Position numbers and translations under genes: made by a program
Part shown: positions 1-64,000 of the stretch, piece after piece
Numbering within the stretch: position 1 is the first letter of the stretch
Layout of the letters: each line of letters opens with the position of its first letter
NCBI RefSeq assembly: GCF_004916905.1
Contig: NZ_SDLV01000003.1
Coordinates: 186,001-250,000, forward strand
Source: Chryseobacterium candidae
GTDB lineage: Bacteria; Bacteroidota; Bacteroidia; Flavobacteriales; Weeksellaceae
Reading direction: 5' to 3'
Length of the DNA stretch: 64,000 nucleotides
Notes under the pieces: model-generated
Told to the model about the DNA's origin: nothing
Database searches by the model: none
Seen by the model: the letters and a program-made list of their open reading frames with translations, nothing else

Positions 1-883
1 AGAAGTAATTGCTTTTATCACTTCCTCCGCTGATATCAAGATCCACCTGATTTCTTGAAGCTACTCTCTGTAAAATATCTCTCCAGTCATCATTCCAAAG
101 CGGCGATGCACCAGGTAATAATTTCCCATCTGTTCCTACCGGTTTTGGATAAGCAGTGCCATATGGATTAATTCCAAGGGTCGAAACAAGATTATCTGTT
201 GCCATTTGTGCAGCCTGCTGAGAAGAAACTTTGCCAGACTGATATCCGTTTTTTAATGCTTCCCAATATAATTGAAAGTATTGATCTGTGTTTACCTGTT
301 CATAATCTTTGACAGCTCTTCCTGAGAATCCCTGACTGATATTAAAATTAACTCTGGCTTCTCCTTTTTTCCCTGATTTTGTAGTGATGATAATAATCCC
401 GTTTGCTCCTCTTGAACCATACAAAGCACTTGCTGTAGCGTCTTTCAAAACACTTATAGATTCAATATCGCTTGGGCTAATGGAGTTCAGGTTTCCGTCA
501 AAAGGAATCCCGTCCACTACGTATAAAGGATCACTGGAAGCACTGATTGAGCCAATTCCTCTGATACGGATGGTAGAAACTGCTCCGGGCTGTCCCGATG
601 CACTGGTAGTTTGAATTCCGGCAACCTGTCCTTCCAGTGCTTTGGTAATATTCGTAACTGGTCTGTTATTGATTTTATCGCTGGAAATTGTAGCTACAGA
701 ACCGGTATAGCTGTTTCTTTTTGCTTTTCCGTACGCTACCACTACTACCTCATCAAGTTCCTTTTCATGAAGGCTATCTTTTTTCGGCATGGAATTCTGT
801 GCATTGATGCTGGTTATTCCCAGAAAAAAAGCAGCAACCGGAGGTATCCATGCTTTAGAATTGAATAAATTTTTGCTAATCAT
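1..883 (-). CDS. SusC/RagA-type TonB-dependent outer-membrane receptor, N-terminal part (cut by window edge)
   Basis: The minus strand is open from an ATG at 883-881 to the window edge, about 294 codons. The N-terminus has a hydrophobic signal peptide ending near NAQ, then a TonB-box-like DEVVVVAYGKAKR, then the plug domain with NITKALEGQVAGIQ, IRGIGSISASSDPLYVVDGI and DIESISVLKDATASALYGSR, which are hallmarks of the SusC/RagA class. The N-terminal carboxypeptidase-like domain found in many SusC proteins is missing, so the TonB box directly follows the signal peptide. The family imports oligosaccharides, peptides or other ligands through the outer membrane using TonB energy. The substrate cannot be read from the plug, but the leader carries a SAM-I type riboswitch, which suggests a link to methionine or sulfur nutrition (inference). 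The beta-barrel and any SusD partner lie outside the window. Confidence 0.9.
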   Translation of the reverse strand, partial: MISKNLFNSKAWIPPVAAFFLGITSINAQNSMPKKDSLHEKELDEVVVVAYGKAKRNSYTGSVATISSDKINNRPVTNITKALEGQVAGIQTTSASGQPGAVSTIRIRGIGSISASSDPLYVVDGIPFDGNLNSISPSDIESISVLKDATASALYGSRGANGIIIITTKSGKKGEARVNFNISQGFSGRAVKDYEQVNTDQYFQLYWEALKNGYQSGKVSSQQAAQMATDNLVSTLGINPYGTAYPKPVGTDGKLLPGASPLWNDDWRDILQRVASRNQVDLDISGGSDKSNYF

Positions 884-916
884 AATCAATTTTATTTATC
901 ATATATTAAAATTTTA

Positions 917-942
917 CCCTTTGCAGAAAAGTCAGCAAAGGG
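917..942 (-). terminator. Terminator-like hairpin, likely riboswitch expression platform
   Basis: An 8-bp perfect inverted repeat (CCCTTTGC / GCAAAGGG, 10-nt loop) lies between the riboswitch aptamer and the receptor start codon. On the minus strand it is followed by TAAAATTTT, a weak U-rich run. Its place downstream of the aptamer fits a transcription-termination switch that turns the receptor gene off when SAM is abundant. That mode of action is inferred. Confidence 0.6.
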
Positions 943-985
943 CATCGATAAATACGACAAACCAAATGCTTATTTTTCCTTAAAA

Positions 986-1066
986 GGCTGAATGTAACAC
1001 CTTGCCCCACGAGGTAGGTTGTTAAGATTTCACAGGGTCAGTTCCCTCCATCTTTCTTTATAAGCC
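986..1066 (-). promoter_or_regulatory. SAM-I (S-box) type riboswitch aptamer
   Basis: Read on the minus strand, the segment shows the S-box core in order: CTTATAAAGA, GATGGAGGGAACTGACCC, TGTGAAATCTTAACAACC and AAGGTGTTACATTC. P2 can form from AAGAT and ATCTT, with an inner GGG/CCC pair, and GGA/GAA at the kink-turn position. P3 can form from ACCT/AGGT. A short P1 forms from GGCT (1066-1063) and AGCC (989-986). The P4 arm is short or absent, so a SAM-I/IV-like variant is possible. The aptamer lies about 100 nt upstream of the SusC-like gene and starts a few bases after the predicted transcription start. Confidence 0.82.
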
Positions 1067-1082
1067 GATCGAAATATGATTG

Positions 1083-1113
1083 CAAAGCTAAAAACTTTTA
1101 GTCTACAAAACAA
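1083..1113 (-). promoter_or_regulatory. Promoter of the riboswitch/SusC transcript
   Basis: On the minus strand a -7 element TAGCTTTG (1090-1083) matches the Bacteroidetes consensus TAnnTTTG exactly. A TTG at 1113-1111 sits 20 nt upstream, the expected -33 spacing. Transcription would start near 1076, just ahead of the riboswitch. Confidence 0.65.
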
Positions 1114-1120
1114 GTAGACT
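1100..1120. repeat. Inverted repeat overlapping the -33 region, possible operator
   Basis: AGTCTAC (1100-1106) and GTAGACT (1114-1120) form a perfect 7-bp dyad with a 7-bp spacer. It covers the -33 element of the promoter of the SusC transcript, a position where a repressor would block RNA polymerase. No regulator is identifiable, so the operator role is a guess from position and symmetry. Confidence 0.35.
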
Positions 1121-1310
1121 TATTTATTTTTCATGATAATTTTTTAATAATTAACATAAATTTTTAATAAAACCCACTACAATAAGAAGTTGCAGACCTT
1201 ATCATTTATTCAAACATGACAAATATCATTGTCAATAATTCAATAGCATGAAAATTCAGTATACCTTAATTTTTGTGTGATTTATTGAAAAAACTTTTTA
1301 ATTTTATGCT

Positions 1311-1718
1311 ATGAAAGTTTTGATCATCAATGGCCCTAACCTCAATCTGTTAGGCACAAGAGAACCGGAAATCTATGGAAATGTTTCTATGGAAAGTTAT
1401 TTGGAAAATTTAAGATCCGAGTTTCAGGCTTATGAATTACAATATTACCAGTCTAATATTGAAGGTGAGCTTATCAACAGGCTTCAAGAAGATGATTTTG
1501 ATGCGGTGGTAATTAACCCGGGAGCTTTCACCCACTATTCTTATGCAATTGCTGATTGCTTGAAGAATATCCGCAAGCCGAAAGTAGAAGTTCACATCAG
1601 CAATATCTACAAAAGAGAAGAATTCCGACAGAAATCTGTAACAGCCGCTAATACGGATGCCGTTTTATCTGGCTTTGGAATGGATGGGTATAGATTGGCT
1701 TTATTGAGTCTGAAATAA
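1311..1718 (+). CDS. aroQ: 3-dehydroquinate dehydratase, type II
   Basis: This cytosolic enzyme dehydrates 3-dehydroquinate to 3-dehydroshikimate, the third step of the shikimate pathway. The 135-residue length is slightly below the usual 140-150. The start NGPNLNLLGTREPEIYG holds the flexible-lid arginine and the catalytic tyrosine (Tyr22). VINPGAFTHYSYAIADC carries the family asparagine and histidine, and HISNIYKREEFRQKS matches the second histidine/arginine motif. The gene stands alone on the plus strand and converges with pckA across a bidirectional terminator. No other shikimate gene is nearby, as is common for aroQ. Confidence 0.96.
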   Translation: MKVLIINGPNLNLLGTREPEIYGNVSMESYLENLRSEFQAYELQYYQSNIEGELINRLQEDDFDAVVINPGAFTHYSYAIADCLKNIRKPKVEVHISNIYKREEFRQKSVTAANTDAVLSGFGMDGYRLALLSLK

Positions 1719-1835
1719 TTCAGTCGTTTATTTTCCCACAGATGGCACAGATTTTCACAGATAATTATAGAAAAAAAATACATATGTCAGTAGTTACACT
1801 GCTGCAAAAATCTATTAAATTTTGAGAAATAAAAT

Positions 1836-1866
1836 ACAAAAGCCTCATCAATGATGAGGCTTTTGT
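1836..1866. terminator. Bidirectional terminator between aroQ and pckA
   Basis: A 15-bp perfect inverted repeat (1836-1850 and 1852-1866) has A-runs on the left arm and T-runs on the right arm, so it can end transcription from both convergent genes. Confidence 0.85.
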
Positions 1867-1883
1867 ACGTTTATGGTTAACTA

Positions 1884-3500
1884 TTAAATAGTTTGTTCAT
1901 GTAATTGAGGTCCTGAAGCTACTAACTTCTTACCTTCTTCAGTATCACAGTACTGTTCAAAATTCTTGATATATCTTGAAGCAAGATCTTTTGCTTTTTC
2001 TTCCCATACCGAAGTATTTTCATAGGTATCTCTAGGATCTAAAATACCTGCAGAAACGTTTGGTAATTCAGTAGGAATTTCAAGATTCATAATTGGAACC
2101 TGAGCTTTAGGAGCATTATCAATAGATCCATCAATGATTGCGTCAATGATTGCTCTGGTATCTTTAAGCGAAATTCTCTTTCCTGTACCGTTCCAGCCTG
2201 TATTTACCAAATAAGCTTTTGCACCGTGTTCCTGCATTTTACCGATCAATGTTTTAGAATACATTGTTGGGTGCAATGTAAGGAATGCTTCCCCAAATGC
2301 AGGGGAGAAAGATGGTTCAGGTTCTGTAATACCTCTTTCCGTTCCGGCTAATTTTGATGTATACCCGCAAAGGAAGTGGTACTGAGCCTGATCTTCATTC
2401 AGGATAGAAACCGGAGGAAGTACTCCGAATGCATCTGCTGAAAGGTATACAATCTTCTTGGCATGACCTGCTTTAGAAGGCAATACAATTTTGTTGATAT
2501 GATATATTGGATAAGAAACTCTTGTGTTCTCAGTGATTGAACCGTCTGTATAATCTGCTACTCCATTGTTAATAACAACGTTTTCAAGAAGTGCATCTCT
2601 TTTGATGGCAGCGAAGATATCCGGTTCTTTTTCTTCAGATAAGTCAATCACTTTAGCATAGCATCCTCCCTCATAGTTGAATACTCCGTTGTTATCCCAT
2701 CCGTGCTCATCGTCACCGATAAGGTATCTTTTAGGATCTGCTGATAAAGTAGTTTTACCTGTTCCAGAAAGACCAAAGAATAAAGCAACATCACCTTTCT
2801 CTCCAACGTTCGCAGAACAATGCATGGAAGCCATACCTTTTAACGGAAGGTAATAGTTCATCATGGCAAACATTCCTTTTTTCATTTCACCTCCGTACCA
2901 GGTACCTCCGATGATCTGTAGTTTTTCAGTAAGGTTGAACATAATGAAGTTTTCAGAGTTTAATCCCTGAGCTTCCCAGTTCGGGTTTGTTGTTTTTGAT
3001 CCGTTGATTACGGTGAAATCCGGCTCACCGTAGTTTTCAAGTTCGTAGTGAGAAGGACGAATGAACATATTAGTAACAAAATGCGCCTGCCATGCTACTT
3101 CAACGATAAATCTTACTTTAAGTCTCGTATCTGCATTCGTTCCGCAGAATGTATCTACTACATAAATCTTTTTAGATTCAGCAAGCTGGTTCAGCACTAG
3201 TTCTTTACAAGACCCGAAAATTTCTGCTGTTGTAGGTAGGTTTACTTTACCATCCCAGAAAATTGTATCTCTTGTAACATCATCCTGAACAATATATCTG
3301 TCTTTAGGTGAACGACCTGTGAAAATTCCTGTTTTTACCGATACTGCGCCAGATTCCGTAAGCTCAGCTTGCTCAAACCCCTGATTTTCAGGAGAAACTT
3401 CAGCCTGATATAATTCTTCATAAGAAGGATTATACACTACTTCATAGTTTCCTTTAATCCCTAATTTCTCTAAATCCTGGATGATTTTAGTGTTTTTCAT
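1884..3500 (-). CDS. pckA: Phosphoenolpyruvate carboxykinase (ATP)
   Basis: The enzyme converts oxaloacetate and ATP to phosphoenolpyruvate, CO2 and ADP, the entry step of gluconeogenesis in the cytosol. Its 538 residues are the normal length. The P-loop [11 protein letters not shown] spans residues 243-253 and marks the ATP-using class. TGRSPKDRY near residue 61 is the oxaloacetate-binding arginine motif, and [11 protein letters not shown] near residue 201 holds the metal-site lysine. FSPAFGEAF and [11 protein letters not shown] are further family signatures. It converges with aroQ. The reaction also consumes or releases CO2, a weak link to the carbonate genes at 54-58 kb. Confidence 0.97.
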
Positions 3501-3535
3501 TTTACTTATATTTTCTATTTCTTTATTGACTTCAA

Positions 3536-3543
3536 CAAAAATA
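3536..3543 (-). promoter_or_regulatory. -7 promoter element of pckA
   Basis: TATTTTTG on the minus strand (3543-3536) matches TAnnTTTG exactly, 36 nt upstream of the pckA ATG. No clear TTG is seen at the -33 position. Confidence 0.45.
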
Positions 3544-3627
3544 ATATTAATTATTTGTTAAAGGTGGTTTAAATATACTGATATAAGTCAGAATGACAAA
3601 TAAAAAAAAAGGATTGCAATTGCTTGA

Positions 3628-4533
3628 TTATAAGCTGATTATATTTTCCCATTCTAAAACAGTGGAAAAACCTTTCTCCCAAAAATAGTTCTTATAGTCC
3701 CCAAATTTGGCACTCATTACAAAATCTCCACCCCATGCACCTAAACTTTTGACAAATAAAGGGCAATCTGAGAATAATTTTTCTTTAACTGTGAGAATTT
3801 CAAGAAAATTTGCAATTTTATGCTCATGAATCATCATTAATTCGGAAAATTTTTCCAATTCATTGCATAACAATATTTTTTTTGTGAGATCTGAAAATTC
3901 ATTCACCAATTCCGGAGACTTCTTTTTGGACTTGTATAAGTTGATTCCCTCTCTACTATCCTGCTTCTGATTTAAATGGATAAAAATCAGTTCATTTTTA
4001 AAGGATGGACTGAAATCTACCTTCTCATATTTTATCTCAGGTTTACTCTGGAACAGAACTGCAGATTTTTCTTTAGCTACAGCGATATCGTATCCACTGC
4101 CACCTAAGCTGATAGTATTAAGATAAAAAGGATCAACCTCTGCCCATTCTGCCAGATTGTTCATCAGGGTGGAACTGCTACCAAGCCCATAATCCGCCGG
4201 AAACTGAAGATTGGTTTTTAAATGATAAGTAAGGTCTGCTTTGAATTTACTGCTAGAAAGCTGCTGAACATTTTGTAGTGTTTTGGTAATGAATTCAGCA
4301 CTTGATGGAATATTGGTTTCCAGAATCTGCCAGTTTTTATAATCTATGACAGCTTTTAACCATAATGTATTCTGATGATAAGCTTCCCAAAAAATAAGAG
4401 ATTTTCCATCTTCTTTTTCTTCAAAGAAAAACTCTTGTCCTAGCCTGGTAGGTACCGCTAAGACAAGAGCTCCATCTATTGCGAAATATTCTGAAGTAAG
4501 CATAAGCTTGCCCGGTGAAAATATCGCGTTCAT
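3628..4533 (-). CDS. GYDIA-family GHMP kinase
   Basis: This is a 301-residue small-molecule kinase of the galactokinase/homoserine/mevalonate/phosphomevalonate superfamily. The N-terminus FSPGKLMLTSEYFAIDGA is the first GHMP motif. DYGLGSSSTLMNNLAEWA near residue 115 is the glycine/serine-rich ATP-binding loop. GGSGYDIAVA near residue 145 is the motif that names this Bacteroidetes subfamily. The phosphorylated substrate is not established here; a mevalonate-pathway role is an inference from the superfamily. The ATG lies 7 nt beyond the fabD stop, so the two are probably co-transcribed. Confidence 0.85.
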   Translation of the reverse strand: MNAIFSPGKLMLTSEYFAIDGALVLAVPTRLGQEFFFEEKEDGKSLIFWEAYHQNTLWLKAVIDYKNWQILETNIPSSAEFITKTLQNVQQLSSSKFKADLTYHLKTNLQFPADYGLGSSSTLMNNLAEWAEVDPFYLNTISLGGSGYDIAVAKEKSAVLFQSKPEIKYEKVDFSPSFKNELIFIHLNQKQDSREGINLYKSKKKSPELVNEFSDLTKKILLCNELEKFSELMMIHEHKIANFLEILTVKEKLFSDCPLFVKSLGAWGGDFVMSAKFGDYKNYFWEKGFSTVLEWENIISL

Positions 4534-4540
4534 ATTTTTA

Positions 4541-5416
4541 TTAGATTGCAGAAGTTGCTTCTACAGATCCGTCAATTTTTTTGATCAATCCCTGAAGGGT
4601 TTTTCCTGGCCCTACTTCTACAAAGTTTGATGCACCGTCTTTAATCATATTCTGAACAGACTGTGTCCATTTTACAGGACCGGTAAGCTGAGCGATCAGG
4701 TTTTGTTTGATCTCATCGGGATTTGTTACCGCTGTAGTCGTGATATTCTGGTATACAGGAATTGTTGCTTTTCTGAATTTTGTTTTTTCGATAGCTGCGG
4801 CCAGTCTTTCCTGTGCAGGCTGCATCAATGGTGAATGGAAAGCTCCGTTTACTGGCAATAACAATGCTCTTTTAGCTCCTGCTTCTTTCAGTTTTGCGCA
4901 AGCTTCTTCTACTGCGGGTGTTTCTCCGGAAATTACCAATTGTCCCGGACAGTTATAGTTGGCAGGAACAACAATTCCGTTGATCTGTGCACAGATTTCT
5001 TCAACCTTAGCATCTTCTAAACCTAAGATAGCTGCCATAGAACTTGGATTGGCATTGCAAGCTTCCTGCATAGCCTTTGCTCTTTCAGAAACTAATTTCA
5101 AACCGTCATCAAAGGATAAGACTCCGTTGGCAACCAAAGCTGAAAACTCTCCTAAAGAGTGTCCTGCAACCATTTCAGCACCAAGACCATTTACGGCTTT
5201 TAACGCTGCTACTGAATGTATAAATATTGAAGGCTGGGTAACCTCTGTTTTCTTAAGATCCGCATCCGTACCGTTAAACATAATGGAAAGAATGTCGAAA
5301 CCTAAAATTTCATTGGCAGATTCCATCAGATCTTTAATATCTTTTCTAGAATCATACAATTCTTTTCCCATTCCTACGAACTGAGATCCCTGCCCTGGAA
5401 ATACAAGTGCTTTCAT
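4541..5416 (-). CDS. fabD: Malonyl-CoA:ACP transacylase
   Basis: FabD moves malonyl groups from CoA to acyl carrier protein and so feeds fatty-acid chain elongation. The 291-residue protein begins with VFPGQGSQFVGMG, the usual family opening. The nucleophile is Ser87 in GHSLGEFSA and the catalytic histidine is His194 in GAFHSPLM. VGPGKTLQGLIKK near the C-terminus is also conserved. A -7 element in the 70-nt gap before it suggests a promoter of its own. The GHMP kinase gene follows after 7 nt. Malonyl-ACP would also be needed by the ketosynthase III at 48.8-49.7 kb. Confidence 0.96.
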   Translation of the reverse strand: MKALVFPGQGSQFVGMGKELYDSRKDIKDLMESANEILGFDILSIMFNGTDADLKKTEVTQPSIFIHSVAALKAVNGLGAEMVAGHSLGEFSALVANGVLSFDDGLKLVSERAKAMQEACNANPSSMAAILGLEDAKVEEICAQINGIVVPANYNCPGQLVISGETPAVEEACAKLKEAGAKRALLLPVNGAFHSPLMQPAQERLAAAIEKTKFRKATIPVYQNITTTAVTNPDEIKQNLIAQLTGPVKWTQSVQNMIKDGASNFVEVGPGKTLQGLIKKIDGSVEATSAI

Positions 5417-5436
5417 GTATTGAATTAAATATTATG

Positions 5437-5444
5437 CAAATATA
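5437..5444 (-). promoter_or_regulatory. -7 promoter element of fabD
   Basis: TATATTTG on the minus strand matches TAnnTTTG exactly, 20 nt upstream of the fabD start codon. The -33 position shows no clear TTG. Confidence 0.45.
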
Positions 5445-5486
5445 ACTATAATGTTAATAATATTCTTTTAAACAGCTATAAATCAT

Positions 5487-7454
5487 TTAAGGTACTAACC
5501 TGATTACTCTATAACCGGTATTTACATAAGCACCATTAGCTTTAGATTTTACAAACTCAAATTTGGTAGCAAGCTGAGTCTGAACTTTATTCATCTGTTT
5601 AAAGATCTCTCCTTTTTTATTTTCTCTGGTTAACATGTCATTAACAACATCAAAACCTACGATTGCATATTTTGGTGGAGTTTTACAGTATTTGCTTTTA
5701 TAAGCAGCCAGAATTTCTTTTTCAAAATTTCCGTCCGTATTAATCTTTCTATCCATCAGATATACCAGACTTGCCTGGCTCAGTTCGTCTACTCTCTTCT
5801 CAAAAACCGGAGAATAGAACATACTGAATGCTTTTATTCCCTGAACTTCTTTAGAAATAGCGATCATTCTGTTGGCAAAAGAATCTCCAGCAGCATTATC
5901 ATCATTTGCTAAAATGGCAATAACCGGTGCAGACTGTCCTGTCATCATATTCTGATCCGGCTGAATATCTGCCGGGGAATTAACAATAATGATATTAGGA
6001 TTTTTCACCGCTTTTTCAAGTCCGGCTTTGATATAATTGGCATTTTCTTTTTTAGCATCTGCCACTATATATATTTTCTGATCTGAATAAATTCCTTTTA
6101 CCTCTTCTACAATCTTATCAGCATAGGTCTGATTGTTGGTCTCAACAATAATAAGATTACTGTAGTTATAGAGTTCCGGAGAGTTGGCAAATGGTGCTAC
6201 AACCGGAATTTTCTGATTTTTGGTAAAATCAAGAACATCAATTACATTGGATTTAAAGAAAGGCCCTATGATAAGGTCTGTATTATCAGGATTGATCTGT
6301 GTTAAAGAGTTTTTGAATGAAGCTTCATTTCCAGAATCTACCACTTTAATATCCAGTTTTTGTCCTCCTCTTGCATTTCTTTCAATGGCAAGTTTAGCTC
6401 CTGTCAAAAAATCAAGAGCCATTGCTCTATACTGAGTTTCGTTGGTACTGTATCCGAAAGGAAGCATTAAGATAACACTTAAAGCATCACCGTTTTTCTT
6501 TACGTATGCAGCATCCTGCTTTTTAATTTTTAAAACCATTCCGGTTTTCAAACCATGTGAAAGATCCGGGTTAAGAGCAATAAGCTCATCAATAGAAACA
6601 CCGAATTTGTTAACGATAGAGAATACTGTATCACCCTGCTGAACTGTATAGGTTACATAATCATCACCTGCGGCAACATTGGAAATAGTTGTTGATTTTT
6701 CGTTCCCGGAATCCATTTTTGCTTTTGGATTGGCAGTTTCTGCAACAGTATCAGTATGAGTCGTTGTATTTATTCTTTTTATTTTAATGGTATCACCTGG
6801 TTTCAGTCCTTTTTCTTCCAATCCCGGATTTAAAGCATAAAGGTCCTGCTGGCTGATGCCAAACTGTTTTGTAATTCTGTAATAATTATCTTTAGCCTGG
6901 ATAACATAAGACTCTCCTTCTACAGCAGCAGTAGCGGTTGTAGGGGTAATCGTCGTTATATTTTTTTCTACAGCGGGTTCAGCATGTTTTTCTGCTGTTA
7001 CAGCCTGCTGCTCACCACCATATTTTTTAATGCTGGCAAGAGGTAAGGTGATTTCGTCCCCTATTTTCATGTGAGAATCCAGTTCAGGATTCAGTTTTCT
7101 CAAATCAGTTTCGGAAATTCTGTATTGTTTTGTAATACCATATATTGTTTGCTTTGGCAGTAAAACAATTTTACCCAGAGAAGAAGCACTTGTGTTTGAA
7201 GTTACTTTTTCTGCCGGAGCAGTTTTTGTTACAGCCGGAGTGGCTGCTTTGTCTGATTTTATGGTTAAAACATCTCCAATCGCCAGTTTGCCATCTTTAT
7301 GTTTGGGGTTTAGCTTCAGCAATTCATCTACAGTCATTCCATACTTTTTGGCAATGTTGTAAGGATTGTCACCTTGCACAACCGTATGTGATTTCTGGGC
7401 TGAAACTCCCAAAACCATACATAAACTGGATAGAATAAAAAACCTCTTTATCAT
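5487..7454 (-). CDS. Secreted protein with four LysM domains and a periplasmic-binding (type 1) domain
   Basis: The 655-residue protein starts with a signal peptide ending near VSAQK. Four LysM modules follow, at about residues 24-66, 93-138, 180-225 and 265-310; the first opens with HTVVQGDNPYNIAKKYG and the fourth with YTVQQGDTVFSIVNKFG. LysM domains bind peptidoglycan glycan strands. The remaining half (about 325-655) has the alternating strand/helix pattern of type 1 periplasmic-binding proteins, for example DLIIGPFFKSNVIDVLDF and KIPVVAPFANSPELYNYS, the fold of amino-acid ABC-transporter receptors and of LpoA-like proteins. A wall-anchored sensor or wall-synthesis regulator is possible, but the role is unknown. 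A promoter with both elements lies just upstream. Confidence 0.8.
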   Translation of the reverse strand: MIKRFFILSSLCMVLGVSAQKSHTVVQGDNPYNIAKKYGMTVDELLKLNPKHKDGKLAIGDVLTIKSDKAATPAVTKTAPAEKVTSNTSASSLGKIVLLPKQTIYGITKQYRISETDLRKLNPELDSHMKIGDEITLPLASIKKYGGEQQAVTAEKHAEPAVEKNITTITPTTATAAVEGESYVIQAKDNYYRITKQFGISQQDLYALNPGLEEKGLKPGDTIKIKRINTTTHTDTVAETANPKAKMDSGNEKSTTISNVAAGDDYVTYTVQQGDTVFSIVNKFGVSIDELIALNPDLSHGLKTGMVLKIKKQDAAYVKKNGDALSVILMLPFGYSTNETQYRAMALDFLTGAKLAIERNARGGQKLDIKVVDSGNEASFKNSLTQINPDNTDLIIGPFFKSNVIDVLDFTKNQKIPVVAPFANSPELYNYSNLIIVETNNQTYADKIVEEVKGIYSDQKIYIVADAKKENANYIKAGLEKAVKNPNIIIVNSPADIQPDQNMMTGQSAPVIAILANDDNAAGDSFANRMIAISKEVQGIKAFSMFYSPVFEKRVDELSQASLVYLMDRKINTDGNFEKEILAAYKSKYCKTPPKYAIVGFDVVNDMLTRENKKGEIFKQMNKVQTQLATKFEFVKSKANGAYVNTGYRVIRLVP

Positions 7455-7473
7455 ATTCGATAATTATAATTTA

Positions 7474-7503
7474 CAAAAATACTTCTTTAAAATTAAATGG
7501 CAA
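7474..7503 (-). promoter_or_regulatory. Promoter of the LysM/PBP gene
   Basis: On the minus strand TATTTTTG (7481-7474) matches TAnnTTTG exactly and a TTG (7503-7501) lies 19 nt upstream. The -33 element is inside the last codons of bshC. Confidence 0.6.
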
Positions 7504-9079
7504 TAATTATTAATTTGGAATCATCAACCACCATCTCTTCCAAACAATTTTCAAGCCACGAGTAGCCGTAATCTGAAAAGAATACACTAAAGTTATAGAC
7601 TCTTTCCTGCCATGTTTTTGCGGGATGAACATCTAAAAACAGATTTTCAAGCCGTTCCAGCAATTCGTTCTGTTTTATTTTTTCAGCATGAAGCAGACGT
7701 TTTTTCATTCTTTTAAAAGATTTCAACTGTCGTACTTCTTCTGCCTTTACCATATTTCCAAAAGATTTTTCAGTGGTTTCCGCCGAAGCTTTCAATGCAG
7801 AAAAATTACTCATCAATAATTCTTCTTTTTCTTCAAGTAATTGTAAAATCGGATTATCTTTTAACATCTTCTGATGGGTAAGTACCGAGAAGTTATGGAA
7901 AAAATCTTCAATTTTAAGATCAAGTTTCTCAATTTTCCCCAATGTTTTTTCTTTCAGGAATAGCATCGAGTTTCTTGGAATAAGGATAGGGAAAGGTGTA
8001 TTAATTTTTGAGAAATAATCTTTCAGTTCCAGCCAGTACATGATTTCGGCATTTCCACCGATGTAGGCCAGATTTGGCAGTACATTTTCCTGATACACCG
8101 GACGCATCAATGCATTCGGACTGAATTTTTCAGGATGATTTTCCAATTCTTCAAGAATTTCTTCTTCTGTAAACTGAATAGGTTTATCTACAATACTATA
8201 TTTCTGTCCGTTAAATTCTATTCTGTCTCTGGTTTCAGAAAGGTAGAAAAGGTTTATTTCACGAGGGTTCACCTGAACCTTTCCGTATTTCTCTGTCAGA
8301 AACTTTACTTTATCTTCAGAAGTTTTCTGTAAGCTAAAATGAAGAAGCTCATCTTTAAAAATGGTCTTCATCTGATTTTTAAGTTCCTTAGAATCTCCGT
8401 CTACAATCAAAAGCCCAAATTCTGAGAAAAGACGATTGACAAGAATCTTAATAGCTTCCGTTAAAGTGTTTCCTGCCTTATAAGCTTCTTTCATCATTAA
8501 GATCAGCTCTGTACCGAAAATAGAATCTTTGAATTCTTTTTCAAATTCCGAAATAAAATAGGTATCAGTGATTTCAATTCTCCCTACCGGACCTCCGGAT
8601 TTCTCATGGGTTTCGTAATAATTATTCTCGGTTTTAAAATGATTGATCTCCGCAAAGTCATGGTCTTCCGAAGCCATCCAATACACCGGAACGAAATTAA
8701 AATCCGGGAAATTTTCTTTCAGATAAGTACATGTCTTTATCGTCTGAAGAATTTTATATACGAAGAAAACAGGTCCTGAAAACAAGTTTAGCTGATGCCC
8801 TGTCGTAATGGTGAACGTGTTGGGCAGTTTAATATTCTCAAGATTTTCTTTCTGCCTTGAAGATAGGGAAAGAGTTTCTAACTGACCTTCTAACACATCA
8901 GCTAAAATATTTCTTTTTTCTGAAGCAAAAGAATCTTTTTTCAGATGAATCTGCTGTCTGAAATGCTCTAAGGAAAATGTATAATTTTCAAAACCTTCAA
9001 TTTTCTGATGTAAAAAATCTTTTACCAATTGAGGAATGCTTTCTATATCGTTAAATGATATTTTATTAATTGTTTTCAA
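7493..9079 (-). CDS. bshC: Bacillithiol biosynthesis cysteine-adding enzyme BshC
   Basis: BshC is assigned to the last step of bacillithiol synthesis, joining cysteine to glucosaminyl-malate in the cytosol. The 528-residue length fits the family. TGHQLNLFSGPVFFVYKI near residue 94 and PVYWMASEDHDFAEINH near residue 130 are its signatures. Toward the C-terminus lies a charged helical region typical of the coiled-coil domain, with RQLKSFKRMKKRLLHAEKIK. Bacillithiol replaces glutathione as the main thiol in many Bacteroidetes. BshA and BshB are not in the window. The gene follows the porin-like gene after 12 nt, so these two probably share a transcript. Confidence 0.93.
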   Translation of the reverse strand: MKTINKISFNDIESIPQLVKDFLHQKIEGFENYTFSLEHFRQQIHLKKDSFASEKRNILADVLEGQLETLSLSSRQKENLENIKLPNTFTITTGHQLNLFSGPVFFVYKILQTIKTCTYLKENFPDFNFVPVYWMASEDHDFAEINHFKTENNYYETHEKSGGPVGRIEITDTYFISEFEKEFKDSIFGTELILMMKEAYKAGNTLTEAIKILVNRLFSEFGLLIVDGDSKELKNQMKTIFKDELLHFSLQKTSEDKVKFLTEKYGKVQVNPREINLFYLSETRDRIEFNGQKYSIVDKPIQFTEEEILEELENHPEKFSPNALMRPVYQENVLPNLAYIGGNAEIMYWLELKDYFSKINTPFPILIPRNSMLFLKEKTLGKIEKLDLKIEDFFHNFSVLTHQKMLKDNPILQLLEEKEELLMSNFSALKASAETTEKSFGNMVKAEEVRQLKSFKRMKKRLLHAEKIKQNELLERLENLFLDVHPAKTWQERVYNFSVFFSDYGYSWLENCLEEMVVDDSKLIIIAI

Positions 9080-9091
9080 CCTGTAAAGTTT

Positions 9092-11029
9092 TTAGTTGAA
9101 CAAATACCACACGATTCCGATATTCAATCTGAAATCATACACCGGGTAATGTGGAAATGCATATGCTTTGTTATTGGAAATCACTGTTCCTATCTGCTGT
9201 CCTTCTATGAAAAAGAACATTTTCTTCACCTTCATATTAATATAAACATCAGCGATAGGCTGTCCTCCAATGGAGAATGAATCTGCTCTTGGAAGGATAT
9301 ATTCATTAAGAACAGGGAAGTATTCTCTTGAAGCGAATTTAGAAAAGTAATATACTTTAACACCTGCCTGAATTTCTGCTGCTTTTTTGAAGGCCTGAGT
9401 CTGGTAGAAGAAATTGGCTCTACCAATGAAGCCCGGCATTGGAAGCAGATCTTTGTTCGTTAAGGTATTCTGGAAATGCACTCTTGTATTCAGATGGAAT
9501 TTGTTGAAGCTGAATGTAGCATCTCCTCCGATCTGAGAGATATTGACTGAATTGTCACTTTGCTTCGGACTTCCATTGCTGTCAAAGTACGTATAGTTAT
9601 CAACTCTGAAGTAATTGGCGAAAATTTCAGTTTTAAACCATTTCAGATTGATACTTCCTCCCACTTCCATTACAGACTGGTTCTTTGCATCTTCAAGATA
9701 ATAATTGAAATTATTATAAACGGAGGTATTCAATAAGTAATTGAATGAAGGATAGGCACTTTGGAAGTTCACTTTTGCATTAACAAAATAATCTTTGATG
9801 GGTTCAAATTTCAGATTATTGGTTGTTTTAAGGTAGCTTTTAAACTGGCTACCGTTTGAAAATTCCAGGAATGAATTCAGTTGAATTTTATCCCAAAGTT
9901 TTACCTGCAGATTTCCTACGGCTCCTATTCTGTTTTCTTTGAGTTCACCAGGAAAAGGCACATTGTTGAGTGCAACAATATCTCTTATCCCGAATTTAAT
10001 CATCTGATAACGTACACCAGCATCCAGCTTGAATTTTTCATTATTAAAGATAAGGCTTACTGTATTGCTGAAATTTTCAGAATATTTCTTGGTTGTGAGT
10101 GGAAAACCATTGACTAAATCTGTAGGATCATCATACCAATAAGATTCCAAAGCGGTTTGGTTATAATAGTATTTATTTCCCTGATGAGAAAGAATATGTC
10201 TTATGCTGAAAGGAAATTTCTCAGAATTGAATGGAGTAAACTGATGACTCAGATAATATCTTCTGTAAGAAAACTGCGAGCTTGAAGAAGCCAGATTTAC
10301 CTGTGCGTTTTGTCTGTTGCTATAATTACTGTCTCCACTCTGAAACAGATTATCTTCGGTAATCCCTCCACTTTCCTGATTATTTACATTCTGATGAAGA
10401 TAATGGGCAAAAAGCTCATAGTTTCCGCTTTTCGAAATATAATGCCCCGAGAATAACGTATTGTTGTTTGCTGACAATGAGTTTCTGTAAAGCCCCTGAG
10501 AACGAAGTCCCATATATTCAAGAGCGAAGTTGAATCTCTTTCCGATATTCTGGGTATAGGTTGATTTCAGAGCAGCTCCGTTACGCATTGCATTATGATA
10601 AATAAATGATGCGGTAGGTGTTTTTACATCATAGTATTTCACATCATTGGCTCCAATGATCATGTAAGATTTATTGGAAGGCAGTAAGGAAAGGTTTTCT
10701 TCCGGGTTTACCTCAAATACAAGTGGATTGAATCCTGAACCAATGTTGGCAGGCTGTACTCTTCCGAAGTTATCTTTATTATTTTGCTGTGAAAAGATAT
10801 AGGTTTTATCAAAAGTCATTACGGTATCAAAAACTTTCTTTTCAGAAAACTGAGTCTGATACTGGTAATCATTAATGGTAGGCTTAAAAATTTTCAGGGA
10901 ATCTTTTTTCCCGGAATCTATCACAAGGGTATCTTCTTTTTTGGACCGAGGCTTTGTCTCTGCTTTATTAACGACCTGAGCCCTGGCTACAAAACTTAAA
11001 GAGAAGAGTATGAAAAGGATGTACTTCAT
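9092..11029 (-). CDS. Putative porin, outer-membrane beta-barrel protein
   Basis: The 645-residue protein has a signal peptide (residues 1 to about 17, ending VARAQ). The rest is rich in alternating aromatic/polar strands such as YFVNAKVNFQSAYPSFNYLL and FHLNTRVHFQNTLTNKDLL, and it ends in LNIGIVWYLFN, close to the aromatic end of outer-membrane barrels. It resembles the Bacteroidetes 'putative porin' family, whose substrate is not known. It has its own -7 element and is separated from the SusD gene by a terminator; bshC follows after 12 nt. Confidence 0.75.
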   Translation of the reverse strand: MKYILFILFSLSFVARAQVVNKAETKPRSKKEDTLVIDSGKKDSLKIFKPTINDYQYQTQFSEKKVFDTVMTFDKTYIFSQQNNKDNFGRVQPANIGSGFNPLVFEVNPEENLSLLPSNKSYMIIGANDVKYYDVKTPTASFIYHNAMRNGAALKSTYTQNIGKRFNFALEYMGLRSQGLYRNSLSANNNTLFSGHYISKSGNYELFAHYLHQNVNNQESGGITEDNLFQSGDSNYSNRQNAQVNLASSSSQFSYRRYYLSHQFTPFNSEKFPFSIRHILSHQGNKYYYNQTALESYWYDDPTDLVNGFPLTTKKYSENFSNTVSLIFNNEKFKLDAGVRYQMIKFGIRDIVALNNVPFPGELKENRIGAVGNLQVKLWDKIQLNSFLEFSNGSQFKSYLKTTNNLKFEPIKDYFVNAKVNFQSAYPSFNYLLNTSVYNNFNYYLEDAKNQSVMEVGGSINLKWFKTEIFANYFRVDNYTYFDSNGSPKQSDNSVNISQIGGDATFSFNKFHLNTRVHFQNTLTNKDLLPMPGFIGRANFFYQTQAFKKAAEIQAGVKVYYFSKFASREYFPVLNEYILPRADSFSIGGQPIADVYINMKVKKMFFFIEGQQIGTVISNNKAYAFPHYPVYDFRLNIGIVWYLFN

Positions 11030-11046
11030 TATTCATTATTGTACAG

Positions 11047-11054
11047 CAAAAATA
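11047..11054 (-). promoter_or_regulatory. -7 promoter element of the porin-bshC transcript
   Basis: TATTTTTG on the minus strand matches TAnnTTTG exactly, about 18 nt before the porin ATG and right after the SusD terminator. The -33 region falls in the terminator arm and shows no TTG. Confidence 0.45.
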
Positions 11055-11074
11055 AGAAATAAAAGGACATAAAA

Positions 11075-11097
11075 AACCCCTGCTTTGAGCAGGGGTT
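11075..11097 (-). terminator. Terminator after the SusC/SusD operon
   Basis: AACCCCTGCT (11075-11084) and AGCAGGGGTT (11088-11097) form a perfect 10-bp stem with a 3-nt loop, followed on the minus strand by a T-run. It ends the SusC-SusD transcript. Confidence 0.85.
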
Positions 11098-11121
11098 CTA
11101 TATAAAATGATTATTGTATGA

Positions 11122-12561
11122 TTAATAACCAGGATTTTGCTGAATCTGAGGGTTATTATCAATTGCTCCTTGAGGAATTGGTAATTGCCACTTATGACTT
11201 GCAACAGGAAGCGACAATACAGTCGCAGGGTTTCCTGTTCCATTAGATTCAGGACCAAAGTTAGATCTTTGAATTGGCAACGCAAGTCTTTTTAAAGTAA
11301 AGAATCTGTCTGTTTCAAATGCTAATTCCAGTCTTCTTTCTAACATAATTGCGTTCCAAAGAGTTTGCCCAGTTTCTGTTCCAGAAACAAAGCCAGTATA
11401 TCTTTGTGCCCTTAACGTATTTAATAAACCTAGAGCTCCAGCTTCATTTCCTTTCTTATACATTGCTTCAGCAACATTTAATAGTACTTCCGAAGTTCTT
11501 AAATACTTAACATCAACAGCTTCAATAGGTTTATCTGTAGCTTGTTTGTATTTAATTACATTATTATAATTTTTACCATTAAAAGGAGAAGTTACAATGT
11601 AAGAAGACTTTCTAATATCTATGTCCTTAAATTTAGTATATAAATCATAGTCTACAACATATTCTGATTTAATCTGGCCTCCTACAGTCTGGTTATAAGC
11701 AGAGCCAGTTTTAATGTTTTCAATACTTGAATTCAATACTTTAAATAAAACTCCATCAACTGAAGTATCATTCCAGATATTTTTGAAAGTTCCAATTGTA
11801 CCTACACTTGGTTTTAGAGCAAGAGCTTTTTGTCCCCAAGTAATAGTATTATCATAATCACCCTTGTATAGATATACTCTTGATAGCATTCCTTGTACAG
11901 CAGCCTTTGTAAGTTTGCCTACATTCGCAGATTGTGTAATGTTTTGTTCCGCAAAAAGTAAATCACCAATAATTTTGTCATAAACCTGGTTTACGTTCAA
12001 ATTTCTTGTAGTCATTAAGAACGGATCAAATTTATCTACATATGCTATCCCCATTGACCCACCAGCATCCGCAGACTGAGTAGGTATTTTACAATATCTT
12101 CTTACGATATCAAAGTGAGCAATCGCACGAATTCCCCTTGCTTCAGCCTCTATATTAGTTCTAAATGCTCCTGATGGTAAATTATTAATCTTATCAAGAA
12201 CCGCATTAGCTCTGGCTGCTACAGCATAACCTCCTCCATAAACAGAAGTTATTTCTCCTACGTTTCCAGCAAAATTTAAATTGTAACCATCGTTATTTGA
12301 TCTTCTTCCCTGAGGATTCTGGATTAAGTTATCTGAAAGAATATCTGGAATTATTAATTGGCTATTATCACCAGCATAATATCCTCCAATCTTAAACGCG
12401 TCATAAGCATAATCTACTCCTCTTCTGAAGTCTCCCTCGGTTGTATAATAGTTATCTACAATCAGTCTATCATTTGGCACTACACTTAAATCATCAGTAC
12501 AAGACGCAACAGTGAAAGCCATTGATGCAAATAATACTATTCTTACTATATTTTTTTTCAT
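11122..12561 (-). CDS. SusD/RagB-family nutrient-binding outer-membrane lipoprotein
   Basis: SusD proteins are surface lipoproteins that cap a SusC barrel and deliver ligand to it. The 479-residue protein has a lipoprotein signal with lipobox TVASC (lipidated Cys21). SusD features include the early helix with DFRRGVDYAYDAFK, a TPR-like core, YLRTSEVLLNVAEAMYKKGN and the C-terminal ERRLELAFETDRFFTLKRL. The gene starts 12 nt after its SusC partner and ends at a strong terminator. No glycoside hydrolase or peptidase is adjacent, so the ligand cannot be guessed from context. Confidence 0.94.
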   Translation of the reverse strand: MKKNIVRIVLFASMAFTVASCTDDLSVVPNDRLIVDNYYTTEGDFRRGVDYAYDAFKIGGYYAGDNSQLIIPDILSDNLIQNPQGRRSNNDGYNLNFAGNVGEITSVYGGGYAVAARANAVLDKINNLPSGAFRTNIEAEARGIRAIAHFDIVRRYCKIPTQSADAGGSMGIAYVDKFDPFLMTTRNLNVNQVYDKIIGDLLFAEQNITQSANVGKLTKAAVQGMLSRVYLYKGDYDNTITWGQKALALKPSVGTIGTFKNIWNDTSVDGVLFKVLNSSIENIKTGSAYNQTVGGQIKSEYVVDYDLYTKFKDIDIRKSSYIVTSPFNGKNYNNVIKYKQATDKPIEAVDVKYLRTSEVLLNVAEAMYKKGNEAGALGLLNTLRAQRYTGFVSGTETGQTLWNAIMLERRLELAFETDRFFTLKRLALPIQRSNFGPESNGTGNPATVLSLPVASHKWQLPIPQGAIDNNPQIQQNPGY

Positions 12562-12573
12562 GATAAAATTGAA

Positions 12574-15369
12574 TTAGAAGTTAACTTGCACTCCCATTAG
12601 GAATGTTCTTGTATTTGGATAATTGTATAAACTTAAAGCTCCTGGAATAAATGCTCCATTATTAATTTGAGTTTCAGAAGCTACAGCAATTTCTGGATCT
12701 CCTGTGAAGTTTGTCCAAAGAGCTAAGTTCTGACCTGAACCATAAACTCTAATACTATTTACAGGAAGTTTTTCACCTAAAAATTTCTTATCAAATGTAT
12801 ATCCGATTTCTACTGATCTTAATCTTACAAAATCTGTTTTTTGTAAGAACTGATCTGTAGTTTGAAGACCATTTACATTTGGTTTTGGTAATACACCTGA
12901 ATCACCTGGATTTTTCCAATAGTTGAACGCATCAGTACTTAAGTTTTGGTTATAAGCAGAGAAGTCAACAAGGTTTTGTGCTACAATATTATAACTATAT
13001 CCACCTGTTTGGAATGAGAAATCTGCGTTTAAGTCAAAGCCTTTATATCTGAACGTTGTCCCAAAACCTCCATAAGCACTTGGCAATGTAGATTTTCCTG
13101 GCAGGAACTGAGCATCACCTGAACTATATACATTAGTGATAGAACCATCAAGTTTGTAATACAATGCATCTCCAGTTGTAGGATCTACACCTGCACTTTT
13201 AACCATTTTAAATACAGTTGGTTCATTTCCAATGCTCATGAATGTATAACCATCTAAACTAAGCTGAGTATTAGTTCCATACAAGCTCTTCACATTATAT
13301 TTAAGCATTGAAATATTTCCTCTTACAGACCAGTCAATATCTTTACTTCTAATAATATCAATGTTTAATTCAGATTCTAAACCTTTAATTTCGATGTTAC
13401 CTGCATTAGTAACACTCGAGAATAGATATCCACCTCCTTCATATTGTGTACTTGGAATTGCATAAAGGAAGTCCTTTCTATCATCCTTAAATACTTCCGC
13501 ACTTAATTTCACTCTGTTGTTCCACATTACGAAATCAACCCCTAAGTTTTGAGATGTTTTAGATTCCCATTTAAGGTTTTTATTTCCAACGTTGTTAGAT
13601 GGACCAGAAGTAGGATCTAAACCATAGTCACCAGATACGATCGAAACAAGGTTTTGGTAATCAGCAAGAGCAGAGATATTACCTGTTGTACCAATACTAT
13701 ATCTGAATTTAATATCATTGAAGAAAGGAACATCAAAGAAAGATTCTTTTGCTAAATTCCATGCTGCTGAAGCAGACCAGAAATTACCATATTTATTACC
13801 TTCCCCTAGTCTGGAGTTACCATCTCTTCTGATTGATCCGGATACTATATATCTGTTAGCATAATTATAGTCAACAACTCCTAATAAACTCACATAGTTT
13901 GTTGTAGTTGTGTTACCTGTAATAGCGAATGGAGTAGCTGCCGAACCTACGTCAGTAATATCTGGTCCTAGCATAACTCTTTTTGTACCAGATAAACTTC
14001 CAAATTGTTCCTGGCTATATTCGAATGCTGCAACTGCAGATACTTTATGTTGTCCGAAAGATCTTGAGAAGTCAAATCTGTTATTGAATACATATGTCCA
14101 GAAATCTGATCTTGTATCTCTGATACTTCCATCCGGATATCCATATACTTTAGCAATATCTGAACCTTTTCTTACAACATATTTGTTTTTTCTAAGGTCA
14201 TAAATTGTACCGAAAGTAGACTTAAATGATAATCCTTTAAAGAATTCATAGGTACCGAATACCTGCCCTGACAATCTTGTTCTCCAATCTGTTGTCACCT
14301 CATTTCTTCTAAGATCAATTGGGTTAATAGAGTTTGTTGTAGGGTTGAATGAACCATTTGAATTATAAATAGGTTCATATGGATTCAGTGAATATACTGA
14401 ATAGAATGGGCTTAATGCATTGTATGAGAATCGCTGATCCTGTGTCTTAACATTTACGACACCAAAATCAAAACCTAGCTTCATTTTATCCGTAATCTTC
14501 TGATCGAAGTTAAATCTTGCATTGTATCTTTTGAAACCTTCTAATTCCTGTAAGATCCCTGAGTCAGAATCATAACCAATAGAAGCATAATATGAATTTT
14601 TATCACCTCCACCTCTTACAGACAAGTTATGGTACTGAATACTTGAGTTTCTTAAAATTTCTTTTGACCAATCATGATCCTGCGCTAGCAATGCTGCTTT
14701 TTCTTGGTCTGTATAAAGCGGGTTTGGATTGATTCCAATTGTAGACATTTCATCTTCAAACTGAATCTTTTGTGCAGTATTCATCATTTTAAAGTTGATA
14801 TCCTTTGGCTTATAAGCAAAACCAAATCTTGTATCATATGTAATGGCAGGTTTTCCTAATTTACCCCTTTTAGTAGTAACTACGATAACCCCATTTGCAG
14901 CCCTAGCTCCATATACAGCAGTAGAAGCAGCATCTTTCAATTCGGTAACACTTTCAATATCTGTTGGAGGAATCGAGTTAAACTGACGCTGTGTCATATA
15001 AATACCATCAACCACGAATAATGGATCAGATGCTCCTAGAGTAGAAGACACATTGATAGCTCCTCTGATTCTAATTGATCCTGGTTCTCCTGGTTTACCA
15101 GAGTTTGTAGATACCTGCAAACCTGACATTTTACCTTGAAGCATGTTTGTAATACCGGTACTTGAAGCAGCCATCCTAGTTAGCTCATCTCCATTTACTA
15201 CAGAAACAGCTTGGGTAACTTCTTCTTTTTTCTTTTTTTGTACCCCAACTACAACAATCTCATCAATTACTTTAGTATTTGCTGTATCTTTTTTAGTTGT
15301 TTGCGCAAAAGCGGATTGTCCTAAAAAGAACATAACTCCTGCACTCAATACACATAATTTAACATTCAT
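12574..15369 (-). CDS. SusC/RagA-family TonB-linked outer-membrane protein
   Basis: This 931-residue receptor imports ligand across the outer membrane with TonB energy. It has a signal peptide ending SAFAQ near residue 23, then a TonB-box-like IDEIVVVGVQKKKKEEV. The plug motifs NMLQGKMSGLQV, SDPLFVVDGIYM and DIESVTELKDAASTAVYGAR follow. The barrel ends in GVQVNF with a terminal phenylalanine, as expected for BamA-assembled proteins. Like the receptor at the left edge it lacks the N-terminal carboxypeptidase-like domain. The SusD partner follows after 12 nt. A promoter with both boxes lies upstream. Confidence 0.94.
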   Translation of the reverse strand: MNVKLCVLSAGVMFFLGQSAFAQTTKKDTANTKVIDEIVVVGVQKKKKEEVTQAVSVVNGDELTRMAASSTGITNMLQGKMSGLQVSTNSGKPGEPGSIRIRGAINVSSTLGASDPLFVVDGIYMTQRQFNSIPPTDIESVTELKDAASTAVYGARAANGVIVVTTKRGKLGKPAITYDTRFGFAYKPKDINFKMMNTAQKIQFEDEMSTIGINPNPLYTDQEKAALLAQDHDWSKEILRNSSIQYHNLSVRGGGDKNSYYASIGYDSDSGILQELEGFKRYNARFNFDQKITDKMKLGFDFGVVNVKTQDQRFSYNALSPFYSVYSLNPYEPIYNSNGSFNPTTNSINPIDLRRNEVTTDWRTRLSGQVFGTYEFFKGLSFKSTFGTIYDLRKNKYVVRKGSDIAKVYGYPDGSIRDTRSDFWTYVFNNRFDFSRSFGQHKVSAVAAFEYSQEQFGSLSGTKRVMLGPDITDVGSAATPFAITGNTTTTNYVSLLGVVDYNYANRYIVSGSIRRDGNSRLGEGNKYGNFWSASAAWNLAKESFFDVPFFNDIKFRYSIGTTGNISALADYQNLVSIVSGDYGLDPTSGPSNNVGNKNLKWESKTSQNLGVDFVMWNNRVKLSAEVFKDDRKDFLYAIPSTQYEGGGYLFSSVTNAGNIEIKGLESELNIDIIRSKDIDWSVRGNISMLKYNVKSLYGTNTQLSLDGYTFMSIGNEPTVFKMVKSAGVDPTTGDALYYKLDGSITNVYSSGDAQFLPGKSTLPSAYGGFGTTFRYKGFDLNADFSFQTGGYSYNIVAQNLVDFSAYNQNLSTDAFNYWKNPGDSGVLPKPNVNGLQTTDQFLQKTDFVRLRSVEIGYTFDKKFLGEKLPVNSIRVYGSGQNLALWTNFTGDPEIAVASETQINNGAFIPGALSLYNYPNTRTFLMGVQVNF

Positions 15370-15397
15370 ATTAACAAATTTTAATATATTTTAGGAG

Positions 15398-15429
15398 CAA
15401 ATATGTTAATAAATATTAACACTAGCAAA
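15398..15429 (-). promoter_or_regulatory. Promoter of the SusC-SusD operon
   Basis: On the minus strand CATATTTG (15405-15398) matches the -7 consensus at 7 of 8 positions, and TTTG lies 20 nt upstream (15429-15426). Transcription would start about 20 nt before the SusC ATG. Confidence 0.5.
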
Positions 15430-15753
15430 TTTTTCACATTCACAAATCATAGATATATTCATTACAAACCAATATAATATCACAAAGAACATTAAAATTC
15501 ATAATATTACATGTAAAAAAATATTAAAATTTAAATTAGAAACTTAAATTATTTACTTTTTAACACTTTGAAACCAAAAGAAAAATAATTATTTATAATG
15601 AATCTAAATTAAAACAATACTAATATTCAGCCTTATAGCCGTTTTTTTTTATTTATATGATTATTATTTTTTATTTTTTTCAACACAAATACTTTATCCA
15701 ATTAAACAGATAAAAATTATCTAGTTTCTTTTCATTAATAACCAAAAAAAAAC
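15430..15753. other. AT-rich intergenic region between divergent genes
   Basis: About 320 bases of very AT-rich DNA with A and T runs separate the SusC promoter from the plus-strand secreted-protein gene. I find no open frame, RNA-like fold or clear TAnnTTTG element for the plus-strand gene here. Confidence 0.5.
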
Positions 15754-16431
15754 ATGAGAAAAATAGTGTTAACAGCTTTAGCCATATGCTTCAGTTTTAG
15801 CTTTGCACAAAATACACTTTCGGTAAATGGTGCGACAGGAGCACAATCCGTATTTGATGGCATCAACTCAACTACAGGTAAAACATTTAAATATGATGAG
15901 ATTGCAGGAGATTCCCCATATATTGGGAAAGAATTTTCTGATGCAAAGATTGCTGTTAATTATGAGCAGATTCCTATACGCTATAACAGCTACACTGATG
16001 AAATAGAATTTAAGAAAAACGGAAATGTTCAGGTTCTTCCAAAAACCACAGATTTTTCAAGAATTGAAGTTCTGTCTCCTAGACAAGTAATCGTTTTACT
16101 TGATACTTCAGATAATTTAAACGGATATTTTTTTGAATTGATCAACGGAAAAAACAATCTGTACAAAAAAATCAAAACTAAATTTACTGATGTTGTACCA
16201 GCCGCAAATTCTTATGCAAGTGAAAGACCTGCTAACTTCAGAACATTGCCTCCAGTGTACTACATCAAAACACAAAACGGCTTTATCAAGAAGCCTAAAA
16301 ATCAAAAGGATATTATTAATCAGTTTCCAGATAAAAAAGACAGCTTAACCACCTTCTTTAAATCCAATAAAATAAAGTTTGATAAGGATGAGGATTTAAT
16401 AAAGCTTGTTACCTTTTTGAATGAAAATTAA
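15754..16431 (+). CDS. Secreted protein of unknown function
   Basis: The 225-residue protein begins with a signal peptide (residues 1 to about 19, SFSFAQ). The mature part starts with NTLSVNGATGAQSVFDGI and has a strand-rich middle containing YNSYTDEIEFKKNGNVQVLP. The C-terminal third is lysine-rich and helical. I do not recognise a named domain; the layout resembles uncharacterised periplasmic proteins of Flavobacteriia. It is divergent from the SusC gene and ends at a bidirectional terminator shared with infB. It is probably monocistronic. Confidence 0.7.
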   Translation: MRKIVLTALAICFSFSFAQNTLSVNGATGAQSVFDGINSTTGKTFKYDEIAGDSPYIGKEFSDAKIAVNYEQIPIRYNSYTDEIEFKKNGNVQVLPKTTDFSRIEVLSPRQVIVLLDTSDNLNGYFFELINGKNNLYKKIKTKFTDVVPAANSYASERPANFRTLPPVYYIKTQNGFIKKPKNQKDIINQFPDKKDSLTTFFKSNKIKFDKDEDLIKLVTFLNEN

Positions 16432-16456
16432 CGAAATATTTATAAACAATCATAAA

Positions 16457-16487
16457 AAAAAGCAGGCATCTGAGATGCCTGCTTTTC
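16457..16487. terminator. Bidirectional terminator between the secreted-protein gene and infB
   Basis: AGCAGGCATC (16461-16470) and GATGCCTGCT (16474-16483) form a perfect 10-bp stem with a 3-nt loop. An A-run on the left and a T-run on the right allow use from both strands. Confidence 0.88.
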
Positions 16488-16500
16488 TTTTCTTAAATTA

Positions 16501-19470
16501 TTATTTCAATTTCTTCTTGACTGCTACTTCTTCGTAAACTTCAAGAATATCTCCGATTTCAATGTCATTGTAACCTTTAAGGTTTAGACCACATTCATAA
16601 CCCTTAGTGACTTCCTTCACATCATCTTTGAAACGTTTTAAACTTTCAAGCTCTCCGTCGAATTTAACAATACCGTCTCTTAATAAACGTACTTTGGATT
16701 GTCTTGTCACTTTTCCGGTAAGAACCATACAACCTGCAATTGTTCCCACTTTAGAAATCTTGAATACCTCACGGATTTCAACATTACCAATCACCTGCTC
16801 CTGAATCTCCGGAGAAAGCATTCCTTCCATAGCTTCTTTTACCTCATCAATTGCCTTATAGATTACAGAATAGGTTCTGATCTCAATTTCTTCACGATCT
16901 GCAAGCTCTTTCGCATTAGCACCCGCTCTTACGTTGAATCCGATGATAATTGCATCTGATGCAGCCGCTAAGTTGATATCAGATTCTGTGATCTGTCCAA
17001 CCCCTGAGTGAAGAATTTTAACGCTGATTTCTTCTGTTGATAATCTTTGTAACTGATCAGAAAGAGCTTCTACTGAACCATCCACGTCACCTTTAAGGAT
17101 AATATTCAATTCTTTGAATTCTCCTAAAGCAATACGTCTACCTAATTCTTCAAGTGTCGTATGCTTCTTAGTTCTGATTGACAATTCTCTCTGCAGCTGT
17201 TCTCTCTTATTGGCAATAGCTTTACCTTCACTTTCATCAGCATATACCCGGAATTTATCACCTGCAGTAGGTGCCCCATCCAAACCTAAGATTGTAGCAG
17301 GAATTGATGGACCGGCTTCATTAAGATTTTTACCTCTTTCATCAAGCAAAGCTTTTACTTTACCATGATTTTTACCTGCTACCACATAATCTCCAACTCT
17401 TAAAGTTCCGGTCTGTACCAGCATTGTTGCTACATAACCTCTACCTTTATCTAAAGATGCTTCAATAACAACTCCGTTTGCTGCACGTTCAGGATTTGCT
17501 TTTAATTCAAGCATTTCAGCCTGTAGTAAAACTTTCTCCAACAATACATCTACGTTATTACCGAATTTGGCTGAGATTTCTTGTGCCTGTACATTTCCAC
17601 CCCACTCTTCTACCAAAACAGGAGGGTTTAAACCTGAAAGTTGCTGACGGATGTTATCAGGGTTGGCATTTGGCTTATCCACTTTATTGATTGCAATAAT
17701 CATTGGTACCTGCGCGGCCTGAGCGTGAGCAATTGCTTCTTTCGTTTGTGGCATCACATCATCATCGGCAGCAATTACGATAATTGCAATATCCGTGATC
17801 TGAGCACCTCTTGCTCTCATCGCTGTAAAGGCTTCGTGACCTGGTGTATCTAAGAAGGTAATTCTCTGACCGTTTTCCAGTTTCACGTTATAAGCACCGA
17901 TGTGCTGAGTAATTCCTCCTGATTCACCAGCGATTACGTTGGTTTTTCTGATGTAATCCAATAATGAAGTTTTACCGTGGTCAACGTGTCCCATTACAGT
18001 AACTACCGGAGCTCTCTGTAATAAGCTTTCTTCAGTATCCACTTCATCTTCAGCATCTGTATCTTCAAGATCAGCATCTGAGAATTCGATTTTATAACCG
18101 AATTCATCTGCTACTAATAATAAGGTATCCGCTTCAAGTCTCTGGTTCATGGTAACCATTACCCCTAATGAGAAACAAGCAGAGATTACTTCCGTTGGAG
18201 AAACATTCATCAAACTTGCCAATTCACCTACTGTGATGAATTCTGTTACTTTCAGCGTTCTGTCTTGTGCTTCAAGCTCCTGCTGACGCTCATCCTGCTC
18301 TCTACGGAAAGTTCTCTTGTCTTTTCTGTGTTTTGCAGATTTAGACTTACCTCCTTTGTTAGTAAGTTTTTCTAATGTTTCCTTGATCTGGTTTTTAACT
18401 TGTTCGTCAGTTAATTCAACTGGCATAACTCTTTGTCCGGGTCTGTTGTTCTGGCCTCCTTTTTTGAAGCCACCACCTTGCCCCTGACGGTTTCCACCCC
18501 CTTGGTTATTTCCAAAACGGTTTCCACCCTGGCCACCCTGACCTGGAGGACGATTTCCTTGTACTCCCTGACCTTGGCGGTTTCCACCTTGTCCACCGTT
18601 ATTATTCTGACGGTTTCCCTGGCCCTGACCACCCTGGTTGTTATTATTTCCTGAGTTTTGATTATTCCCCTGACCTTGTTGGTTATTCTGGCCACCTGGT
18701 TTTTCAATTCTCTTTCTTTTCTTTTTTGCTCCTGCACCCGGCTTTGGCGCAAACTGAGTTAAGTCTATCTTTTCACCAACGATCTTAGGACCGTCAAGTT
18801 TCTGATACACTGTCTCAATTTTCTGTGGTTCCTGAGATTCAGGCTCAGCCTCAGCTTTCGGAGTTTCCACTTTTTTCTCTTCTACAATAACTGGTTTTGG
18901 AGTTTCTTTTACTGGTTCCACAGGTTTAACTTCTTCTTTTTTCTCCTCCATTTTTGGTTTGTCTTTTTTCACAGGTCTGTTTCTAGATTCTATTTGAGAC
19001 AAATCAATTTTATCCAAAACTTTAAATTCCTGCTTTTCTGGTACTGTTTTAACTTCCGGTTGCTGTTCTTCTTTCACGATTTCTTCTTTCTTTTCTTCAA
19101 CCGGTGTTGCAACAGGAGCCACAGGAGCCGCAGGAGCTTCTTCAACTTCAGGCTTCTTAGGCTCTAAGTCTATTTTACCTAAAATTCTGGTTTCTGGTTT
19201 ATTTGCTTTAGCTCTTATCACTTCAGGGGTTTTCTTTTCTTCAATTTCCAGCTTTTCTTCCGGAACTTTAGTGATCACCACCTCATGGGAAGCCTTTCTT
19301 TGTTCGCCGTCTTTAGCAAACTCAGCCTCCAATGCAGAATATGCCGCTTCTTCCAATTGAGCGTTAGGATTGCTTTCAACCTCGAACCCCCTTGACTGTA
19401 AAAACTCTACTAATCTGGACATCGAAATGTTGAATTCCTTAACCGCTTTATTTAATCTAATTTTTGGCAT
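16501..19470 (-). CDS. infB: Translation initiation factor IF-2
   Basis: IF-2 is the GTPase that places initiator fMet-tRNA on the 30S subunit and drives subunit joining. The 989-residue form opens with the IF2-N domain ([20 protein letters not shown]). A lysine/glutamate/proline-rich stretch follows, then a glycine/asparagine/glutamine linker at roughly residues 255-350. The second IF2-N segment contains [18 protein letters not shown]. The G domain starts near residue 490 with [15 protein letters not shown] (G1), followed by [15 protein letters not shown] (G3) and NKVDKPNAN (G4). Domains II-IV complete the protein. It is the last gene of rimP-nusA-infB and follows nusA by 76 nt. Confidence 0.97.
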
Positions 19471-19546
19471 TTATATTATTTACTGTTTTTAATTTTTAAA
19501 ATTAAAGTATTTCTTTTTTACTGTTTATTAAGATTTATTTACAATC

Positions 19547-20782
19547 TTAATCTTCAAATTCTTCTCTCAGAATACGTTTAACCTCTTCGATTGTTTCTTC
19601 TTCAAGGTCAACCATATTTAAAAGACTTTCAGTTTCTTTATCCAATACTGATTTTGCAGTTGTAAGTCCTACTTTCTTAAACTCATCCAAAATCCACTGC
19701 TCGATATCATCGTTAAATTCTCTCAATTCAACATCGTCATCCTCGCTGGATTCTCTGTATACATCAATTTCATATCCTGACAACCAAGAAGCCAGTCTGA
19801 TATTCTGTCCTTGCTTTCCAATCACTTTAGAAATCTCTTCAACAGGGGTGTAAACCAATGCATAGTTTTGATCCTCGTTGATGTCAATTTTATTGACGGT
19901 CACATTTCCTAATGCTCTCTTCACCAAAATCTCAGGGTTTTTAGACCACTGAATAACATCGATGTTTTCATTTCTCAACTCTCTTACAACGCCATGAATT
20001 CTGGATCCTTTAACTCCAACACAAGCTCCTACCGGATCAATTCTGTCATCATAAGCATCTACTGCAATCTTTGCCTTTTCACCAGGAATTCTCACTACCT
20101 TTTTCAGGATAATTGTTCCGTCCTGGATTTCAGGAATTTCCAGCTCTAATAACTTCTCAAGGAACTTAGGTGCAGTTCTGGAAATAATAATCTGTGGTTT
20201 AGAACCTTTAAAATCTACTGTCTCAACAATAGCTCTGATATTCTCACCCTTTTTAAAGAAATCGGATGGGATCTGGTTTTCTTTTGGTAAAATAAATTCA
20301 TTTCCTTCATCATCCAGCAGAATCACGTGCTTATGACGGATATGATGGATTTCACCAACAACGATTTCACCAATTTTATCTCTAAACTGTTCGTACAGCA
20401 TTGCATTATTGTGCTCCTGAAGTTTTGTAGCCAGAATCTGCTTAAGGGTAAGAATATTTCTTCTTCCCAATTGTGCAACAGGAATTTCCATTGTAAAGTC
20501 TTCTCCTACTTCGAAGGTAGGATCAATCTTCTTAGCTTCAGAAATTTCAATTTCCAAATCATCATCTTCAGACATTTCGTCCTCTACAATTGTTTTATTT
20601 AAAAATATCTGAAAATCTCCTTTATCCGGGTTTACAATCACATCAAAATGATCATCTGAATCAAATCTCTTTCTTAAAAGAGTCTTCAGTGAATCTTCAA
20701 TAATTGCCATAAGATCAATCTTACTGATCCCTTTTTCGTCTTTAAAATCACCAAAGGATTCAATCAACGCTATATTATCCAT
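19547..20782 (-). CDS. nusA: Transcription termination/antitermination factor NusA
   Basis: NusA binds RNA polymerase and modulates pausing, termination and antitermination. At 411 residues it has the N-terminal polymerase-binding domain (with DLMAIIEDSLKTLLRKRF), an S1 domain (GEIVVGEIHHIRHKHVILL), and two KH domains holding DPVGACVGVKGSRIHGVVRE and EISKVIGKQGQNIRLASWL. The protein stops soon after KH2 with an acidic tail and lacks the C-terminal acidic repeats of the E. coli protein, as is usual outside Proteobacteria. It follows rimP by 16 nt. Confidence 0.97.
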   Translation of the reverse strand: MDNIALIESFGDFKDEKGISKIDLMAIIEDSLKTLLRKRFDSDDHFDVIVNPDKGDFQIFLNKTIVEDEMSEDDDLEIEISEAKKIDPTFEVGEDFTMEIPVAQLGRRNILTLKQILATKLQEHNNAMLYEQFRDKIGEIVVGEIHHIRHKHVILLDDEGNEFILPKENQIPSDFFKKGENIRAIVETVDFKGSKPQIIISRTAPKFLEKLLELEIPEIQDGTIILKKVVRIPGEKAKIAVDAYDDRIDPVGACVGVKGSRIHGVVRELRNENIDVIQWSKNPEILVKRALGNVTVNKIDINEDQNYALVYTPVEEISKVIGKQGQNIRLASWLSGYEIDVYRESSEDDDVELREFNDDIEQWILDEFKKVGLTTAKSVLDKETESLLNMVDLEEETIEEVKRILREEFED

Positions 20783-20798
20783 CTATTCTTTTTTCTTT

Positions 20799-21266
20799 TT
20801 AAAATTTAATTACTACTAATGCTTTTTTGATCTCAGGATAAGAAATCTCTTTCTCCTCCTCCACATCTACTTTTCCTTTTCCGATATCTTTTGGCTTACG
20901 GTAACGTAAAACAAGTGTGATCTTCTCATCGTCTACTTTTGACAATTCTCCTTCAATTTTGGAAGAATCCTCCAGCATCACCTCAATCTCTCTTCCAATG
21001 TTTTTATTGAACTGTCTTGGTGTGGATAATGGCTCGCTCAGTCCTGCAGACATCACCTGAAGGCTGAAGTCATGCTCTTCACGATCCATATTAAATTCAA
21101 TGGCACGGCTTGCATCAAGACAATCCTGCAAAGAAACTCCGTTATCACCATCCAAAATCACTGTAATATCATCCCCTGCAGAAATTTTAAGATCGATAAG
21201 AAACAGATCTTTTCTGGTCTCAAGGAATTCATTTAATAATTCTTCAATTCTTTTTCTAAACTCCAT
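20799..21266 (-). CDS. rimP: Ribosome maturation factor RimP
   Basis: RimP helps mature the 30S ribosomal subunit. The 155-residue protein has the N-terminal alpha/beta domain with VILDGDNGVSLQDCLDASRA and the sequence VMSAGLSEPLSTPRQFNKNIGREIEV that spans the domain border, where VMSAGLSEPL corresponds to the usual V-SPG--RPL motif. The C-terminal Sm-like domain ends in KKALVVIKF. It is the first gene of the conserved rimP-nusA-infB operon. Its leader holds a strong promoter and a terminator-like hairpin. Confidence 0.95.
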   Translation of the reverse strand: MEFRKRIEELLNEFLETRKDLFLIDLKISAGDDITVILDGDNGVSLQDCLDASRAIEFNMDREEHDFSLQVMSAGLSEPLSTPRQFNKNIGREIEVMLEDSSKIEGELSKVDDEKITLVLRYRKPKDIGKGKVDVEEEKEISYPEIKKALVVIKF

Positions 21267-21296
21267 ATTTATTTATCTTGATTTACAGTACGAAAA

Positions 21297-21317
21297 AAGG
21301 CTTTCTTCCGAAGCCTT
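21297..21317 (-). terminator. Terminator-like hairpin in the rimP leader
   Basis: On the minus strand AAGGCTT pairs with AAGCCTT across a 7-nt loop and is followed by six T. It sits between the predicted transcription start and the rimP ATG, so it looks like an attenuator rather than the end of an upstream gene, since the upstream neighbour is divergent. Attenuation is inferred. Confidence 0.6.
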
Positions 21318-21341
21318 CCCATTTTTTCCGTAAATCCATTG

Positions 21342-21372
21342 CAAATATAAGCTTTTTTTCTAAAAATGCAAA
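21342..21372 (-). promoter_or_regulatory. Promoter of the rimP-nusA-infB operon
   Basis: On the minus strand TATATTTG (21349-21342) matches TAnnTTTG exactly and TTTG (21372-21369) lies 19 nt upstream, an ideal Bacteroidetes promoter. Confidence 0.72.
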
Positions 21373-21447
21373 ATTATCTTAAGTATCAAGTAAATAGCGC
21401 AAGATTCATTTACAATAAATTAAAAGAATATGTCACAGGATTTTTAT

Positions 21448-21455
21448 TACTTTTG
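21448..21455 (+). promoter_or_regulatory. -7 promoter element of the ugd-rfbB transcript
   Basis: TACTTTTG matches TAnnTTTG exactly and lies 25 nt before the ugd start. No clear TTG is seen at -33. This is likely the first promoter of the polysaccharide locus. Confidence 0.5.
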
Positions 21456-21480
21456 TGTTTAGAATTTTAAAACAAACATT

Positions 21481-22794
21481 TTGAATATAACGATTGTAGG
21501 AACAGGTTATGTAGGATTAGTTACAGGAACTACTCTGGCAGAACTTGGCAATTCAGTATACTGTGTTGATATTGATGAAAAAAAAGTAGAAGGTATGAAA
21601 AGCGGCATTGTTCCCATCTATGAGCCGAACCTTGAAGAAATGTTTTTAAGAAACATCCAGTCTGAAAGATTATTTTTCACTACCAATCTTAAAGAAGCGC
21701 TGGACAAAAGCGAAGTTATATACCTGGCATTACCTACTCCTCCGGGAGAAGATGGATCTGCGGATCTGTCTTATGTACTTCAGGTAGCTAATAATATTGG
21801 TGAACTGATGACTGAATACAAAGTCATTGTCAATAAAAGTACGGTTCCCGTAGGAACTGCGGACAGAGTGAGAGAAGCAATTGCTTCCAAAACAGATATC
21901 GCTTTTGATGTAGTTTCAAACCCTGAATTCTTAAGAGAGGGCTTTGCTGTTGAAGATTCAATGAATCCCTCAAGAGTGGTGGTTGGCGCAAGTTCAGAAA
22001 GAGCTAAAGACATTATGTCTAAAATATACCAGCCTTTTACCAATACAGGAATTCCAATTATCTTCATGGATGAGAAGTCTTCAGAACTTACCAAATATGC
22101 AGCAAATTCATTTTTAGCGGTAAAAATTACCTTTATGAATGAAATTGCCAACTATTGTGAAAAGGTAGGTGCAGATGTGGATAAGGTAAGACTGGGAATG
22201 GGTAGTGACGACAGAATCGGGCACAGATTCTTATTCCCGGGAATCGGATATGGAGGAAGCTGCTTTCCTAAAGATGTAAAAGCGCTTATAAAATCCGGAA
22301 AACAGGAAGATTTTAATTTCCAGATTCTGGAAGCTACTGAAAATGTGAATACCACCCAGAAAGTTATTTTAGTTTCTGAAATTGAAAAATATTTTGGCGG
22401 AAGCATTGAAGGAAAGAAAATTGCCATGTGGGGGCTTGCCTTTAAAGCAAACACAGATGACATCAGAGAAGCTTCCTCTTTAGATAATATTGCTCTTCTG
22501 CTGGAGAAAGGAGCTGAAATCATAGCCTATGATGCGGTTGCAGAAAATAATGTACAGAAACTCTTAGGCAATAAAATACAGTATGCCAAAGGGATGTATG
22601 ACGCACTGGAAAACGCAGACGCACTATTTATTGCTACAGAATGGCCGGAATTCAAAAACCCTAATTTTGAACTGATGGCTAAAAAAATGAAAAACAAAGT
22701 CATTTTTGACGGTAGAAATATGTACCCGCTGGAAATCCCTGAACAAAACGGATTTCATTATAAAAGTATAGGAAGAAAGACCATCACAAAATAA
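21481..22794 (+). CDS. ugd: UDP-glucose 6-dehydrogenase (UDP-glucose/GDP-mannose dehydrogenase family)
   Basis: The enzyme oxidises UDP-glucose twice with NAD to give UDP-glucuronate for surface polysaccharide. The 437-residue protein opens with the Rossmann motif VGTGYVGLVTG. Further signatures are STVPVGTADRVR, NPEFLREGFAVEDSMNPSR and the catalytic-cysteine motif GYGGSCFPKD (Cys261). The substrate is inferred from the closest family form; a UDP-N-acetylaminosugar dehydrogenase is less likely because of the GxGYGGSCFPKD/STVPVGT set. The start codon is TTG at 21481, since no ATG occurs before residue 36 and the Rossmann fold begins at residue 2. rfbB follows after 4 nt. Confidence 0.9.
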   Translation: MNITIVGTGYVGLVTGTTLAELGNSVYCVDIDEKKVEGMKSGIVPIYEPNLEEMFLRNIQSERLFFTTNLKEALDKSEVIYLALPTPPGEDGSADLSYVLQVANNIGELMTEYKVIVNKSTVPVGTADRVREAIASKTDIAFDVVSNPEFLREGFAVEDSMNPSRVVVGASSERAKDIMSKIYQPFTNTGIPIIFMDEKSSELTKYAANSFLAVKITFMNEIANYCEKVGADVDKVRLGMGSDDRIGHRFLFPGIGYGGSCFPKDVKALIKSGKQEDFNFQILEATENVNTTQKVILVSEIEKYFGGSIEGKKIAMWGLAFKANTDDIREASSLDNIALLLEKGAEIIAYDAVAENNVQKLLGNKIQYAKGMYDALENADALFIATEWPEFKNPNFELMAKKMKNKVIFDGRNMYPLEIPEQNGFHYKSIGRKTITK

Positions 22795-22798
22795 ATCA

Positions 22799-23878
22799 AT
22801 GAAAAACATTATCATCACAGGAGGTGCCGGATTTATCGGTTCTCATGTTGTAAGAGAGTTTGTAAAAAACAATCCGGATACTACAATCATCAATCTTGAT
22901 GCTCTTACCTACGCCGGAAATCTGGAAAACTTAAAGGACATCGAAAATGAGCCTAATTATGTTTTCGAAAAAGCAGATATCACAAAACCGGAAGAACTTA
23001 GAAAAGTTTTCGAAAAATATAACCCGGATGCTGTTGTACATTTGGCAGCAGAAAGCCACGTAGACAGAAGTATTACAGATCCAATGGCATTTATCAATAC
23101 GAATGTAAACGGAACTGCTAATCTTCTGAACCTTTGTAAAGAATTCTGGACATTAAATCCTGATCATACTCACGGCAGATTCCCGGATGAAAAAAGAAAG
23201 AATCTTTTCTATCACATTTCTACTGACGAAGTATATGGAAGCTTAGGCGAAACCGGGTTCTTTTTAGAAACAACGTCTTACGACCCTCAATCTCCATATT
23301 CTGCTTCAAAGGCTGCTTCCGATCATTTGGTGAGAGCTTACGGAAATACCTATGGAATGCCTTTCATCGTATCAAACTGTTCCAACAACTACGGTCCGAA
23401 TCATTTCCCTGAAAAGCTGATTCCTCTTTGTATTTCTAATATTATCAATGAAAAACCGCTTCCCATTTATGGCGACGGAAAATACACCAGAGACTGGTTA
23501 TTCGTCATTGACCATGCCAAAGCGATTCATCAGATCTTTAAGGAAGCAAAAACCGGAGAAACTTATAATATAGGAGGTTTCAACGAATGGCAGAATATTG
23601 ACCTTGTAAAAGAACTGATCAAACAAATGGATGCCAAACTGGAAAGACCCGAAGGCTATTCTGAAAAACTGATCTCTTTTGTAAAAGACAGACCGGGCCA
23701 CGATAAACGCTACGCCATTGATGCAACAAAACTGAATAAAGATTTAGGCTGGAAACCTTCAGTAACTTTTGAAGAAGGGCTGGCAAAAACTATCGACTGG
23801 TATCTTGAAAATAAAGAGTGGCTTGAGAATGTAACTTCAGGCAACTATCAGGATTACTACAGCAAGCAATACAGCTAA
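22799..23878 (+). CDS. rfbB: dTDP-glucose 4,6-dehydratase
   Basis: RfbB (RmlB) converts dTDP-glucose to dTDP-4-keto-6-deoxyglucose with tightly bound NAD. The 359-residue extended SDR shows GGAGFIGSHVV (residues 8-18), HLAAESHVDRS, the active-site STDEVYGSLGE with its Asp-Glu pair, and YSASKAASD carrying the catalytic tyrosine and lysine. It starts 4 nt after ugd. The product can go to rhamnose or to amino-deoxy sugars. RfbC and RfbD are not in this window while FdtA-like isomerases are, so the amino-sugar branch is favoured here. Confidence 0.96.
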   Translation: MKNIIITGGAGFIGSHVVREFVKNNPDTTIINLDALTYAGNLENLKDIENEPNYVFEKADITKPEELRKVFEKYNPDAVVHLAAESHVDRSITDPMAFINTNVNGTANLLNLCKEFWTLNPDHTHGRFPDEKRKNLFYHISTDEVYGSLGETGFFLETTSYDPQSPYSASKAASDHLVRAYGNTYGMPFIVSNCSNNYGPNHFPEKLIPLCISNIINEKPLPIYGDGKYTRDWLFVIDHAKAIHQIFKEAKTGETYNIGGFNEWQNIDLVKELIKQMDAKLERPEGYSEKLISFVKDRPGHDKRYAIDATKLNKDLGWKPSVTFEEGLAKTIDWYLENKEWLENVTSGNYQDYYSKQYS

Positions 23879-24009
23879 ATTTCCTGCTATTAAGGAAGAA
23901 TTATAGAATCTGGGATAATTAATTACATTTCAGTTTTTATCATCAACCAGAAATAGCTAAATAAATGCATTTACAACACAAAAGAAATACGCGTAATACG
24001 TACCAAAAC

Positions 24010-24873
24010 ATGAAAGGAATAATACTAGCCGGAGGTTCCGGAACAAGACTTTACCCTCTTACCATTGCAGTAAGCAAGCAGCTGATGCCTGTTTACGACA
24101 AACCCATGATTTACTATCCGCTTTCCACACTACTTTTAGCAGGAATCAAGGATATTCTCATCATCACTACTCCACATGACCAGGAAGGTTTCATCAAGCT
24201 TTTGGGTGATGGCTCACAAATTGGCTGTAATATAGAATATGTTGTACAGCCTAGCCCGGACGGTTTAGCACAAGCTTTTATTCTGGGCGAACAGTTTATT
24301 GGGAATGACGCCGCTGCACTGGTATTGGGAGATAATATTTTCTACGGTTCAGAAATGGGAACTTTATTGAAAAACAAAACCAATCCGGAAGGAGGAGTTG
24401 TTTTCGCTTATCACGTAGCGGATCCGGAAAGATATGGTGTAGTGGAATTTGACAAAAATCTGAAAGCTGTTTCTATTGAAGAAAAGCCTTTAAATCCTAA
24501 GTCAAACTATGCTGTCCCTGGCCTTTATTTTTATGATAACAGCGTAGTGGAAATCGCTAAAAACATCAAGCCTTCTGCAAGAGGCGAGCTGGAAATCACA
24601 GATATCAACAATGTTTATTTAAACAATGGAAAACTTGAAGTAGCTGTTCTTAACAGAGGAACCGCATGGCTGGATACAGGAACTTTTGATTCTCTTCATG
24701 ACGCTTCAGAATTTGTGAGTGTTATTGAAAAAAGACAAGGATTTAAAATTGGCTGTATTGAAGAAATTGCCTTCAGAAACAAATTCATTGATGAAGAGAA
24801 GCTGCTTGAAACTGCGACTAAATATGGCAAAAGCGGATACGGTGAATACCTGAAACAACTTATCGGAAAATAA
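24010..24873 (+). CDS. rfbA: Glucose-1-phosphate thymidylyltransferase
   Basis: RfbA (RmlA) joins dTTP and glucose-1-phosphate to give dTDP-glucose, the substrate of RfbB. I choose the ATG at 24010, giving 287 residues and placing [16 protein letters not shown] at the very N-terminus as in all family members; the upstream ATG at 23965 would add 15 unconserved residues. [15 protein letters not shown] holds the substrate-binding lysine. VLGDNIFYG and [13 protein letters not shown] are further signatures. It lies about 130 nt after rfbB and ends at a terminator. Confidence 0.96.
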
Positions 24874-24898
24874 CACATATAATTTATAAAATTCATAG

Positions 24899-24926
24899 AC
24901 TATTGGCTTTATGGTCAATAGTTTTT
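24899..24926 (+). terminator. Terminator after rfbA
   Basis: ACTATTG (24899-24905) and CAATAGT (24916-24922) form a 7-bp stem with a 10-nt loop, followed by a run of T. It separates the ugd-rfbB-rfbA unit from the exporter genes. Confidence 0.6.
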
Positions 24927-25024
24927 GCTCATACCAACAAATATCAATATATTAGTTGTTGATTTTTAGTTTTATTGACAATGAAAATTCATAAACTAAT
25001 ACATAAGGTAAGAATTAATTATTA

Positions 25025-25032
25025 TAAATTTG
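25025..25032 (+). promoter_or_regulatory. -7 promoter element of the exporter operon
   Basis: TAAATTTG matches TAnnTTTG exactly, 15 nt before the ATG at 25048. It overlaps a TTG that would otherwise be an in-frame start for the permease, and so argues for the ATG as the true start. Confidence 0.55.
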
Positions 25033-25047
25033 CAAAAACTTACACAG

Positions 25048-25896
25048 ATGAATGAACCACAACAGAAGTGGACAGAAACGATTGATGCAGATCATTCGCT
25101 ATTTGACTTGAAGCTAAAAGAAGTCTGGAGATACAAAGACCTTGTTTATATGTTTGTAAAAAGAGATTTTGTATCCAGCTTTAAACAGACTATTTTAGGC
25201 CCGATATGGTTTTTTATCAATCCCATTTTAACGACTATCGTTTATCTGGTTATTTTTGGAAGAATTGCCAAATTGCCTACAGACGGAGCTCCGCCACTGC
25301 TTTTTTATCTGGCTGGTGTTACCCTTTGGAATTACTTTTCTTCCTCATTAATGGCCACCTCCTCTACTTTCACCGGAAATGCCGGAATCTTTGGAAAAGT
25401 ATATTTCCCAAGACTGGTTACTCCGTTATCTATCGTTATTTCAAACCTGATGCGGTTTGGAGTACAGTTTGTCTTATTTATTCTTGTGTGGGCATATTAC
25501 CTGAACGAAGGAAAGGTTCATCCTAACATCTGGATTCTTGCGACTCCGTTCCTTATATTCTTAATGGCACTTTTTGCCTTAGGAGTTGGGATGATCTTTT
25601 CGTCACTGACTACAAAGTATAAAGATCTTGCTATGTTACTGGGTTTTGGAGTAAGCTTATATATGTATGCAACTCCCGTAATCTATCCTGTTTCTTCACT
25701 ACCAGGATTCTTTAAAAAACTGGCTTATTATAATCCTTTAACCGGTATTTTTGAATGTTTTAAATATGCTTGGATAGGTGCTGGAGACTTTTCTCCCGCC
25801 ATGCTTGGAATCAGTACGGTGATTATTCTCATTCTTTTAATGACAGGAATCGTCGTATTCAATAAGGTTGAAAAAAGCTTTATGGATACTGTATAG
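25048..25896 (+). CDS. ABC-2 type polysaccharide export permease (Wzm-like)
   Basis: This inner-membrane protein forms the channel through which a lipid-linked glycan is exported in the ABC-transporter-dependent pathway. From the ATG at 25048 it has 282 residues and about six membrane segments, for example VLFILVWAYYL, FLIFLMALFALGVGMIF and VIILILLMTGIVVF. The N-terminal LKLKEVWRYKDLVYMFVKRD and the segment FKQTILGPIWFFINPIL are typical for Wzm/TagG-like permeases. The partner ATPase follows after 44 nt. A TTG at 25030 is rejected as start because it lies in a promoter element. Confidence 0.93.
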   Translation: MNEPQQKWTETIDADHSLFDLKLKEVWRYKDLVYMFVKRDFVSSFKQTILGPIWFFINPILTTIVYLVIFGRIAKLPTDGAPPLLFYLAGVTLWNYFSSSLMATSSTFTGNAGIFGKVYFPRLVTPLSIVISNLMRFGVQFVLFILVWAYYLNEGKVHPNIWILATPFLIFLMALFALGVGMIFSSLTTKYKDLAMLLGFGVSLYMYATPVIYPVSSLPGFFKKLAYYNPLTGIFECFKYAWIGAGDFSPAMLGISTVIILILLMTGIVVFNKVEKSFMDTV

Positions 25897-25940
25897 CATC
25901 TATTGAGAAACTTTCGTATTAATTTTTAAATCATTTAAAT

Positions 25941-27200
25941 ATGCTGGCTTTAAAAGCAGAAAATATATCAAAACAATACCGTCTGGGACAAGTCGGGACA
26001 GGTACTCTTTCCCATGACCTTAACAGGTTCTGGCATAAAGTAAGAGGAAAAGAAGATCCTTATCTGAAAATTGGAGAAGCCAATGACAGAACGACAAAAG
26101 GAGATTCAGAATACGTATGGTCTCTTCGGGATATCGATTTTGAAATCGCACAGGGAGATGCTGTTGGAATTATCGGAAGAAACGGTGCAGGAAAATCTAC
26201 ACTGTTAAAGGTTTTAAGTAAAGTTACAAAACCTACTACAGGTAAAATTTATACCCATGGAAGAATTGCATCATTGCTGGAAGTAGGAACAGGTTTCCAT
26301 CCTGAAATGACGGGACGGGAAAATGTCTTTCTGAATGGAGCTATTCTGGGAATGACAAGAAAAGAAATTACCAGGAAATTTGATGAAATTGTAGACTTTT
26401 CCGGTGTTGAAAGATATATTGATACTCCTGTAAAAAGATATTCTTCCGGAATGTACGTCCGTCTTGCTTTTGCTGTAGCAGCGCATTTAGAGTCTGAGAT
26501 CCTTATCGTAGATGAAGTTTTGGCCGTAGGCGATGCCGAGTTTCAGAAAAAATGTTTGGGTAAGATGAATGATGTGACCAGAGGTGAAGGCCGAACTATT
26601 CTTTTTGTAAGCCACAATATGACTGCCATAAAAGAGTTATGTTCAAAAGGAATTCTTTTAAACCAGGGAAAAATTGATTACCAAGGAGATATTCTTAATA
26701 CCATTATAGAATATCAAAAAAGCAGCACAAAAGAAAGTTCCTATATCTATAATGGGAATCTTGATGAGGCTCTGGGAAATGAAAATATCAGAATAAAAGA
26801 ATTTTCAGTATCTCCTATTAAAGGAGATTTACTGGATATTGATTCCGGGGTACATGTAAAACTTGTTTTCCATAATTACTGCCCGGATATTACACTTGAC
26901 ACAACATTTGAGTTAAAAAATTATGAAGAACTGGTGATTTTCCATGTTGGAAAATTTGTTTCTGAGAACAATGATTCAAAAATTGGAGAATATACTGTAG
27001 AATTTGATATCCCTGCCGGACTTTTGAATGCCGGAAACTATTATTTCAGACTCTATTTTGGAAAAGATCAAAAAATTCTGCTCTATGGAATTGATGAATT
27101 TATCGGTTTTGAGGTAGAAAACGTAAAAGTGGGAACAATGATGCACATCTATCCGGGAATCACCAGGCCGTTTTTTGAATATAAAGTACAAACACCATGA
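25941..27200 (+). CDS. Polysaccharide ABC transporter ATP-binding protein with C-terminal extension (Wzt-like)
   Basis: The 419-residue ATPase powers export with the Wzm-like permease. Residues 1 to about 250 form the nucleotide-binding domain with Walker A GRNGAGKSTLLK, the signature RYSSGMYVRLAFA and Walker B ILIVDEVLAVGD. Residues from about 270 on form a beta-rich extension (KLVFHNYCPDITLDTTFELK, FDIPAGLLNAGNYYFRLYFG) like the Wzt C-terminal domain, which in characterised systems recognises the non-reducing end of the finished glycan. The next gene overlaps its stop by 4 nt. Confidence 0.94.
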   Translation: MLALKAENISKQYRLGQVGTGTLSHDLNRFWHKVRGKEDPYLKIGEANDRTTKGDSEYVWSLRDIDFEIAQGDAVGIIGRNGAGKSTLLKVLSKVTKPTTGKIYTHGRIASLLEVGTGFHPEMTGRENVFLNGAILGMTRKEITRKFDEIVDFSGVERYIDTPVKRYSSGMYVRLAFAVAAHLESEILIVDEVLAVGDAEFQKKCLGKMNDVTRGEGRTILFVSHNMTAIKELCSKGILLNQGKIDYQGDILNTIIEYQKSSTKESSYIYNGNLDEALGNENIRIKEFSVSPIKGDLLDIDSGVHVKLVFHNYCPDITLDTTFELKNYEELVIFHVGKFVSENNDSKIGEYTVEFDIPAGLLNAGNYYFRLYFGKDQKILLYGIDEFIGFEVENVKVGTMMHIYPGITRPFFEYKVQTP

Positions 27201-27598
27201 GTCCTAAGATAATAGAATTGCCTAAAATATATGATAAAAGAGGGAATTTATCCTTTTTTGAACATCCCAATCAACTGCCATTTGAGATACAAAGGACATA
27301 TTGGGTATATGATGTGCCAGGAGGAGAAGTAAGAGGAAGCCATGCATTCAAGGAACAGCAGGAATTTATCATTGCTCTTTCAGGTAGCTTTGATGTGGTA
27401 ATAGATAATGGAAAATCAGAGCAGAGATTTTCACTGAACAGATCTTACTATGGCTTATATATTCCTAAAATGTTTTGGCGAAGATTGGAAAACTTTTCGA
27501 CTAACTCATTAGCACTTATTGTTTCCGACAAAGAGTACAATGAAAATGACTACATAAGAAATTTTGAAGAATTTAAAATACTGACTAATGAAGAATAA
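27197..27598 (+). CDS. FdtA/QdtA-like sugar 3,4-ketoisomerase family cupin, altered active-site motif
   Basis: This 133-residue cupin belongs to the WxcM/FdtA/QdtA family, which isomerises dTDP-4-keto-6-deoxyglucose to the 3-keto sugar. GGEVRGSHAFKEQQEFIIA holds the family motif but reads RGSHAFK instead of RGxHxHK: His49 is kept and the second histidine is Phe51. In characterised FdtA both histidines are implicated in catalysis, so this copy may be inactive, have another specificity, or act as a partner of the next gene's product. It overlaps the Wzt-like gene by 4 nt and its downstream paralog by 11 nt. Confidence 0.82.
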   Translation: MSPKIIELPKIYDKRGNLSFFEHPNQLPFEIQRTYWVYDVPGGEVRGSHAFKEQQEFIIALSGSFDVVIDNGKSEQRFSLNRSYYGLYIPKMFWRRLENFSTNSLALIVSDKEYNENDYIRNFEEFKILTNEE

Positions 27599-28013
27599 TA
27601 TTTCTGTATTTGACTGTAATGTTATTGATTTAGGTAAAATCAGTTTTGATGAAGGTAATCTTACAGTAGTTGAAAACAATTCATCTTTTCCTTTTAATGT
27701 AAAAAGAGTTTTCTATTTATATGATATTGCCGGAGGTGAAAGCAGAGGGGCTCATTCTCATAAAGAATGTCACCAATTTCTCATTGCAGCAAGTGGTAGT
27801 TTTGAAGTTTCTTTAGATGATGGAAAATTTAAGCGACAGGTTTTCCTTAACCGTCCTGATTTAGGATTACATATTCCTCCCGGGATATGGGCTTCTGAAA
27901 TTAATTTTTCTTCAGGAGCAATTTGTCTGGTACTTGCCTCTCATTCTTACAATGAAGCAGATTATATAAGAAATTATGAGGATTTCAAAAAATTAAGAAA
28001 TGATCTTTTATAA
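27588..28013 (+). CDS. FdtA/QdtA-like dTDP-6-deoxyhexose 3,4-ketoisomerase
   Basis: The 141-residue cupin is a paralog of the preceding gene product and keeps both motif histidines (RGAHSHK, His56 and His58). It is therefore the better candidate for the active isomerase that makes dTDP-3-keto-6-deoxyhexose from the RfbB product, ahead of transamination to a 3-amino sugar. Whether it makes the galacto (Fuc3N) or gluco (Qui3N) form cannot be told by eye. It overlaps both neighbours by 11-14 nt, a sign of translational coupling. Confidence 0.86.
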   Translation: MKNNISVFDCNVIDLGKISFDEGNLTVVENNSSFPFNVKRVFYLYDIAGGESRGAHSHKECHQFLIAASGSFEVSLDDGKFKRQVFLNRPDLGLHIPPGIWASEINFSSGAICLVLASHSYNEADYIRNYEDFKKLRNDLL

Positions 28014-28929
28014 AGGGCAAATCATAAATCCTGAAAATTTCAGACAACCGTCTTTTTTCATTAGTCCATTCAGAACATCTGATTTAGGAAAGAATGATTC
28101 AATTATAAAGGACGAATACCCTTCTGATGAAGAATTATTAAAAAAATTTCATTCATTTTTTGGAGAAACGCATGAATACTTTTTGAGCGGCAAGGAAGCA
28201 ATAAACCAAGCATTAAGTCTCTATAATCTTGAAAGTGATGATGAAGTTCTCATCATCACTACAACTTCCAATTCTTACATAAGCAGCTGTGTTACTAAAG
28301 AAATTGAAAAATTTTGTCAGTGGTCCAGAGAAAAGACAAATAAAACGAAATTAATTTTTGTTATTCACGAGTTTGGAAAGGTTTACCCTGATATGGAAAG
28401 AATAAAAAGTTATAATATTCCTATTATTGAAGACTGTGCCATGAGTATGCTGTCCAACAACTCGCAACATCAAATAGGTCAATATGGAGACTTTACTATT
28501 TATAGCATTCCGAAATTTTTCCCAGTACAATTTGGTGGAATATTAAGGATTAATAATAACTATAAATTAGAAACTCAAAAACCATATCAGAATTATTTGC
28601 AGAAGATATGCCTATATTATCTAAAAGATATTGAAAATATTACTATACAAAGAAGAGCAAATAATCAATATTTAATTTCAAAATTAGAAAAAATAGGTTT
28701 CAAATCATTCTTTGATTATAATGAGCATGAAACTCCTTCTGTTTGTATGTTTGAAAATAACGGCTGTGATCTATCTGAATTAAAAATATTCCTTCAGCAG
28801 AATGGAATAGAGTGTAGTATATTTTACGGTAAAGATGTATTCTTCATACCAGTTCATCAAAACCTGGGAACTTTTGAAATGGATTATATTGTTAACCTTA
28901 TAGAATATTTTGTGTATGAAACTAAGTAA
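28000..28929 (+). CDS. Divergent DegT/DnrJ/EryC1-type PLP-dependent aminotransferase homolog
   Basis: The 309-residue protein is shorter than normal sugar aminotransferases (about 365-400). The fold signature remains: FLSGKEAINQAL near the usual GTxAL position, PIIEDCAMSM in place of the PLP-contacting EDxAqa motif, and YSIPKFFPVQFGGIL with Lys172 where the PLP lysine normally lies. The region after it is shortened. It may be an aminotransferase with another substrate or a non-catalytic relative. A standard DegT enzyme is encoded at 30330. It overlaps the cupin upstream and the acyltransferase downstream by 14 nt each. The DNA is very AT-rich. Confidence 0.65.
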   Translation: MIFYKGQIINPENFRQPSFFISPFRTSDLGKNDSIIKDEYPSDEELLKKFHSFFGETHEYFLSGKEAINQALSLYNLESDDEVLIITTTSNSYISSCVTKEIEKFCQWSREKTNKTKLIFVIHEFGKVYPDMERIKSYNIPIIEDCAMSMLSNNSQHQIGQYGDFTIYSIPKFFPVQFGGILRINNNYKLETQKPYQNYLQKICLYYLKDIENITIQRRANNQYLISKLEKIGFKSFFDYNEHETPSVCMFENNGCDLSELKIFLQQNGIECSIFYGKDVFFIPVHQNLGTFEMDYIVNLIEYFVYETK

Positions 28930-29404
28930 TATTTCATTAGGTGAAAATGTTGTTATTGATCCTACTACATCAATAAACAACGTGAAAATTGCAGATAATG
29001 TTAAAATTGCAAAGCTATGCAGTATTTATGGATCCGAAAAGAACCAGCTGGAAATCGGGCAATCATCTTATGTAGGTATGTTCAGCATCCTTAACGGATT
29101 TAGCAGAAAACTTACAGTAGGTAAACATGTTTCTATAGCGCAAAATGTAAACATTATGACAGATTCCGGTCCTAATGCAAGTGAAGAAATGCAAAAAATA
29201 TTTCCTCTTATCTCAGGAGAAGTACAAATTGGTGATCACAGCTGGATTGGTGCCAATGCGATTATTATGCCGGGCGTACACTTAGGAAAATTCTGTGTAG
29301 TAGCAGCAAACAGTTTTGTCAACAAAAGTTTTCCGGATTATTCGATGATTGGAGGAAACCCTGCAAAACTTATAAAAACATTACTATCACCTGATGAAAT
29401 TTGA
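28916..29404 (+). CDS. Left-handed beta-helix (hexapeptide) acyltransferase
   Basis: The 162-residue protein is built of hexapeptide repeats (for example VVIDPTTSINNVKIADNVKI and VQIGDHSWIGANAIIMPGV) and ends with GGNPAKLIKT, as in WbbJ/NeuD-like O- or N-acyltransferases. By position in the amino-sugar operon it could act like FdtC/QdtC, acylating the 3-amino group of a dTDP-sugar, but O-acetylation of the glycan is possible too. I take the ATG at 28916 rather than a TTG two codons earlier. It overlaps its neighbours on both sides. Confidence 0.85.
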   Translation: MKLSNISLGENVVIDPTTSINNVKIADNVKIAKLCSIYGSEKNQLEIGQSSYVGMFSILNGFSRKLTVGKHVSIAQNVNIMTDSGPNASEEMQKIFPLISGEVQIGDHSWIGANAIIMPGVHLGKFCVVAANSFVNKSFPDYSMIGGNPAKLIKTLLSPDEI

Positions 29405-30326
29405 AATAATCAAATATAATAATTCGTATAAAGAAATTTGGAATTCTTTTATCTCAACATCAAAAAACGGGCTTTTCTTTTTTGAGAGAGATTTTATGGA
29501 ATATCACTCTGATCGATTCAAAGACCATTCTCTTATAATTCTTAAAAATAATAAAATTACAGCATTATTTCCTGCTAATGAATCTGAAAAGCAGATTATT
29601 TCTCATGGCGGATTAACTTTTGGGGCTTTAATTATATCTCATACTGTAAAAACAAGTGAAGTTCTGGAGATTTTTAGTGAAATAAAGCAATACTATTCTG
29701 AGCTTTCTTTCGATGAAATAATATACAAAGCGATTCCCCATATTTTTCATAAGTATCCTGCAGAAGAAGATTTATATGCACTTTTCCGTAATGATGCCAA
29801 TCTGTACAGAAGAGATATTTCATCAGTTATCGATCTTTCACAGCCTATCCGATTTTCAGAGACCAAAAGGCAATTGGTAAGAAAGTGTAAAGAAAATAAT
29901 GTAACTGTTACAGAAAATACAAACTTTGAAGAATACTGGGGCTTACTTACTTCTGTTCTTCAGAAGTTTGATGCAAAACCAGTACATACAATAGAAGAAA
30001 TTACATTATTAAAAGAAAAATTTCCAGAAAATATAAGACTGTATGAAGCTCAAAAAGATGGCAACATCTTAGCTGGTATTGTTATTTTTGATTTCGGAAA
30101 TGTCATTCATACTCAATATATGGCAGCATCTCCAGAAGGAAGAAAAGCAGGAGCATTAGATTTCATCAATCATTTTCTCTTGGATACATTCAAAGACAGA
30201 AAATATTACAGTTTTGGAATTTCCACAGAGAAACAAGGTACATACTTAAATGAAGGGTTAATTCAGCAGAAAGAAAATATGGGAGCAAGAGGAATTACCT
30301 TAGATTTTTATTCAATTAAACTTTAA
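29394..30326 (+). CDS. GNAT/FemAB-like acyltransferase
   Basis: The 310-residue protein resembles the GNAT-fold proteins of the FemAB/BioF2-like group often found in polysaccharide clusters. Visible features are the N-terminal NSFISTSKNGLFFFERDFME, SHGGLTFGALII in the middle and, in the second lobe, KDGNILAGIVIFDFGNVIHT and a C-terminal YYSFGISTEKQGTYLNEGL. It may transfer an acyl or aminoacyl group to an amino sugar. The substrate is unknown. It lies between the beta-helix acyltransferase (11-nt overlap) and the aminotransferase (3-nt gap). Confidence 0.7.
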   Translation: MKFEIIKYNNSYKEIWNSFISTSKNGLFFFERDFMEYHSDRFKDHSLIILKNNKITALFPANESEKQIISHGGLTFGALIISHTVKTSEVLEIFSEIKQYYSELSFDEIIYKAIPHIFHKYPAEEDLYALFRNDANLYRRDISSVIDLSQPIRFSETKRQLVRKCKENNVTVTENTNFEEYWGLLTSVLQKFDAKPVHTIEEITLLKEKFPENIRLYEAQKDGNILAGIVIFDFGNVIHTQYMAASPEGRKAGALDFINHFLLDTFKDRKYYSFGISTEKQGTYLNEGLIQQKENMGARGITLDFYSIKL

Positions 30327-30329
30327 ATT

Positions 30330-31430
30330 ATGATTAAATTTCTTGATTTACAAAAGGTAAACTTACAATATCAAAATGAAATAGAGGCTAAACTTTTAGA
30401 AGTTTTCCGCTCCGGATGGTATCTCATGGGTAGCCAGCTTTCAAGCTTTGAAAAAAATCTTTCGGATTATATCGGGACCAAGCACTCTATTGGTGTCGCC
30501 AATGGTTTGGATGCTTTAAGACTCATTTTAAGAGCCTATATAGAATTAGGAGTAATGAATATCGGGGATGAAATCATCGTTCCTTCCAATACTTATATTG
30601 CTTCTATTCTAGCTATTTCAGACAATGGCTTAGTTCCTGTTTTAGTAGAACCAGAAATTAACACTTATAATATTAACATCTCTAAAATTGAAGAAAAGAT
30701 AACTTCCAAAACCAAAGGTATTCTTATTGTACATCTTCAGGGAAGAGTTGTTTTTTCTGATTCACTTAAAGAAATTGCAAGAAAGCACAATCTGAAAATT
30801 ATAGAGGACAATGCCCAGGCAATTGGAGCAGAATGGAATGGAATAAAATCCGGAAATCTTGGGGATGCTGCGGGTTTTAGCTTTTATCCGGGCAAAAACC
30901 TAGGAGCTTTAGGGGATGCAGGCGCTGTCACCACAAATGATGATGATTTAATGAAAGTAATTAGAGCATTAGCCAATTATGGCTCTAATCAAAAATATGT
31001 CAATATATATAAAGGATTAAATTCAAGGCTTGATGAAATTCAGGCTGCGGTTTTGGATATTAAACTAAAATATATCGATAACGAAAATAAAATCAGACGA
31101 AAGATTTCAAAGCGTTTTATAGACGAAATAAAAAACCCGGCAATTATTCTTCCTGAATATCCTGCTGATGAAAATGAACATGTTTGGCATGTATTTGTTA
31201 TCCGCTCTGAAAAAAGAGATGAGTTACAGACATATCTTACAGAAAATGGGGTGCAGACTTTAATCCACTATCCTATTCCTCCTCATAAACAAGAAGCTTA
31301 CAAAGATTGGAATAATCTTTCATTTCCAATCAGTGAAAAGATTCATGCTGAAGTATTGAGTCTTCCAATTTCTCCTGTTATGGAGGATGAAGAAATAAAT
31401 AAAATTATTGAGATTATAAATAAGTTTTAG
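30330..31430 (+). CDS. DegT/DnrJ/EryC1/StrS aminotransferase (FdtB/QdtB-like)
   Basis: The PLP enzyme would transaminate the dTDP-3-keto-6-deoxyhexose to a dTDP-3-amino-3,6-dideoxyhexose. The 366-residue protein shows [47 protein letters not shown] (PLP-binding Asp and Gln) and [16 protein letters not shown] with Lys189 forming the Schiff base. The C-terminal [20 protein letters not shown] and [14 protein letters not shown] are typical of the FdtB/QdtB/DesV group. The exact stereochemical product depends on the FdtA/QdtA-like isomerase. It is 3 nt from both neighbours. Confidence 0.92.
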
Positions 31431-31433
31431 TCC

Positions 31434-32933
31434 ATGTCAAGACTATTAGAGAATAAGAAATTTTTCCTTAAAACATTAAAAATCGCTAAACTTCTTTTTG
31501 ACGAAAAGAAGTTTAATGACTGTTTGATGTATATAGAGAAAATATCATATTCAGCATGGTATAATTTTCCGGGATATTACACCTCTAATTGTTTTGAATC
31601 AATTATCAGAAACATTGCTCTTGAAAGTTTAGATTTTGAGAACGTAAGTATTCAAGATACCACAGAAGATAAAACATTACACATTTTTTCTGAAATAAGC
31701 AGCATTGGAGGACATTCAAAGCTTATCTTCAGCTGGATAGAAAATGATAAAAAAAGTAAACATTATCTAATGAGCACCTGGCAAAATTTTCAGGAGATTT
31801 CTGAAATAGCCGGATCCTATCAATATAAAATAGATAATAATGTTTTTACTTATGATCAGAAGCTGAGCATTATTGAAAAATCTCAAAAAATAGTAGATAC
31901 TTTAAAGGAAAATAATTTTAGTAGAATTATCCTGCATATTCACCCACATGATGTAATTCCGTCAATGATTTTTTCTTCCAATAAATTAAAAAGTCCTGTA
32001 TTTTTTCTTAATCATGCTGAGCATACTTATTGGCTGGGTGTACCTGTTACAGATTTTCTGCTTCAGATAAGAGAATCAAATATTTTAAAAGATTCTAAAA
32101 ACAGAAATATTCCTGTACAAGATCAGTTCTTCTTGCCAATACCTGTAGATGAGTCATATTCATTAAAAAAGACAGAAAAAAATACATTCAATATTATTTC
32201 GATTGGCAGAGAATCAAAGTATGAACCCAATCAGGAATATAATTTCTATCAGGAAGCGTTAAAAATTGTAAAAAAATTTGAACATGTCGTCTTTACTATC
32301 ATAGGTATTGAACTAAATAATCCCAACAGGAAGATTTATTCTCATGAACGATTAATTTTCATTCATCCTACAAGAGATATTAACCAATACATTGAAAATG
32401 CAGACTTATATCTGGAAGGGTTTCCTATACCATCTTTCACATCACTTCTGGAACCGGCAATGGCTGGAGTTCCTTTTATAATGCACTACAATCCCGCAAG
32501 TGTCTATAAAGTTTTTGAAGATAATAAAGAAAAAGGGATATTTTATCCGAAAGATCTGAAAAGCTGGGAGCGTGAAGTAGAAAAGATGATCACAGATGAA
32601 AATTATAGAAACCTCGTCAATAATTTACAAGTAAAATATTTACGTGAAAAATATTCCTCACAAGGCTGGAGTATGAAGCTAGAAGAGATTAAAAGTTTTT
32701 CTAAAGATAAAAATCATATAGTTAGGCCTATTCCTAGCAAAGAAAAATATAGAGATGGAAGAGATGAGGAATTAGTGTCTGTTATTGAAACAAAAACAAC
32801 CAATCATTATTCTTATACAAAAAGTTTAGGATTTTTTTCAAAATTAAAAGTTATAGTATTATCTTTTGATAATCCTTCATGGGTAGAAATTTTACCTTGG
32901 AAACAAACGATCAAATATTTATTTAATAGATAA
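31434..32933 (+). CDS. Glycosyltransferase, GT4-like C-terminal domain
   Basis: The 499-residue cytosolic protein has a unique N-terminal half starting with a helical segment (residues 1-45), then HIFSEISSIGGHSKLIFSWI, which looks like the acceptor-side glycine loop of GT-B enzymes. The C-terminal half shows FNIISIGRESKYEPNQEYNF and DLYLEGFPIPSFTSLLEPAM, where the glutamates match the donor-binding E-x7-E region. The donor and acceptor are unknown. It sits in the AT-rich part of the polysaccharide locus, 3 nt after the aminotransferase, and probably adds one sugar of the repeat. Confidence 0.72.
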   Translation: MSRLLENKKFFLKTLKIAKLLFDEKKFNDCLMYIEKISYSAWYNFPGYYTSNCFESIIRNIALESLDFENVSIQDTTEDKTLHIFSEISSIGGHSKLIFSWIENDKKSKHYLMSTWQNFQEISEIAGSYQYKIDNNVFTYDQKLSIIEKSQKIVDTLKENNFSRIILHIHPHDVIPSMIFSSNKLKSPVFFLNHAEHTYWLGVPVTDFLLQIRESNILKDSKNRNIPVQDQFFLPIPVDESYSLKKTEKNTFNIISIGRESKYEPNQEYNFYQEALKIVKKFEHVVFTIIGIELNNPNRKIYSHERLIFIHPTRDINQYIENADLYLEGFPIPSFTSLLEPAMAGVPFIMHYNPASVYKVFEDNKEKGIFYPKDLKSWEREVEKMITDENYRNLVNNLQVKYLREKYSSQGWSMKLEEIKSFSKDKNHIVRPIPSKEKYRDGRDEELVSVIETKTTNHYSYTKSLGFFSKLKVIVLSFDNPSWVEILPWKQTIKYLFNR

Positions 32934-32948
32934 TTTAAGCACATAAAT

Positions 32949-34061
32949 ATGAAATTAAGACCAATCGCCATACATTTACCACAGTTTCATCCGTTCCCGG
33001 AAAATGATGAATGGTGGGGAAAAGGTTTTACAGAGTGGACTAACGTCACAAAAGCAAAACCATTATTTGAAAACCATTATCAACCACACTTGCCCTCAGA
33101 TCTTGGTTTCTATGACCTAAGGCTGGAAGAAGCAAGAATTGCCCAGGAACTTCTGGCCAAACAATATGGAATCTATGGGTTCTGTTATTATCATTACTGG
33201 TTTAATGGTAAAAGATTAATGCACGAACCTATTGACAGAAAATTGAAAAATCCTAAAGAGGATCTTCCTTTCATGCTCTGCTGGGCAAATGAAAACTGGA
33301 CCAGACGTTGGGATGGTAATGATCAGGAAGTATTAATTGAGCAAAAATACTCTGATCAGGATAATGAAGATCATATCGATTTCTTACTTCCCATCTTGAT
33401 GGATGATAGATATATTAGGGTAAATAATAAACCTGTTATTGTTATTTATAAACCCAATATTTTGCCTAATATGCAGGAGACAATCAAATGCTGGCGAGAG
33501 AAAGCAAAAGCAGCTGGCTTAGAACTGTACATATGCCATATGGTTTTCTCCTATCAAAAAGGTTGGGATCATTTGGTAGAAGGTTTTGATGCCGCAATTG
33601 ATTTTGAACCTTTTGGAATACGCAGAAAAAGTGTCTTTCAGGAAATTCGGGAAAGCAATAAAAAAAATAAAAGTGGTATTCTAAACAAAGTCAAAAATAT
33701 TTTCTCTGAAAAAGAGACAGACAATAGATATAACAGGATTCCATATAAATGGATGGGGGAAGGTTTAGCTCATCAAAAACAATTTGATTTTAAGCTTTAC
33801 CCCTCTCTTGTACCCGGATGGGACAATACATCCAGACGGGGCACAAACCCCACTCTGATACTTGAAGACTCTACGCCTGAGTATTTTGGAGACTGGCTTT
33901 CAAAAATTAAGTCAGATTTCACTCCCTATTCTGAGGAAGAAAATTTCATTTTTATTAATGCCTGGAATGAATGGGCGGAAGGGAACCACTTAGAACCTGA
34001 CCACAAATTTGGAACACAATATCTGGAATCCGTTAAAAAACTGTTTTTAAATCAATTATGA
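32949..34061 (+). CDS. WbsX-like protein with GH99-like domain (first copy)
   Basis: The 370-residue protein belongs to the WbsX family, which has a glycoside hydrolase 99-like fold and is found in O-antigen and capsule loci. Signatures are HLPQFHPFPENDEWWGKGFT at the N-terminus, YGFCYYHYWFNGKRLM, MLCWANENWTRRWDGND and the C-terminal NAWNEWAEGNHLEPDHKFG. Members are often annotated as glycosyltransferases, but the activity is not firmly established. It overlaps the second copy by 4 nt. Confidence 0.88.
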   Translation: MKLRPIAIHLPQFHPFPENDEWWGKGFTEWTNVTKAKPLFENHYQPHLPSDLGFYDLRLEEARIAQELLAKQYGIYGFCYYHYWFNGKRLMHEPIDRKLKNPKEDLPFMLCWANENWTRRWDGNDQEVLIEQKYSDQDNEDHIDFLLPILMDDRYIRVNNKPVIVIYKPNILPNMQETIKCWREKAKAAGLELYICHMVFSYQKGWDHLVEGFDAAIDFEPFGIRRKSVFQEIRESNKKNKSGILNKVKNIFSEKETDNRYNRIPYKWMGEGLAHQKQFDFKLYPSLVPGWDNTSRRGTNPTLILEDSTPEYFGDWLSKIKSDFTPYSEEENFIFINAWNEWAEGNHLEPDHKFGTQYLESVKKLFLNQL

Positions 34062-35182
34062 AAAAAATAAAGCCCCTTGCATTTTATCTCCCTCAATATC
34101 ACCCTGTTCCTGAAAATGACGAATGGTGGGGAAAAGGTTTTACAGAATGGACCAATGTAGGAAAAGCTAAACCTTTATTTGAAGGACACGAACAACCTAT
34201 ATATCCTGGAGATCTGGGGTATTATGACCTGCGTGTTCCTGAAGTAAGAGAACAGCAGGCTCAGATGGCAAAAGACTATGGGGTACATGGATTTATTTAT
34301 TATCACTACTGGTTTGGTAACGGCAAACAACTGCTGGAACGCGTGGCAAATGATGTATTACAATCAGGAGAACCAGATTTCCCTTTTTGCTTCTGCTGGG
34401 CCAATGAAACCTGGTCAGGAATATGGCACGGGTTATCAGAAAAAATACTTGCTGAACAAGTCTATCCTGATGAGCAGGACTTAATTGCCCATTTCGAATA
34501 TCTTCTGCCTTTCTTCAAAGACGAGAGGTATATCAAAATAGACAACAAACCTCTTTTCATTATCTATGATCCGAATCATTTAAATGAAGGTGATCCGCAA
34601 TATATTACAAAATTCAAAGAGCTCGCCAGAAAAAACGGATTTAATGATCTTTACATTATGGCATCCAATAAACTCCGTGATGACCTGGATTTTAAATCTA
34701 TGGGATATGACAGTAAGATCTCCAATGCATTTCAAAAGGCCTGGATCCCTCATATTGCGAAGAAAGAATATATCTCTCACTCTCAATATTATAAAAACAG
34801 GATAAAAGGATTAATAGGAATTAAGAAAAAAGAACAGCCTAAAGTTAAAATTCAGGATGCCAAGGCAGTAGTAAATGACTTAAAGTTTGAAGAAAGCAAT
34901 ATTCCTACCTATCCATGTATACTGCCCAATTGGGACAATACTCCAAGAAGCGGCTACAGAGGAATCATTCTGGCTAACAATTCCCCGGAACTGTTCGAAC
35001 AGCAAGTAGAAAAGGCTGTAGAATATCTTGAAGATAAAAAGGAGTATCCGGAACAGTTTTTAATTATAAAATCCTGGAACGAATGGGCAGAAGGAAACAT
35101 CCTGGAACCAGATAGAAAACATGGTTTTGGATATTTGAATGCATTAAAAAAAATCTTGAACAAACACAGTCGAAATGAGTAA
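34058..35182 (+). CDS. WbsX-like protein with GH99-like domain (second copy)
   Basis: This 374-residue paralog of the preceding protein shares YLPQYHPVPENDEWWGKGFT, GFIYYHYWFGNGKQLL, FCFCWANETWSGIWHG and IKSWNEWAEGNILEPDRKHG. Two tandem copies suggest duplication and specialisation for two different linkages or substrates. The start overlaps the first copy by 4 nt (ATGA) and its end overlaps the GT2 gene by 8 nt, so the three genes are likely translationally coupled. Confidence 0.88.
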   Translation: MKKIKPLAFYLPQYHPVPENDEWWGKGFTEWTNVGKAKPLFEGHEQPIYPGDLGYYDLRVPEVREQQAQMAKDYGVHGFIYYHYWFGNGKQLLERVANDVLQSGEPDFPFCFCWANETWSGIWHGLSEKILAEQVYPDEQDLIAHFEYLLPFFKDERYIKIDNKPLFIIYDPNHLNEGDPQYITKFKELARKNGFNDLYIMASNKLRDDLDFKSMGYDSKISNAFQKAWIPHIAKKEYISHSQYYKNRIKGLIGIKKKEQPKVKIQDAKAVVNDLKFEESNIPTYPCILPNWDNTPRSGYRGIILANNSPELFEQQVEKAVEYLEDKKEYPEQFLIIKSWNEWAEGNILEPDRKHGFGYLNALKKILNKHSRNE

Positions 35183-36020
35183 AATCAGTGTACTTATCGC
35201 CAACTATAATAATGGCCATTTTTTTGAAAAATGCTACCAAAGTTTAGTTGCTCAGACAGAAACAGACTGGGAAGCGGTAATTTTGGATGATGGCTCTACT
35301 GATGATTCTCTTGAAGTCATAAAAAAAATCATAGGTAACGATTCCCGGTTTAAAATCAATCAGAGTGATAAAAACAGGGGAATCGGATATACAAAAAGAA
35401 GATTAATAGAGCTTGCTGAAGCAGAAATATGTGGTTTTTTAGATCCTGATGACGGGTTAACAACTCATGCTTTGGAAGTTGTTTTAAAGGCACATTCTGA
35501 ATATCCCGAAGTGGGTTTGGTGTATTCAAACTTTATCCGTTGTGATCAGTACCTCAACCCTCAGTCTGTACACAAAGCAAAACAAATTACAGAACTGGAT
35601 CAATCCTACTATAATTTCAATGCAGAAATTTCACATTTTGTAACCTTTAAAAAGAAAATATACGAGAAGACATCAGGCATTGATCCTTTTTTGAAAATTG
35701 CTGAAGATAAAGACTGGTATATGAAAATGTGTGAGATAGCTCCTGTTAAATATATTGATGAAGATCTATATTTATACAGAATTCATGATACTGGTATTTC
35801 TACTACTAAAAATGCTGAGAAAGCACTGTTCTGGCACTGGGTAGCACTGATAAAAATGGCAGAAAGAAGAAACATCAGTGTCGAAGATCTTTTTCTTCAA
35901 AGCTATGTTCCAAAAAATAAATATGAACATGCGCTCAACCAATTGAATCATGTAAAAAATTCAAGATGGGCAAAACTGGGAAATAAAATTGGGTTATTTA
36001 AAATCTTTAAAAAACTCTAA
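35175..36020 (+). CDS. Glycosyltransferase family 2
   Basis: A 281-residue GT-A enzyme with VLIANYNNGHFFEKCYQSL, the nucleotide-binding LDDGSTDDS and the metal-binding FLDPDDG motif. The C-terminal KIAEDKDWYMKMCEIAPVKY holds the catalytic ED pair. It is a clear paralog of the GT2 encoded at 45754, including CDQ after the DxD domain and RIHDTGIS near the end. The sugar donor is unknown. Confidence 0.92.
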   Translation: MSKISVLIANYNNGHFFEKCYQSLVAQTETDWEAVILDDGSTDDSLEVIKKIIGNDSRFKINQSDKNRGIGYTKRRLIELAEAEICGFLDPDDGLTTHALEVVLKAHSEYPEVGLVYSNFIRCDQYLNPQSVHKAKQITELDQSYYNFNAEISHFVTFKKKIYEKTSGIDPFLKIAEDKDWYMKMCEIAPVKYIDEDLYLYRIHDTGISTTKNAEKALFWHWVALIKMAERRNISVEDLFLQSYVPKNKYEHALNQLNHVKNSRWAKLGNKIGLFKIFKKL

Positions 36021-36086
36021 AATCTATTGATCCCGTTGAAAGATTTAAAAGATATACAACTAACATCTTAAGTATACAAGAAGCAT

Positions 36087-36755
36087 ATGATTATTGGTAA
36101 TGGAATTCTGGCAAACGCCGTAAGACTTTATGATAAAGAAGATGTTATTTTTTTTGCATCAGGAGTTTCCAATTCGTTGGAAAAAAATCCAGCTGAATTT
36201 GAAAGAGAAATATCTCTCATGAAATTGATGATCAGCCAGTATCCAGATAAAAAGATGATCTATTTCTCCACATGCAGTATTTACGATCCCAGTAAAACTG
36301 ACAGCCCTTACGTATTGCATAAACTCGCTATTGAAAACGTAATTACTGAGCACTGTGCGAGCTATATCATTTTCAGGGTAGGAAATGCTGTAGGCCGGGG
36401 AGGAAATCCCAATACACTGATCAATTTTCTCAAAAATTCAATTTTGTCTGAAAATAAACTGACAATCCACAGTAATGCAAGAAGGATTCTGATTGGAACA
36501 GATGACATTGCCTCATTTGTTGGAAAATACATGAAAAATTTCAACAATGAGATTGTTAATCTCGCCTATCCCTACCAATATGCGCTACCTGAGATCTTAA
36601 CTCAGCTGGAAGATCATCTAGCCAAAAATGCGACTTATGAAAGTATAAATGAAGGTTCTTTTTATAATATAGAATTCAACAGCCTTACAAAAGATTTTTT
36701 CGCTGGCTGGTCACCTGATGAATATTTAAAAAAGCTTTATACATCCTATTTGTAA
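36087..36755 (+). CDS. Short NAD(P)-dependent epimerase/dehydratase-like SDR protein
   Basis: The 222-residue protein is a reduced extended SDR. The N-terminal MIIGNGILANAV stands for the dinucleotide-binding glycine motif; YFSTCSIYDPSKTDSPYVLH follows the strand-4 Ser and has a Tyr-x3-Lys-like YVLHK; YIIFRVGNAVGRGGNPNTL resembles the substrate-loop region. It is much shorter than usual epimerases (about 300). A role in a nucleotide-sugar step is plausible but not shown. There is a 66-nt gap before it and a 168-nt gap after it, unlike the overlapping genes upstream. Confidence 0.72.
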   Translation: MIIGNGILANAVRLYDKEDVIFFASGVSNSLEKNPAEFEREISLMKLMISQYPDKKMIYFSTCSIYDPSKTDSPYVLHKLAIENVITEHCASYIIFRVGNAVGRGGNPNTLINFLKNSILSENKLTIHSNARRILIGTDDIASFVGKYMKNFNNEIVNLAYPYQYALPEILTQLEDHLAKNATYESINEGSFYNIEFNSLTKDFFAGWSPDEYLKKLYTSYL

Positions 36756-36923
36756 GTGATAATACCATAAAATATGATGTATCCCGTTCTGTATCCGAAA
36801 AAATAATGTTGTACCTTCGGCCAGAAAAATTCAGTGATCATCAGCCTAACAAAAGCAGTGTATATGACTGCCAGTTTATGATCAATTGAAGTATAAAAAA
36901 CACATTAAACCTACTGAATAAAA

Positions 36924-37838
36924 ATGAAAATGAATCCCAAAATATCCGTAATTGTTCCCTGCTATAAACAGGCTCGTTTTTTAGATGAGTCTTTGCAGTC
37001 TGTACTGGACCAAACCTATAAAAATTGGGAATGCATTATTGTCAATGACGGATCGCCTGATAATACTGACGAAGTAGCTGATAAATGGGTAAAAAAAGAC
37101 AACCGCTTCAAATACCTCTATAAAGAAAATGGTGGATTATCTTCTGCAAGAAATGCAGCTTTGAAAATCGTTACCGGAGATTATATCCAGTTTTTAGATT
37201 CTGATGATATCTTAGTTGAAACCAAGTTTTCAGATTCATTAAATTTGATACAAGACCAAGAAGCAATAGTAGTGTCAGACTTTTGTTTATTTGATGATTC
37301 CGATAAACAAAAATTATTACCTCCTTTTTGCAAGCTGTCTCAAGATTTGCTGAATTTCGAATCTATTTTATATCAATGGGATTTTACATTCACAATTCCT
37401 ATTCATTGTGGAATTTTTCCAAAATCTCTTTTTGAAACTATTCATTTTAATGAAAATTTAAAAGCAAAAGAAGACTGGCTTTTATGGATTCAAATTGCAC
37501 AAAAAAATATTAATTTTATTTATTTAAATGCTCCTCTGGCTTTGTATAGAAAACATGCAAGGAGTATGTCCCGAGATAGAAAACATATGATTTTATATCA
37601 AATGCTGTTCTATAATGAAGCTGAAAAAGTGATTTCAAATTCTGATTTCAATAAATTACTCCTAAAGCATTTAGATGTTAATTATAATAAAGTCAACGAA
37701 CTGACCATTGAGATAAGAAATCTAAAAGAATCAAAAACTTTTAAACTCTTTTTATTTTTAAAAAAAGTGATTAAAAATATGGGGTTATTAAATTTGTCTA
37801 AAACATTATTAAATTTAACATTGAAGTTTAGGAGATAA
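36924..37838 (+). CDS. Glycosyltransferase family 2
   Basis: The 304-residue enzyme has the GT-A motifs VPCYKQARFLDESLQSVLDQ, VNDGSPDNTD, GGLSSARNAAL and FLDSDDI, then KEDWLLWIQIA with the ED pair near the catalytic base. The C-terminal tail is lysine-rich. An ATG two codons later (36930) would also work as start. It is followed by a degenerate glycosyltransferase-like remnant. Low GC suggests acquisition with neighbouring genes. Confidence 0.92.
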   Translation: MKMNPKISVIVPCYKQARFLDESLQSVLDQTYKNWECIIVNDGSPDNTDEVADKWVKKDNRFKYLYKENGGLSSARNAALKIVTGDYIQFLDSDDILVETKFSDSLNLIQDQEAIVVSDFCLFDDSDKQKLLPPFCKLSQDLLNFESILYQWDFTFTIPIHCGIFPKSLFETIHFNENLKAKEDWLLWIQIAQKNINFIYLNAPLALYRKHARSMSRDRKHMILYQMLFYNEAEKVISNSDFNKLLLKHLDVNYNKVNELTIEIRNLKESKTFKLFLFLKKVIKNMGLLNLSKTLLNLTLKFRR

Positions 37839-37849
37839 ATTTCATTTAT

Positions 37850-37987
37850 AAAAGATACAACACAGTTAAATTAGTATTGAGCGCAATTTGACTCTATGGA
37901 GAATTTTGTTATGATTCTAGTTTTGAAATTATTGTTGCAGGTAATTCTGAAGAATTCTTACAAAGTAATACAAGACTAAGAAAATAA
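37850..37987 (+). pseudogene. Possible remnant of a GT2 glycosyltransferase N-terminus
   Basis: One frame reads KRYNTVKLVLSAI, then a stop (37889-37891), then LYGEFCYDSSFEIIVAGNSEEF and ends at 37987. The two halves are reminiscent of the NRY---L---L-SI and -FEIIVV-- segments at the start of GT2 enzymes. The segment lies between two glycosyltransferase genes in a 227-nt gap that has no other function. The similarity is judged by eye and short, so this is tentative. Confidence 0.3.
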
Positions 37988-38065
37988 AAATTATCAATCT
38001 CCGGAAAGTACATTATTTTTTACAATATACTAAGACATTTCAACAACTTTTACTTCCAAAATCCT

Positions 38066-39097
38066 ATGAATATAGCCTTCACAATCTGCTCCAATAACTA
38101 TTTAGCACAAGCTAAAGTTTTAAGAAATTCTATTAATAAATATGGCGAAAACTTCAAATTTGTAATAGGATTGTGCGATGAAAAATCTGATGAAATAGAT
38201 TATAGTTCTTTCCAATGTGAAATTGTAGAAATGAAAGACATTGGAATAAAAAATTTTGATGACTTATGGATGAAATATGATATCATAGAATTCAATACCT
38301 CCGTGAAAGCATCCTTTTTCAAGTACTTATTATCAAAAAATCCAAATACAGAATTTATATATTACTTCGATCCGGATATTGAAATACTTGATCAGTTATC
38401 TATCCTAAATGCAGAATTTGAAAATAATGTAGATATTTTGCTCACCCCACATATTCTAAGCTCTATTCCACTGGATGGCTACAAACCAGTAGAAAACACT
38501 TTTCTTAATTTTGGCATATATAATCTGGGGTTTATCGGGCTAAGGGGTTATTCTGAAAATGCAAAAAACCTCCTGGATTGGTGGGAAGAAAGATTGTTAT
38601 CTCTTTGCTATAACCAGCCAGAAAAAGGGCTATTTGTAGATCAGATCTGGATGAACTTTTCCCCTATTTTTTTTAAAAAGGTGAAAGTTCTCAATAAAAT
38701 GGGCTACAATGCCGCTCCATGGAATTTGCATGAAAGAATAGGATTGATAGCTGCAGAAAACAATAAATATCTTATGCCAGACAATTCTCCTCTGGTGTTT
38801 TATCATTTTTCAAATTTTAAATATAAAAATCCCGAAACTTTAGCTAAATACTATGACCGATATTCTTTGGAAAATTCAAATTCATTGAAAAAACTATATC
38901 AAAATTATTATCAAAAGATCATTGAAAATGATATTGAACGAATCTCGAAAATAGATTGCAAATATGTAATTTTGAAAAATGATTTACCTAAAAAAAGCAA
39001 ATCATTTTATGAAATTTTGAAATCAAACTTCAATAATTTATTAAAAATAATTTATTACAAAATCCGTTACAACTACAATTATGAACCAAAACTCTAA
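38066..39097 (+). CDS. Probable glycosyltransferase with DxD motif (GT8-like)
   Basis: The 343-residue protein begins MNIAFTICSNNYLAQAKVL, the first strand of a GT-A fold, and has FIYYFDPDIEILDQL, where DPD is a metal-binding DxD motif. FGIYNLGFIGLRGYSENAKN and GLFVDQIWMNFSP follow, as in GT8-related enzymes where the acceptor loop lies after a conserved DQ. The tail is lysine-rich. The donor is unknown. Its 3' end overlaps fcl by 17 nt. Confidence 0.78.
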   Translation: MNIAFTICSNNYLAQAKVLRNSINKYGENFKFVIGLCDEKSDEIDYSSFQCEIVEMKDIGIKNFDDLWMKYDIIEFNTSVKASFFKYLLSKNPNTEFIYYFDPDIEILDQLSILNAEFENNVDILLTPHILSSIPLDGYKPVENTFLNFGIYNLGFIGLRGYSENAKNLLDWWEERLLSLCYNQPEKGLFVDQIWMNFSPIFFKKVKVLNKMGYNAAPWNLHERIGLIAAENNKYLMPDNSPLVFYHFSNFKYKNPETLAKYYDRYSLENSNSLKKLYQNYYQKIIENDIERISKIDCKYVILKNDLPKKSKSFYEILKSNFNNLLKIIYYKIRYNYNYEPKL

Positions 39098-40007
39098 AAT
39101 ATACATTGCCGGACATAGAGGTATGGTGGGAAGTGCCATTTTAAGAAACTTAACTTCAAATGGCTTTCACAATATTATTACTAAAACCTCAGACGAATTA
39201 GACCTTACAGATCAAAAAAACGTACAAACATTTTTTGAAACTGAAAAACCGGAGTATGTCTTTCTTGCGGCAGCCAAAGTAGGAGGTATTCATGCTAATA
39301 ACACATATCGTGCAGATTTTCTTTATAAAAATCTTATGATTGAGGCTAATGTGATTCATCAAAGTTATATACAGGGAGTAAAGAAACTGCTTTTTTTAGG
39401 TTCCAGCTGTATATATCCGAAGCTCGCACCTCAACCTTTAAAAGAAGAATACTTATTGAGTGGATTTTTAGAACAGACCAATGAGCCTTATGCCATAGCA
39501 AAAATTGCAGGAATAAAAATGTGTGATGCCTACAGAAGTCAGTATGATTGCAATTTCATTTCCGCAATGCCAACTAACCTCTATGGCCCTAATGATAACT
39601 ACGACCTAAATAACTCTCATGTTTTACCCGCTATGCTCAGGAAGTTTTTTGAAGCTAAACAAAACAAAGCAGAGGAAGTAATATTATGGGGTGACGGAAG
39701 TCCTTTTAGAGAATTTTTACATGTAGATGATCTTGCAAAAGCATGTGTATTTTTAATGAATAATTACAATGAAAGTGGTCATATAAATATAGGTTCATCC
39801 AAGGAAATCTCTATATCAGAACTGGCCAAACAGATTAAAGATATTACACAATATGAAGGAAATATAGTATGGGATACAGAAAAACCCAATGGCACTCCTA
39901 GAAAATTAATGGACTCCTCTAAAATTAATTCTATGGGATGGTATCCTGATATATCTTTAGAAGATGGAATAAAACAAGTTTACAGAGAAAAATTTATAAA
40001 CAAATGA
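39081..40007 (+). CDS. fcl: GDP-L-fucose synthase
   Basis: This bifunctional epimerase/reductase turns GDP-4-keto-6-deoxymannose into GDP-L-fucose with NADPH. The 308-residue SDR has [15 protein letters not shown] near residue 8, [35 protein letters not shown] (catalytic Ser and Cys) and [15 protein letters not shown] with the catalytic Tyr and Lys. It lies upstream of gmd, which overlaps it by 4 nt, so the pathway order is reversed relative to gene order. Fucose is thus one likely sugar in the glycan. Confidence 0.95.
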
Positions 40008-41080
40008 TGAAAAAAGCACTTATTACAGGAATTACAGGACAAGATGGCTCTTATCTTGCCGAACTGCTTTTAGAAAAAGGCTATGAAGTTCATGGTGTAA
40101 AACGAAGAGCCTCCTCTTTTAATACTCAAAGAATTGATCATCTATACCTGGATCAACATGAGCATAATGTAAATTTCAAATTACACTACGGAGACCTTAC
40201 AGACTCTACCAATATCATCAGAATTATACAAGAGGTACAACCAGACGAAATCTATAATCTTGGTGCAATGAGCCATGTGAAAGTAAGTTTTGACATGCCC
40301 GAATATGTAGCAAATGTAGATGGTCTAGGTACACTCCGTTTATTAGAAGCCATTAGAATTTTAGGCCTAACTCATAAGACTAAAATTTACCAAGCTTCTA
40401 CCTCAGAATTATATGGCGGACTACCTTCCAATAAAAATGAAAAAGGATTTTATGATGAAAACTCTCCTTTCTATCCTCGTTCTCCTTATGGTGCCGCAAA
40501 AATTTATGGTTTTTGGATAACAAAAAATTACAGAGAAGCATATGGAATGTTTGCCTGCAATGGTATTTTATTCAATCATGAATCTCCCAGAAGAGGGGAA
40601 ACTTTTGTTACCCGAAAAATAACTATGGCAGTAGCCAATATAGCCAAAAACAAACAAGACTGCTTATATCTGGGGAATTTAAATGCTCAAAGAGATTGGG
40701 GACATGCTAAAGATTATGTAGAAGGAATGTGGAGAATACTGCAACAAGATAAACCAGAAGATTTTGTTCTAGCGACAGGAGAAACTACTATGGTAAGGGA
40801 TTTTCTTAGTATGGCTTTTGAAGAAGTAGGAATAGAACTGGTTTTTGAAGGAAGTCAGGCAAATGAAATTGCTAAAGTATCACGTTGTAATAATCCAAAT
40901 TACCAACTGCCATTAGGTAAAACAGTTGTAAAAGTAGATCCTAATTATTACCGTCCCACAGAAGTTGATCTACTAATTGGCGACCCTACAAAAGCAAAAA
41001 CTATTCTCGGCTGGCAACCACAGTACACCGTAAAATCTCTTTGTAAAGAAATGATTGAAAATGATTTAAAAATAATGTAA
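40004..41080 (+). CDS. gmd: GDP-mannose 4,6-dehydratase
   Basis: Gmd makes GDP-4-keto-6-deoxymannose from GDP-mannose, the substrate of Fcl. The 358-residue protein shows [44 protein letters not shown] (Thr and Glu of the active site) and [14 protein letters not shown] (Tyr-x3-Lys). [17 protein letters not shown] is a strong Gmd signature. The start has two ATG codons in tandem and overlaps fcl by 4 nt. Its last codons form one arm of a 19-bp inverted repeat that ends the transcript. Confidence 0.96.
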
Positions 41081-41099
41081 TTTTTAAATCATTTTCAAT
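41054..41099 (+). terminator. Long hairpin overlapping the 3' end of gmd
   Basis: A perfect 19-bp inverted repeat (41054-41072 and 41081-41099) with an 8-nt loop contains the last gmd codons and the stop codon in arm and loop. The stem is AT-rich and the right arm begins with five T. It looks like a transcript end or a 3' mRNA-stabilising hairpin. Confidence 0.6.
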
Positions 41100-41113
41100 G
41101 ATACAATATCATT

Positions 41114-41121
41114 TTACTTTG
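41114..41121 (+). promoter_or_regulatory. Possible -7 promoter element before the GT2 at 41163
   Basis: TTACTTTG lies just after the gmd hairpin and differs from TAnnTTTG at one position. It would restart transcription for the downstream genes. The -33 region has no TTG, and the exact position may be off by one or two bases. Confidence 0.3.
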
Positions 41122-41162
41122 CAAAAAACAAACAGATATTTACCAAAAAAATATTCAAAAAC

Positions 41163-41987
41163 ATGCTCAATAATTCCATTACAATCATAACGATAAACTT
41201 CAATAACCGAAATGGTTTACAAAAAACCCTGGATAGTGTATTTCGGCAAACCAATAAAGATTTTCAATATATAGTAATTGATGGTGGAAGTTCTGACGGA
41301 AGCAAAGAACTTATAGAAAGTAATCAATCCAAAATAAACTATTGGGTAAGTGAACCTGATAAAGGGATTTATCATGCGATGAACAAAGGAATTGCAAAAG
41401 CGACTGGAGAATATCTTCTTTTTCTGAACAGTGGAGATGAACTGCTAAATGAATCAGTTATAGAAAAAGTAACTCCATTACTGCACACAGATGATATTAT
41501 CTCCGGTAATTTAATCGTAGATGAAGAAAATCAAGATGTTCTTAGGCCTACTAAAGAAAATATTTCGTTTTTAGATTTAATTGAAGAAACAATTTGGCAT
41601 CCCAGTACATTTATAAAAAGAAGTGCTTTTGAAAAAGCAGGTCTCTATGATGAAAATTTGAGAATTTGTTCAGATTGGAAATGGTTTTTAATTTCTATTT
41701 TCAAATACAATTGTACTTACAGACCTATTGAACAATCTATATCCCGCTTTTATAAGGATGGTATCAGTTCCGATCCCAAATCACAATCTCTGAGAAAAGA
41801 AGAAAGAAGAAAAACACTGGTAGAAAATTTTCATTTTTCTGAATTCCAGACGGAAGAATTAATCGATAAAATTAATTTATATTTTAGCGCAAAGAACTCT
41901 TTAGACAAAATAGACAAATTGAAAAAATCAAGGTTATTAAAATTTTTATATCGAATAGGTCTATTTAAAAACTATAAATATCTTTAA
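41163..41987 (+). CDS. Glycosyltransferase family 2 (WcaA/WcaE-like)
   Basis: The 274-residue enzyme shows TINFNNRNGLQKTLDSVF, VIDGGSSDGSKELIE, YWVSEPDKGIYHAMNKGIAK and FLNSGDEL. The EPDKGIYHAMNKG stretch and the NSGD form of the metal motif are typical of the WcaE-like subgroup of GT2. HPSTFIKRSAFEKAGLYDE follows. It is followed by an acyltransferase after 29 nt. Given the neighbours gmd and fcl it could be a fucosyltransferase, but this is only context. Confidence 0.92.
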   Translation: MLNNSITIITINFNNRNGLQKTLDSVFRQTNKDFQYIVIDGGSSDGSKELIESNQSKINYWVSEPDKGIYHAMNKGIAKATGEYLLFLNSGDELLNESVIEKVTPLLHTDDIISGNLIVDEENQDVLRPTKENISFLDLIEETIWHPSTFIKRSAFEKAGLYDENLRICSDWKWFLISIFKYNCTYRPIEQSISRFYKDGISSDPKSQSLRKEERRKTLVENFHFSEFQTEELIDKINLYFSAKNSLDKIDKLKKSRLLKFLYRIGLFKNYKYL

Positions 41988-42016
41988 CTTTTTAGAGATA
42001 GGATTTTTCATCTGTT

Positions 42017-43015
42017 ATGAAGCTTAATAATATTCAGATTTTAAGAGGAATTTCAGCATTATTAGTATGCTGTTTTCACTTCCGTGATACTATTAACTTC
42101 CCTGGTTCAGCGATTGGAGATATTTTGTTCAAGAAAGGAAGCATAGGGGTTCCTGTCTTTTTTATCATCAGTGGTTTTATCATGGCTTTCACTACTCAAA
42201 AAATAAATTTCAGCACAAATTCTTTTCAGCAGATTACCTTATTTTACAAAAGAAGGGTAATCAGAATTGTTCCGTTGTATTATCTATTGACACTGGCGGC
42301 AATGATACCGGGAGGAAGTTTTCTGCTTTATTTTTATGGAGACGGGCTTTATGAACTTACCCATTCCTTATTATTTCTTCCTACCAGGAAGGGATTCCCA
42401 GTACTTTTTCTGGGCTGGTCCCTAAATTTTGAAATGTTCTTTTATTTAATATTTGGGCTATCATTATTTTTTAAAGAAAAAAGGTATTATTTCATCGTAG
42501 TTTTTTTCATTCTTACTACCATTTTGGGATATTCTATACATTTTGACAGTCCTTATCTGAAAATGGTCACCAATTCTCTCAATCTTTATTTTGTTGTAGG
42601 AATTATCTTTGCTCTCTTACTGAACAAACATACGGTTTCAAAGAAATGGGCGGCAATAGTTTCTGTAATAGGAATAACCTCATTTATACTTGTTTTACTC
42701 AGTATCATTCCTATTGGCAATGATTGGGTAAAACTGGCAATCATCTCCACGTTTGTTTTTTCTTTTCTGACTTTTGATTATGTTTTCCATTTTGAGGGAA
42801 ACAAATTCTTAATATTTCTGGGAGATATTTCCTATTCATTGTACCTATCACATCCATTTGTAGAAATTGTTTTAAAAAGATTTAAAATTGAAGGTTATCT
42901 AAACATTCCTTTTTTTCTTCTTAAAATTGTTTTAGTTATTATTGTAGCCTCTCTTCTGTACTATTTTATAGAGAAAAGAGTTACCCATTATTTAAAAATT
43001 AAATTAAAAGCATAA
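42017..43015 (+). CDS. Acyltransferase family 3 membrane protein (O-acetyltransferase-like)
   Basis: The 332-residue inner-membrane protein has about ten hydrophobic helices. NIQILRGISALLVCCFHFRD at the N-terminus carries the family arginine and histidine, and GVPVFFIISGFIMAF and GWSLNFEMFFYLIFGL are the other AT3 signatures. Such proteins O-acetylate sugars of O-antigen or exopolysaccharide using acetyl groups from the cytosol. It precedes a GT2 gene by 9 nt. Confidence 0.92.
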   Translation: MKLNNIQILRGISALLVCCFHFRDTINFPGSAIGDILFKKGSIGVPVFFIISGFIMAFTTQKINFSTNSFQQITLFYKRRVIRIVPLYYLLTLAAMIPGGSFLLYFYGDGLYELTHSLLFLPTRKGFPVLFLGWSLNFEMFFYLIFGLSLFFKEKRYYFIVVFFILTTILGYSIHFDSPYLKMVTNSLNLYFVVGIIFALLLNKHTVSKKWAAIVSVIGITSFILVLLSIIPIGNDWVKLAIISTFVFSFLTFDYVFHFEGNKFLIFLGDISYSLYLSHPFVEIVLKRFKIEGYLNIPFFLLKIVLVIIVASLLYYFIEKRVTHYLKIKLKA

Positions 43016-43024
43016 TTCGAAAAA

Positions 43025-43963
43025 ATGAAAATTTCAGTCATCATTCCCGTCTATAACGCTGAAAAATATGTTTCTCAAGCCGTTGAGTCTGCTCTTCAAT
43101 TCGAAGAAGTATATGAAGTAGTACTGGTAGAAGACAAATCTCCGGACAATGCCCTGCAGGTTTGCCGGGAACTCGCTGAAAAATATGACCGAGTAAAACT
43201 CTATCAGCATCCTGATAAAGGAAATCACGGAGCAGGTGCCAGCAGAAATTTAGGAATGGAAAAGGCAGAAGGAGATTTTATTGCTTTCCTTGATGCGGAT
43301 GACTACTATCTTCCTAACCGTTTTGATGCAGAAAAAAAGCTTTTCATCAATCATGAAGTAGATGGAGTGTATGGTGCTATAGGGGTTCATTATTATTCTG
43401 AAAAGGCAAAAGAACAGTATTATAAGGTTTTTGGAGACCGCCTCACTACAGTGTATAAAGAACATCCTCCTAAAGACGTGTTCCCGGGACAGCTTAATAT
43501 GAGGGGAACTTTCGGACTTTTCAGTATTGATGCCCTGACGATCCGTAAAAGTTCTTTACAGCATATGGAGTACTTTTTCAAAACCCATTTAAAGCTTCAC
43601 CAGGACACTGAATTCTTATTCAGACTCTCCTACTATCTGAATCTGTATCCGGGAATTCTTGACAAAGCCGTAGCCGTGAGAGGTGTTCATGAGAATAACA
43701 GAATTACCAAAGTAGATTCAGGAGAAGTAAAACCGGCTTCCACACGGGTTGTATTATGGAAGGAAGTGAACTATTGGGCAGAAAATGAAAATAGTATTCC
43801 TGAAGATATCAAACTTCACATCAAACGTGTATACAGAAGTTTTCAGATAGCCAATGCTCCACTTCTGAAAAAATGGGGAATGATCACAAAGTATCTGTTT
43901 ACGGATTATAAAAGCATACGCTCAGGGCTGTACAATATCAATTTCAGAAATGATCTGTTCTGA
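43025..43963 (+). CDS. Glycosyltransferase family 2
   Basis: The 312-residue enzyme has VIIPVYNAEKYVSQAVESAL, VEDKSPDNALQVC, KGNHGAGASRNLGMEKAEGD and FLDADDYYLPNRF. HQDTEFLFRLSYYLNLYPG follows near the catalytic base. Base composition is closer to the genome than that of the AT-rich 27-39 kb genes. It converges with the minus-strand acyltransferase. Confidence 0.92.
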   Translation: MKISVIIPVYNAEKYVSQAVESALQFEEVYEVVLVEDKSPDNALQVCRELAEKYDRVKLYQHPDKGNHGAGASRNLGMEKAEGDFIAFLDADDYYLPNRFDAEKKLFINHEVDGVYGAIGVHYYSEKAKEQYYKVFGDRLTTVYKEHPPKDVFPGQLNMRGTFGLFSIDALTIRKSSLQHMEYFFKTHLKLHQDTEFLFRLSYYLNLYPGILDKAVAVRGVHENNRITKVDSGEVKPASTRVVLWKEVNYWAENENSIPEDIKLHIKRVYRSFQIANAPLLKKWGMITKYLFTDYKSIRSGLYNINFRNDLF

Positions 43964-44011
43964 TTATACTCTTAAACTAAACATGTAGTTTAAAAAACCT
44001 TCATCCGGATA

Positions 44012-45046
44012 TTAGTGTTTTGCAAAATGAATCTTTCTTAAAAGATTGCGCATCGGCTTTTCTATCAACTGATAAAAGATTGCGGAACTCAACAGCATTA
44101 CGAGAATGTAAATCAAAAATACCAGATCAATACTGAATCTGTAATCCCTCCATTTTAAAAACTCCCTTACAAGATAAAGCACAGGAATATGGGTGATGTA
44201 TATACCATAGCTTATTTCTCCCAGATATTCCAGTGGTTTCAATGAAAAGAACCTTGTAACCCTGCCATTATTAGCAGAGATAAGAAAAATTGCAGGAACA
44301 AAAAATAATGCCATCAAACCATTATGATAGAAAAGCGGGACAAACATCAGGGAAAGAAGGATCAGTAAAAAGACTGCGATAACGTGGTAATCATAATTTT
44401 TCTGCCTGTAATTTTTCACAAAATATAATCCTGCAAGATTTCCGATCAGGAATTCATTAAGATGCCAGAAAGGGAAATAATACAGAAACTCATGGCTTTT
44501 GGTATGAGGCCCTTCATAAGCTCCATACACCGGGTAAAGATTAGAAAACACCTGAGTAATTAGCCAAAGACCAATGGCAAATCCCCAGATCATTTTGTTT
44601 TTCCTGACATAAAAATAATTATACAAGACCGGAAAAAGCAGATAAAAAAAGAACTCTACGGAAATCGACCATCCCGGAAAATTCAGAATCATTGCTTCTC
44701 CGGGTATCCAGCTCTGAATGCCCAATCCATATAGAATCAGCTTACACCAATCGAACATCTCATATCTTGTCATAAAATAGAGCAAAAGACCAAGCATATA
44801 AAGTGGATAGATCCTGGCAAACCTGTTTTTATAAAATTCCAGGCAATCAATTTTATCTTTCTTATGATAAGCAATAATCATAATAAATCCTGAAAGGATA
44901 AAGAAATAGCTTACACCGACATTGGCCCTCAAAAAAAGATTGGAAATGTAATCTATCTTATATAAAAACAGATCTTTATTGAAATGAGAAATAACAATTG
45001 CCATTGCAGCAACAAATCGGGTAAATGTAATCTGACTTATTTTCAC
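44012..45046 (-). CDS. Acyltransferase family 3 membrane protein
   Basis: The 344-residue inner-membrane protein opens with ITFTRFVAAMAIVISHFNKD, the AT3 arginine/histidine segment, followed by GVSYFFILSGFIMIIAYHKK, FYKNRFARIYPLYMLGLLLY and GWSISVEFFFYLLFPVLY. It probably O-acylates a sugar of the exported glycan. It is one of few minus-strand genes in the locus and has a -7 element of its own. Its sequence is distinct from the AT3 at 42017, so it is not a recent duplicate. Confidence 0.92.
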   Translation of the reverse strand: MKISQITFTRFVAAMAIVISHFNKDLFLYKIDYISNLFLRANVGVSYFFILSGFIMIIAYHKKDKIDCLEFYKNRFARIYPLYMLGLLLYFMTRYEMFDWCKLILYGLGIQSWIPGEAMILNFPGWSISVEFFFYLLFPVLYNYFYVRKNKMIWGFAIGLWLITQVFSNLYPVYGAYEGPHTKSHEFLYYFPFWHLNEFLIGNLAGLYFVKNYRQKNYDYHVIAVFLLILLSLMFVPLFYHNGLMALFFVPAIFLISANNGRVTRFFSLKPLEYLGEISYGIYITHIPVLYLVREFLKWRDYRFSIDLVFLIYILVMLLSSAIFYQLIEKPMRNLLRKIHFAKH

Positions 45047-45134
45047 AGAACACAGGATGCTTTACTTTATCAAAACACAGCAACTACAACTCTGAAGGCT
45101 GTTTTATTTCGTATAAAGTATTAATTTTAAGGCA

Positions 45135-45142
45135 CAAAAATA
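45135..45142 (-). promoter_or_regulatory. -7 promoter element of the minus-strand acyltransferase
   Basis: TATTTTTG on the minus strand matches TAnnTTTG exactly, about 90 nt upstream of the acyltransferase ATG. No clear -33 TTG. Confidence 0.45.
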
Positions 45143-45173
45143 AGATTTATTATTATAATTATATAAAACAAAT

Positions 45174-45181
45174 TATATTTG
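45174..45181 (+). promoter_or_regulatory. -7 promoter element of the 45.2-47.7 kb transcript
   Basis: TATATTTG matches TAnnTTTG exactly. Transcription would start near 45188, which leaves a leader of about 24 nt before the ATG at 45212 but almost none before the GTG at 45194. Confidence 0.5.
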
Positions 45182-45211
45182 TAGACTGCAAATGTGAAAA
45201 TAAATTTAAGT

Positions 45212-45757
45212 ATGCTTGATGAAATTTTAGCAAAAATTCAACGAAAAAGCCAGATTTCTCGTCTCAAAAAACACCCTAATGTTTCTTTTAAGGGAATAAG
45301 GCTTGGGATCAGCAATCATTTTATTCTGCACGAAAATTTAAAAAATGTTACGCTTGGGAATTCTTTGAGTTTCAGAAATTATGTACATATTCTTGTGCAG
45401 CAGAATGCTATTTTAGAAATTGGAGATCATTTTTTCATGAATAATTTTTGCTCAATCAATTGTCTTGACAGGATTTCAATAGGAAACAATACGTTGTTCG
45501 GAGAAGGGGTAAAGCTGTATGACCACAACCATGCTTACCAGACTCAGCCGGAATTTAGGCTGCTTTCATCTGAGTTTACTACGGCTCCCATCAAAATAGG
45601 AAATAACTGCTGGCTTGGAAGTAATGTGACCGTCTTAAAAGGTGTTACTATTGGGGACAACTGTATCATCGGAGCTGGATGTGTGATTCATAAAGATATT
45701 CCGTCCAATACCACAGTTATCAACCATCAGGATTTAATATTCAAAGAACGGTCATGA
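45212..45757 (+). CDS. Left-handed beta-helix acyltransferase
   Basis: From the ATG at 45212 the protein has 181 residues; a GTG at 45194 would add six but lies right behind the predicted transcription start. Hexapeptide repeats are clear (AILEIGDHFFMNNFCSINCL, ISIGNNTLFGEGVKLYDHNH). LYDHNHAY is the histidine-bearing loop seen in galactoside/maltose acetyltransferases. CWLGSNVTVLKGVTIGDNCI follows. It likely O-acetylates a sugar. The next gene overlaps by 4 nt. Confidence 0.88.
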   Translation: MLDEILAKIQRKSQISRLKKHPNVSFKGIRLGISNHFILHENLKNVTLGNSLSFRNYVHILVQQNAILEIGDHFFMNNFCSINCLDRISIGNNTLFGEGVKLYDHNHAYQTQPEFRLLSSEFTTAPIKIGNNCWLGSNVTVLKGVTIGDNCIIGAGCVIHKDIPSNTTVINHQDLIFKERS

Positions 45758-46593
45758 AGTTTTCTATCCTTATTGCCCATTACAACAACGCTGTTTTTTT
45801 TAAAGACTGTTTTGAAAGTATTCTTCAGCAGACTTATACAAACTGGGAAGCTGTAATTTTAGACGATGCCTCTTCTGACAACGAGAAGAAAATAATACAG
45901 GAAATGATTTCAAAGGACAAAAGATTCAGGTTTTTTGAAAATGAAAAAAACTCCGGTGTAGGAGTTACAAAAAGCAAGCTGATTGAACTGGCCGAAGGGG
46001 AAATCTGTGGCTTTCTGGATCCTGATGACGCCATCTCTCCTACCGCTATTCAAAAATGTATGGAGATTTTTCAGACTAGAAAAAACACAGTCCTTACCTA
46101 CTCAAGGTTTATGACGTGTGATCAGAATCTGAAGCCTATAGCTCCGTTCAGATCAGCTATGCAGGTGCCGAATGGAGATCCCTGTTTTTTTAATTTTCCG
46201 ATTCAGATTGCTCATTTTGTAAGCTTCAGAAAAGCAGTGTATGAGCAAACAGAAAAAATGAACCCTAATTTAAAAATAGGGGAAGATCAGGATTTATACC
46301 TTAAAATGTATGAAAAAGGGAATGTTCATTTTATTAATGAAACGAACTATCTTTACCGAACCCATCAGGGCGGCATTTCTCAGAATGACAATAAAAAGAA
46401 ATCCCATGAATATTTTGCTCAGGTGATTTTCAACACCATGAAGCGCAGAGGGCTTAGTACCATCAATGGGAAAAAAGTTCCTGAAAAGTATACAGATTCA
46501 GATGAAATATTCGCGCTGCTGCAGTATCAGCATCAATTGCCTTTCCGAATCAAGAAAAAGATAAAAATTACATTACAATCAATCTTCGGATAA
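45754..46593 (+). CDS. Glycosyltransferase family 2 (paralog of the one at 35175)
   Basis: The 279-residue GT-A enzyme has ILIAHYNNAVFFKDCFESIL, LDDASSDNEKKI and GEICGFLDPDDAI, then ENP-like KIGEDQDLYLKMYEKGNVHF and YRTHQGGIS. The match with the GT2 at 35175 extends over the whole length (NYNN/HYNN, WEAVILDD, LIELAEAEICGFLDPDD). The gene overlaps its neighbours by 4 nt and 1 nt, so it is translationally coupled. Confidence 0.92.
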   Translation: MKFSILIAHYNNAVFFKDCFESILQQTYTNWEAVILDDASSDNEKKIIQEMISKDKRFRFFENEKNSGVGVTKSKLIELAEGEICGFLDPDDAISPTAIQKCMEIFQTRKNTVLTYSRFMTCDQNLKPIAPFRSAMQVPNGDPCFFNFPIQIAHFVSFRKAVYEQTEKMNPNLKIGEDQDLYLKMYEKGNVHFINETNYLYRTHQGGISQNDNKKKSHEYFAQVIFNTMKRRGLSTINGKKVPEKYTDSDEIFALLQYQHQLPFRIKKKIKITLQSIFG

Positions 46594-47747
46594 TGTTAGA
46601 AAAAAAAATAAAAATTTTGTTCAGGCACCGCTCCATGGAAATGGGAGGCGTAGAAAAAGTATTACTGGGACTGCTCAACAACCTTGATCCTGACAAATTT
46701 GAAATGACGGTATGCCTTACCCTCAACCAGGGAAAACTGCGTGATGAACTTCCGAAGCATATCAGAAAAGTATACCTTACTGATGGAAAAGAAGATTTTT
46801 CCAGCAATTCTCTTTTACAGAAACTTCAGCTCGTTAAAAGAAGAATAAAGCTGAGAAAACTGAAAAATATCCCTGCCATCGCAGACCGTCTTATCAATGA
46901 TACTTTTGATATTGAAATCGGGATGGATTACAGGGACTATGATGCCATTCTGAATTCAACCAATAAGAATTCAAAAAAAATAGGATGGTTTCACTCTGAA
47001 ATTAATGTACCGAAATTTCAGCCTTTAGTGCCGAACATTCTAAAGAGCTTTCCGCAATTTGACCATATGGTATACTGTTCCCACAAGATAAAAGATATGA
47101 TGCATCAGCATTACCCTAATCTTAATTATCCGGCTGAAAGCGTTATCATTAATCCTATCCCTATTGATGAAATTAAACGTAAGGCAGAAGAAAACCTTGA
47201 AAATTTCCCTGAAGGACCTGTTTTTGCGTCTATTGGAAGACTTCATTCAAGAAAAGGATATCATAAGCTTATTGACGCTCATAAAAAGCTTATAGATGAA
47301 GGGTTTCATCACAGCATCATTGTTATTGGTGACGGTGATGAAATGAACAACCTCAAGGCACAGGCAGCCAAAAATAATGTTGAAAAAACATTTATTCTGG
47401 CCGGAAATCAAATGAATCCTTATCCTTACATCAAAAAAGCGGATTATTTTGTTCTTCCTTCAGAATCTGAAGCATGGCCATTGGTCATTGCTGAAGCTTT
47501 AATTCTTCAGAAACCTATTATTGCAACAGAAGTAGGAGATGTAGGATTGATGATCAGGGACCGTGAAACAGGATACCTCATCAATTATGAAATTGATGAA
47601 ATGTATTCAGCGATGAAAACATTCCTTACCGATCCTGGCCTTGTTCTCCACATCAGAGAGAACCTTAAAACAATTGAAAATCAGTTTGATAATAAGAAAA
47701 TATTTGACAGCATAGAACATATTATAGAAACTTTACACAAAAAGTAA
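46593..47747 (+). CDS. Glycosyltransferase family 4
   Basis: The 384-residue GT-B enzyme has FRHRSMEMGGVEKVLLGLLN (acceptor-side glycine loop), FASIGRLHSRKGYHKLIDAH (nucleotide-binding start of the second domain), VIGDGDEMNNLKAQA and LPSESEAWPLVIAEALILQK with the E-x7-E donor motif. It is a paralog of the GT4 at 50404. It shares one base with the upstream stop (TAATG) and converges with the minus-strand SDR gene with only 1 nt between them. Confidence 0.93.
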   Translation: MLEKKIKILFRHRSMEMGGVEKVLLGLLNNLDPDKFEMTVCLTLNQGKLRDELPKHIRKVYLTDGKEDFSSNSLLQKLQLVKRRIKLRKLKNIPAIADRLINDTFDIEIGMDYRDYDAILNSTNKNSKKIGWFHSEINVPKFQPLVPNILKSFPQFDHMVYCSHKIKDMMHQHYPNLNYPAESVIINPIPIDEIKRKAEENLENFPEGPVFASIGRLHSRKGYHKLIDAHKKLIDEGFHHSIIVIGDGDEMNNLKAQAAKNNVEKTFILAGNQMNPYPYIKKADYFVLPSESEAWPLVIAEALILQKPIIATEVGDVGLMIRDRETGYLINYEIDEMYSAMKTFLTDPGLVLHIRENLKTIENQFDNKKIFDSIEHIIETLHKK

Positions 47748-47748
47748 G

Positions 47749-48507
47749 TTACTGTGCAGAATATCCTCCGTCTATCACAAGGTTGGTGCCTGTGACCCAT
47801 CTTGAGGCATCGGACAGTAAAAAAATACAGGCATTCGCTACATCTTTAGGTTCACCTATTCCCAGCGGATGCTTTTTTATGATTTCTGATGAAGCTTCCT
47901 CGCCGATATTTTCAAACATCTTCTCTAAAATCGGAGTGTTTACCATCGCCGGGCTTATGCTGTTGACACGAATATTACTTCTTGAAAGTTCCATAGCCAA
48001 AGAACGTGCTCCGGAGATTACAGCTCCTTTACTGGCAGAATAAGCCGCTTTTCCGGCCTCTCCTATCATTCCCGCAACAGAAGAGATAAATACGAAACTG
48101 GAGTTTTCATCTTTATATTTTTTTAAAGATAAAATTTTAGCGATTTCAAGTCCCGCAATGACATTAACAGCAAATATGTCCTGATACAGCTGAGGATTGT
48201 GCTTTTTTAATGGTAATGTTTTTTCGATACCGGCACAATGAATAAATCCCGATATTTTACCTAAAATTGAAACTTTATCCGCAATAACTGCTTCAAGGTT
48301 TTCAGATTGGGTAATATCTTCAGTGATGGTTTCAACTTTTGTTTCAGGATTGAGCATAGAAACGGTTTTCATCAGTTCTTCCTGATTTCTTCCTACAAGA
48401 ATAAGATCTGCACCGCTATTGCTGCATTCTACAGAACAGCTTCTCCCAATTCCGGAAGAAGCGCCTGTAATGAGAATAATTTTATTTTTTAATGAGAAAG
48501 CATCCAT
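47749..48507 (-). CDS. SDR-family oxidoreductase, FabG-like
   Basis: The 252-residue classical SDR has ITGASSGIGRSCSVECSNSG (NAD(P) site), HCAGIEKTLPLKK, the active-site FISSVAGMIGEAGKAAYSAS with Ser and Tyr and the following Lys, and a C-terminal VIDGGYSAQ. It resembles 3-oxoacyl-ACP reductases. Its ATG overlaps the ACP stop by one base, and with the ketosynthase III upstream it forms a small acyl-synthesis operon. A likely role is reduction of a 3-ketoacyl-ACP to a 3-hydroxyacyl-ACP (inference from the trio). Confidence 0.88.
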   Translation of the reverse strand: MDAFSLKNKIILITGASSGIGRSCSVECSNSGADLILVGRNQEELMKTVSMLNPETKVETITEDITQSENLEAVIADKVSILGKISGFIHCAGIEKTLPLKKHNPQLYQDIFAVNVIAGLEIAKILSLKKYKDENSSFVFISSVAGMIGEAGKAAYSASKGAVISGARSLAMELSRSNIRVNSISPAMVNTPILEKMFENIGEEASSEIIKKHPLGIGEPKDVANACIFLLSDASRWVTGTNLVIDGGYSAQ

Positions 48508-48740
48508 TAATCTTCAAAATTTTCTTTTCCTATAACATTCATCAGATCTGAAACGGTTTCAATATCTTTAAAATGCTTGGTATCAATTTTCTTGCTGAAA
48601 TTTTCGTCTACAAACGCAATAACAGAAAGTAAGCTTATAGAATCGTAGCTTTCTAAAGATTTCAGGTTCGTTTCAGTAGTCAATGTTTCATCTTCTTCCA
48701 GTTCCTCCTGTAGTTTTTCTAAAAAAACGGATGTTTTCAT
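48507..48740 (-). CDS. Acyl carrier protein
   Basis: The 77-residue acidic protein has the ACP pattern, with SLESYDSISLLSVIAFVDEN containing the Asp-Ser phosphopantetheine site (Ser34), and a following helix with KIDTKHFKDIETVSDLMNVI. The motif DSI replaces the DSL of housekeeping AcpP, so it is probably a dedicated carrier. It sits between the ketosynthase III and the SDR gene and would carry the growing acyl chain. Confidence 0.9.
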   Translation of the reverse strand: MKTSVFLEKLQEELEEDETLTTETNLKSLESYDSISLLSVIAFVDENFSKKIDTKHFKDIETVSDLMNVIGKENFED

Positions 48741-48767
48741 ATTTTATAATTTTAAATGTTTGTTATT

Positions 48768-49739
48768 TTAAATTTCCATAATAGTGGCACCCCATGAATA
48801 TCCAACTCCAAATCCTGCCATTAAAACCTTATCTCCTTCTTTCAGCATTCCTTTATCCATCATATTTTTAAGAGCAATAGGAATTGTTGCAGAAACGGTA
48901 TTACCGGTTTTTTCCATGTCAATATAAAACTTTTCTGCCGGTATTTTTGTTTTCTTTCTTAAATAATTCAGCATAAAAGAATTGGCCTGATGAAAAACAA
49001 AATGGTCAATATCATCCATTGTCATTCCGTTCACTTCCAATGTTTCTTTTACCAGTCCCGGAATATTTTCAATTGTAAAATTAAAAATTTCAGGACCATT
49101 CATATAAATATTCTCAGGGCCGAATTCGTGTTCAGGATTCAGTTCAAAGTCTTTTTTAAATGCTCCTTTTTTCACCATAAGATTTTCCGCACCGCTTCCG
49201 TCTGTTCCCAGACAGAACTGATAATCATTACCTTCAGCTTTTTCAATAATAGCAGAGGCAGAGGCATCTCCGAATATACTTCGGTTGCCTTTATCATCGG
49301 GATGAATATGTTTGGTGTATGTTTCTGAAGTTACCAGAAGAATACTCTTTGCAATTCCACCGGCAATCAGCCCTTTTGCAAAGGCTAATCCATAAACAAA
49401 TCCTGAACAGCCAAGGTTAAAATCTATAGCTCCGATATTTTTTCTAAGCCCCAATCTGTCCTGCAAAATACAGGCCGTTGTAGGAAGAAAATACTCCGGA
49501 CTTTGGGTACAGAACAAAATAAAATCTACTTTGTTTCTGTCATAGTTTTCGAAAATTTTTTCTGAAGATTGTACAGCCATATCCAGTACGGTTTCGCTGT
49601 CAGAAGAAATATGGCGTTGGGAAATACCTACTTTCTCCTGAATACGTTCGGAGCTCCATTCAGGGAACTGCTTTTCAAGATCCTCGTTAGTTAACACCTG
49701 CTGAGGCAGGTAATATTCTATTTTTGAAATTTTCATCAT
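48768..49739 (-). CDS. Beta-ketoacyl-ACP synthase III (FabH-like)
   Basis: The 323-residue thiolase-fold enzyme condenses an acyl-CoA with malonyl-ACP. The catalytic triad is visible: Cys111 in FNLGCSGFVYGL, His in FVFHQANSFML and Asn in KTGNTVSATIP. The N-terminal helix signature EKVGISQRHI is also typical. Because it stands with a private ACP and an SDR in a polysaccharide locus, it probably serves a special acyl chain rather than bulk fatty-acid synthesis. It is divergent from the acyltransferase at 49790, with a -7 element in between. Confidence 0.93.
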   Translation of the reverse strand: MMKISKIEYYLPQQVLTNEDLEKQFPEWSSERIQEKVGISQRHISSDSETVLDMAVQSSEKIFENYDRNKVDFILFCTQSPEYFLPTTACILQDRLGLRKNIGAIDFNLGCSGFVYGLAFAKGLIAGGIAKSILLVTSETYTKHIHPDDKGNRSIFGDASASAIIEKAEGNDYQFCLGTDGSGAENLMVKKGAFKKDFELNPEHEFGPENIYMNGPEIFNFTIENIPGLVKETLEVNGMTMDDIDHFVFHQANSFMLNYLRKKTKIPAEKFYIDMEKTGNTVSATIPIALKNMMDKGMLKEGDKVLMAGFGVGYSWGATIMEI

Positions 49740-49761
49740 ATTAATAATTTCTCTTTCTTTG

Positions 49762-49769
49762 CAAAAGTA
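49762..49769 (-). promoter_or_regulatory. -7 promoter element of the ketosynthase-ACP-SDR operon
   Basis: TACTTTTG on the minus strand matches TAnnTTTG exactly, 22 nt before the ketosynthase ATG. No TTG at the -33 position. Confidence 0.5.
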
Positions 49770-49789
49770 ACGAAAACAAATTTACACTT

Positions 49790-50362
49790 GTGATGATTTT
49801 TATATTCAGAATCCTATTAAAAATAGACTCCCTCTATCATACTTTTTTGAACAGGGGCAGCCTTGAAGTGGCAAAATACAGAGGTATGAAGGTAGGAAAA
49901 AACTTTAATATGCCTGATAAAGTGTATTTCGGAACTGAACCTTACCTTATCGAAATTGGTGATAATGTAAACATTGCCGGAGATGTAAGGTTTGTAAACC
50001 ATGGCGGAACGACTACTCTGCTCAGAAAACTTCCGGGCTATGAAGATGCAAGAATACTGGGAAGAATAAAAATCGGAAACAACTGCACCATCGGGCTTAA
50101 TTGTGTGATTATGCAGGATGTTCAGATTGGAAACAACTGTATTTTAGGAGCGAACTCTGTGTTGTCACAATCTATGCCGGATAATACCGTCTTTATAGGA
50201 AACCCTGCTCAATTCTTGTGTACCATTGAAGATTATGGTGATATTGTTCTTAAAAATAATCCGGAATATCCCCGTGAACTGGAAAAAGACAGAAAGAAAC
50301 TGGATGCCTATATCAAAGAAAATCTTCCTCACAAGTATAAAAAAGCAAGAAAAATTAAATAA
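49790..50362 (+). CDS. Left-handed beta-helix acyltransferase
   Basis: The 190-residue protein begins with a hydrophobic stretch and then shows hexapeptide repeats (YLIEIGDNVNIAGDVRFVNH, IKIGNNCTIGLNCVIMQDVQ) and ends with FIGNPAQFL and a charged tail. NHGGTTTLLRK after the first coil set resembles the loop of WcaF/WbbJ-type acetyltransferases. It is divergent from the ketosynthase gene, whose acyl product it could use, but ordinary O-acetylation is equally likely. Confidence 0.87.
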   Translation: MMIFIFRILLKIDSLYHTFLNRGSLEVAKYRGMKVGKNFNMPDKVYFGTEPYLIEIGDNVNIAGDVRFVNHGGTTTLLRKLPGYEDARILGRIKIGNNCTIGLNCVIMQDVQIGNNCILGANSVLSQSMPDNTVFIGNPAQFLCTIEDYGDIVLKNNPEYPRELEKDRKKLDAYIKENLPHKYKKARKIK

Positions 50363-50403
50363 ATTTAATCTTGTAAAAAAATTATAAAAAAGAAAAAAAC
50401 AAA

Positions 50404-51552
50404 TTGAAAAAGAAAAAACTCCTCATTCGTATAGGTTCATTACGTCATGGTGGTGCTGAGAAAGTGTTAATCAACTTTCTGAAGAATCTGCCTGCTGATA
50501 AGTATGAAGTTGATCTTCTGGTAAATCTCTATTCAGGATTATACATTAAAGAGGTTCCGTCCTGGGTGACCCTGTACTATTTGACAAAAGGAGAAATGAT
50601 TACCACCAACAGGCTGCAGGATATTCCTGTGAAAGCCTACAGGGTTCTTTATCAGAAAATGTTTCTTTGGTTCCCTTCCCTTCTTTATAAATTTGTTTTA
50701 AAGAATAAAAAATACGATGTAGAGATTGCAGCCATCCATGCGATGCATCGGGAAATTCTCTCCAGTCCGCAAAAAGATTCAAAAAAAATTATCTGGGTAC
50801 AGAATGATATTTTCAATGTAAAAGAATACACACCGGAAGTAATCAGACAGTTCTTCAGGTTTGACAGAATTCTGGTAATCTCCAACAAACTTCAGGAAGG
50901 AATGCATAATTTGGCTAAAAATGAAGCTGAAAAAGCATCCGTTATTAAGATCTTCAATCCGATTGACAAAAATGATACATTAAGAAAAGCGGATATTGAC
51001 GTGAATGATTATCCCTTCAGCAGTGATCTTCCAACTTTTGTAACGGTAGGAACCGTATACCCTCAGAAAGGGTACGACAGATTGCTTAATGTACATAAAA
51101 AGCTTGTTGATGAAGGGTTAAAGCATCATCTTTTGATCATTGGCGATGGGTATGATTTTAACAATATTCAGGATCAGCTCAATAAGCTCGGTCTTCAGGA
51201 CACTGCAAAAATGCTTGGTTTCAGCAGTAATCCCTACCCTTATATGAAAAAGGCGGATTTCTATATTATGTCTTCAAGACATGAAGGATTTCCTACCATT
51301 ATTGCCGAAGCACTGATTCTCAATAAGCCTATTTCTGCAACAGATATTTCAGGAATCAGGGATCTTCTGCAGGATGGCAAACTCGGGAATATCACTCCAA
51401 ATTCCGAAGAGGGGATTTATGAAGGAATGAAAAAGTTTCTTACGGATAAAAATATCACTGAAGAATACAAAAAACAGATCTCGGAAACTGAACTTCCGTT
51501 TGTTTTGGAAAAATCTGTAGAACATCTTCAGAAAATAATTGACGAAGTATAA
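50404..51552 (+). CDS. Glycosyltransferase family 4 (paralog of the one at 46593)
   Basis: The 382-residue GT-B enzyme has LIRIGSLRHGGAEKVLINFL, TVGTVYPQKGYDRLLNVHKK, LIIGDGYDFNNIQ and SSRHEGFPTIIAEALILNKP with the E-x7-E motif. Its order of motifs and the sequence KKLVDEGLKHHLLIIGDG parallel the GT4 at 46593. The start codon is TTG at 50404, since the glycine loop begins at residue 8 and no nearby ATG exists. The acetyltransferase follows after 11 nt. Confidence 0.92.
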   Translation: MKKKKLLIRIGSLRHGGAEKVLINFLKNLPADKYEVDLLVNLYSGLYIKEVPSWVTLYYLTKGEMITTNRLQDIPVKAYRVLYQKMFLWFPSLLYKFVLKNKKYDVEIAAIHAMHREILSSPQKDSKKIIWVQNDIFNVKEYTPEVIRQFFRFDRILVISNKLQEGMHNLAKNEAEKASVIKIFNPIDKNDTLRKADIDVNDYPFSSDLPTFVTVGTVYPQKGYDRLLNVHKKLVDEGLKHHLLIIGDGYDFNNIQDQLNKLGLQDTAKMLGFSSNPYPYMKKADFYIMSSRHEGFPTIIAEALILNKPISATDISGIRDLLQDGKLGNITPNSEEGIYEGMKKFLTDKNITEEYKKQISETELPFVLEKSVEHLQKIIDEV

Positions 51553-51563
51553 AAATATTTATA

Positions 51564-52118
51564 ATGGCTGATTATTCAATCATTCAAAAAGACTTTTACC
51601 GGGAAAGCGGAAAGTGGCTTTCTACATTTCAGATCTGGAAAAAATGTATTCATCCCAATCTTCATTTTGTGTACATTCTGAGAATCTCTCAGAAGTATCA
51701 GAAGAAATCTATTTTAAATACTTTCTGGAGGGTTGTACTGAGACATTACCAGATCAAATACGGATTTCAGATTTATCCTGAAACTCAGATTGGCGAAGGT
51801 TTTTATTTGGGACATTTTGGAAGCCTTGTCATCAATCCCAAAACAGTTATCGGGAAAAATTGCAATATTGCCCATGGAGTGACTATAGGGCAGCAAAACC
51901 GTGGAAAAAATGAAGGATATCCGGTTATTGGCGACGAAGTATGGATAGGCACCAATGCAGTTATTGTTGGAGGAATCACCATTGGAAATAATGTGTTGAT
52001 TGTTCCTAATTCTTATGTCAACTTTGATGTTCCCTCCGATTCTGTTGTCATAGGAAATCCGGCAAAAATTATCCACACACCGGATGCAACAAAGGATTAT
52101 ATCAACCGTAAAGTATAG
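51564..52118 (+). CDS. Serine-acetyltransferase-like hexapeptide O-acetyltransferase
   Basis: The 184-residue protein has a helical N-terminal part and a CysE-like beta-helix: FQIYPETQIGEGFYLGHFGS, CNIAHGVTIGQQNRGKNEGY (the CysE-type histidine loop) and IGTNAVIVGGITIGNNVLIV, ending in VIGNPAKII. Within a glycan locus such proteins usually acetylate sugars rather than serine. It closes the run of plus-strand glycan genes; about 500 nt without genes follow. Confidence 0.87.
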   Translation: MADYSIIQKDFYRESGKWLSTFQIWKKCIHPNLHFVYILRISQKYQKKSILNTFWRVVLRHYQIKYGFQIYPETQIGEGFYLGHFGSLVINPKTVIGKNCNIAHGVTIGQQNRGKNEGYPVIGDEVWIGTNAVIVGGITIGNNVLIVPNSYVNFDVPSDSVVIGNPAKIIHTPDATKDYINRKV

Positions 52119-52623
52119 TAAACCCAATAGTTATAGTAAAAATTCTACTTGTATTTATCGGTAATTTCATGTACATTTGAAAAATTGTATTATATGATTA
52201 AGAAGATAACATCATAATCATCCGATTGTATCCATAATAGCACATTTTACTATCAGGATAATGCCAATCATGCAATACAAATTGTCTGAAAAAATCGCTT
52301 GACAGTAAAAACACAACTCCAACTTAATTATTAATAAAAAAGTAATTTTTTGATGAAAAAAACAGAAAACCCAACATCCTTATCCCTACTCATGCAATCA
52401 ACTCTATAAAGCGTAAAAACAACATACCGCTATAAACTGAAACTACTTATTTTCAAAAGTTCCTTTTTTGAGTTGATATAATATCTGCAAGATTTAAGAA
52501 TTATTATCTGACACTAATTCATTTTTGTACAATACACAACCCTGATATTCAACACACTCACATCTGGAAACGTTTGAGGAAGATAATATAAAATTGGTCT
52601 CAACAGCACAGAAATACACAACC
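52119..52623. other. Gene-free AT-rich region
   Basis: About 500 bases between the acetyltransferase and the phosphoethanolamine-transferase-like gene. I see no open frame of note, no tRNA and no strong terminator. A CATTTTTG near 52521-52531 differs from the -7 consensus at one position and could serve the downstream gene. Confidence 0.4.
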
Positions 52624-54117
52624 ATGTTAAAAAAAATAGTTCCTATTCTACTTATTATATTATACCTTACAGGTTTTTTGGTATCATTTCCTTATATATT
52701 CGATAATCTTTTCGAAGCCGAAAAACTGGACAGTATCCGGAATATTTTTGAATATGGAATTATGTTTTCTTCGTTTCTTGTATTCAATGCACTTCTTTTT
52801 AAGAATAAATATACGTCCATAATTTCTGTTATTCTCTGTATATTATTAAGTATTAACTTTCTGATATCAGTTTCCTGTTTTCTTATCTATCATTCCGGAT
52901 TTAATGTAGGAATGGCCATCAGTATTCTTGAGTCTAATCCTGATGAGGCAATGAGTATGTCTTATATGTTTATTCTTCCAGGCATTCTGTTCTTCATTTT
53001 CCTTGGAATGGTACTGTACTCTGTGATTTACCTTAAAAAAAATGTAGTCAGGTTTGATGCTAAATTTATCATTATTGCTTTACTGTGGCTTATTCTGCCC
53101 TTTGGATATCATCTTAAACACAAATATGTAAGCAATAAAGGAGGTGGTAAGATGATTAAGAATGTATACTATCATTTATCGGATTTCAATACTGCTTTGA
53201 ATATACAGAGAGACATTAACGAAATAAAAAAGAACGTTCCGGTCTTCAATATCAAAAAAATACAGCCTGGAATAGAAAACGTCATTCTCATTATTGGAGA
53301 ATCTGAAAGAAAACAAAACATGTCATTATACGGTTATAACAAAAAAACAACTCCTTATACGGATGAACAAGCCGGTAATATGATGATTTTTGATCATGCC
53401 ATTTCTCCAGCAGGCATTACCAACCTGAGTGTTCCACTGATGCTATCCAGTATCCACCCGGATGAATTCAGATATCGTTATGACAAACTATCCTATAATA
53501 TCATCAACATGGCGAATCAAAGCAGATACAATTCTTTCTGGCTGAGTACACAGGCAAGTGCAAGAGGAATTACAGCCATCGCTTCCATGTCTAAAAACAA
53601 AAAATGGGTGAATGGCTATGATGAAGCAATTGTTCCTGAGCTTAAAAAAGTGATTCAGAAGAAGGAAGATAAATTTATAGTTCTTCACATAATGGGAAGC
53701 CATCCAAATCCGTGTAACAGACTTCCTCCTAACTGGAATTCGGGTGATCTGAATTGCTATGACAGCTCTATAAAATATACAGATTATGTTTTCAAAAATA
53801 TTTTCAGTACCCTGAAAAACACCAACTCTGTAATAATCTATGCTTCAGATCATGGTCTTAAAATACAGGGTGACAAATTATTGCATATAGACTCTAAAGA
53901 ATCTACCCAGGTACCATTTTTTGTTTGGTTTGGAGATAAAGTACCTGCAAACTATAGAATTACAGGGCACGAAACAAAACAGACCCAAACCACTTATATT
54001 TATCCTCTGATCATGAAATATATGGGTCTTGAAGCTCCTCAGCATTATAAAAATGAAGGGAATAAATACTTAAACCTGAATATGAGAAGTATGGAATATA
54101 ATCAGCTTCCGGAATAA
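52624..54117 (+). CDS. Phosphoethanolamine transferase-like sulfatase-fold membrane protein
   Basis: From the ATG at 52624 the protein has 497 residues. Five hydrophobic segments make up roughly the first 165 residues, followed by a periplasmic alkaline-phosphatase/sulfatase domain. NVILIIGESERKQNMSLYGY is the EptA/sulfatase entry motif with the metal-binding Glu, SPAGITNLSVPLMLSS holds the likely nucleophile Thr, and YASDHGLKI carries the Asp-His metal ligands. The family moves phosphoethanolamine from phosphatidylethanolamine onto lipid A, core or glycans. A TTG at 52594 would add ten residues ahead of the membrane segment and is less likely. The acceptor is unknown. Confidence 0.86.
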   Translation: MLKKIVPILLIILYLTGFLVSFPYIFDNLFEAEKLDSIRNIFEYGIMFSSFLVFNALLFKNKYTSIISVILCILLSINFLISVSCFLIYHSGFNVGMAISILESNPDEAMSMSYMFILPGILFFIFLGMVLYSVIYLKKNVVRFDAKFIIIALLWLILPFGYHLKHKYVSNKGGGKMIKNVYYHLSDFNTALNIQRDINEIKKNVPVFNIKKIQPGIENVILIIGESERKQNMSLYGYNKKTTPYTDEQAGNMMIFDHAISPAGITNLSVPLMLSSIHPDEFRYRYDKLSYNIINMANQSRYNSFWLSTQASARGITAIASMSKNKKWVNGYDEAIVPELKKVIQKKEDKFIVLHIMGSHPNPCNRLPPNWNSGDLNCYDSSIKYTDYVFKNIFSTLKNTNSVIIYASDHGLKIQGDKLLHIDSKESTQVPFFVWFGDKVPANYRITGHETKQTQTTYIYPLIMKYMGLEAPQHYKNEGNKYLNLNMRSMEYNQLPE

Positions 54118-54441
54118 TAAAAACTCTTTGTAATCAAGCGATTTCGATAGTTTTGCTTTTTTCATCAAAAAAATTACGAATATTTTAATTCACAAATAAC
54201 AAATTCTGATTTATACTTCGTAATTTTATCTAGTGTTTTTTAAACGTTTGATTTCCCCATAGATCACAAACTGCAAAGCATATTGGAATATCAGATATGA
54301 TTTTAAGCATATTTTAATATTAAACTTTGTTAAAAGTGTTCAATTATTTAGCAAAAAGTATATTTTTGTACAATTATTGATTTGGTCTATTGATTTTGGA
54401 AATAATTTAAACGAAATAAATAATTATATAATCTTAAAATT
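54118..54441. other. Gene-free region carrying the promoter of the carbonate cluster
   Basis: About 320 AT-rich bases without a coding frame or RNA-like fold. The only clear element is the -7 box at 54361-54368. Confidence 0.5.
54361..54368 (+). promoter_or_regulatory. -7 promoter element of the carbonic anhydrase cluster
   Basis: TATTTTTG matches TAnnTTTG exactly, 73 nt before the carbonic anhydrase ATG, giving a leader of about 65 nt. No clear TTG at -33. Confidence 0.45.
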
Positions 54442-55110
54442 ATGTCACAATCGTACCAGGTTATTTTCGAAAACAACAAAAAGTGGGTAGAGTCCAAAAT
54501 AGCTGAAGATCCCAACTTCTTCCATGAACTTGCTAAGACTCAGCATCCGGATTATCTGTACATCGGATGTTCGGATAGCAGAGCTACCGCAGAAGAGTTG
54601 ATGGGTGCAAAGCCTGGAGAAGTATTTGTTTACAGAAACATCGCCAATGTTGTTAATACTTTGGATATGAGTTCCACAGCAGTTATTCAATACGCTGTAG
54701 AACATCTGAAAGTAAAACACATTATTGTCTGCGGACATTATAATTGTGGAGGTGTAAAAGCAGCAATGACTCCTCAGGATATGGGGTTATTAAATCCATG
54801 GCTGAGAACCATCCGTGATGTTTACAGATTACATCAGGCGGAACTGGATTCTATTCAGGACGAAAACAAGCGTTATGACAGACTTGTAGAACTTAATGTT
54901 CAGGAGCAGTGCATCAATGTAATTAAAATGGCCTGCGTGCAGGAAAGATACATTTTAGAAGAGTATCCTATTGTACACGGTTGGGTATTCGACCTTAGAA
55001 CTGGTAAAATCATTGATCTGGAGATTGATTTTGAGAAAATCTTAAAAGATATCCAAAAGATCTATAATCTTACAAGTTCGGATTGGGTGATGAGCAGAAA
55101 GACTAAATAG
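54442..55110 (+). CDS. Beta-carbonic anhydrase
   Basis: The zinc enzyme interconverts CO2 and bicarbonate in the cytosol. The 222-residue protein has the zinc ligands Cys43 in GCSDSRATAEEL, His99 and Cys102 in CGHYNCGGVKAAM, and the Asp45-Arg47 dyad. HGWVFDLRTGKIIDLEID near the C-terminus is typical of the CynT/Can-type clade. It leads a cluster with a small secreted protein, a SulP transporter and a second carbonic anhydrase of another subtype. Confidence 0.96.
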   Translation: MSQSYQVIFENNKKWVESKIAEDPNFFHELAKTQHPDYLYIGCSDSRATAEELMGAKPGEVFVYRNIANVVNTLDMSSTAVIQYAVEHLKVKHIIVCGHYNCGGVKAAMTPQDMGLLNPWLRTIRDVYRLHQAELDSIQDENKRYDRLVELNVQEQCINVIKMACVQERYILEEYPIVHGWVFDLRTGKIIDLEIDFEKILKDIQKIYNLTSSDWVMSRKTK

Positions 55111-55131
55111 TTTTTCTAAAAAAAAGATAAA

Positions 55132-55431
55132 ATGAAATTCTGGAGTATTATTGTATTAACGTTTTTTCTGAATTTTACAGCGCTGCCGGGCATTGCTGCA
55201 GTTGCAGGCTGGGATATTGCAAGAACGAATGTAATAATCAACGAAGAAGAACCTCATTCTCACCCCTCCTCATTCATTGTTTACGAAAAGACCATTCCGA
55301 AACCTTTAGATGTATTTGATTATCTTAAGTTTTCAGAACCAGATGTTCAGGGCATGTCTTTTGTTCTGATTGATGATTCTTTTCATCTTTCCCCATTACT
55401 TACTATATTTTCTCCTCCTCCGGAAGCGTAA
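55132..55431 (+). CDS. Small secreted protein of unknown function
   Basis: The 99-residue protein starts with a signal peptide (hydrophobic residues 4 to about 23, ALPGIAAVAG). The short mature part has EEEPHSHPSSF, a histidine-containing acidic patch, and ends FSPPPEA. I do not recognise a domain. It lies 21 nt after the carbonic anhydrase and upstream of the SulP transporter, so it may belong to inorganic-carbon handling, but nothing in the sequence proves this. Confidence 0.6.
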   Translation: MKFWSIIVLTFFLNFTALPGIAAVAGWDIARTNVIINEEEPHSHPSSFIVYEKTIPKPLDVFDYLKFSEPDVQGMSFVLIDDSFHLSPLLTIFSPPPEA

Positions 55432-55574
55432 CTCCTATAGTTAGATTTTTTTGATACCATTTCCATATCATTTTGTGATATAGGATACACACGTACTTTA
55501 AAATTTTTTTTCACTTTTTTATAACTGACTTATTAAAAAACAGATAAGCCGGTTATCCCTTACAGCTTCACATT

Positions 55575-57167
55575 ATGAAAAAGACATCATTAATAGGAGG
55601 AATCAAGGAAAATTTTCCTTCAGGACTCGTGGTATTTTTAGTAGCACTTCCGTTGTGTTTAGGAATTGCTTTAGCATCAGGTGCGCCACCATTATCCGGT
55701 ATTATTGCCGGTATCGTAGGCGGCCTGGTAGTAGGAACAATCAGTAATTCAAATATTTCAGTTTCCGGGCCTGCTGCAGGTCTGACAGCTATCGTTTTAA
55801 CAGCAATAACAGATCTTGGCGCATTTGAACTTTTTCTTTGTGCAGGGATTATTGCAGGACTTATTCAATTGATTTTAGGGTTTGTAAGAGCTGGAAGTAT
55901 TTCCAACTATTTCCCGAATAACGTCATTGAAGGAATGCTTGCTGCCATAGGAATCATTATTATTTTAAAACAGATTCCGCATGCATTAGGATTCGACAAA
56001 GATTATGAAGGTCATGAATCTATTTTTGACAATGGCCTGAATTTCGGCTATTTTACAGAATTATTTGGAGCGATCCATGCGGGTGCCATTGTTATTACTT
56101 TAATTTCTGTAGCAATCCTTATTGCATGGGACAAAATCCATGTACTGAAAAGGATGAAAATGCTTCCGGGAGCATTGGTTGCTGTAATTGCAAGTATTCT
56201 TTTAAATCAGCTCTTTAAGATGTCCGGAAGTTCTCTGGCTATCGAAACCCAGCATTTGGTTTCTTTACCGGTTCCACAGTCTTTTGATGATTTTAAAAAT
56301 CTGATCACCACTCCAGACTTTAATGGTTTCACGAATCCAAAGGTATGGATCGTAGGAGCAACAATTGCTATTGTGGCATCTATTGAGACTTTACTTTGTA
56401 TTGAAGCTTCCGACCGGCTGGACAGACAAAGAAGAATTACAGATACCAATCTTGAGCTTAAGGCCCAGGGAATCGGAAACCTTATCAGTTCTTTTATTGG
56501 CGGACTTCCAATGACTTCCGTTGTGGTAAGAAGTTCTGCGAATGCCAATGCGGGAGCAACCTCTAAAATGTCAACTATTATTCATGGTGTATTCTTATTG
56601 ATTTGCGTACTTTCTATTCCTGTTGTTTTAAATCTAATTCCATTAGCTACACTGGCTGCGGTATTAATTTTAGTAGGATATAAACTGGCAAAGCCGGCTA
56701 CGTTCAAACATTTCTGGCACTTAGGAAAATATCAGTTTATTCCGTTTGTGGCAACCGTTGTAGCTGTAGTGGCAACAGACCTGTTAAAAGGAGTAGGAAT
56801 TGGTCTTGCCATCTCCGTTTTCTATATTCTTCAGGGAAATATGAAAAGAGCTTATTATTTAAGCAGAGAAAGGTTGGATGATGCTGATGGAATCAATATC
56901 AAGCTTGCTGAAGAAGTATCATTTTTAAATAAGGCAGCCATCAAAAAAACACTTAAAAACATAAAACCAAACTCTACAGTGATCATTGATGCAAGGAGCA
57001 CTTCCTACATTGCAACCGATGTATTGGAAATGATTCAGGATTTCGCCAATATCCGTGCAAAGGAACAAGACATTACTGTAGAGCTTATAGGCTTTAAAAC
57101 TTCATACAGAGATTACGAAAGAAGTGAGGATTCCCATATTCTGGTGACTCACAAAAGAGCCATGTAA
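55575..57167 (+). CDS. SulP-family inorganic anion transporter (probable bicarbonate transporter)
   Basis: The 530-residue membrane protein has the SulP opening FPSGLVVFLVALPLCLGIAL, followed by about a dozen hydrophobic segments, including VSGPAAGLTAIVLTAI (the family signature near helix 3) and GLPMTSVVVRSSANANAGA. The C-terminal about 100 residues form a shortened STAS-like domain (STVIIDARSTSYIATDVLEM). Family members move sulfate or bicarbonate. Flanking carbonic anhydrases on both sides argue for bicarbonate here, by inference from context. Confidence 0.92.
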   Translation: MKKTSLIGGIKENFPSGLVVFLVALPLCLGIALASGAPPLSGIIAGIVGGLVVGTISNSNISVSGPAAGLTAIVLTAITDLGAFELFLCAGIIAGLIQLILGFVRAGSISNYFPNNVIEGMLAAIGIIIILKQIPHALGFDKDYEGHESIFDNGLNFGYFTELFGAIHAGAIVITLISVAILIAWDKIHVLKRMKMLPGALVAVIASILLNQLFKMSGSSLAIETQHLVSLPVPQSFDDFKNLITTPDFNGFTNPKVWIVGATIAIVASIETLLCIEASDRLDRQRRITDTNLELKAQGIGNLISSFIGGLPMTSVVVRSSANANAGATSKMSTIIHGVFLLICVLSIPVVLNLIPLATLAAVLILVGYKLAKPATFKHFWHLGKYQFIPFVATVVAVVATDLLKGVGIGLAISVFYILQGNMKRAYYLSRERLDDADGINIKLAEEVSFLNKAAIKKTLKNIKPNSTVIIDARSTSYIATDVLEMIQDFANIRAKEQDITVELIGFKTSYRDYERSEDSHILVTHKRAM

Positions 57168-57218
57168 TCCCAATAATTAATTAATTTTTTTAACTTTAAA
57201 TTCGAAAATAATAAAAAT

Positions 57219-57854
57219 ATGAAAGCACATACATACGAAACCCAGTCTACTATTACTCCTGAGAAAGCATTGGAATTCTTAAAAGAAGGAAACCAGAGAT
57301 TTGTAAACAATCTTAAAGCAAACAGAGACCTTCTTGAACAAGTGAATGCAACCCGTGAGGGACAGTGGCCTTTTGCAGTAGTTTTAAGCTGTATAGACAG
57401 CCGTACCTCTGCAGAGCTTATCTTTGACCAGGGATTGGGAGATGTATTCAGTATCAGAATTGCCGGTAACTTTGTGAATCAGGACATTCTGGGATCTATG
57501 GAATTTGGCTGTAATGTTGCAGGTTCTAAACTTATTGTAGTTTTAGGACACACCAAGTGCGGAGCTTTGAAAGGAGGTCTTGATGCTGCAAAAATTGAAG
57601 GCATGGGAATGGACAACCTGAACCACCTTATCAACCACTTCAATCCTATTATCAATGACATTATTGAAGAGAATGAAGAGCGTTCATCTAACAACAGCTT
57701 GCTTCTTGAAAGGCTTAATCATCAAAATGTAAAAAGTGCGATTGAAGATATCCGTAAGCAAAGCTCAACACTTAAAAATCTCGAAGCTGAGGGTAAAATT
57801 AAAATCGTGGGAGCAAACTATGACGTGGAAACAGGTGTAGTAACCTGGTTATAA
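57219..57854 (+). CDS. Beta-carbonic anhydrase, second subtype
   Basis: The 211-residue protein has zinc ligands Cys58 in LSCIDSRTSAELIFD, His111 and Cys114 in LGHTKCGALKGGLD, and the Asp60-Arg62 dyad. GNQRFVNN before the core and KIVGANYDVETGVVTWL at the end place it in a different beta-clade from the enzyme at 54442. It follows the SulP gene by 51 nt and ends at a terminator, so it is probably the last gene of the cluster. No signal peptide is seen. Confidence 0.95.
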   Translation: MKAHTYETQSTITPEKALEFLKEGNQRFVNNLKANRDLLEQVNATREGQWPFAVVLSCIDSRTSAELIFDQGLGDVFSIRIAGNFVNQDILGSMEFGCNVAGSKLIVVLGHTKCGALKGGLDAAKIEGMGMDNLNHLINHFNPIINDIIEENEERSSNNSLLLERLNHQNVKSAIEDIRKQSSTLKNLEAEGKIKIVGANYDVETGVVTWL

Positions 57855-57892
57855 GAAGTAAAACTCTTACATTTCAATTATAATTTACAGAA

Positions 57893-57919
57893 AAATGCCA
57901 TCGGAATCCGATGGCATTT
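57893..57919 (+). terminator. Terminator after the carbonate cluster
   Basis: AAATGCCATCGGA (57893-57905) and TCCGATGGCATTT (57907-57919) form a perfect 13-bp inverted repeat, with the innermost bases serving as loop. It ends the carbonic anhydrase transcript. Confidence 0.82.
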
Positions 57920-58227
57920 ATGTTTTATTATATATCATCATAAAATAAGATAATTATAAACCCGGCTTGTCAATAAACTGGCTTAAATAGCAACATATTT
58001 CATTTCAAAGAGATTTAGTTTTAATTATTGAAAATTAATTATAATATTGCAGTTTCTTTTTAAAGAAAAAATACGACATGATTTGTCGTTATAAAGCTAT
58101 GGTTTTGTTATTGAGTAAACTAAAAACCAACATCTCAAAATAAAAAATGAATGTAACTTGAAAATCTTATCGTAAAAAAACAAATTAAGGCACTGTAATG
58201 TTACGGAAACGTATATTAGAAGTGTGA
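57920..58227. other. Non-coding junction before the truncated RHS gene
   Basis: About 300 bases with no full frame. The RHS reading frame appears only after the TGA at 58225-58227, with no start codon just behind it. A neighbouring frame reads NVTETYIRS just before, which could be RHS-like code shifted in frame; that is uncertain. This is the likely break point. Confidence 0.4.
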
Positions 58228-58377
58228 AAGTTTACCACAAAAACTATCGGCAGGACAACTTCCCGGACACTTGATGCTTTAGGAAATGTCCTATCATCCA
58301 CCGATAAAGGCGGAACAGTACAATTTTCTTATAATGCAGCAGGTCAGCAAATCCAGGCAAAATATGCGGAGCATATT

Positions 58378-60987
58378 GTGACTACCCTATACGATGACTG
58401 GGGCAATAAAATACGGGTAGAAGATCCTTCAACCGGTGTATATGAATACCAATATCTTGGTTATATGGGGGCTTTGTCAAGAGTAATAAGCCCAAAAGGT
58501 GAAAAAAGGTTTCAATACAACAGTCTTGGGCAGCTTATCCTACAGAATGAAAAGTCTACCACTGGAAGCGAAACTGATAAAGCGATAAATTTCTCCTATA
58601 ACAATAAGGGAAGACTTACTGTAAAAGAAGGAACCTCCAATGGAAAAAAATATTCGTATACCATAAATTATGATCCGCAAGGACGGACAATAGCTTCTTT
58701 TCAGGAAACTCCTGAAGCCTACTTTTCACACAAGAATGTTGTCTATGATAACAAGGGAAGAATAAGCTCTTATGAAAAAGAAATACATACTTCTGTGGGA
58801 ACAACAGCTGCTTCTATCGAAAATGTGTACAGTGCCTGGAATGGTGAGCTTTCTCAGGTTAAGGAAAAAACTTCAGGCAAAGTTTTATGGGAGCTGAAAG
58901 AAACCAATGCAAAAGGATTGCTGGTAAAGGCTAAGCTGGGAGCAGCTGACATTAATAATGAATATGACTCTAATGGGTTTTTGACGAATGTTAATCATTC
59001 TTCCGCGGTTCAGCCAAATATCCTTAAAATCTCGTATTCATTTGACGCGATTAAGAATGAGCTTAAAAGCAGAAAATCGGGAGTCACTCCTTATACAGAA
59101 TATTTTGATTATGACGACAACAACCGCTTGGTCAACTGGACGGATCCTATTACTGGTATTAAGCCAGCTGCAAACAGGAATATTTATGATGCTAAGGGTA
59201 GAATATTGGAAAATGATCAGGTAGGAACTATCAAGTATGAAAATGCAGGCAAGATTTATCAGGCCACCAGTATGACCCTTAATAACAACGGAATAGCAAA
59301 TTATAATCAGGATTTGATTCAGCATGTTCTTTACAATGAGAACAACGATCCGGTTTTCATTAACGGAGAAAGAGGTGACGTTGCATTTGAGTATGGATTA
59401 ACCGGGATGAGACAAAGAGTTACCTATGGAGGAAACTTTAATGCAGATGACAGTGGGAAATTTACCCGGTTGTATAGTGAGGAAGGAAGCTTTGAAGTGG
59501 TAAAAAATAATCTTACCGGAGAAGAAAAACATATCATTTATATTGAAGGCAGTCCATATGAAAGTAATATTGTATTTTTGAAGAGTTTTGATGAGCTTAC
59601 CGGATCATTTAAATTCTTGCATAAGGACTATCTTGGAAGTATCTTGGCCATCAGTGGAGAAGAAGGTTATCTATTCGAAAAACGCCACTATGATGCTTGG
59701 GGAAACTTTACCCACTTACAGATTGGGACCAGTATAATAGCTGTTGGTAAAGCCAACATTGAAGAAACTTTAGAAGCGTGGGGAACACCACTTCTGATAG
59801 ACAGAGGCTATACCGGTCACGAGCATTTTATGGAAGTAGGCATCATCCACATGAATGGAAGGCTCTATGATCCGCTTCTCAGAAGGTTCCTGAATGCGGA
59901 TGAAAATATCCAGGACCCATTCAATACTCAGATCTATAACAGGTATGGGTATGTGATGAATAATCCGCTAATCTACACTGATCCAAATGGAGAATTTGCA
60001 TGGATTGTTGTAGGAGCAGTAATAGGCGGCTATTTAACAGGAGTAAAAGCGAATGGTTCATGGAATCCAGTAAAATGGAACTGGGGAGCGACCTGGGGAA
60101 AAATTGCGATGGGAGCTGCTGTAGGGGCATTCACCGGAGGTGTTGGAGCAGCTGTTGGTTCTGCATCCCTTGCCGCCGCAGGCGCCTATGGAATCCAGGG
60201 TGGTCTGCTGGGAGGAGCGATCGCGGGTGCTTCTGGAGGAGCAATTGCAGGAGCTATTAACGGATTTGCCACTGCCGTAATGTTTGGAGAAGATGTGATA
60301 GAGGGAACGGTAATGGGTGGCTTATCAGGTGCCGCTATAGGAGGTGCGGCTGGTGCTATTGCCGGAACTATAGGTCAGCTTGCCCAAAACGCAAAGGCAG
60401 CTCAAATTGGCGCCCCGCAAGGAACAATCTTAAAAGGAGCTCCCATTGCTGAAGGTAGAAGTGCATGGACATTTAACAATACACCAAAAACTACCACAGT
60501 AGGAGCAACTCCTGTGAAAACTACCCCTATAGAAATTGGGGATATTGGTGTCAGTACTGATCAATATGTAGGGACAAAGTTTGTTAACGAACAACCAGTA
60601 AAAGTTTATGAGGAAGGGCCACAAAAAATATTCAAAGGAAATTATGCAAGTAATGAAGGAGCATCAAAGACAACCACTTCATTACGCAAAGTTGGCACAG
60701 TTTTAGAAAGTGTTGATGATGTTATGGCTAACCCTAATCTTTTAGATGGAAAATCCTATGGATATGTACGTAGTATTTTAGGTAATTCAAAGAATTGGGT
60801 TAATGATGTTATGAGACGAAGTACTCGAGCAAATGGTTGGGTACTTCGTGAAATGAATCAGACAGGTAATGATTTTACAGGAAGAATGATACAATATCAT
60901 CCAGGTACCCCAAGACATTTCAATGGTATGCCATATTGGAAAGTATCATCAGGAAATGGAACCTTTAGAATACCCTTAAATCCATAA
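58378..60987 (+). CDS. RHS-repeat protein with toxin-like C-terminus, 5'-truncated
   Basis: From a GTG at 58378 the frame gives 869 residues, and it is open and RHS-like back to 58228 (TTSRTLDALGNVLSSTDKGG) without a plausible start. Intact RHS proteins of this phylum are far longer and have a secretion signal, so this is likely the 3' part of a broken gene or a silent cassette. Residues 1-490 hold YD repeats. The RHS core is near residues 495-540 (RLYDPLLRRFLNADENIQ, YGYVMNNPLIYTDPNGE). A glycine/alanine-rich, membrane-active-looking segment covers about 541-680. The last about 90 residues (from LDGKSYGYVRSILG to the end, with IQYHPGTPRHFNGMPYWKVS) form the putative toxin domain. I do not recognise its activity; the His and Arg residues would suit a nuclease. 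Two candidate immunity genes follow. Confidence 0.8.
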   Translation: MTTLYDDWGNKIRVEDPSTGVYEYQYLGYMGALSRVISPKGEKRFQYNSLGQLILQNEKSTTGSETDKAINFSYNNKGRLTVKEGTSNGKKYSYTINYDPQGRTIASFQETPEAYFSHKNVVYDNKGRISSYEKEIHTSVGTTAASIENVYSAWNGELSQVKEKTSGKVLWELKETNAKGLLVKAKLGAADINNEYDSNGFLTNVNHSSAVQPNILKISYSFDAIKNELKSRKSGVTPYTEYFDYDDNNRLVNWTDPITGIKPAANRNIYDAKGRILENDQVGTIKYENAGKIYQATSMTLNNNGIANYNQDLIQHVLYNENNDPVFINGERGDVAFEYGLTGMRQRVTYGGNFNADDSGKFTRLYSEEGSFEVVKNNLTGEEKHIIYIEGSPYESNIVFLKSFDELTGSFKFLHKDYLGSILAISGEEGYLFEKRHYDAWGNFTHLQIGTSIIAVGKANIEETLEAWGTPLLIDRGYTGHEHFMEVGIIHMNGRLYDPLLRRFLNADENIQDPFNTQIYNRYGYVMNNPLIYTDPNGEFAWIVVGAVIGGYLTGVKANGSWNPVKWNWGATWGKIAMGAAVGAFTGGVGAAVGSASLAAAGAYGIQGGLLGGAIAGASGGAIAGAINGFATAVMFGEDVIEGTVMGGLSGAAIGGAAGAIAGTIGQLAQNAKAAQIGAPQGTILKGAPIAEGRSAWTFNNTPKTTTVGATPVKTTPIEIGDIGVSTDQYVGTKFVNEQPVKVYEEGPQKIFKGNYASNEGASKTTTSLRKVGTVLESVDDVMANPNLLDGKSYGYVRSILGNSKNWVNDVMRRSTRANGWVLREMNQTGNDFTGRMIQYHPGTPRHFNGMPYWKVSSGNGTFRIPLNP

Positions 60988-60989
60988 AT

Positions 60990-61334
60990 ATGAAAAATCA
61001 ATATAAAAAAATTGTAGAAAGTTTAAAATTATTAGCATCCTCGTTAGAGGAACAGGAGAAATACTTACCCGATTTTGCAGATGTCCCAGATGACGTTACA
61101 TCAACTTTTGAAAATGCTTTTTTATTATTACCTCCTCTTATAGAAAGTAATAAATTTTCCAATGCTTCAATAGCATCAATTTTACGTTTGAATAATAAAG
61201 TACAATGGTGTTTAAGAAATATTGATTTGGATGACTTTTCAAATTCAGAGTGGAATAAAGTAAGAGAAATGGCAAAAAATACGCTTCAAATAATGGGAGA
61301 GTCCTTTGGGAAACCCGATCTCCATTATATATGA
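60990..61334 (+). CDS. Candidate immunity protein of the RHS toxin
   Basis: The 114-residue, mostly helical, acidic cytosolic protein starts 2 nt after the RHS stop codon, the position of an immunity gene in polymorphic toxin systems. Visible sequence includes KLLASSLEEQEKYLPDFADV and a C-terminal WNKVREMAKNTLQIMGESFG. I do not recognise the family. The DNA is AT-rich, like the toxin-coding end of the RHS gene, and a strong terminator follows. Confidence 0.68.
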   Translation: MKNQYKKIVESLKLLASSLEEQEKYLPDFADVPDDVTSTFENAFLLLPPLIESNKFSNASIASILRLNNKVQWCLRNIDLDDFSNSEWNKVREMAKNTLQIMGESFGKPDLHYI

Positions 61335-61368
61335 TAAAAACTTATAAATATTAGTTTAATAACTCATT

Positions 61369-61406
61369 ACCTATTGCGTTCTAAAAACACGCAATAGGTT
61401 TTTTTT
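61369..61406 (+). terminator. Terminator after the first candidate immunity gene
   Basis: ACCTATTGCG (61369-61378) and CGCAATAGGT (61390-61399) form a perfect 10-bp stem with an 11-nt loop, followed by a run of about eight T: a strong intrinsic terminator. Confidence 0.88.
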
Positions 61407-61457
61407 AAAAATAGCCATAGAATATATGCAAATTTAATAAGCTGACTAAATTATACT

Positions 61458-61979
61458 ATGAAAAATGTTCAATTAGACTATTCACAATTATTGTTTTTAT
61501 ATGCTTATTTAAGATTAGTTGATCTTTCACTTGACAGAAGCAAGTGGACTACTTGGGATGAGCTTCAGGATTATTTTAAAAATATTATAGCACCTTCTCA
61601 AATCGCTCAATATCTTATTAATATTTTTAATTTACCTCAAACAGATTTTAAGAATTTCAATTTTATCCCTCAAAATAAATCTTTGCTTAATAGGTTGAGA
61701 CCAATTGTATTTAATACTGTCCCATTAAAACAGAAAGAAGTTTTATATTGTTGCAAACTCTTATTTCAATTTGATGAATCACTTCATTCAGATATTAAAA
61801 AATATCATTTAGGAATTGAAAGAATAAGAATAGATATTGCTGAATACTATTCAAATGTCTTAGGCCGAATGATATTATGGAATGATTTAGAGAAACTGAT
61901 GAAAATTGAACACTTTTGGCAAAATGAGAAAATTGATATTTCTAAATTAGAAGAATTTATACCTAAGGATTTTGGATAA
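61458..61979 (+). CDS. Hypothetical protein, possible second (orphan) immunity protein
   Basis: The 173-residue helical protein has an N-terminal LDYSQLLFLYAYLRLVDLSL, a middle part ending PQNKSLLNRLRPIVF and a C-terminal WNDLEKLMKIEHFWQNEKID. I do not recognise a domain. No signal peptide or membrane helix is evident. It lies behind the toxin-immunity pair but beyond a strong terminator, the usual place of orphan immunity genes left by earlier toxin cassettes. It ends at its own terminator. Function is inferred from place only. Confidence 0.55.
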   Translation: MKNVQLDYSQLLFLYAYLRLVDLSLDRSKWTTWDELQDYFKNIIAPSQIAQYLINIFNLPQTDFKNFNFIPQNKSLLNRLRPIVFNTVPLKQKEVLYCCKLLFQFDESLHSDIKKYHLGIERIRIDIAEYYSNVLGRMILWNDLEKLMKIEHFWQNEKIDISKLEEFIPKDFG

Positions 61980-62024
61980 ATTAAACAGATCTTAAGAATG
62001 GAGATTATTCTCGAAAACAATAAT

Positions 62025-62057
62025 ATGACTACCTCAAAAACGAGGTAGTCATTTTTT
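62025..62057 (+). terminator. Terminator after the second candidate immunity gene
   Basis: ATGACTACCTC (62025-62035) and GAGGTAGTCAT (62042-62052) form a perfect 11-bp stem with a 6-nt loop, followed by a T-run. Confidence 0.87.
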
Positions 62058-62115
62058 ATATGAATTTCTTTTTAAAACTACTTTTTCATCTCATTAATAA
62101 TTTTTTATAACGAAA

Positions 62116-62679
62116 TTATTTTCCGTTAAAAGCAGACATCGTATTATTCAATCCGACAAAAACGAAAGAAAGAGCAGCTTTGGAAAAGGTTTCAATTCTT
62201 TCGGTAAGCTTTTCAGCTTCTTCTTCATTCCAGGTTCCTAATACATAATCTACCTGTCGACCGGCAGCAAAGTCTGCAGAGATCCCGAAGCGAAGCCTGG
62301 CGTAGTTTTGAGTCTGCAATACTTCATTGATATTTTTAAGTCCGTTATGACCCGCATCAGATCCTTTTCCTTTCAGTCTTAGAGTCCCGAAAGGAAGAGC
62401 CAGGTCATCGGTAACAATGAGCACATTCTCCAAAGGAATGTTTTCTTTCTGCATCCAGTATTTCACAGCATTTCCCGAAAGATTCATATACGTATCAGGC
62501 TTAAGGATAAAAACTTTTCTTCCTTTATGTTTTCCTTCTGCCAACCATCCGAAATTCGATGTATTGAATGATACTTCAAGGGTTTCCGCTATTTTCTCAG
62601 CTACTTTAAAGCCTATGTTATGCCGTGTATTTTCATATTCTGAGCCTTTGTTACCAAGCCCGACAATTAAATATTTCAT
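62116..62679 (-). CDS. pth: Peptidyl-tRNA hydrolase
   Basis: Pth releases peptides from prematurely dropped peptidyl-tRNA in the cytosol. The 187-residue length is normal. The N-terminal [20 protein letters not shown] holds the catalytic His20 and the following Asn; [18 protein letters not shown] and [20 protein letters not shown] (Asp of the active site) and [12 protein letters not shown] are the other signatures. A terminator separates it from the lipoprotein gene upstream. Confidence 0.97.
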
Positions 62680-62716
62680 CAGAAATTTTTTGCAAAATTA
62701 AGGTATAAAAAATAAA

Positions 62717-62744
62717 AAACTCAATCTTAGGAAAGATTGAGTTT
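62717..62744 (-). terminator. Terminator after the lipoprotein gene
   Basis: AAACTCAATCTT (62717-62728) and AAGATTGAGTTT (62733-62744) form a perfect 12-bp stem with a 4-nt loop; on the minus strand TTTT-rich sequence follows. It ends the transcript of the lipoprotein gene ahead of pth. Confidence 0.83.
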
Positions 62745-62766
62745 GAATATTGTTAAAAAAATTCTT

Positions 62767-63699
62767 CTATTGTGGTTTATAGATGTAATTAACGCCATAT
62801 CCTTTTGTCATGTAAGTCTGAGGATCATAAACGTAATTGGTACTCTTCACTATCGGTGTCGGAATTGGCGGTGTAAGATCTGTTACCGACCATCTCTTAG
62901 GGTTGTTTGGAGACAAGATAAGACTTTCTTTATCATTGATCACTGTAGATAATAATCTTGAAATTTTATATACATGCGGTAACAATGTGAATGGGCTTAC
63001 CTGCTCATCATAAGCATAGTATTCGTAGCTATATTTTCCGGTAACAGCACCAAATGCTCCTCCTGTCATTGTTCCATAGTGTCTTACCACTTTAGATACA
63101 TTGTCTCCTACATAAGTATAGGCAGTTTTGGAATAATCTGTGAAGTTAAGCGGCGCTCCCGGAACGTCCGGACCGTTTCTCATAATTATTGAATCCAGTT
63201 TTCCTGTAGCAGTACTGTACTTAACCTGATAAGCCGTTTTCTCTTTTTTCAGTAACGTCTGTGGTCCCGGAGGATCTCCAGGTATTAACGGCGGTGTTCT
63301 TCTGAAGGTTGAACGGTTTTCAGAAATCAGCTGCAGTTTGCTATTGTTTGCATAAGTAAACAATTGAGTATAGGATACACTGTCTTTATCCAGCTTTCCG
63401 TTTCCGTCAAGATCCAGGAAACCGTTGAAATTAATCTGACTGATTTTATCACCACTGTACATAATATCAGTGATAGAAGCACTGTCTGTTATTACTTTAG
63501 TCACAAGAAGTCCGCTGTAGCGATATTCTGCGATCGTATCTTTATCTGTAATTTCTCTGTATAATGCTCTGGGACCGCTTAATCCTCCTGTGTTGTTGAG
63601 ATCCAACAAAGGATTTCCATCCTCATCCAGCATGTCCTTGCAGGAATGTACTGAGGAGAAACCTGCGATTAGTAAAATAAAATAGAAAATTTGCTTCAT
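62767..63699 (-). CDS. Lipoprotein of unknown function
   Basis: The 310-residue protein has a lipoprotein signal with lipobox SVHSC and lipidated Cys20. The body is beta-rich, with repeated Tyr/Lys/Asp strands such as YRYSGLLVTKVITDSASITD and YEYYAYDEQVSPFTLLPH. DLDGNGKLDKD near residue 98 resembles a calcium-binding EF-hand/dockerin loop. The pattern recalls proteins built of YD-like strands in Flavobacteriia, but no family is recognised. The gene to its right encodes a relative: both C-termini share a SPNNP motif and end with a Tyr-rich strand. Confidence 0.72.
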   Translation of the reverse strand: MKQIFYFILLIAGFSSVHSCKDMLDEDGNPLLDLNNTGGLSGPRALYREITDKDTIAEYRYSGLLVTKVITDSASITDIMYSGDKISQINFNGFLDLDGNGKLDKDSVSYTQLFTYANNSKLQLISENRSTFRRTPPLIPGDPPGPQTLLKKEKTAYQVKYSTATGKLDSIIMRNGPDVPGAPLNFTDYSKTAYTYVGDNVSKVVRHYGTMTGGAFGAVTGKYSYEYYAYDEQVSPFTLLPHVYKISRLLSTVINDKESLILSPNNPKRWSVTDLTPPIPTPIVKSTNYVYDPQTYMTKGYGVNYIYKPQ

Positions 63700-63725
63700 T
63701 TCCTTGTAATTGATTATTTTTTTGA

Positions 63726-63733
63726 CAAATATA
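63726..63733 (-). promoter_or_regulatory. -7 promoter element of the lipoprotein gene
   Basis: TATATTTG on the minus strand matches TAnnTTTG exactly, 26 nt before the lipoprotein ATG. No TTG at -33. Confidence 0.45.
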
Positions 63734-63798
63734 ATTTTTTTTTGCCTAAAAATTGTATTATTATTTATATTCTGCTAAGATTAATAACTATATTTCTT

Positions 63799-64000
63799 CT
63801 ATAAATTTTTATAGGTAAAAGTTAAATTCTGGTTTTTCTCAACCACCACATACCCTTGATTATCATAAGAATAACTTTGAGCAGTATTAACAGGAGTAGC
63901 CGGTGATGGTAATTCTATGAACATAGAAGTGGGATTATTCGGAGATGTTTTATAGAACTGAGCCGGATTGATCAGACTTCGGGTGATGAAATATACTGAT
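63799..64000 (-). CDS. C-terminal end of a second, related lipoprotein-like gene (cut by window edge)
   Basis: On the minus strand a frame enters at the window edge and stops at TAG (63801-63799). It reads VYFITRSLINPAQFYKTSPN and ends with a QSYSYDNQGYVVVEKNQ-type strand and LTFTYKNL. The order ISRLLS/ITRSLI, SPNNP and a final Tyr-rich strand match the C-terminus of the adjacent lipoprotein, so the two are probably tandem duplicates. Only about 66 codons are visible. Confidence 0.65.
   Translation of the reverse strand, partial: SVYFITRSLINPAQFYKTSPNNPTSMFIELPSPATPVNTAQSYSYDNQGYVVVEKNQNLTFTYKNL

Follow-up and report, generated by a model that had tools for sequence, protein, structure and literature searches.

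A SAM-I riboswitch and a predicted sulfur-regulon operator precede a SusC/SusD importer gene pair in Chryseobacterium

What does an outer-membrane importer carry when its gene follows a leader that resembles a sensor of S-adenosylmethionine (SAM)? Many SusC/SusD substrates are unknown, and they are usually guessed from adjacent glycan enzymes. An earlier note on a stretch of Chryseobacterium candidae DNA, made from its letters, had placed a SAM-I riboswitch before a SusC-type receptor gene and predicted that the receptor takes up a sulfur- or methionine-containing ligand and is shut off when SAM is plentiful. That whole stretch, hereafter the window, comprises 64,000 nucleotides (G000:C40:186001-250000) of a 4.69 Mb genome in 64 contigs. 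The leader and its gene lie on the minus strand.

The receptor gene (883-1) began with an ATG at 883 and ran off the window as far as G000:C40:183950, and the operon was read from the whole genome. The complete SusC protein (977 amino acids) scored 776.8 bits against TIGR04056, the SusC/RagA-type TonB-dependent receptor model (cut-off 368.25), and 63.3 bits against the signature TIGR04057 (cut-off 46.2), confirming the type of receptor first read there. The gene did not stand alone, however: susD (497 amino acids) followed directly, outside the window, so that the switch precedes a SusC/SusD pair, and the next gene lay on the opposite strand. The SusD protein carried both SusD domains (PF14322, 65.3 bits; PF07980, 62.5 bits) and was not of the starch-binding type (NF033071, 48.6 bits against a cut-off of 725). 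In these family assignments, TIGR04056 for SusC and PF07980 with PF14322 for SusD, the pair is like the known SusC/SusD and RagA/RagB importers; it differs from them in being preceded by a SAM switch and by a DNA dyad linked to sulfur. Among proteins of solved structure, the best relatives of SusC were RagA (366 bits) and then a SusC homologue (356 bits). The closest solved relatives of SusD, 3snx and 3lew, bear generic deposit names only, and naming the ligand from such relatives was dropped as uninformative. We take 3snx to be BT_1439 of Bacteroides thetaiotaomicron. A mutant in this SusD-like protein, BT1439, is reported to grow slowly, and the protein has been linked to vancomycin uptake (PMC9758874).

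A search with Rfam matched RF00162, the SAM-I (S-box) aptamer, at 1066-967 with 66.9 bits against a cut-off of 44.4 (E 2.1e-13; model positions 1-108 of 108). Nothing else in the 64-kb window reached an Rfam gathering score, and the proposed SAM-clan aptamer was thus borne out at significant score. Upstream lies a predicted promoter (1113-1083), which we take to be of the Bacteroidota type: TTG at 1113-1111, 20 nt, then TAGCTTTG at 1090-1083. The pattern TAnnTTTG was present at all 75 loci from named Chryseobacterium genomes. A sigma-70 scan, designed for promoters of a different type, missed this one and gave nothing useful on the minus strand; it was dropped as promoter evidence. Downstream of the aptamer came a terminator-like hairpin, so that promoter, S-box core and hairpin were all present in the order first read. 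The fold of the whole leader had a z score of -3.35, and none of 200 shuffled sequences folded as well. The span first read as the leader (917-1113) cuts through the dyad, which extends over 1120-1100.

The genome contains three SAM-I copies, RS1 to RS3, of which RS3 is the copy before susC/susD. RS1 precedes a methionine biosynthesis operon with metX-like, homoserine dehydrogenase-like and metZ-like genes, two metH-like parts and a metF-like gene; metX and metZ were tested against their families and the other genes were named by eye. RS2 (L006, G000:C49:181921-182026; 78.2 bits) precedes genes for a non-SusC TonB receptor (809 amino acids from the likely ATG) and an APC amino-acid permease. 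The sulfur-linked dyad overlaps the -7 element and the first aptamer bases of the RS2 leader.

How regularly does the switch accompany the importer? SAM-I was found in all 60 sampled genomes of the genus, and a match of the RS3 class, defined by a length of 96-100 nt and a score of 61-69.5 bits, in 44 of them, our own included. When all these loci were read, every one of the 44 matches was followed by SusC (969-982 amino acids) and SusD (497-511 amino acids); at one of them (L045) the SusC frame was split into 815 and 157 amino acids. The SusD orthologue was not found in any of the 16 genomes without RS3: at E 1e-20 the search was empty in 13, and in the other three it recovered nothing closer than relatives of 28-36% identity. 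Both positive controls for this search were recovered, at 81 and 84% identity. Across the 60 genomes, aptamer and gene pair were present or absent together.

The leader was also found before orthologous receptors elsewhere, where the earlier note had suggested looking for it. The best 80 of 120 SusD relatives from named genomes comprised 75 from Chryseobacterium, which included the closest (up to 98% identity), two from Elizabethkingia, one from Sphingobacterium and two from Olivibacter. All 75 Chryseobacterium loci carried the aptamer as judged by a 5'-core pattern with at most three mismatches, which is a pattern and not an Rfam match. With Rfam, SAM-I was found before susC at both Elizabethkingia loci (64.1 and 63.5 bits) and both Olivibacter loci (78.4 and 80.3 bits); the single Sphingobacterium orthologue had none within 3 kb around its susC start, even at E 1. 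Within the genus, 44 of 44 switches of this class are followed by SusC and SusD, and outside it SAM-I stands, by Rfam, before four of five orthologous pairs. The named-genome set overlaps the set of 60, so the two series of counts are not independent. When up to ten candidates were scored per listed genome in 148 genomes of the class, a SusD match at E 1e-100 occurred in the window's own genome only. The distribution is therefore patchy, and the SusD family may perhaps have spread by transfer.

In a sample of the phylum, 86 of 99 genomes had SAM-I at E 0.001. Seventy of these matches were examined as loci (30 delivered and 40 chosen), and 64 had a methionine biosynthesis gene within the fetched stretch, MetH-like genes being widely found downstream. 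Two (L318 and L334) had another SusC gene followed by a SusD-like gene, with 29-31% identity to the RS3 SusC where aligned. Of the remaining four, one stood before a gene resembling MetE (by eye), and the genes after the other three were of other kinds or unclear. Within this phylum sample a SAM-I match is seldom followed by SusC/SusD, but the pairs that do follow one are of more than one kind. The SAM-I cores of L332 and L334, both from G130, read GAGAGACAGGCTC where the RS3 core reads GAGGGAACTGACCC, and are possible variant aptamers; one precedes ATP-grasp-like, luciferase-like and APC permease-like genes (by eye), the other another SusC/SusD pair.

An alignment of the 44 leaders provided the anatomy of the switch. 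Long stretches of the aptamer were invariant in it, and the closing helix P1 was 100% paired across the leaders. Folding gave two mutually exclusive structures. In the first (ON), an antiterminator hairpin at 970-934, composed of AGCA/UGCU, GG/CC and AUCR/YGAU, draws its strands from P1 (3' strand) and from the terminator-like hairpin (5' arm). The cells of the antiterminator were paired in 93.2% of cases, against 59.4% for the best slid version, and its covariation score was 0.130 against 0.089 in shuffled alignments (reached by 0 of 500); pairs changed on both sides (reached by 165 of 500 shuffles) and further pair types (452 of 500) did not exceed the shuffles. In nascent RNA lacking the 3' arm of the terminator-like hairpin, the AGC/GCU pairs formed in every leader except L063, which used another register, and the AUCR/YGAU core formed in 43 of 44. 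In the second structure (OFF), P1 is kept and the hairpin at 943-916 (GCCCUUUGC...GCAAAGGGU, -14.6 kcal/mol) forms. Here 96.4% of cells were paired, with four pairs changed on both sides, a number reached by 3 of 500 shuffles; by covariation score 114 of 500 shuffles did as well, and by further pair types 221 of 500. For the finished RNA of the 37 main leaders, those with a strong hairpin, OFF averaged -26.1 kcal/mol and ON -12.2 kcal/mol. Since OFF is far stabler once the RNA is complete, switching would need to occur during transcription.

In the classical SAM-I attenuator, the 3' strand of P1 is common to aptamer and antiterminator. The RS3 leader shares this feature and the full-length aptamer with RF00162 riboswitches in general; it differs in its target, which is SusC/SusD here and methionine biosynthesis at the 64 phylum loci. 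When SAM is scarce, the nascent leader would form the antiterminator and susCD would be expressed; when SAM is bound, P1 would keep its 3' strand and the OFF hairpin would form. It is most likely that SAM turns the SusC/SusD pair off, in the predicted folds by termination, by closing of the start region, or by both.

The leaders were not uniform in the features that bear on this choice. The OFF stem had eight or nine of its nine pairs in 37 of 44 leaders (-6.4 to -20.2 kcal/mol) and was weak in seven (four to seven pairs; 0 to -5.1 kcal/mol). A predicted long-range helix of the OFF state would join 962-949 to 908-894, the latter lying 11-25 nt upstream of the start codon. Output might be purely translational in all leaders, with the OFF fold closing the stretch before the start and the hairpin forming the inner part of that closure. 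Several predictions agree with this. Of the 44 leaders, 18 can form all 14 pairs of the long-range helix and 32 can form at least 12; the last 25 nt are predicted to be less accessible in OFF than in ON in 31 of 37 main leaders and in all seven others; and in the seven weak-hairpin leaders the strand at the OFF 5' arm (UUUGCUGU or near; overlapping in L042) pairs near the start over 8-11 bp, G-U allowed, with a partner ending 11-16 nt before the ATG. Against this reading, the same count, made without a chance control, gives 4-8 bp in the main leaders. Against it also stands Elizabethkingia, where the hairpin is kept and its tail, AATTTTTTT, consists of two A and seven T, much like the usual form of an intrinsic terminator, as does the distance of the hairpin in our leader, which ends about 32 nt before the ATG. 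In Chryseobacterium the tails of the main leaders had five to nine T in 12 nt, interrupted, with a longest run of three to six, and termination is therefore not certain. A terminator scan did not list the 943-916 hairpin, probably because of the interrupted T run; both sites that it reported in 800-1320 were the promoter dyad, read on either strand. We regard purely translational output throughout as possible, though rather unlikely. In the reading that we favour, the OFF hairpin would in most leaders be terminator-like and accompanied by the predicted helix to the stretch before the start codon; in the seven others, the hairpin being weak, its 5'-arm region would pair with the start region instead.

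The second element of the leader is a 21-nt dyad at 1120-1100, with half-sites AGTCTAC and GTAGACT around TTGTTTT, lying over the -33 element and upstream of the predicted transcript start. We predict from its conservation and recurrence that it is the operator of a regulator of sulfur status. It was perfect and the only match in the window at two or fewer mismatches; by chance a mean of 0.10 was expected, and 10 of 100 shuffled windows had one. Over the 75 Chryseobacterium loci, mean conservation was 0.99 in the 21 dyad positions, against 0.70 in the preceding 25 nt and 0.94 in the -7 element, and the dyad was perfect in 61.

Elsewhere in the genome, a perfect dyad occurred at the start of a gene for a peroxiredoxin with a 1-Cys C-terminal domain (C41; L090 near 6757). 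Copies with one mismatch were found in the RS2 leader, before the gene of a TonB receptor resembling that of RS2 (C6), just before the start of a gene for a small NIL-domain protein (PF09383; C19, L093:5983-6336), and at C12 and C52, the C52 type having no clear sulfur link; a copy with two mismatches followed an Rrf2 gene (C7). The RS2-like receptor at L091:5536-8313 has 925 amino acids, with the dyad 82 nt before its start and no SAM-I match there. The NIL domain PF09383 also occurs at the end of MetN. Near L092 11282, two dyads with one and two mismatches lie about 440-580 nt upstream of a SusC-like frame of 130 amino acids, which may be a disrupted receptor gene belonging to this regulon.

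Ten further genomes were scanned for the dyad at one mismatch or fewer, with genes named by similarity and by eye. It stood at the peroxiredoxin gene in all ten, five of which lack the SusC/SusD pair, and before susC in all five that have RS3. The RS2 leader carried it in five genomes, and it lay before the C6-like receptor gene in four, before the NIL gene in four, before the metN operon in four, and between divergent kbl-like and cupin-like genes in four. Counts were compared with those of the reversed pattern: at one mismatch or fewer, one set of five genomes had 27 dyads against 13 and the other set 14 against 12, and at two or fewer our own genome had 15 against 24. The idea that every match is an operator was rejected, since two-mismatch sites were no commoner than the reversed control and some one-mismatch sites (those between kbl-like and cupin-like genes, the C52 type) have no clear sulfur link. 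Dyad counts alone are weak evidence; conserved locations carry the argument.

Two of these locations concern sulfur directly. The methionine transporter gene metN was present in 57 of 60 genus genomes, which removed an initial idea that it might be anticorrelated with the SusC/SusD pair. Variants of the dyad (0-4 mismatches) lay before metNIQ in all 38 genomes checked of these 57: at 19 of 20 loci with three mismatches or fewer, the site of G026 falling beyond the fetched flank and being seen in another scan, and at 18 of 18 loci under a lax limit of four, where our own site has three. Measured from a fixed point in metN, the sites lay near -350, -830 or -1375, and in our own genome an EamA gene intervenes. 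Our own MetI and MetQ scored above their family cut-offs; MetN, at 448.8 against 499.7, scored below.

The second location is beside a gene for an Rrf2 regulator (TIGR00738, 108.8 bits; cut-off 73.3), whose orthologue was found in all 14 genomes tested at 88-100% identity. In 13 of them a dyad with two or three mismatches followed the Rrf2 stop codon by 24-26 nt, and the next genes were cysH-cysD in four genomes and TauE in nine (families tested on single examples); in G031 the Rrf2 gene had no dyad and neither cysH-cysD nor TauE next to it. The shared motif thus precedes genes of sulfur uptake and assimilation at conserved places, not by an excess in count. The Rrf2 protein encoded beside the dyad variant is probably the regulator, and would bind the dyad and let the promoter fire when sulfur is short. 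Like CymR and IscR it belongs to the Rrf2 family, and in 4 of 14 genomes it precedes sulfate assimilation genes; it differs in that its scores lie far below the cut-offs of both the CymR model (NF047409, 62.0 bits against 195) and the IscR model (72.3 bits against 207.55). A second Rrf2 paralogue (L352-L359) heads cysH-cysD in eight of nine tested genomes with RS3 and in none of five without.

These observations bear on the cargo. The dyad recurs at metNIQ, at the RS2 receptor operon and in the Rrf2/cysHD/TauE neighbourhood, and for that reason we predict a sulfur or methionine compound, so that the ligand class proposed in the earlier note is supported and strengthened at the level of sequence. 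Two unrelated sensors would tie the pair to sulfur and methionine supply, which is most simply explained if it imports a methionine source across the outer membrane. The cargo would probably be free methionine, methionine-containing peptides or a related organosulfur compound, brought across the outer membrane and then taken in by MetNIQ or other inner-membrane carriers. The main alternative is that the switch is real and the cargo serves methionine synthesis without containing sulfur, for example a corrinoid for MetH or another cofactor. SusD-like proteins are not confined to glycans, and the first SAM-I switch of our genome is followed by the MetH-like methionine synthase genes noted above, both of which would suit a cofactor. 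Against this, a cobalamin riboswitch would be the expected control of a corrinoid importer, and dyads before metNIQ and near cysH-cysD and TauE are a sulfur signal; we consider a sulfur-free cargo unlikely. It is likely, in our judgement, that the SAM-I riboswitch and the upstream sulfur-regulon operator jointly control this SusC/SusD importer, probably of a methionine source.

Could the dyad instead be mere promoter architecture, or an RNA or DNA hairpin, with no operator function? It overlaps the -33 element here and the -7 element in the RS2 leader, the terminator scan listed it on both strands, and genome counts at two mismatches do not exceed the reversed control. Its half-sites are nevertheless more conserved than the -7 element, it lies outside the predicted transcript, and it is found again at orthologous positions ahead of metNIQ and of the genes for the peroxiredoxin, the NIL-domain protein and TonB receptors. 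We therefore think this explanation quite improbable and retain the operator. That the aptamer is a relic which no longer acts is hardly credible: RS3 has the lowest score of the three SAM-I copies and a short P4, but long stretches of it are invariant in 44 leaders and its presence tracks that of the pair.

SAM-I and SusC/SusD are each of a known kind, and within the literature searched (titles and beginnings of abstracts, subscription journals being thinly covered, so that absence is unproven) no paper showed the two combined and sharing a sulfur dyad. The main text of PMC3766115, the paper most likely to cover SAM-I with SusC/SusD, contains neither 'TonB' nor 'outer membrane', and the part of its table 2 examined names Bacteroidaceae as the one group of the phylum. 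Methionine regulons of Proteobacteria under MetJ, MetR and SahR, as treated in the main text of PMC4239095, are similar in that the MetJ targets include metNIQ and a component of a B12 transporter, and differ in their regulators. The words TonB, outer membrane, Bacteroidetes and Rrf2 do not occur in that main text. In the same searched literature we found no described counterpart of a dyad-marked sulfur regulon in this bacterial group.

An evenly balanced proposition is that the pair is a dedicated importer of methionine or methionine peptides under two stacked sensors, an undescribed Rrf2-type regulator acting on DNA and SAM-I acting on RNA, with an output that has shifted within the genus, some leaders using a terminator-like hairpin and others closing the start region directly. 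For a SusC/SusD pair without helpful neighbours, two independent sulfur signals would name the class of cargo, from which a short list of compounds follows. The dyad would also offer a way to find more members of the sulfur regulon in this group of bacteria.
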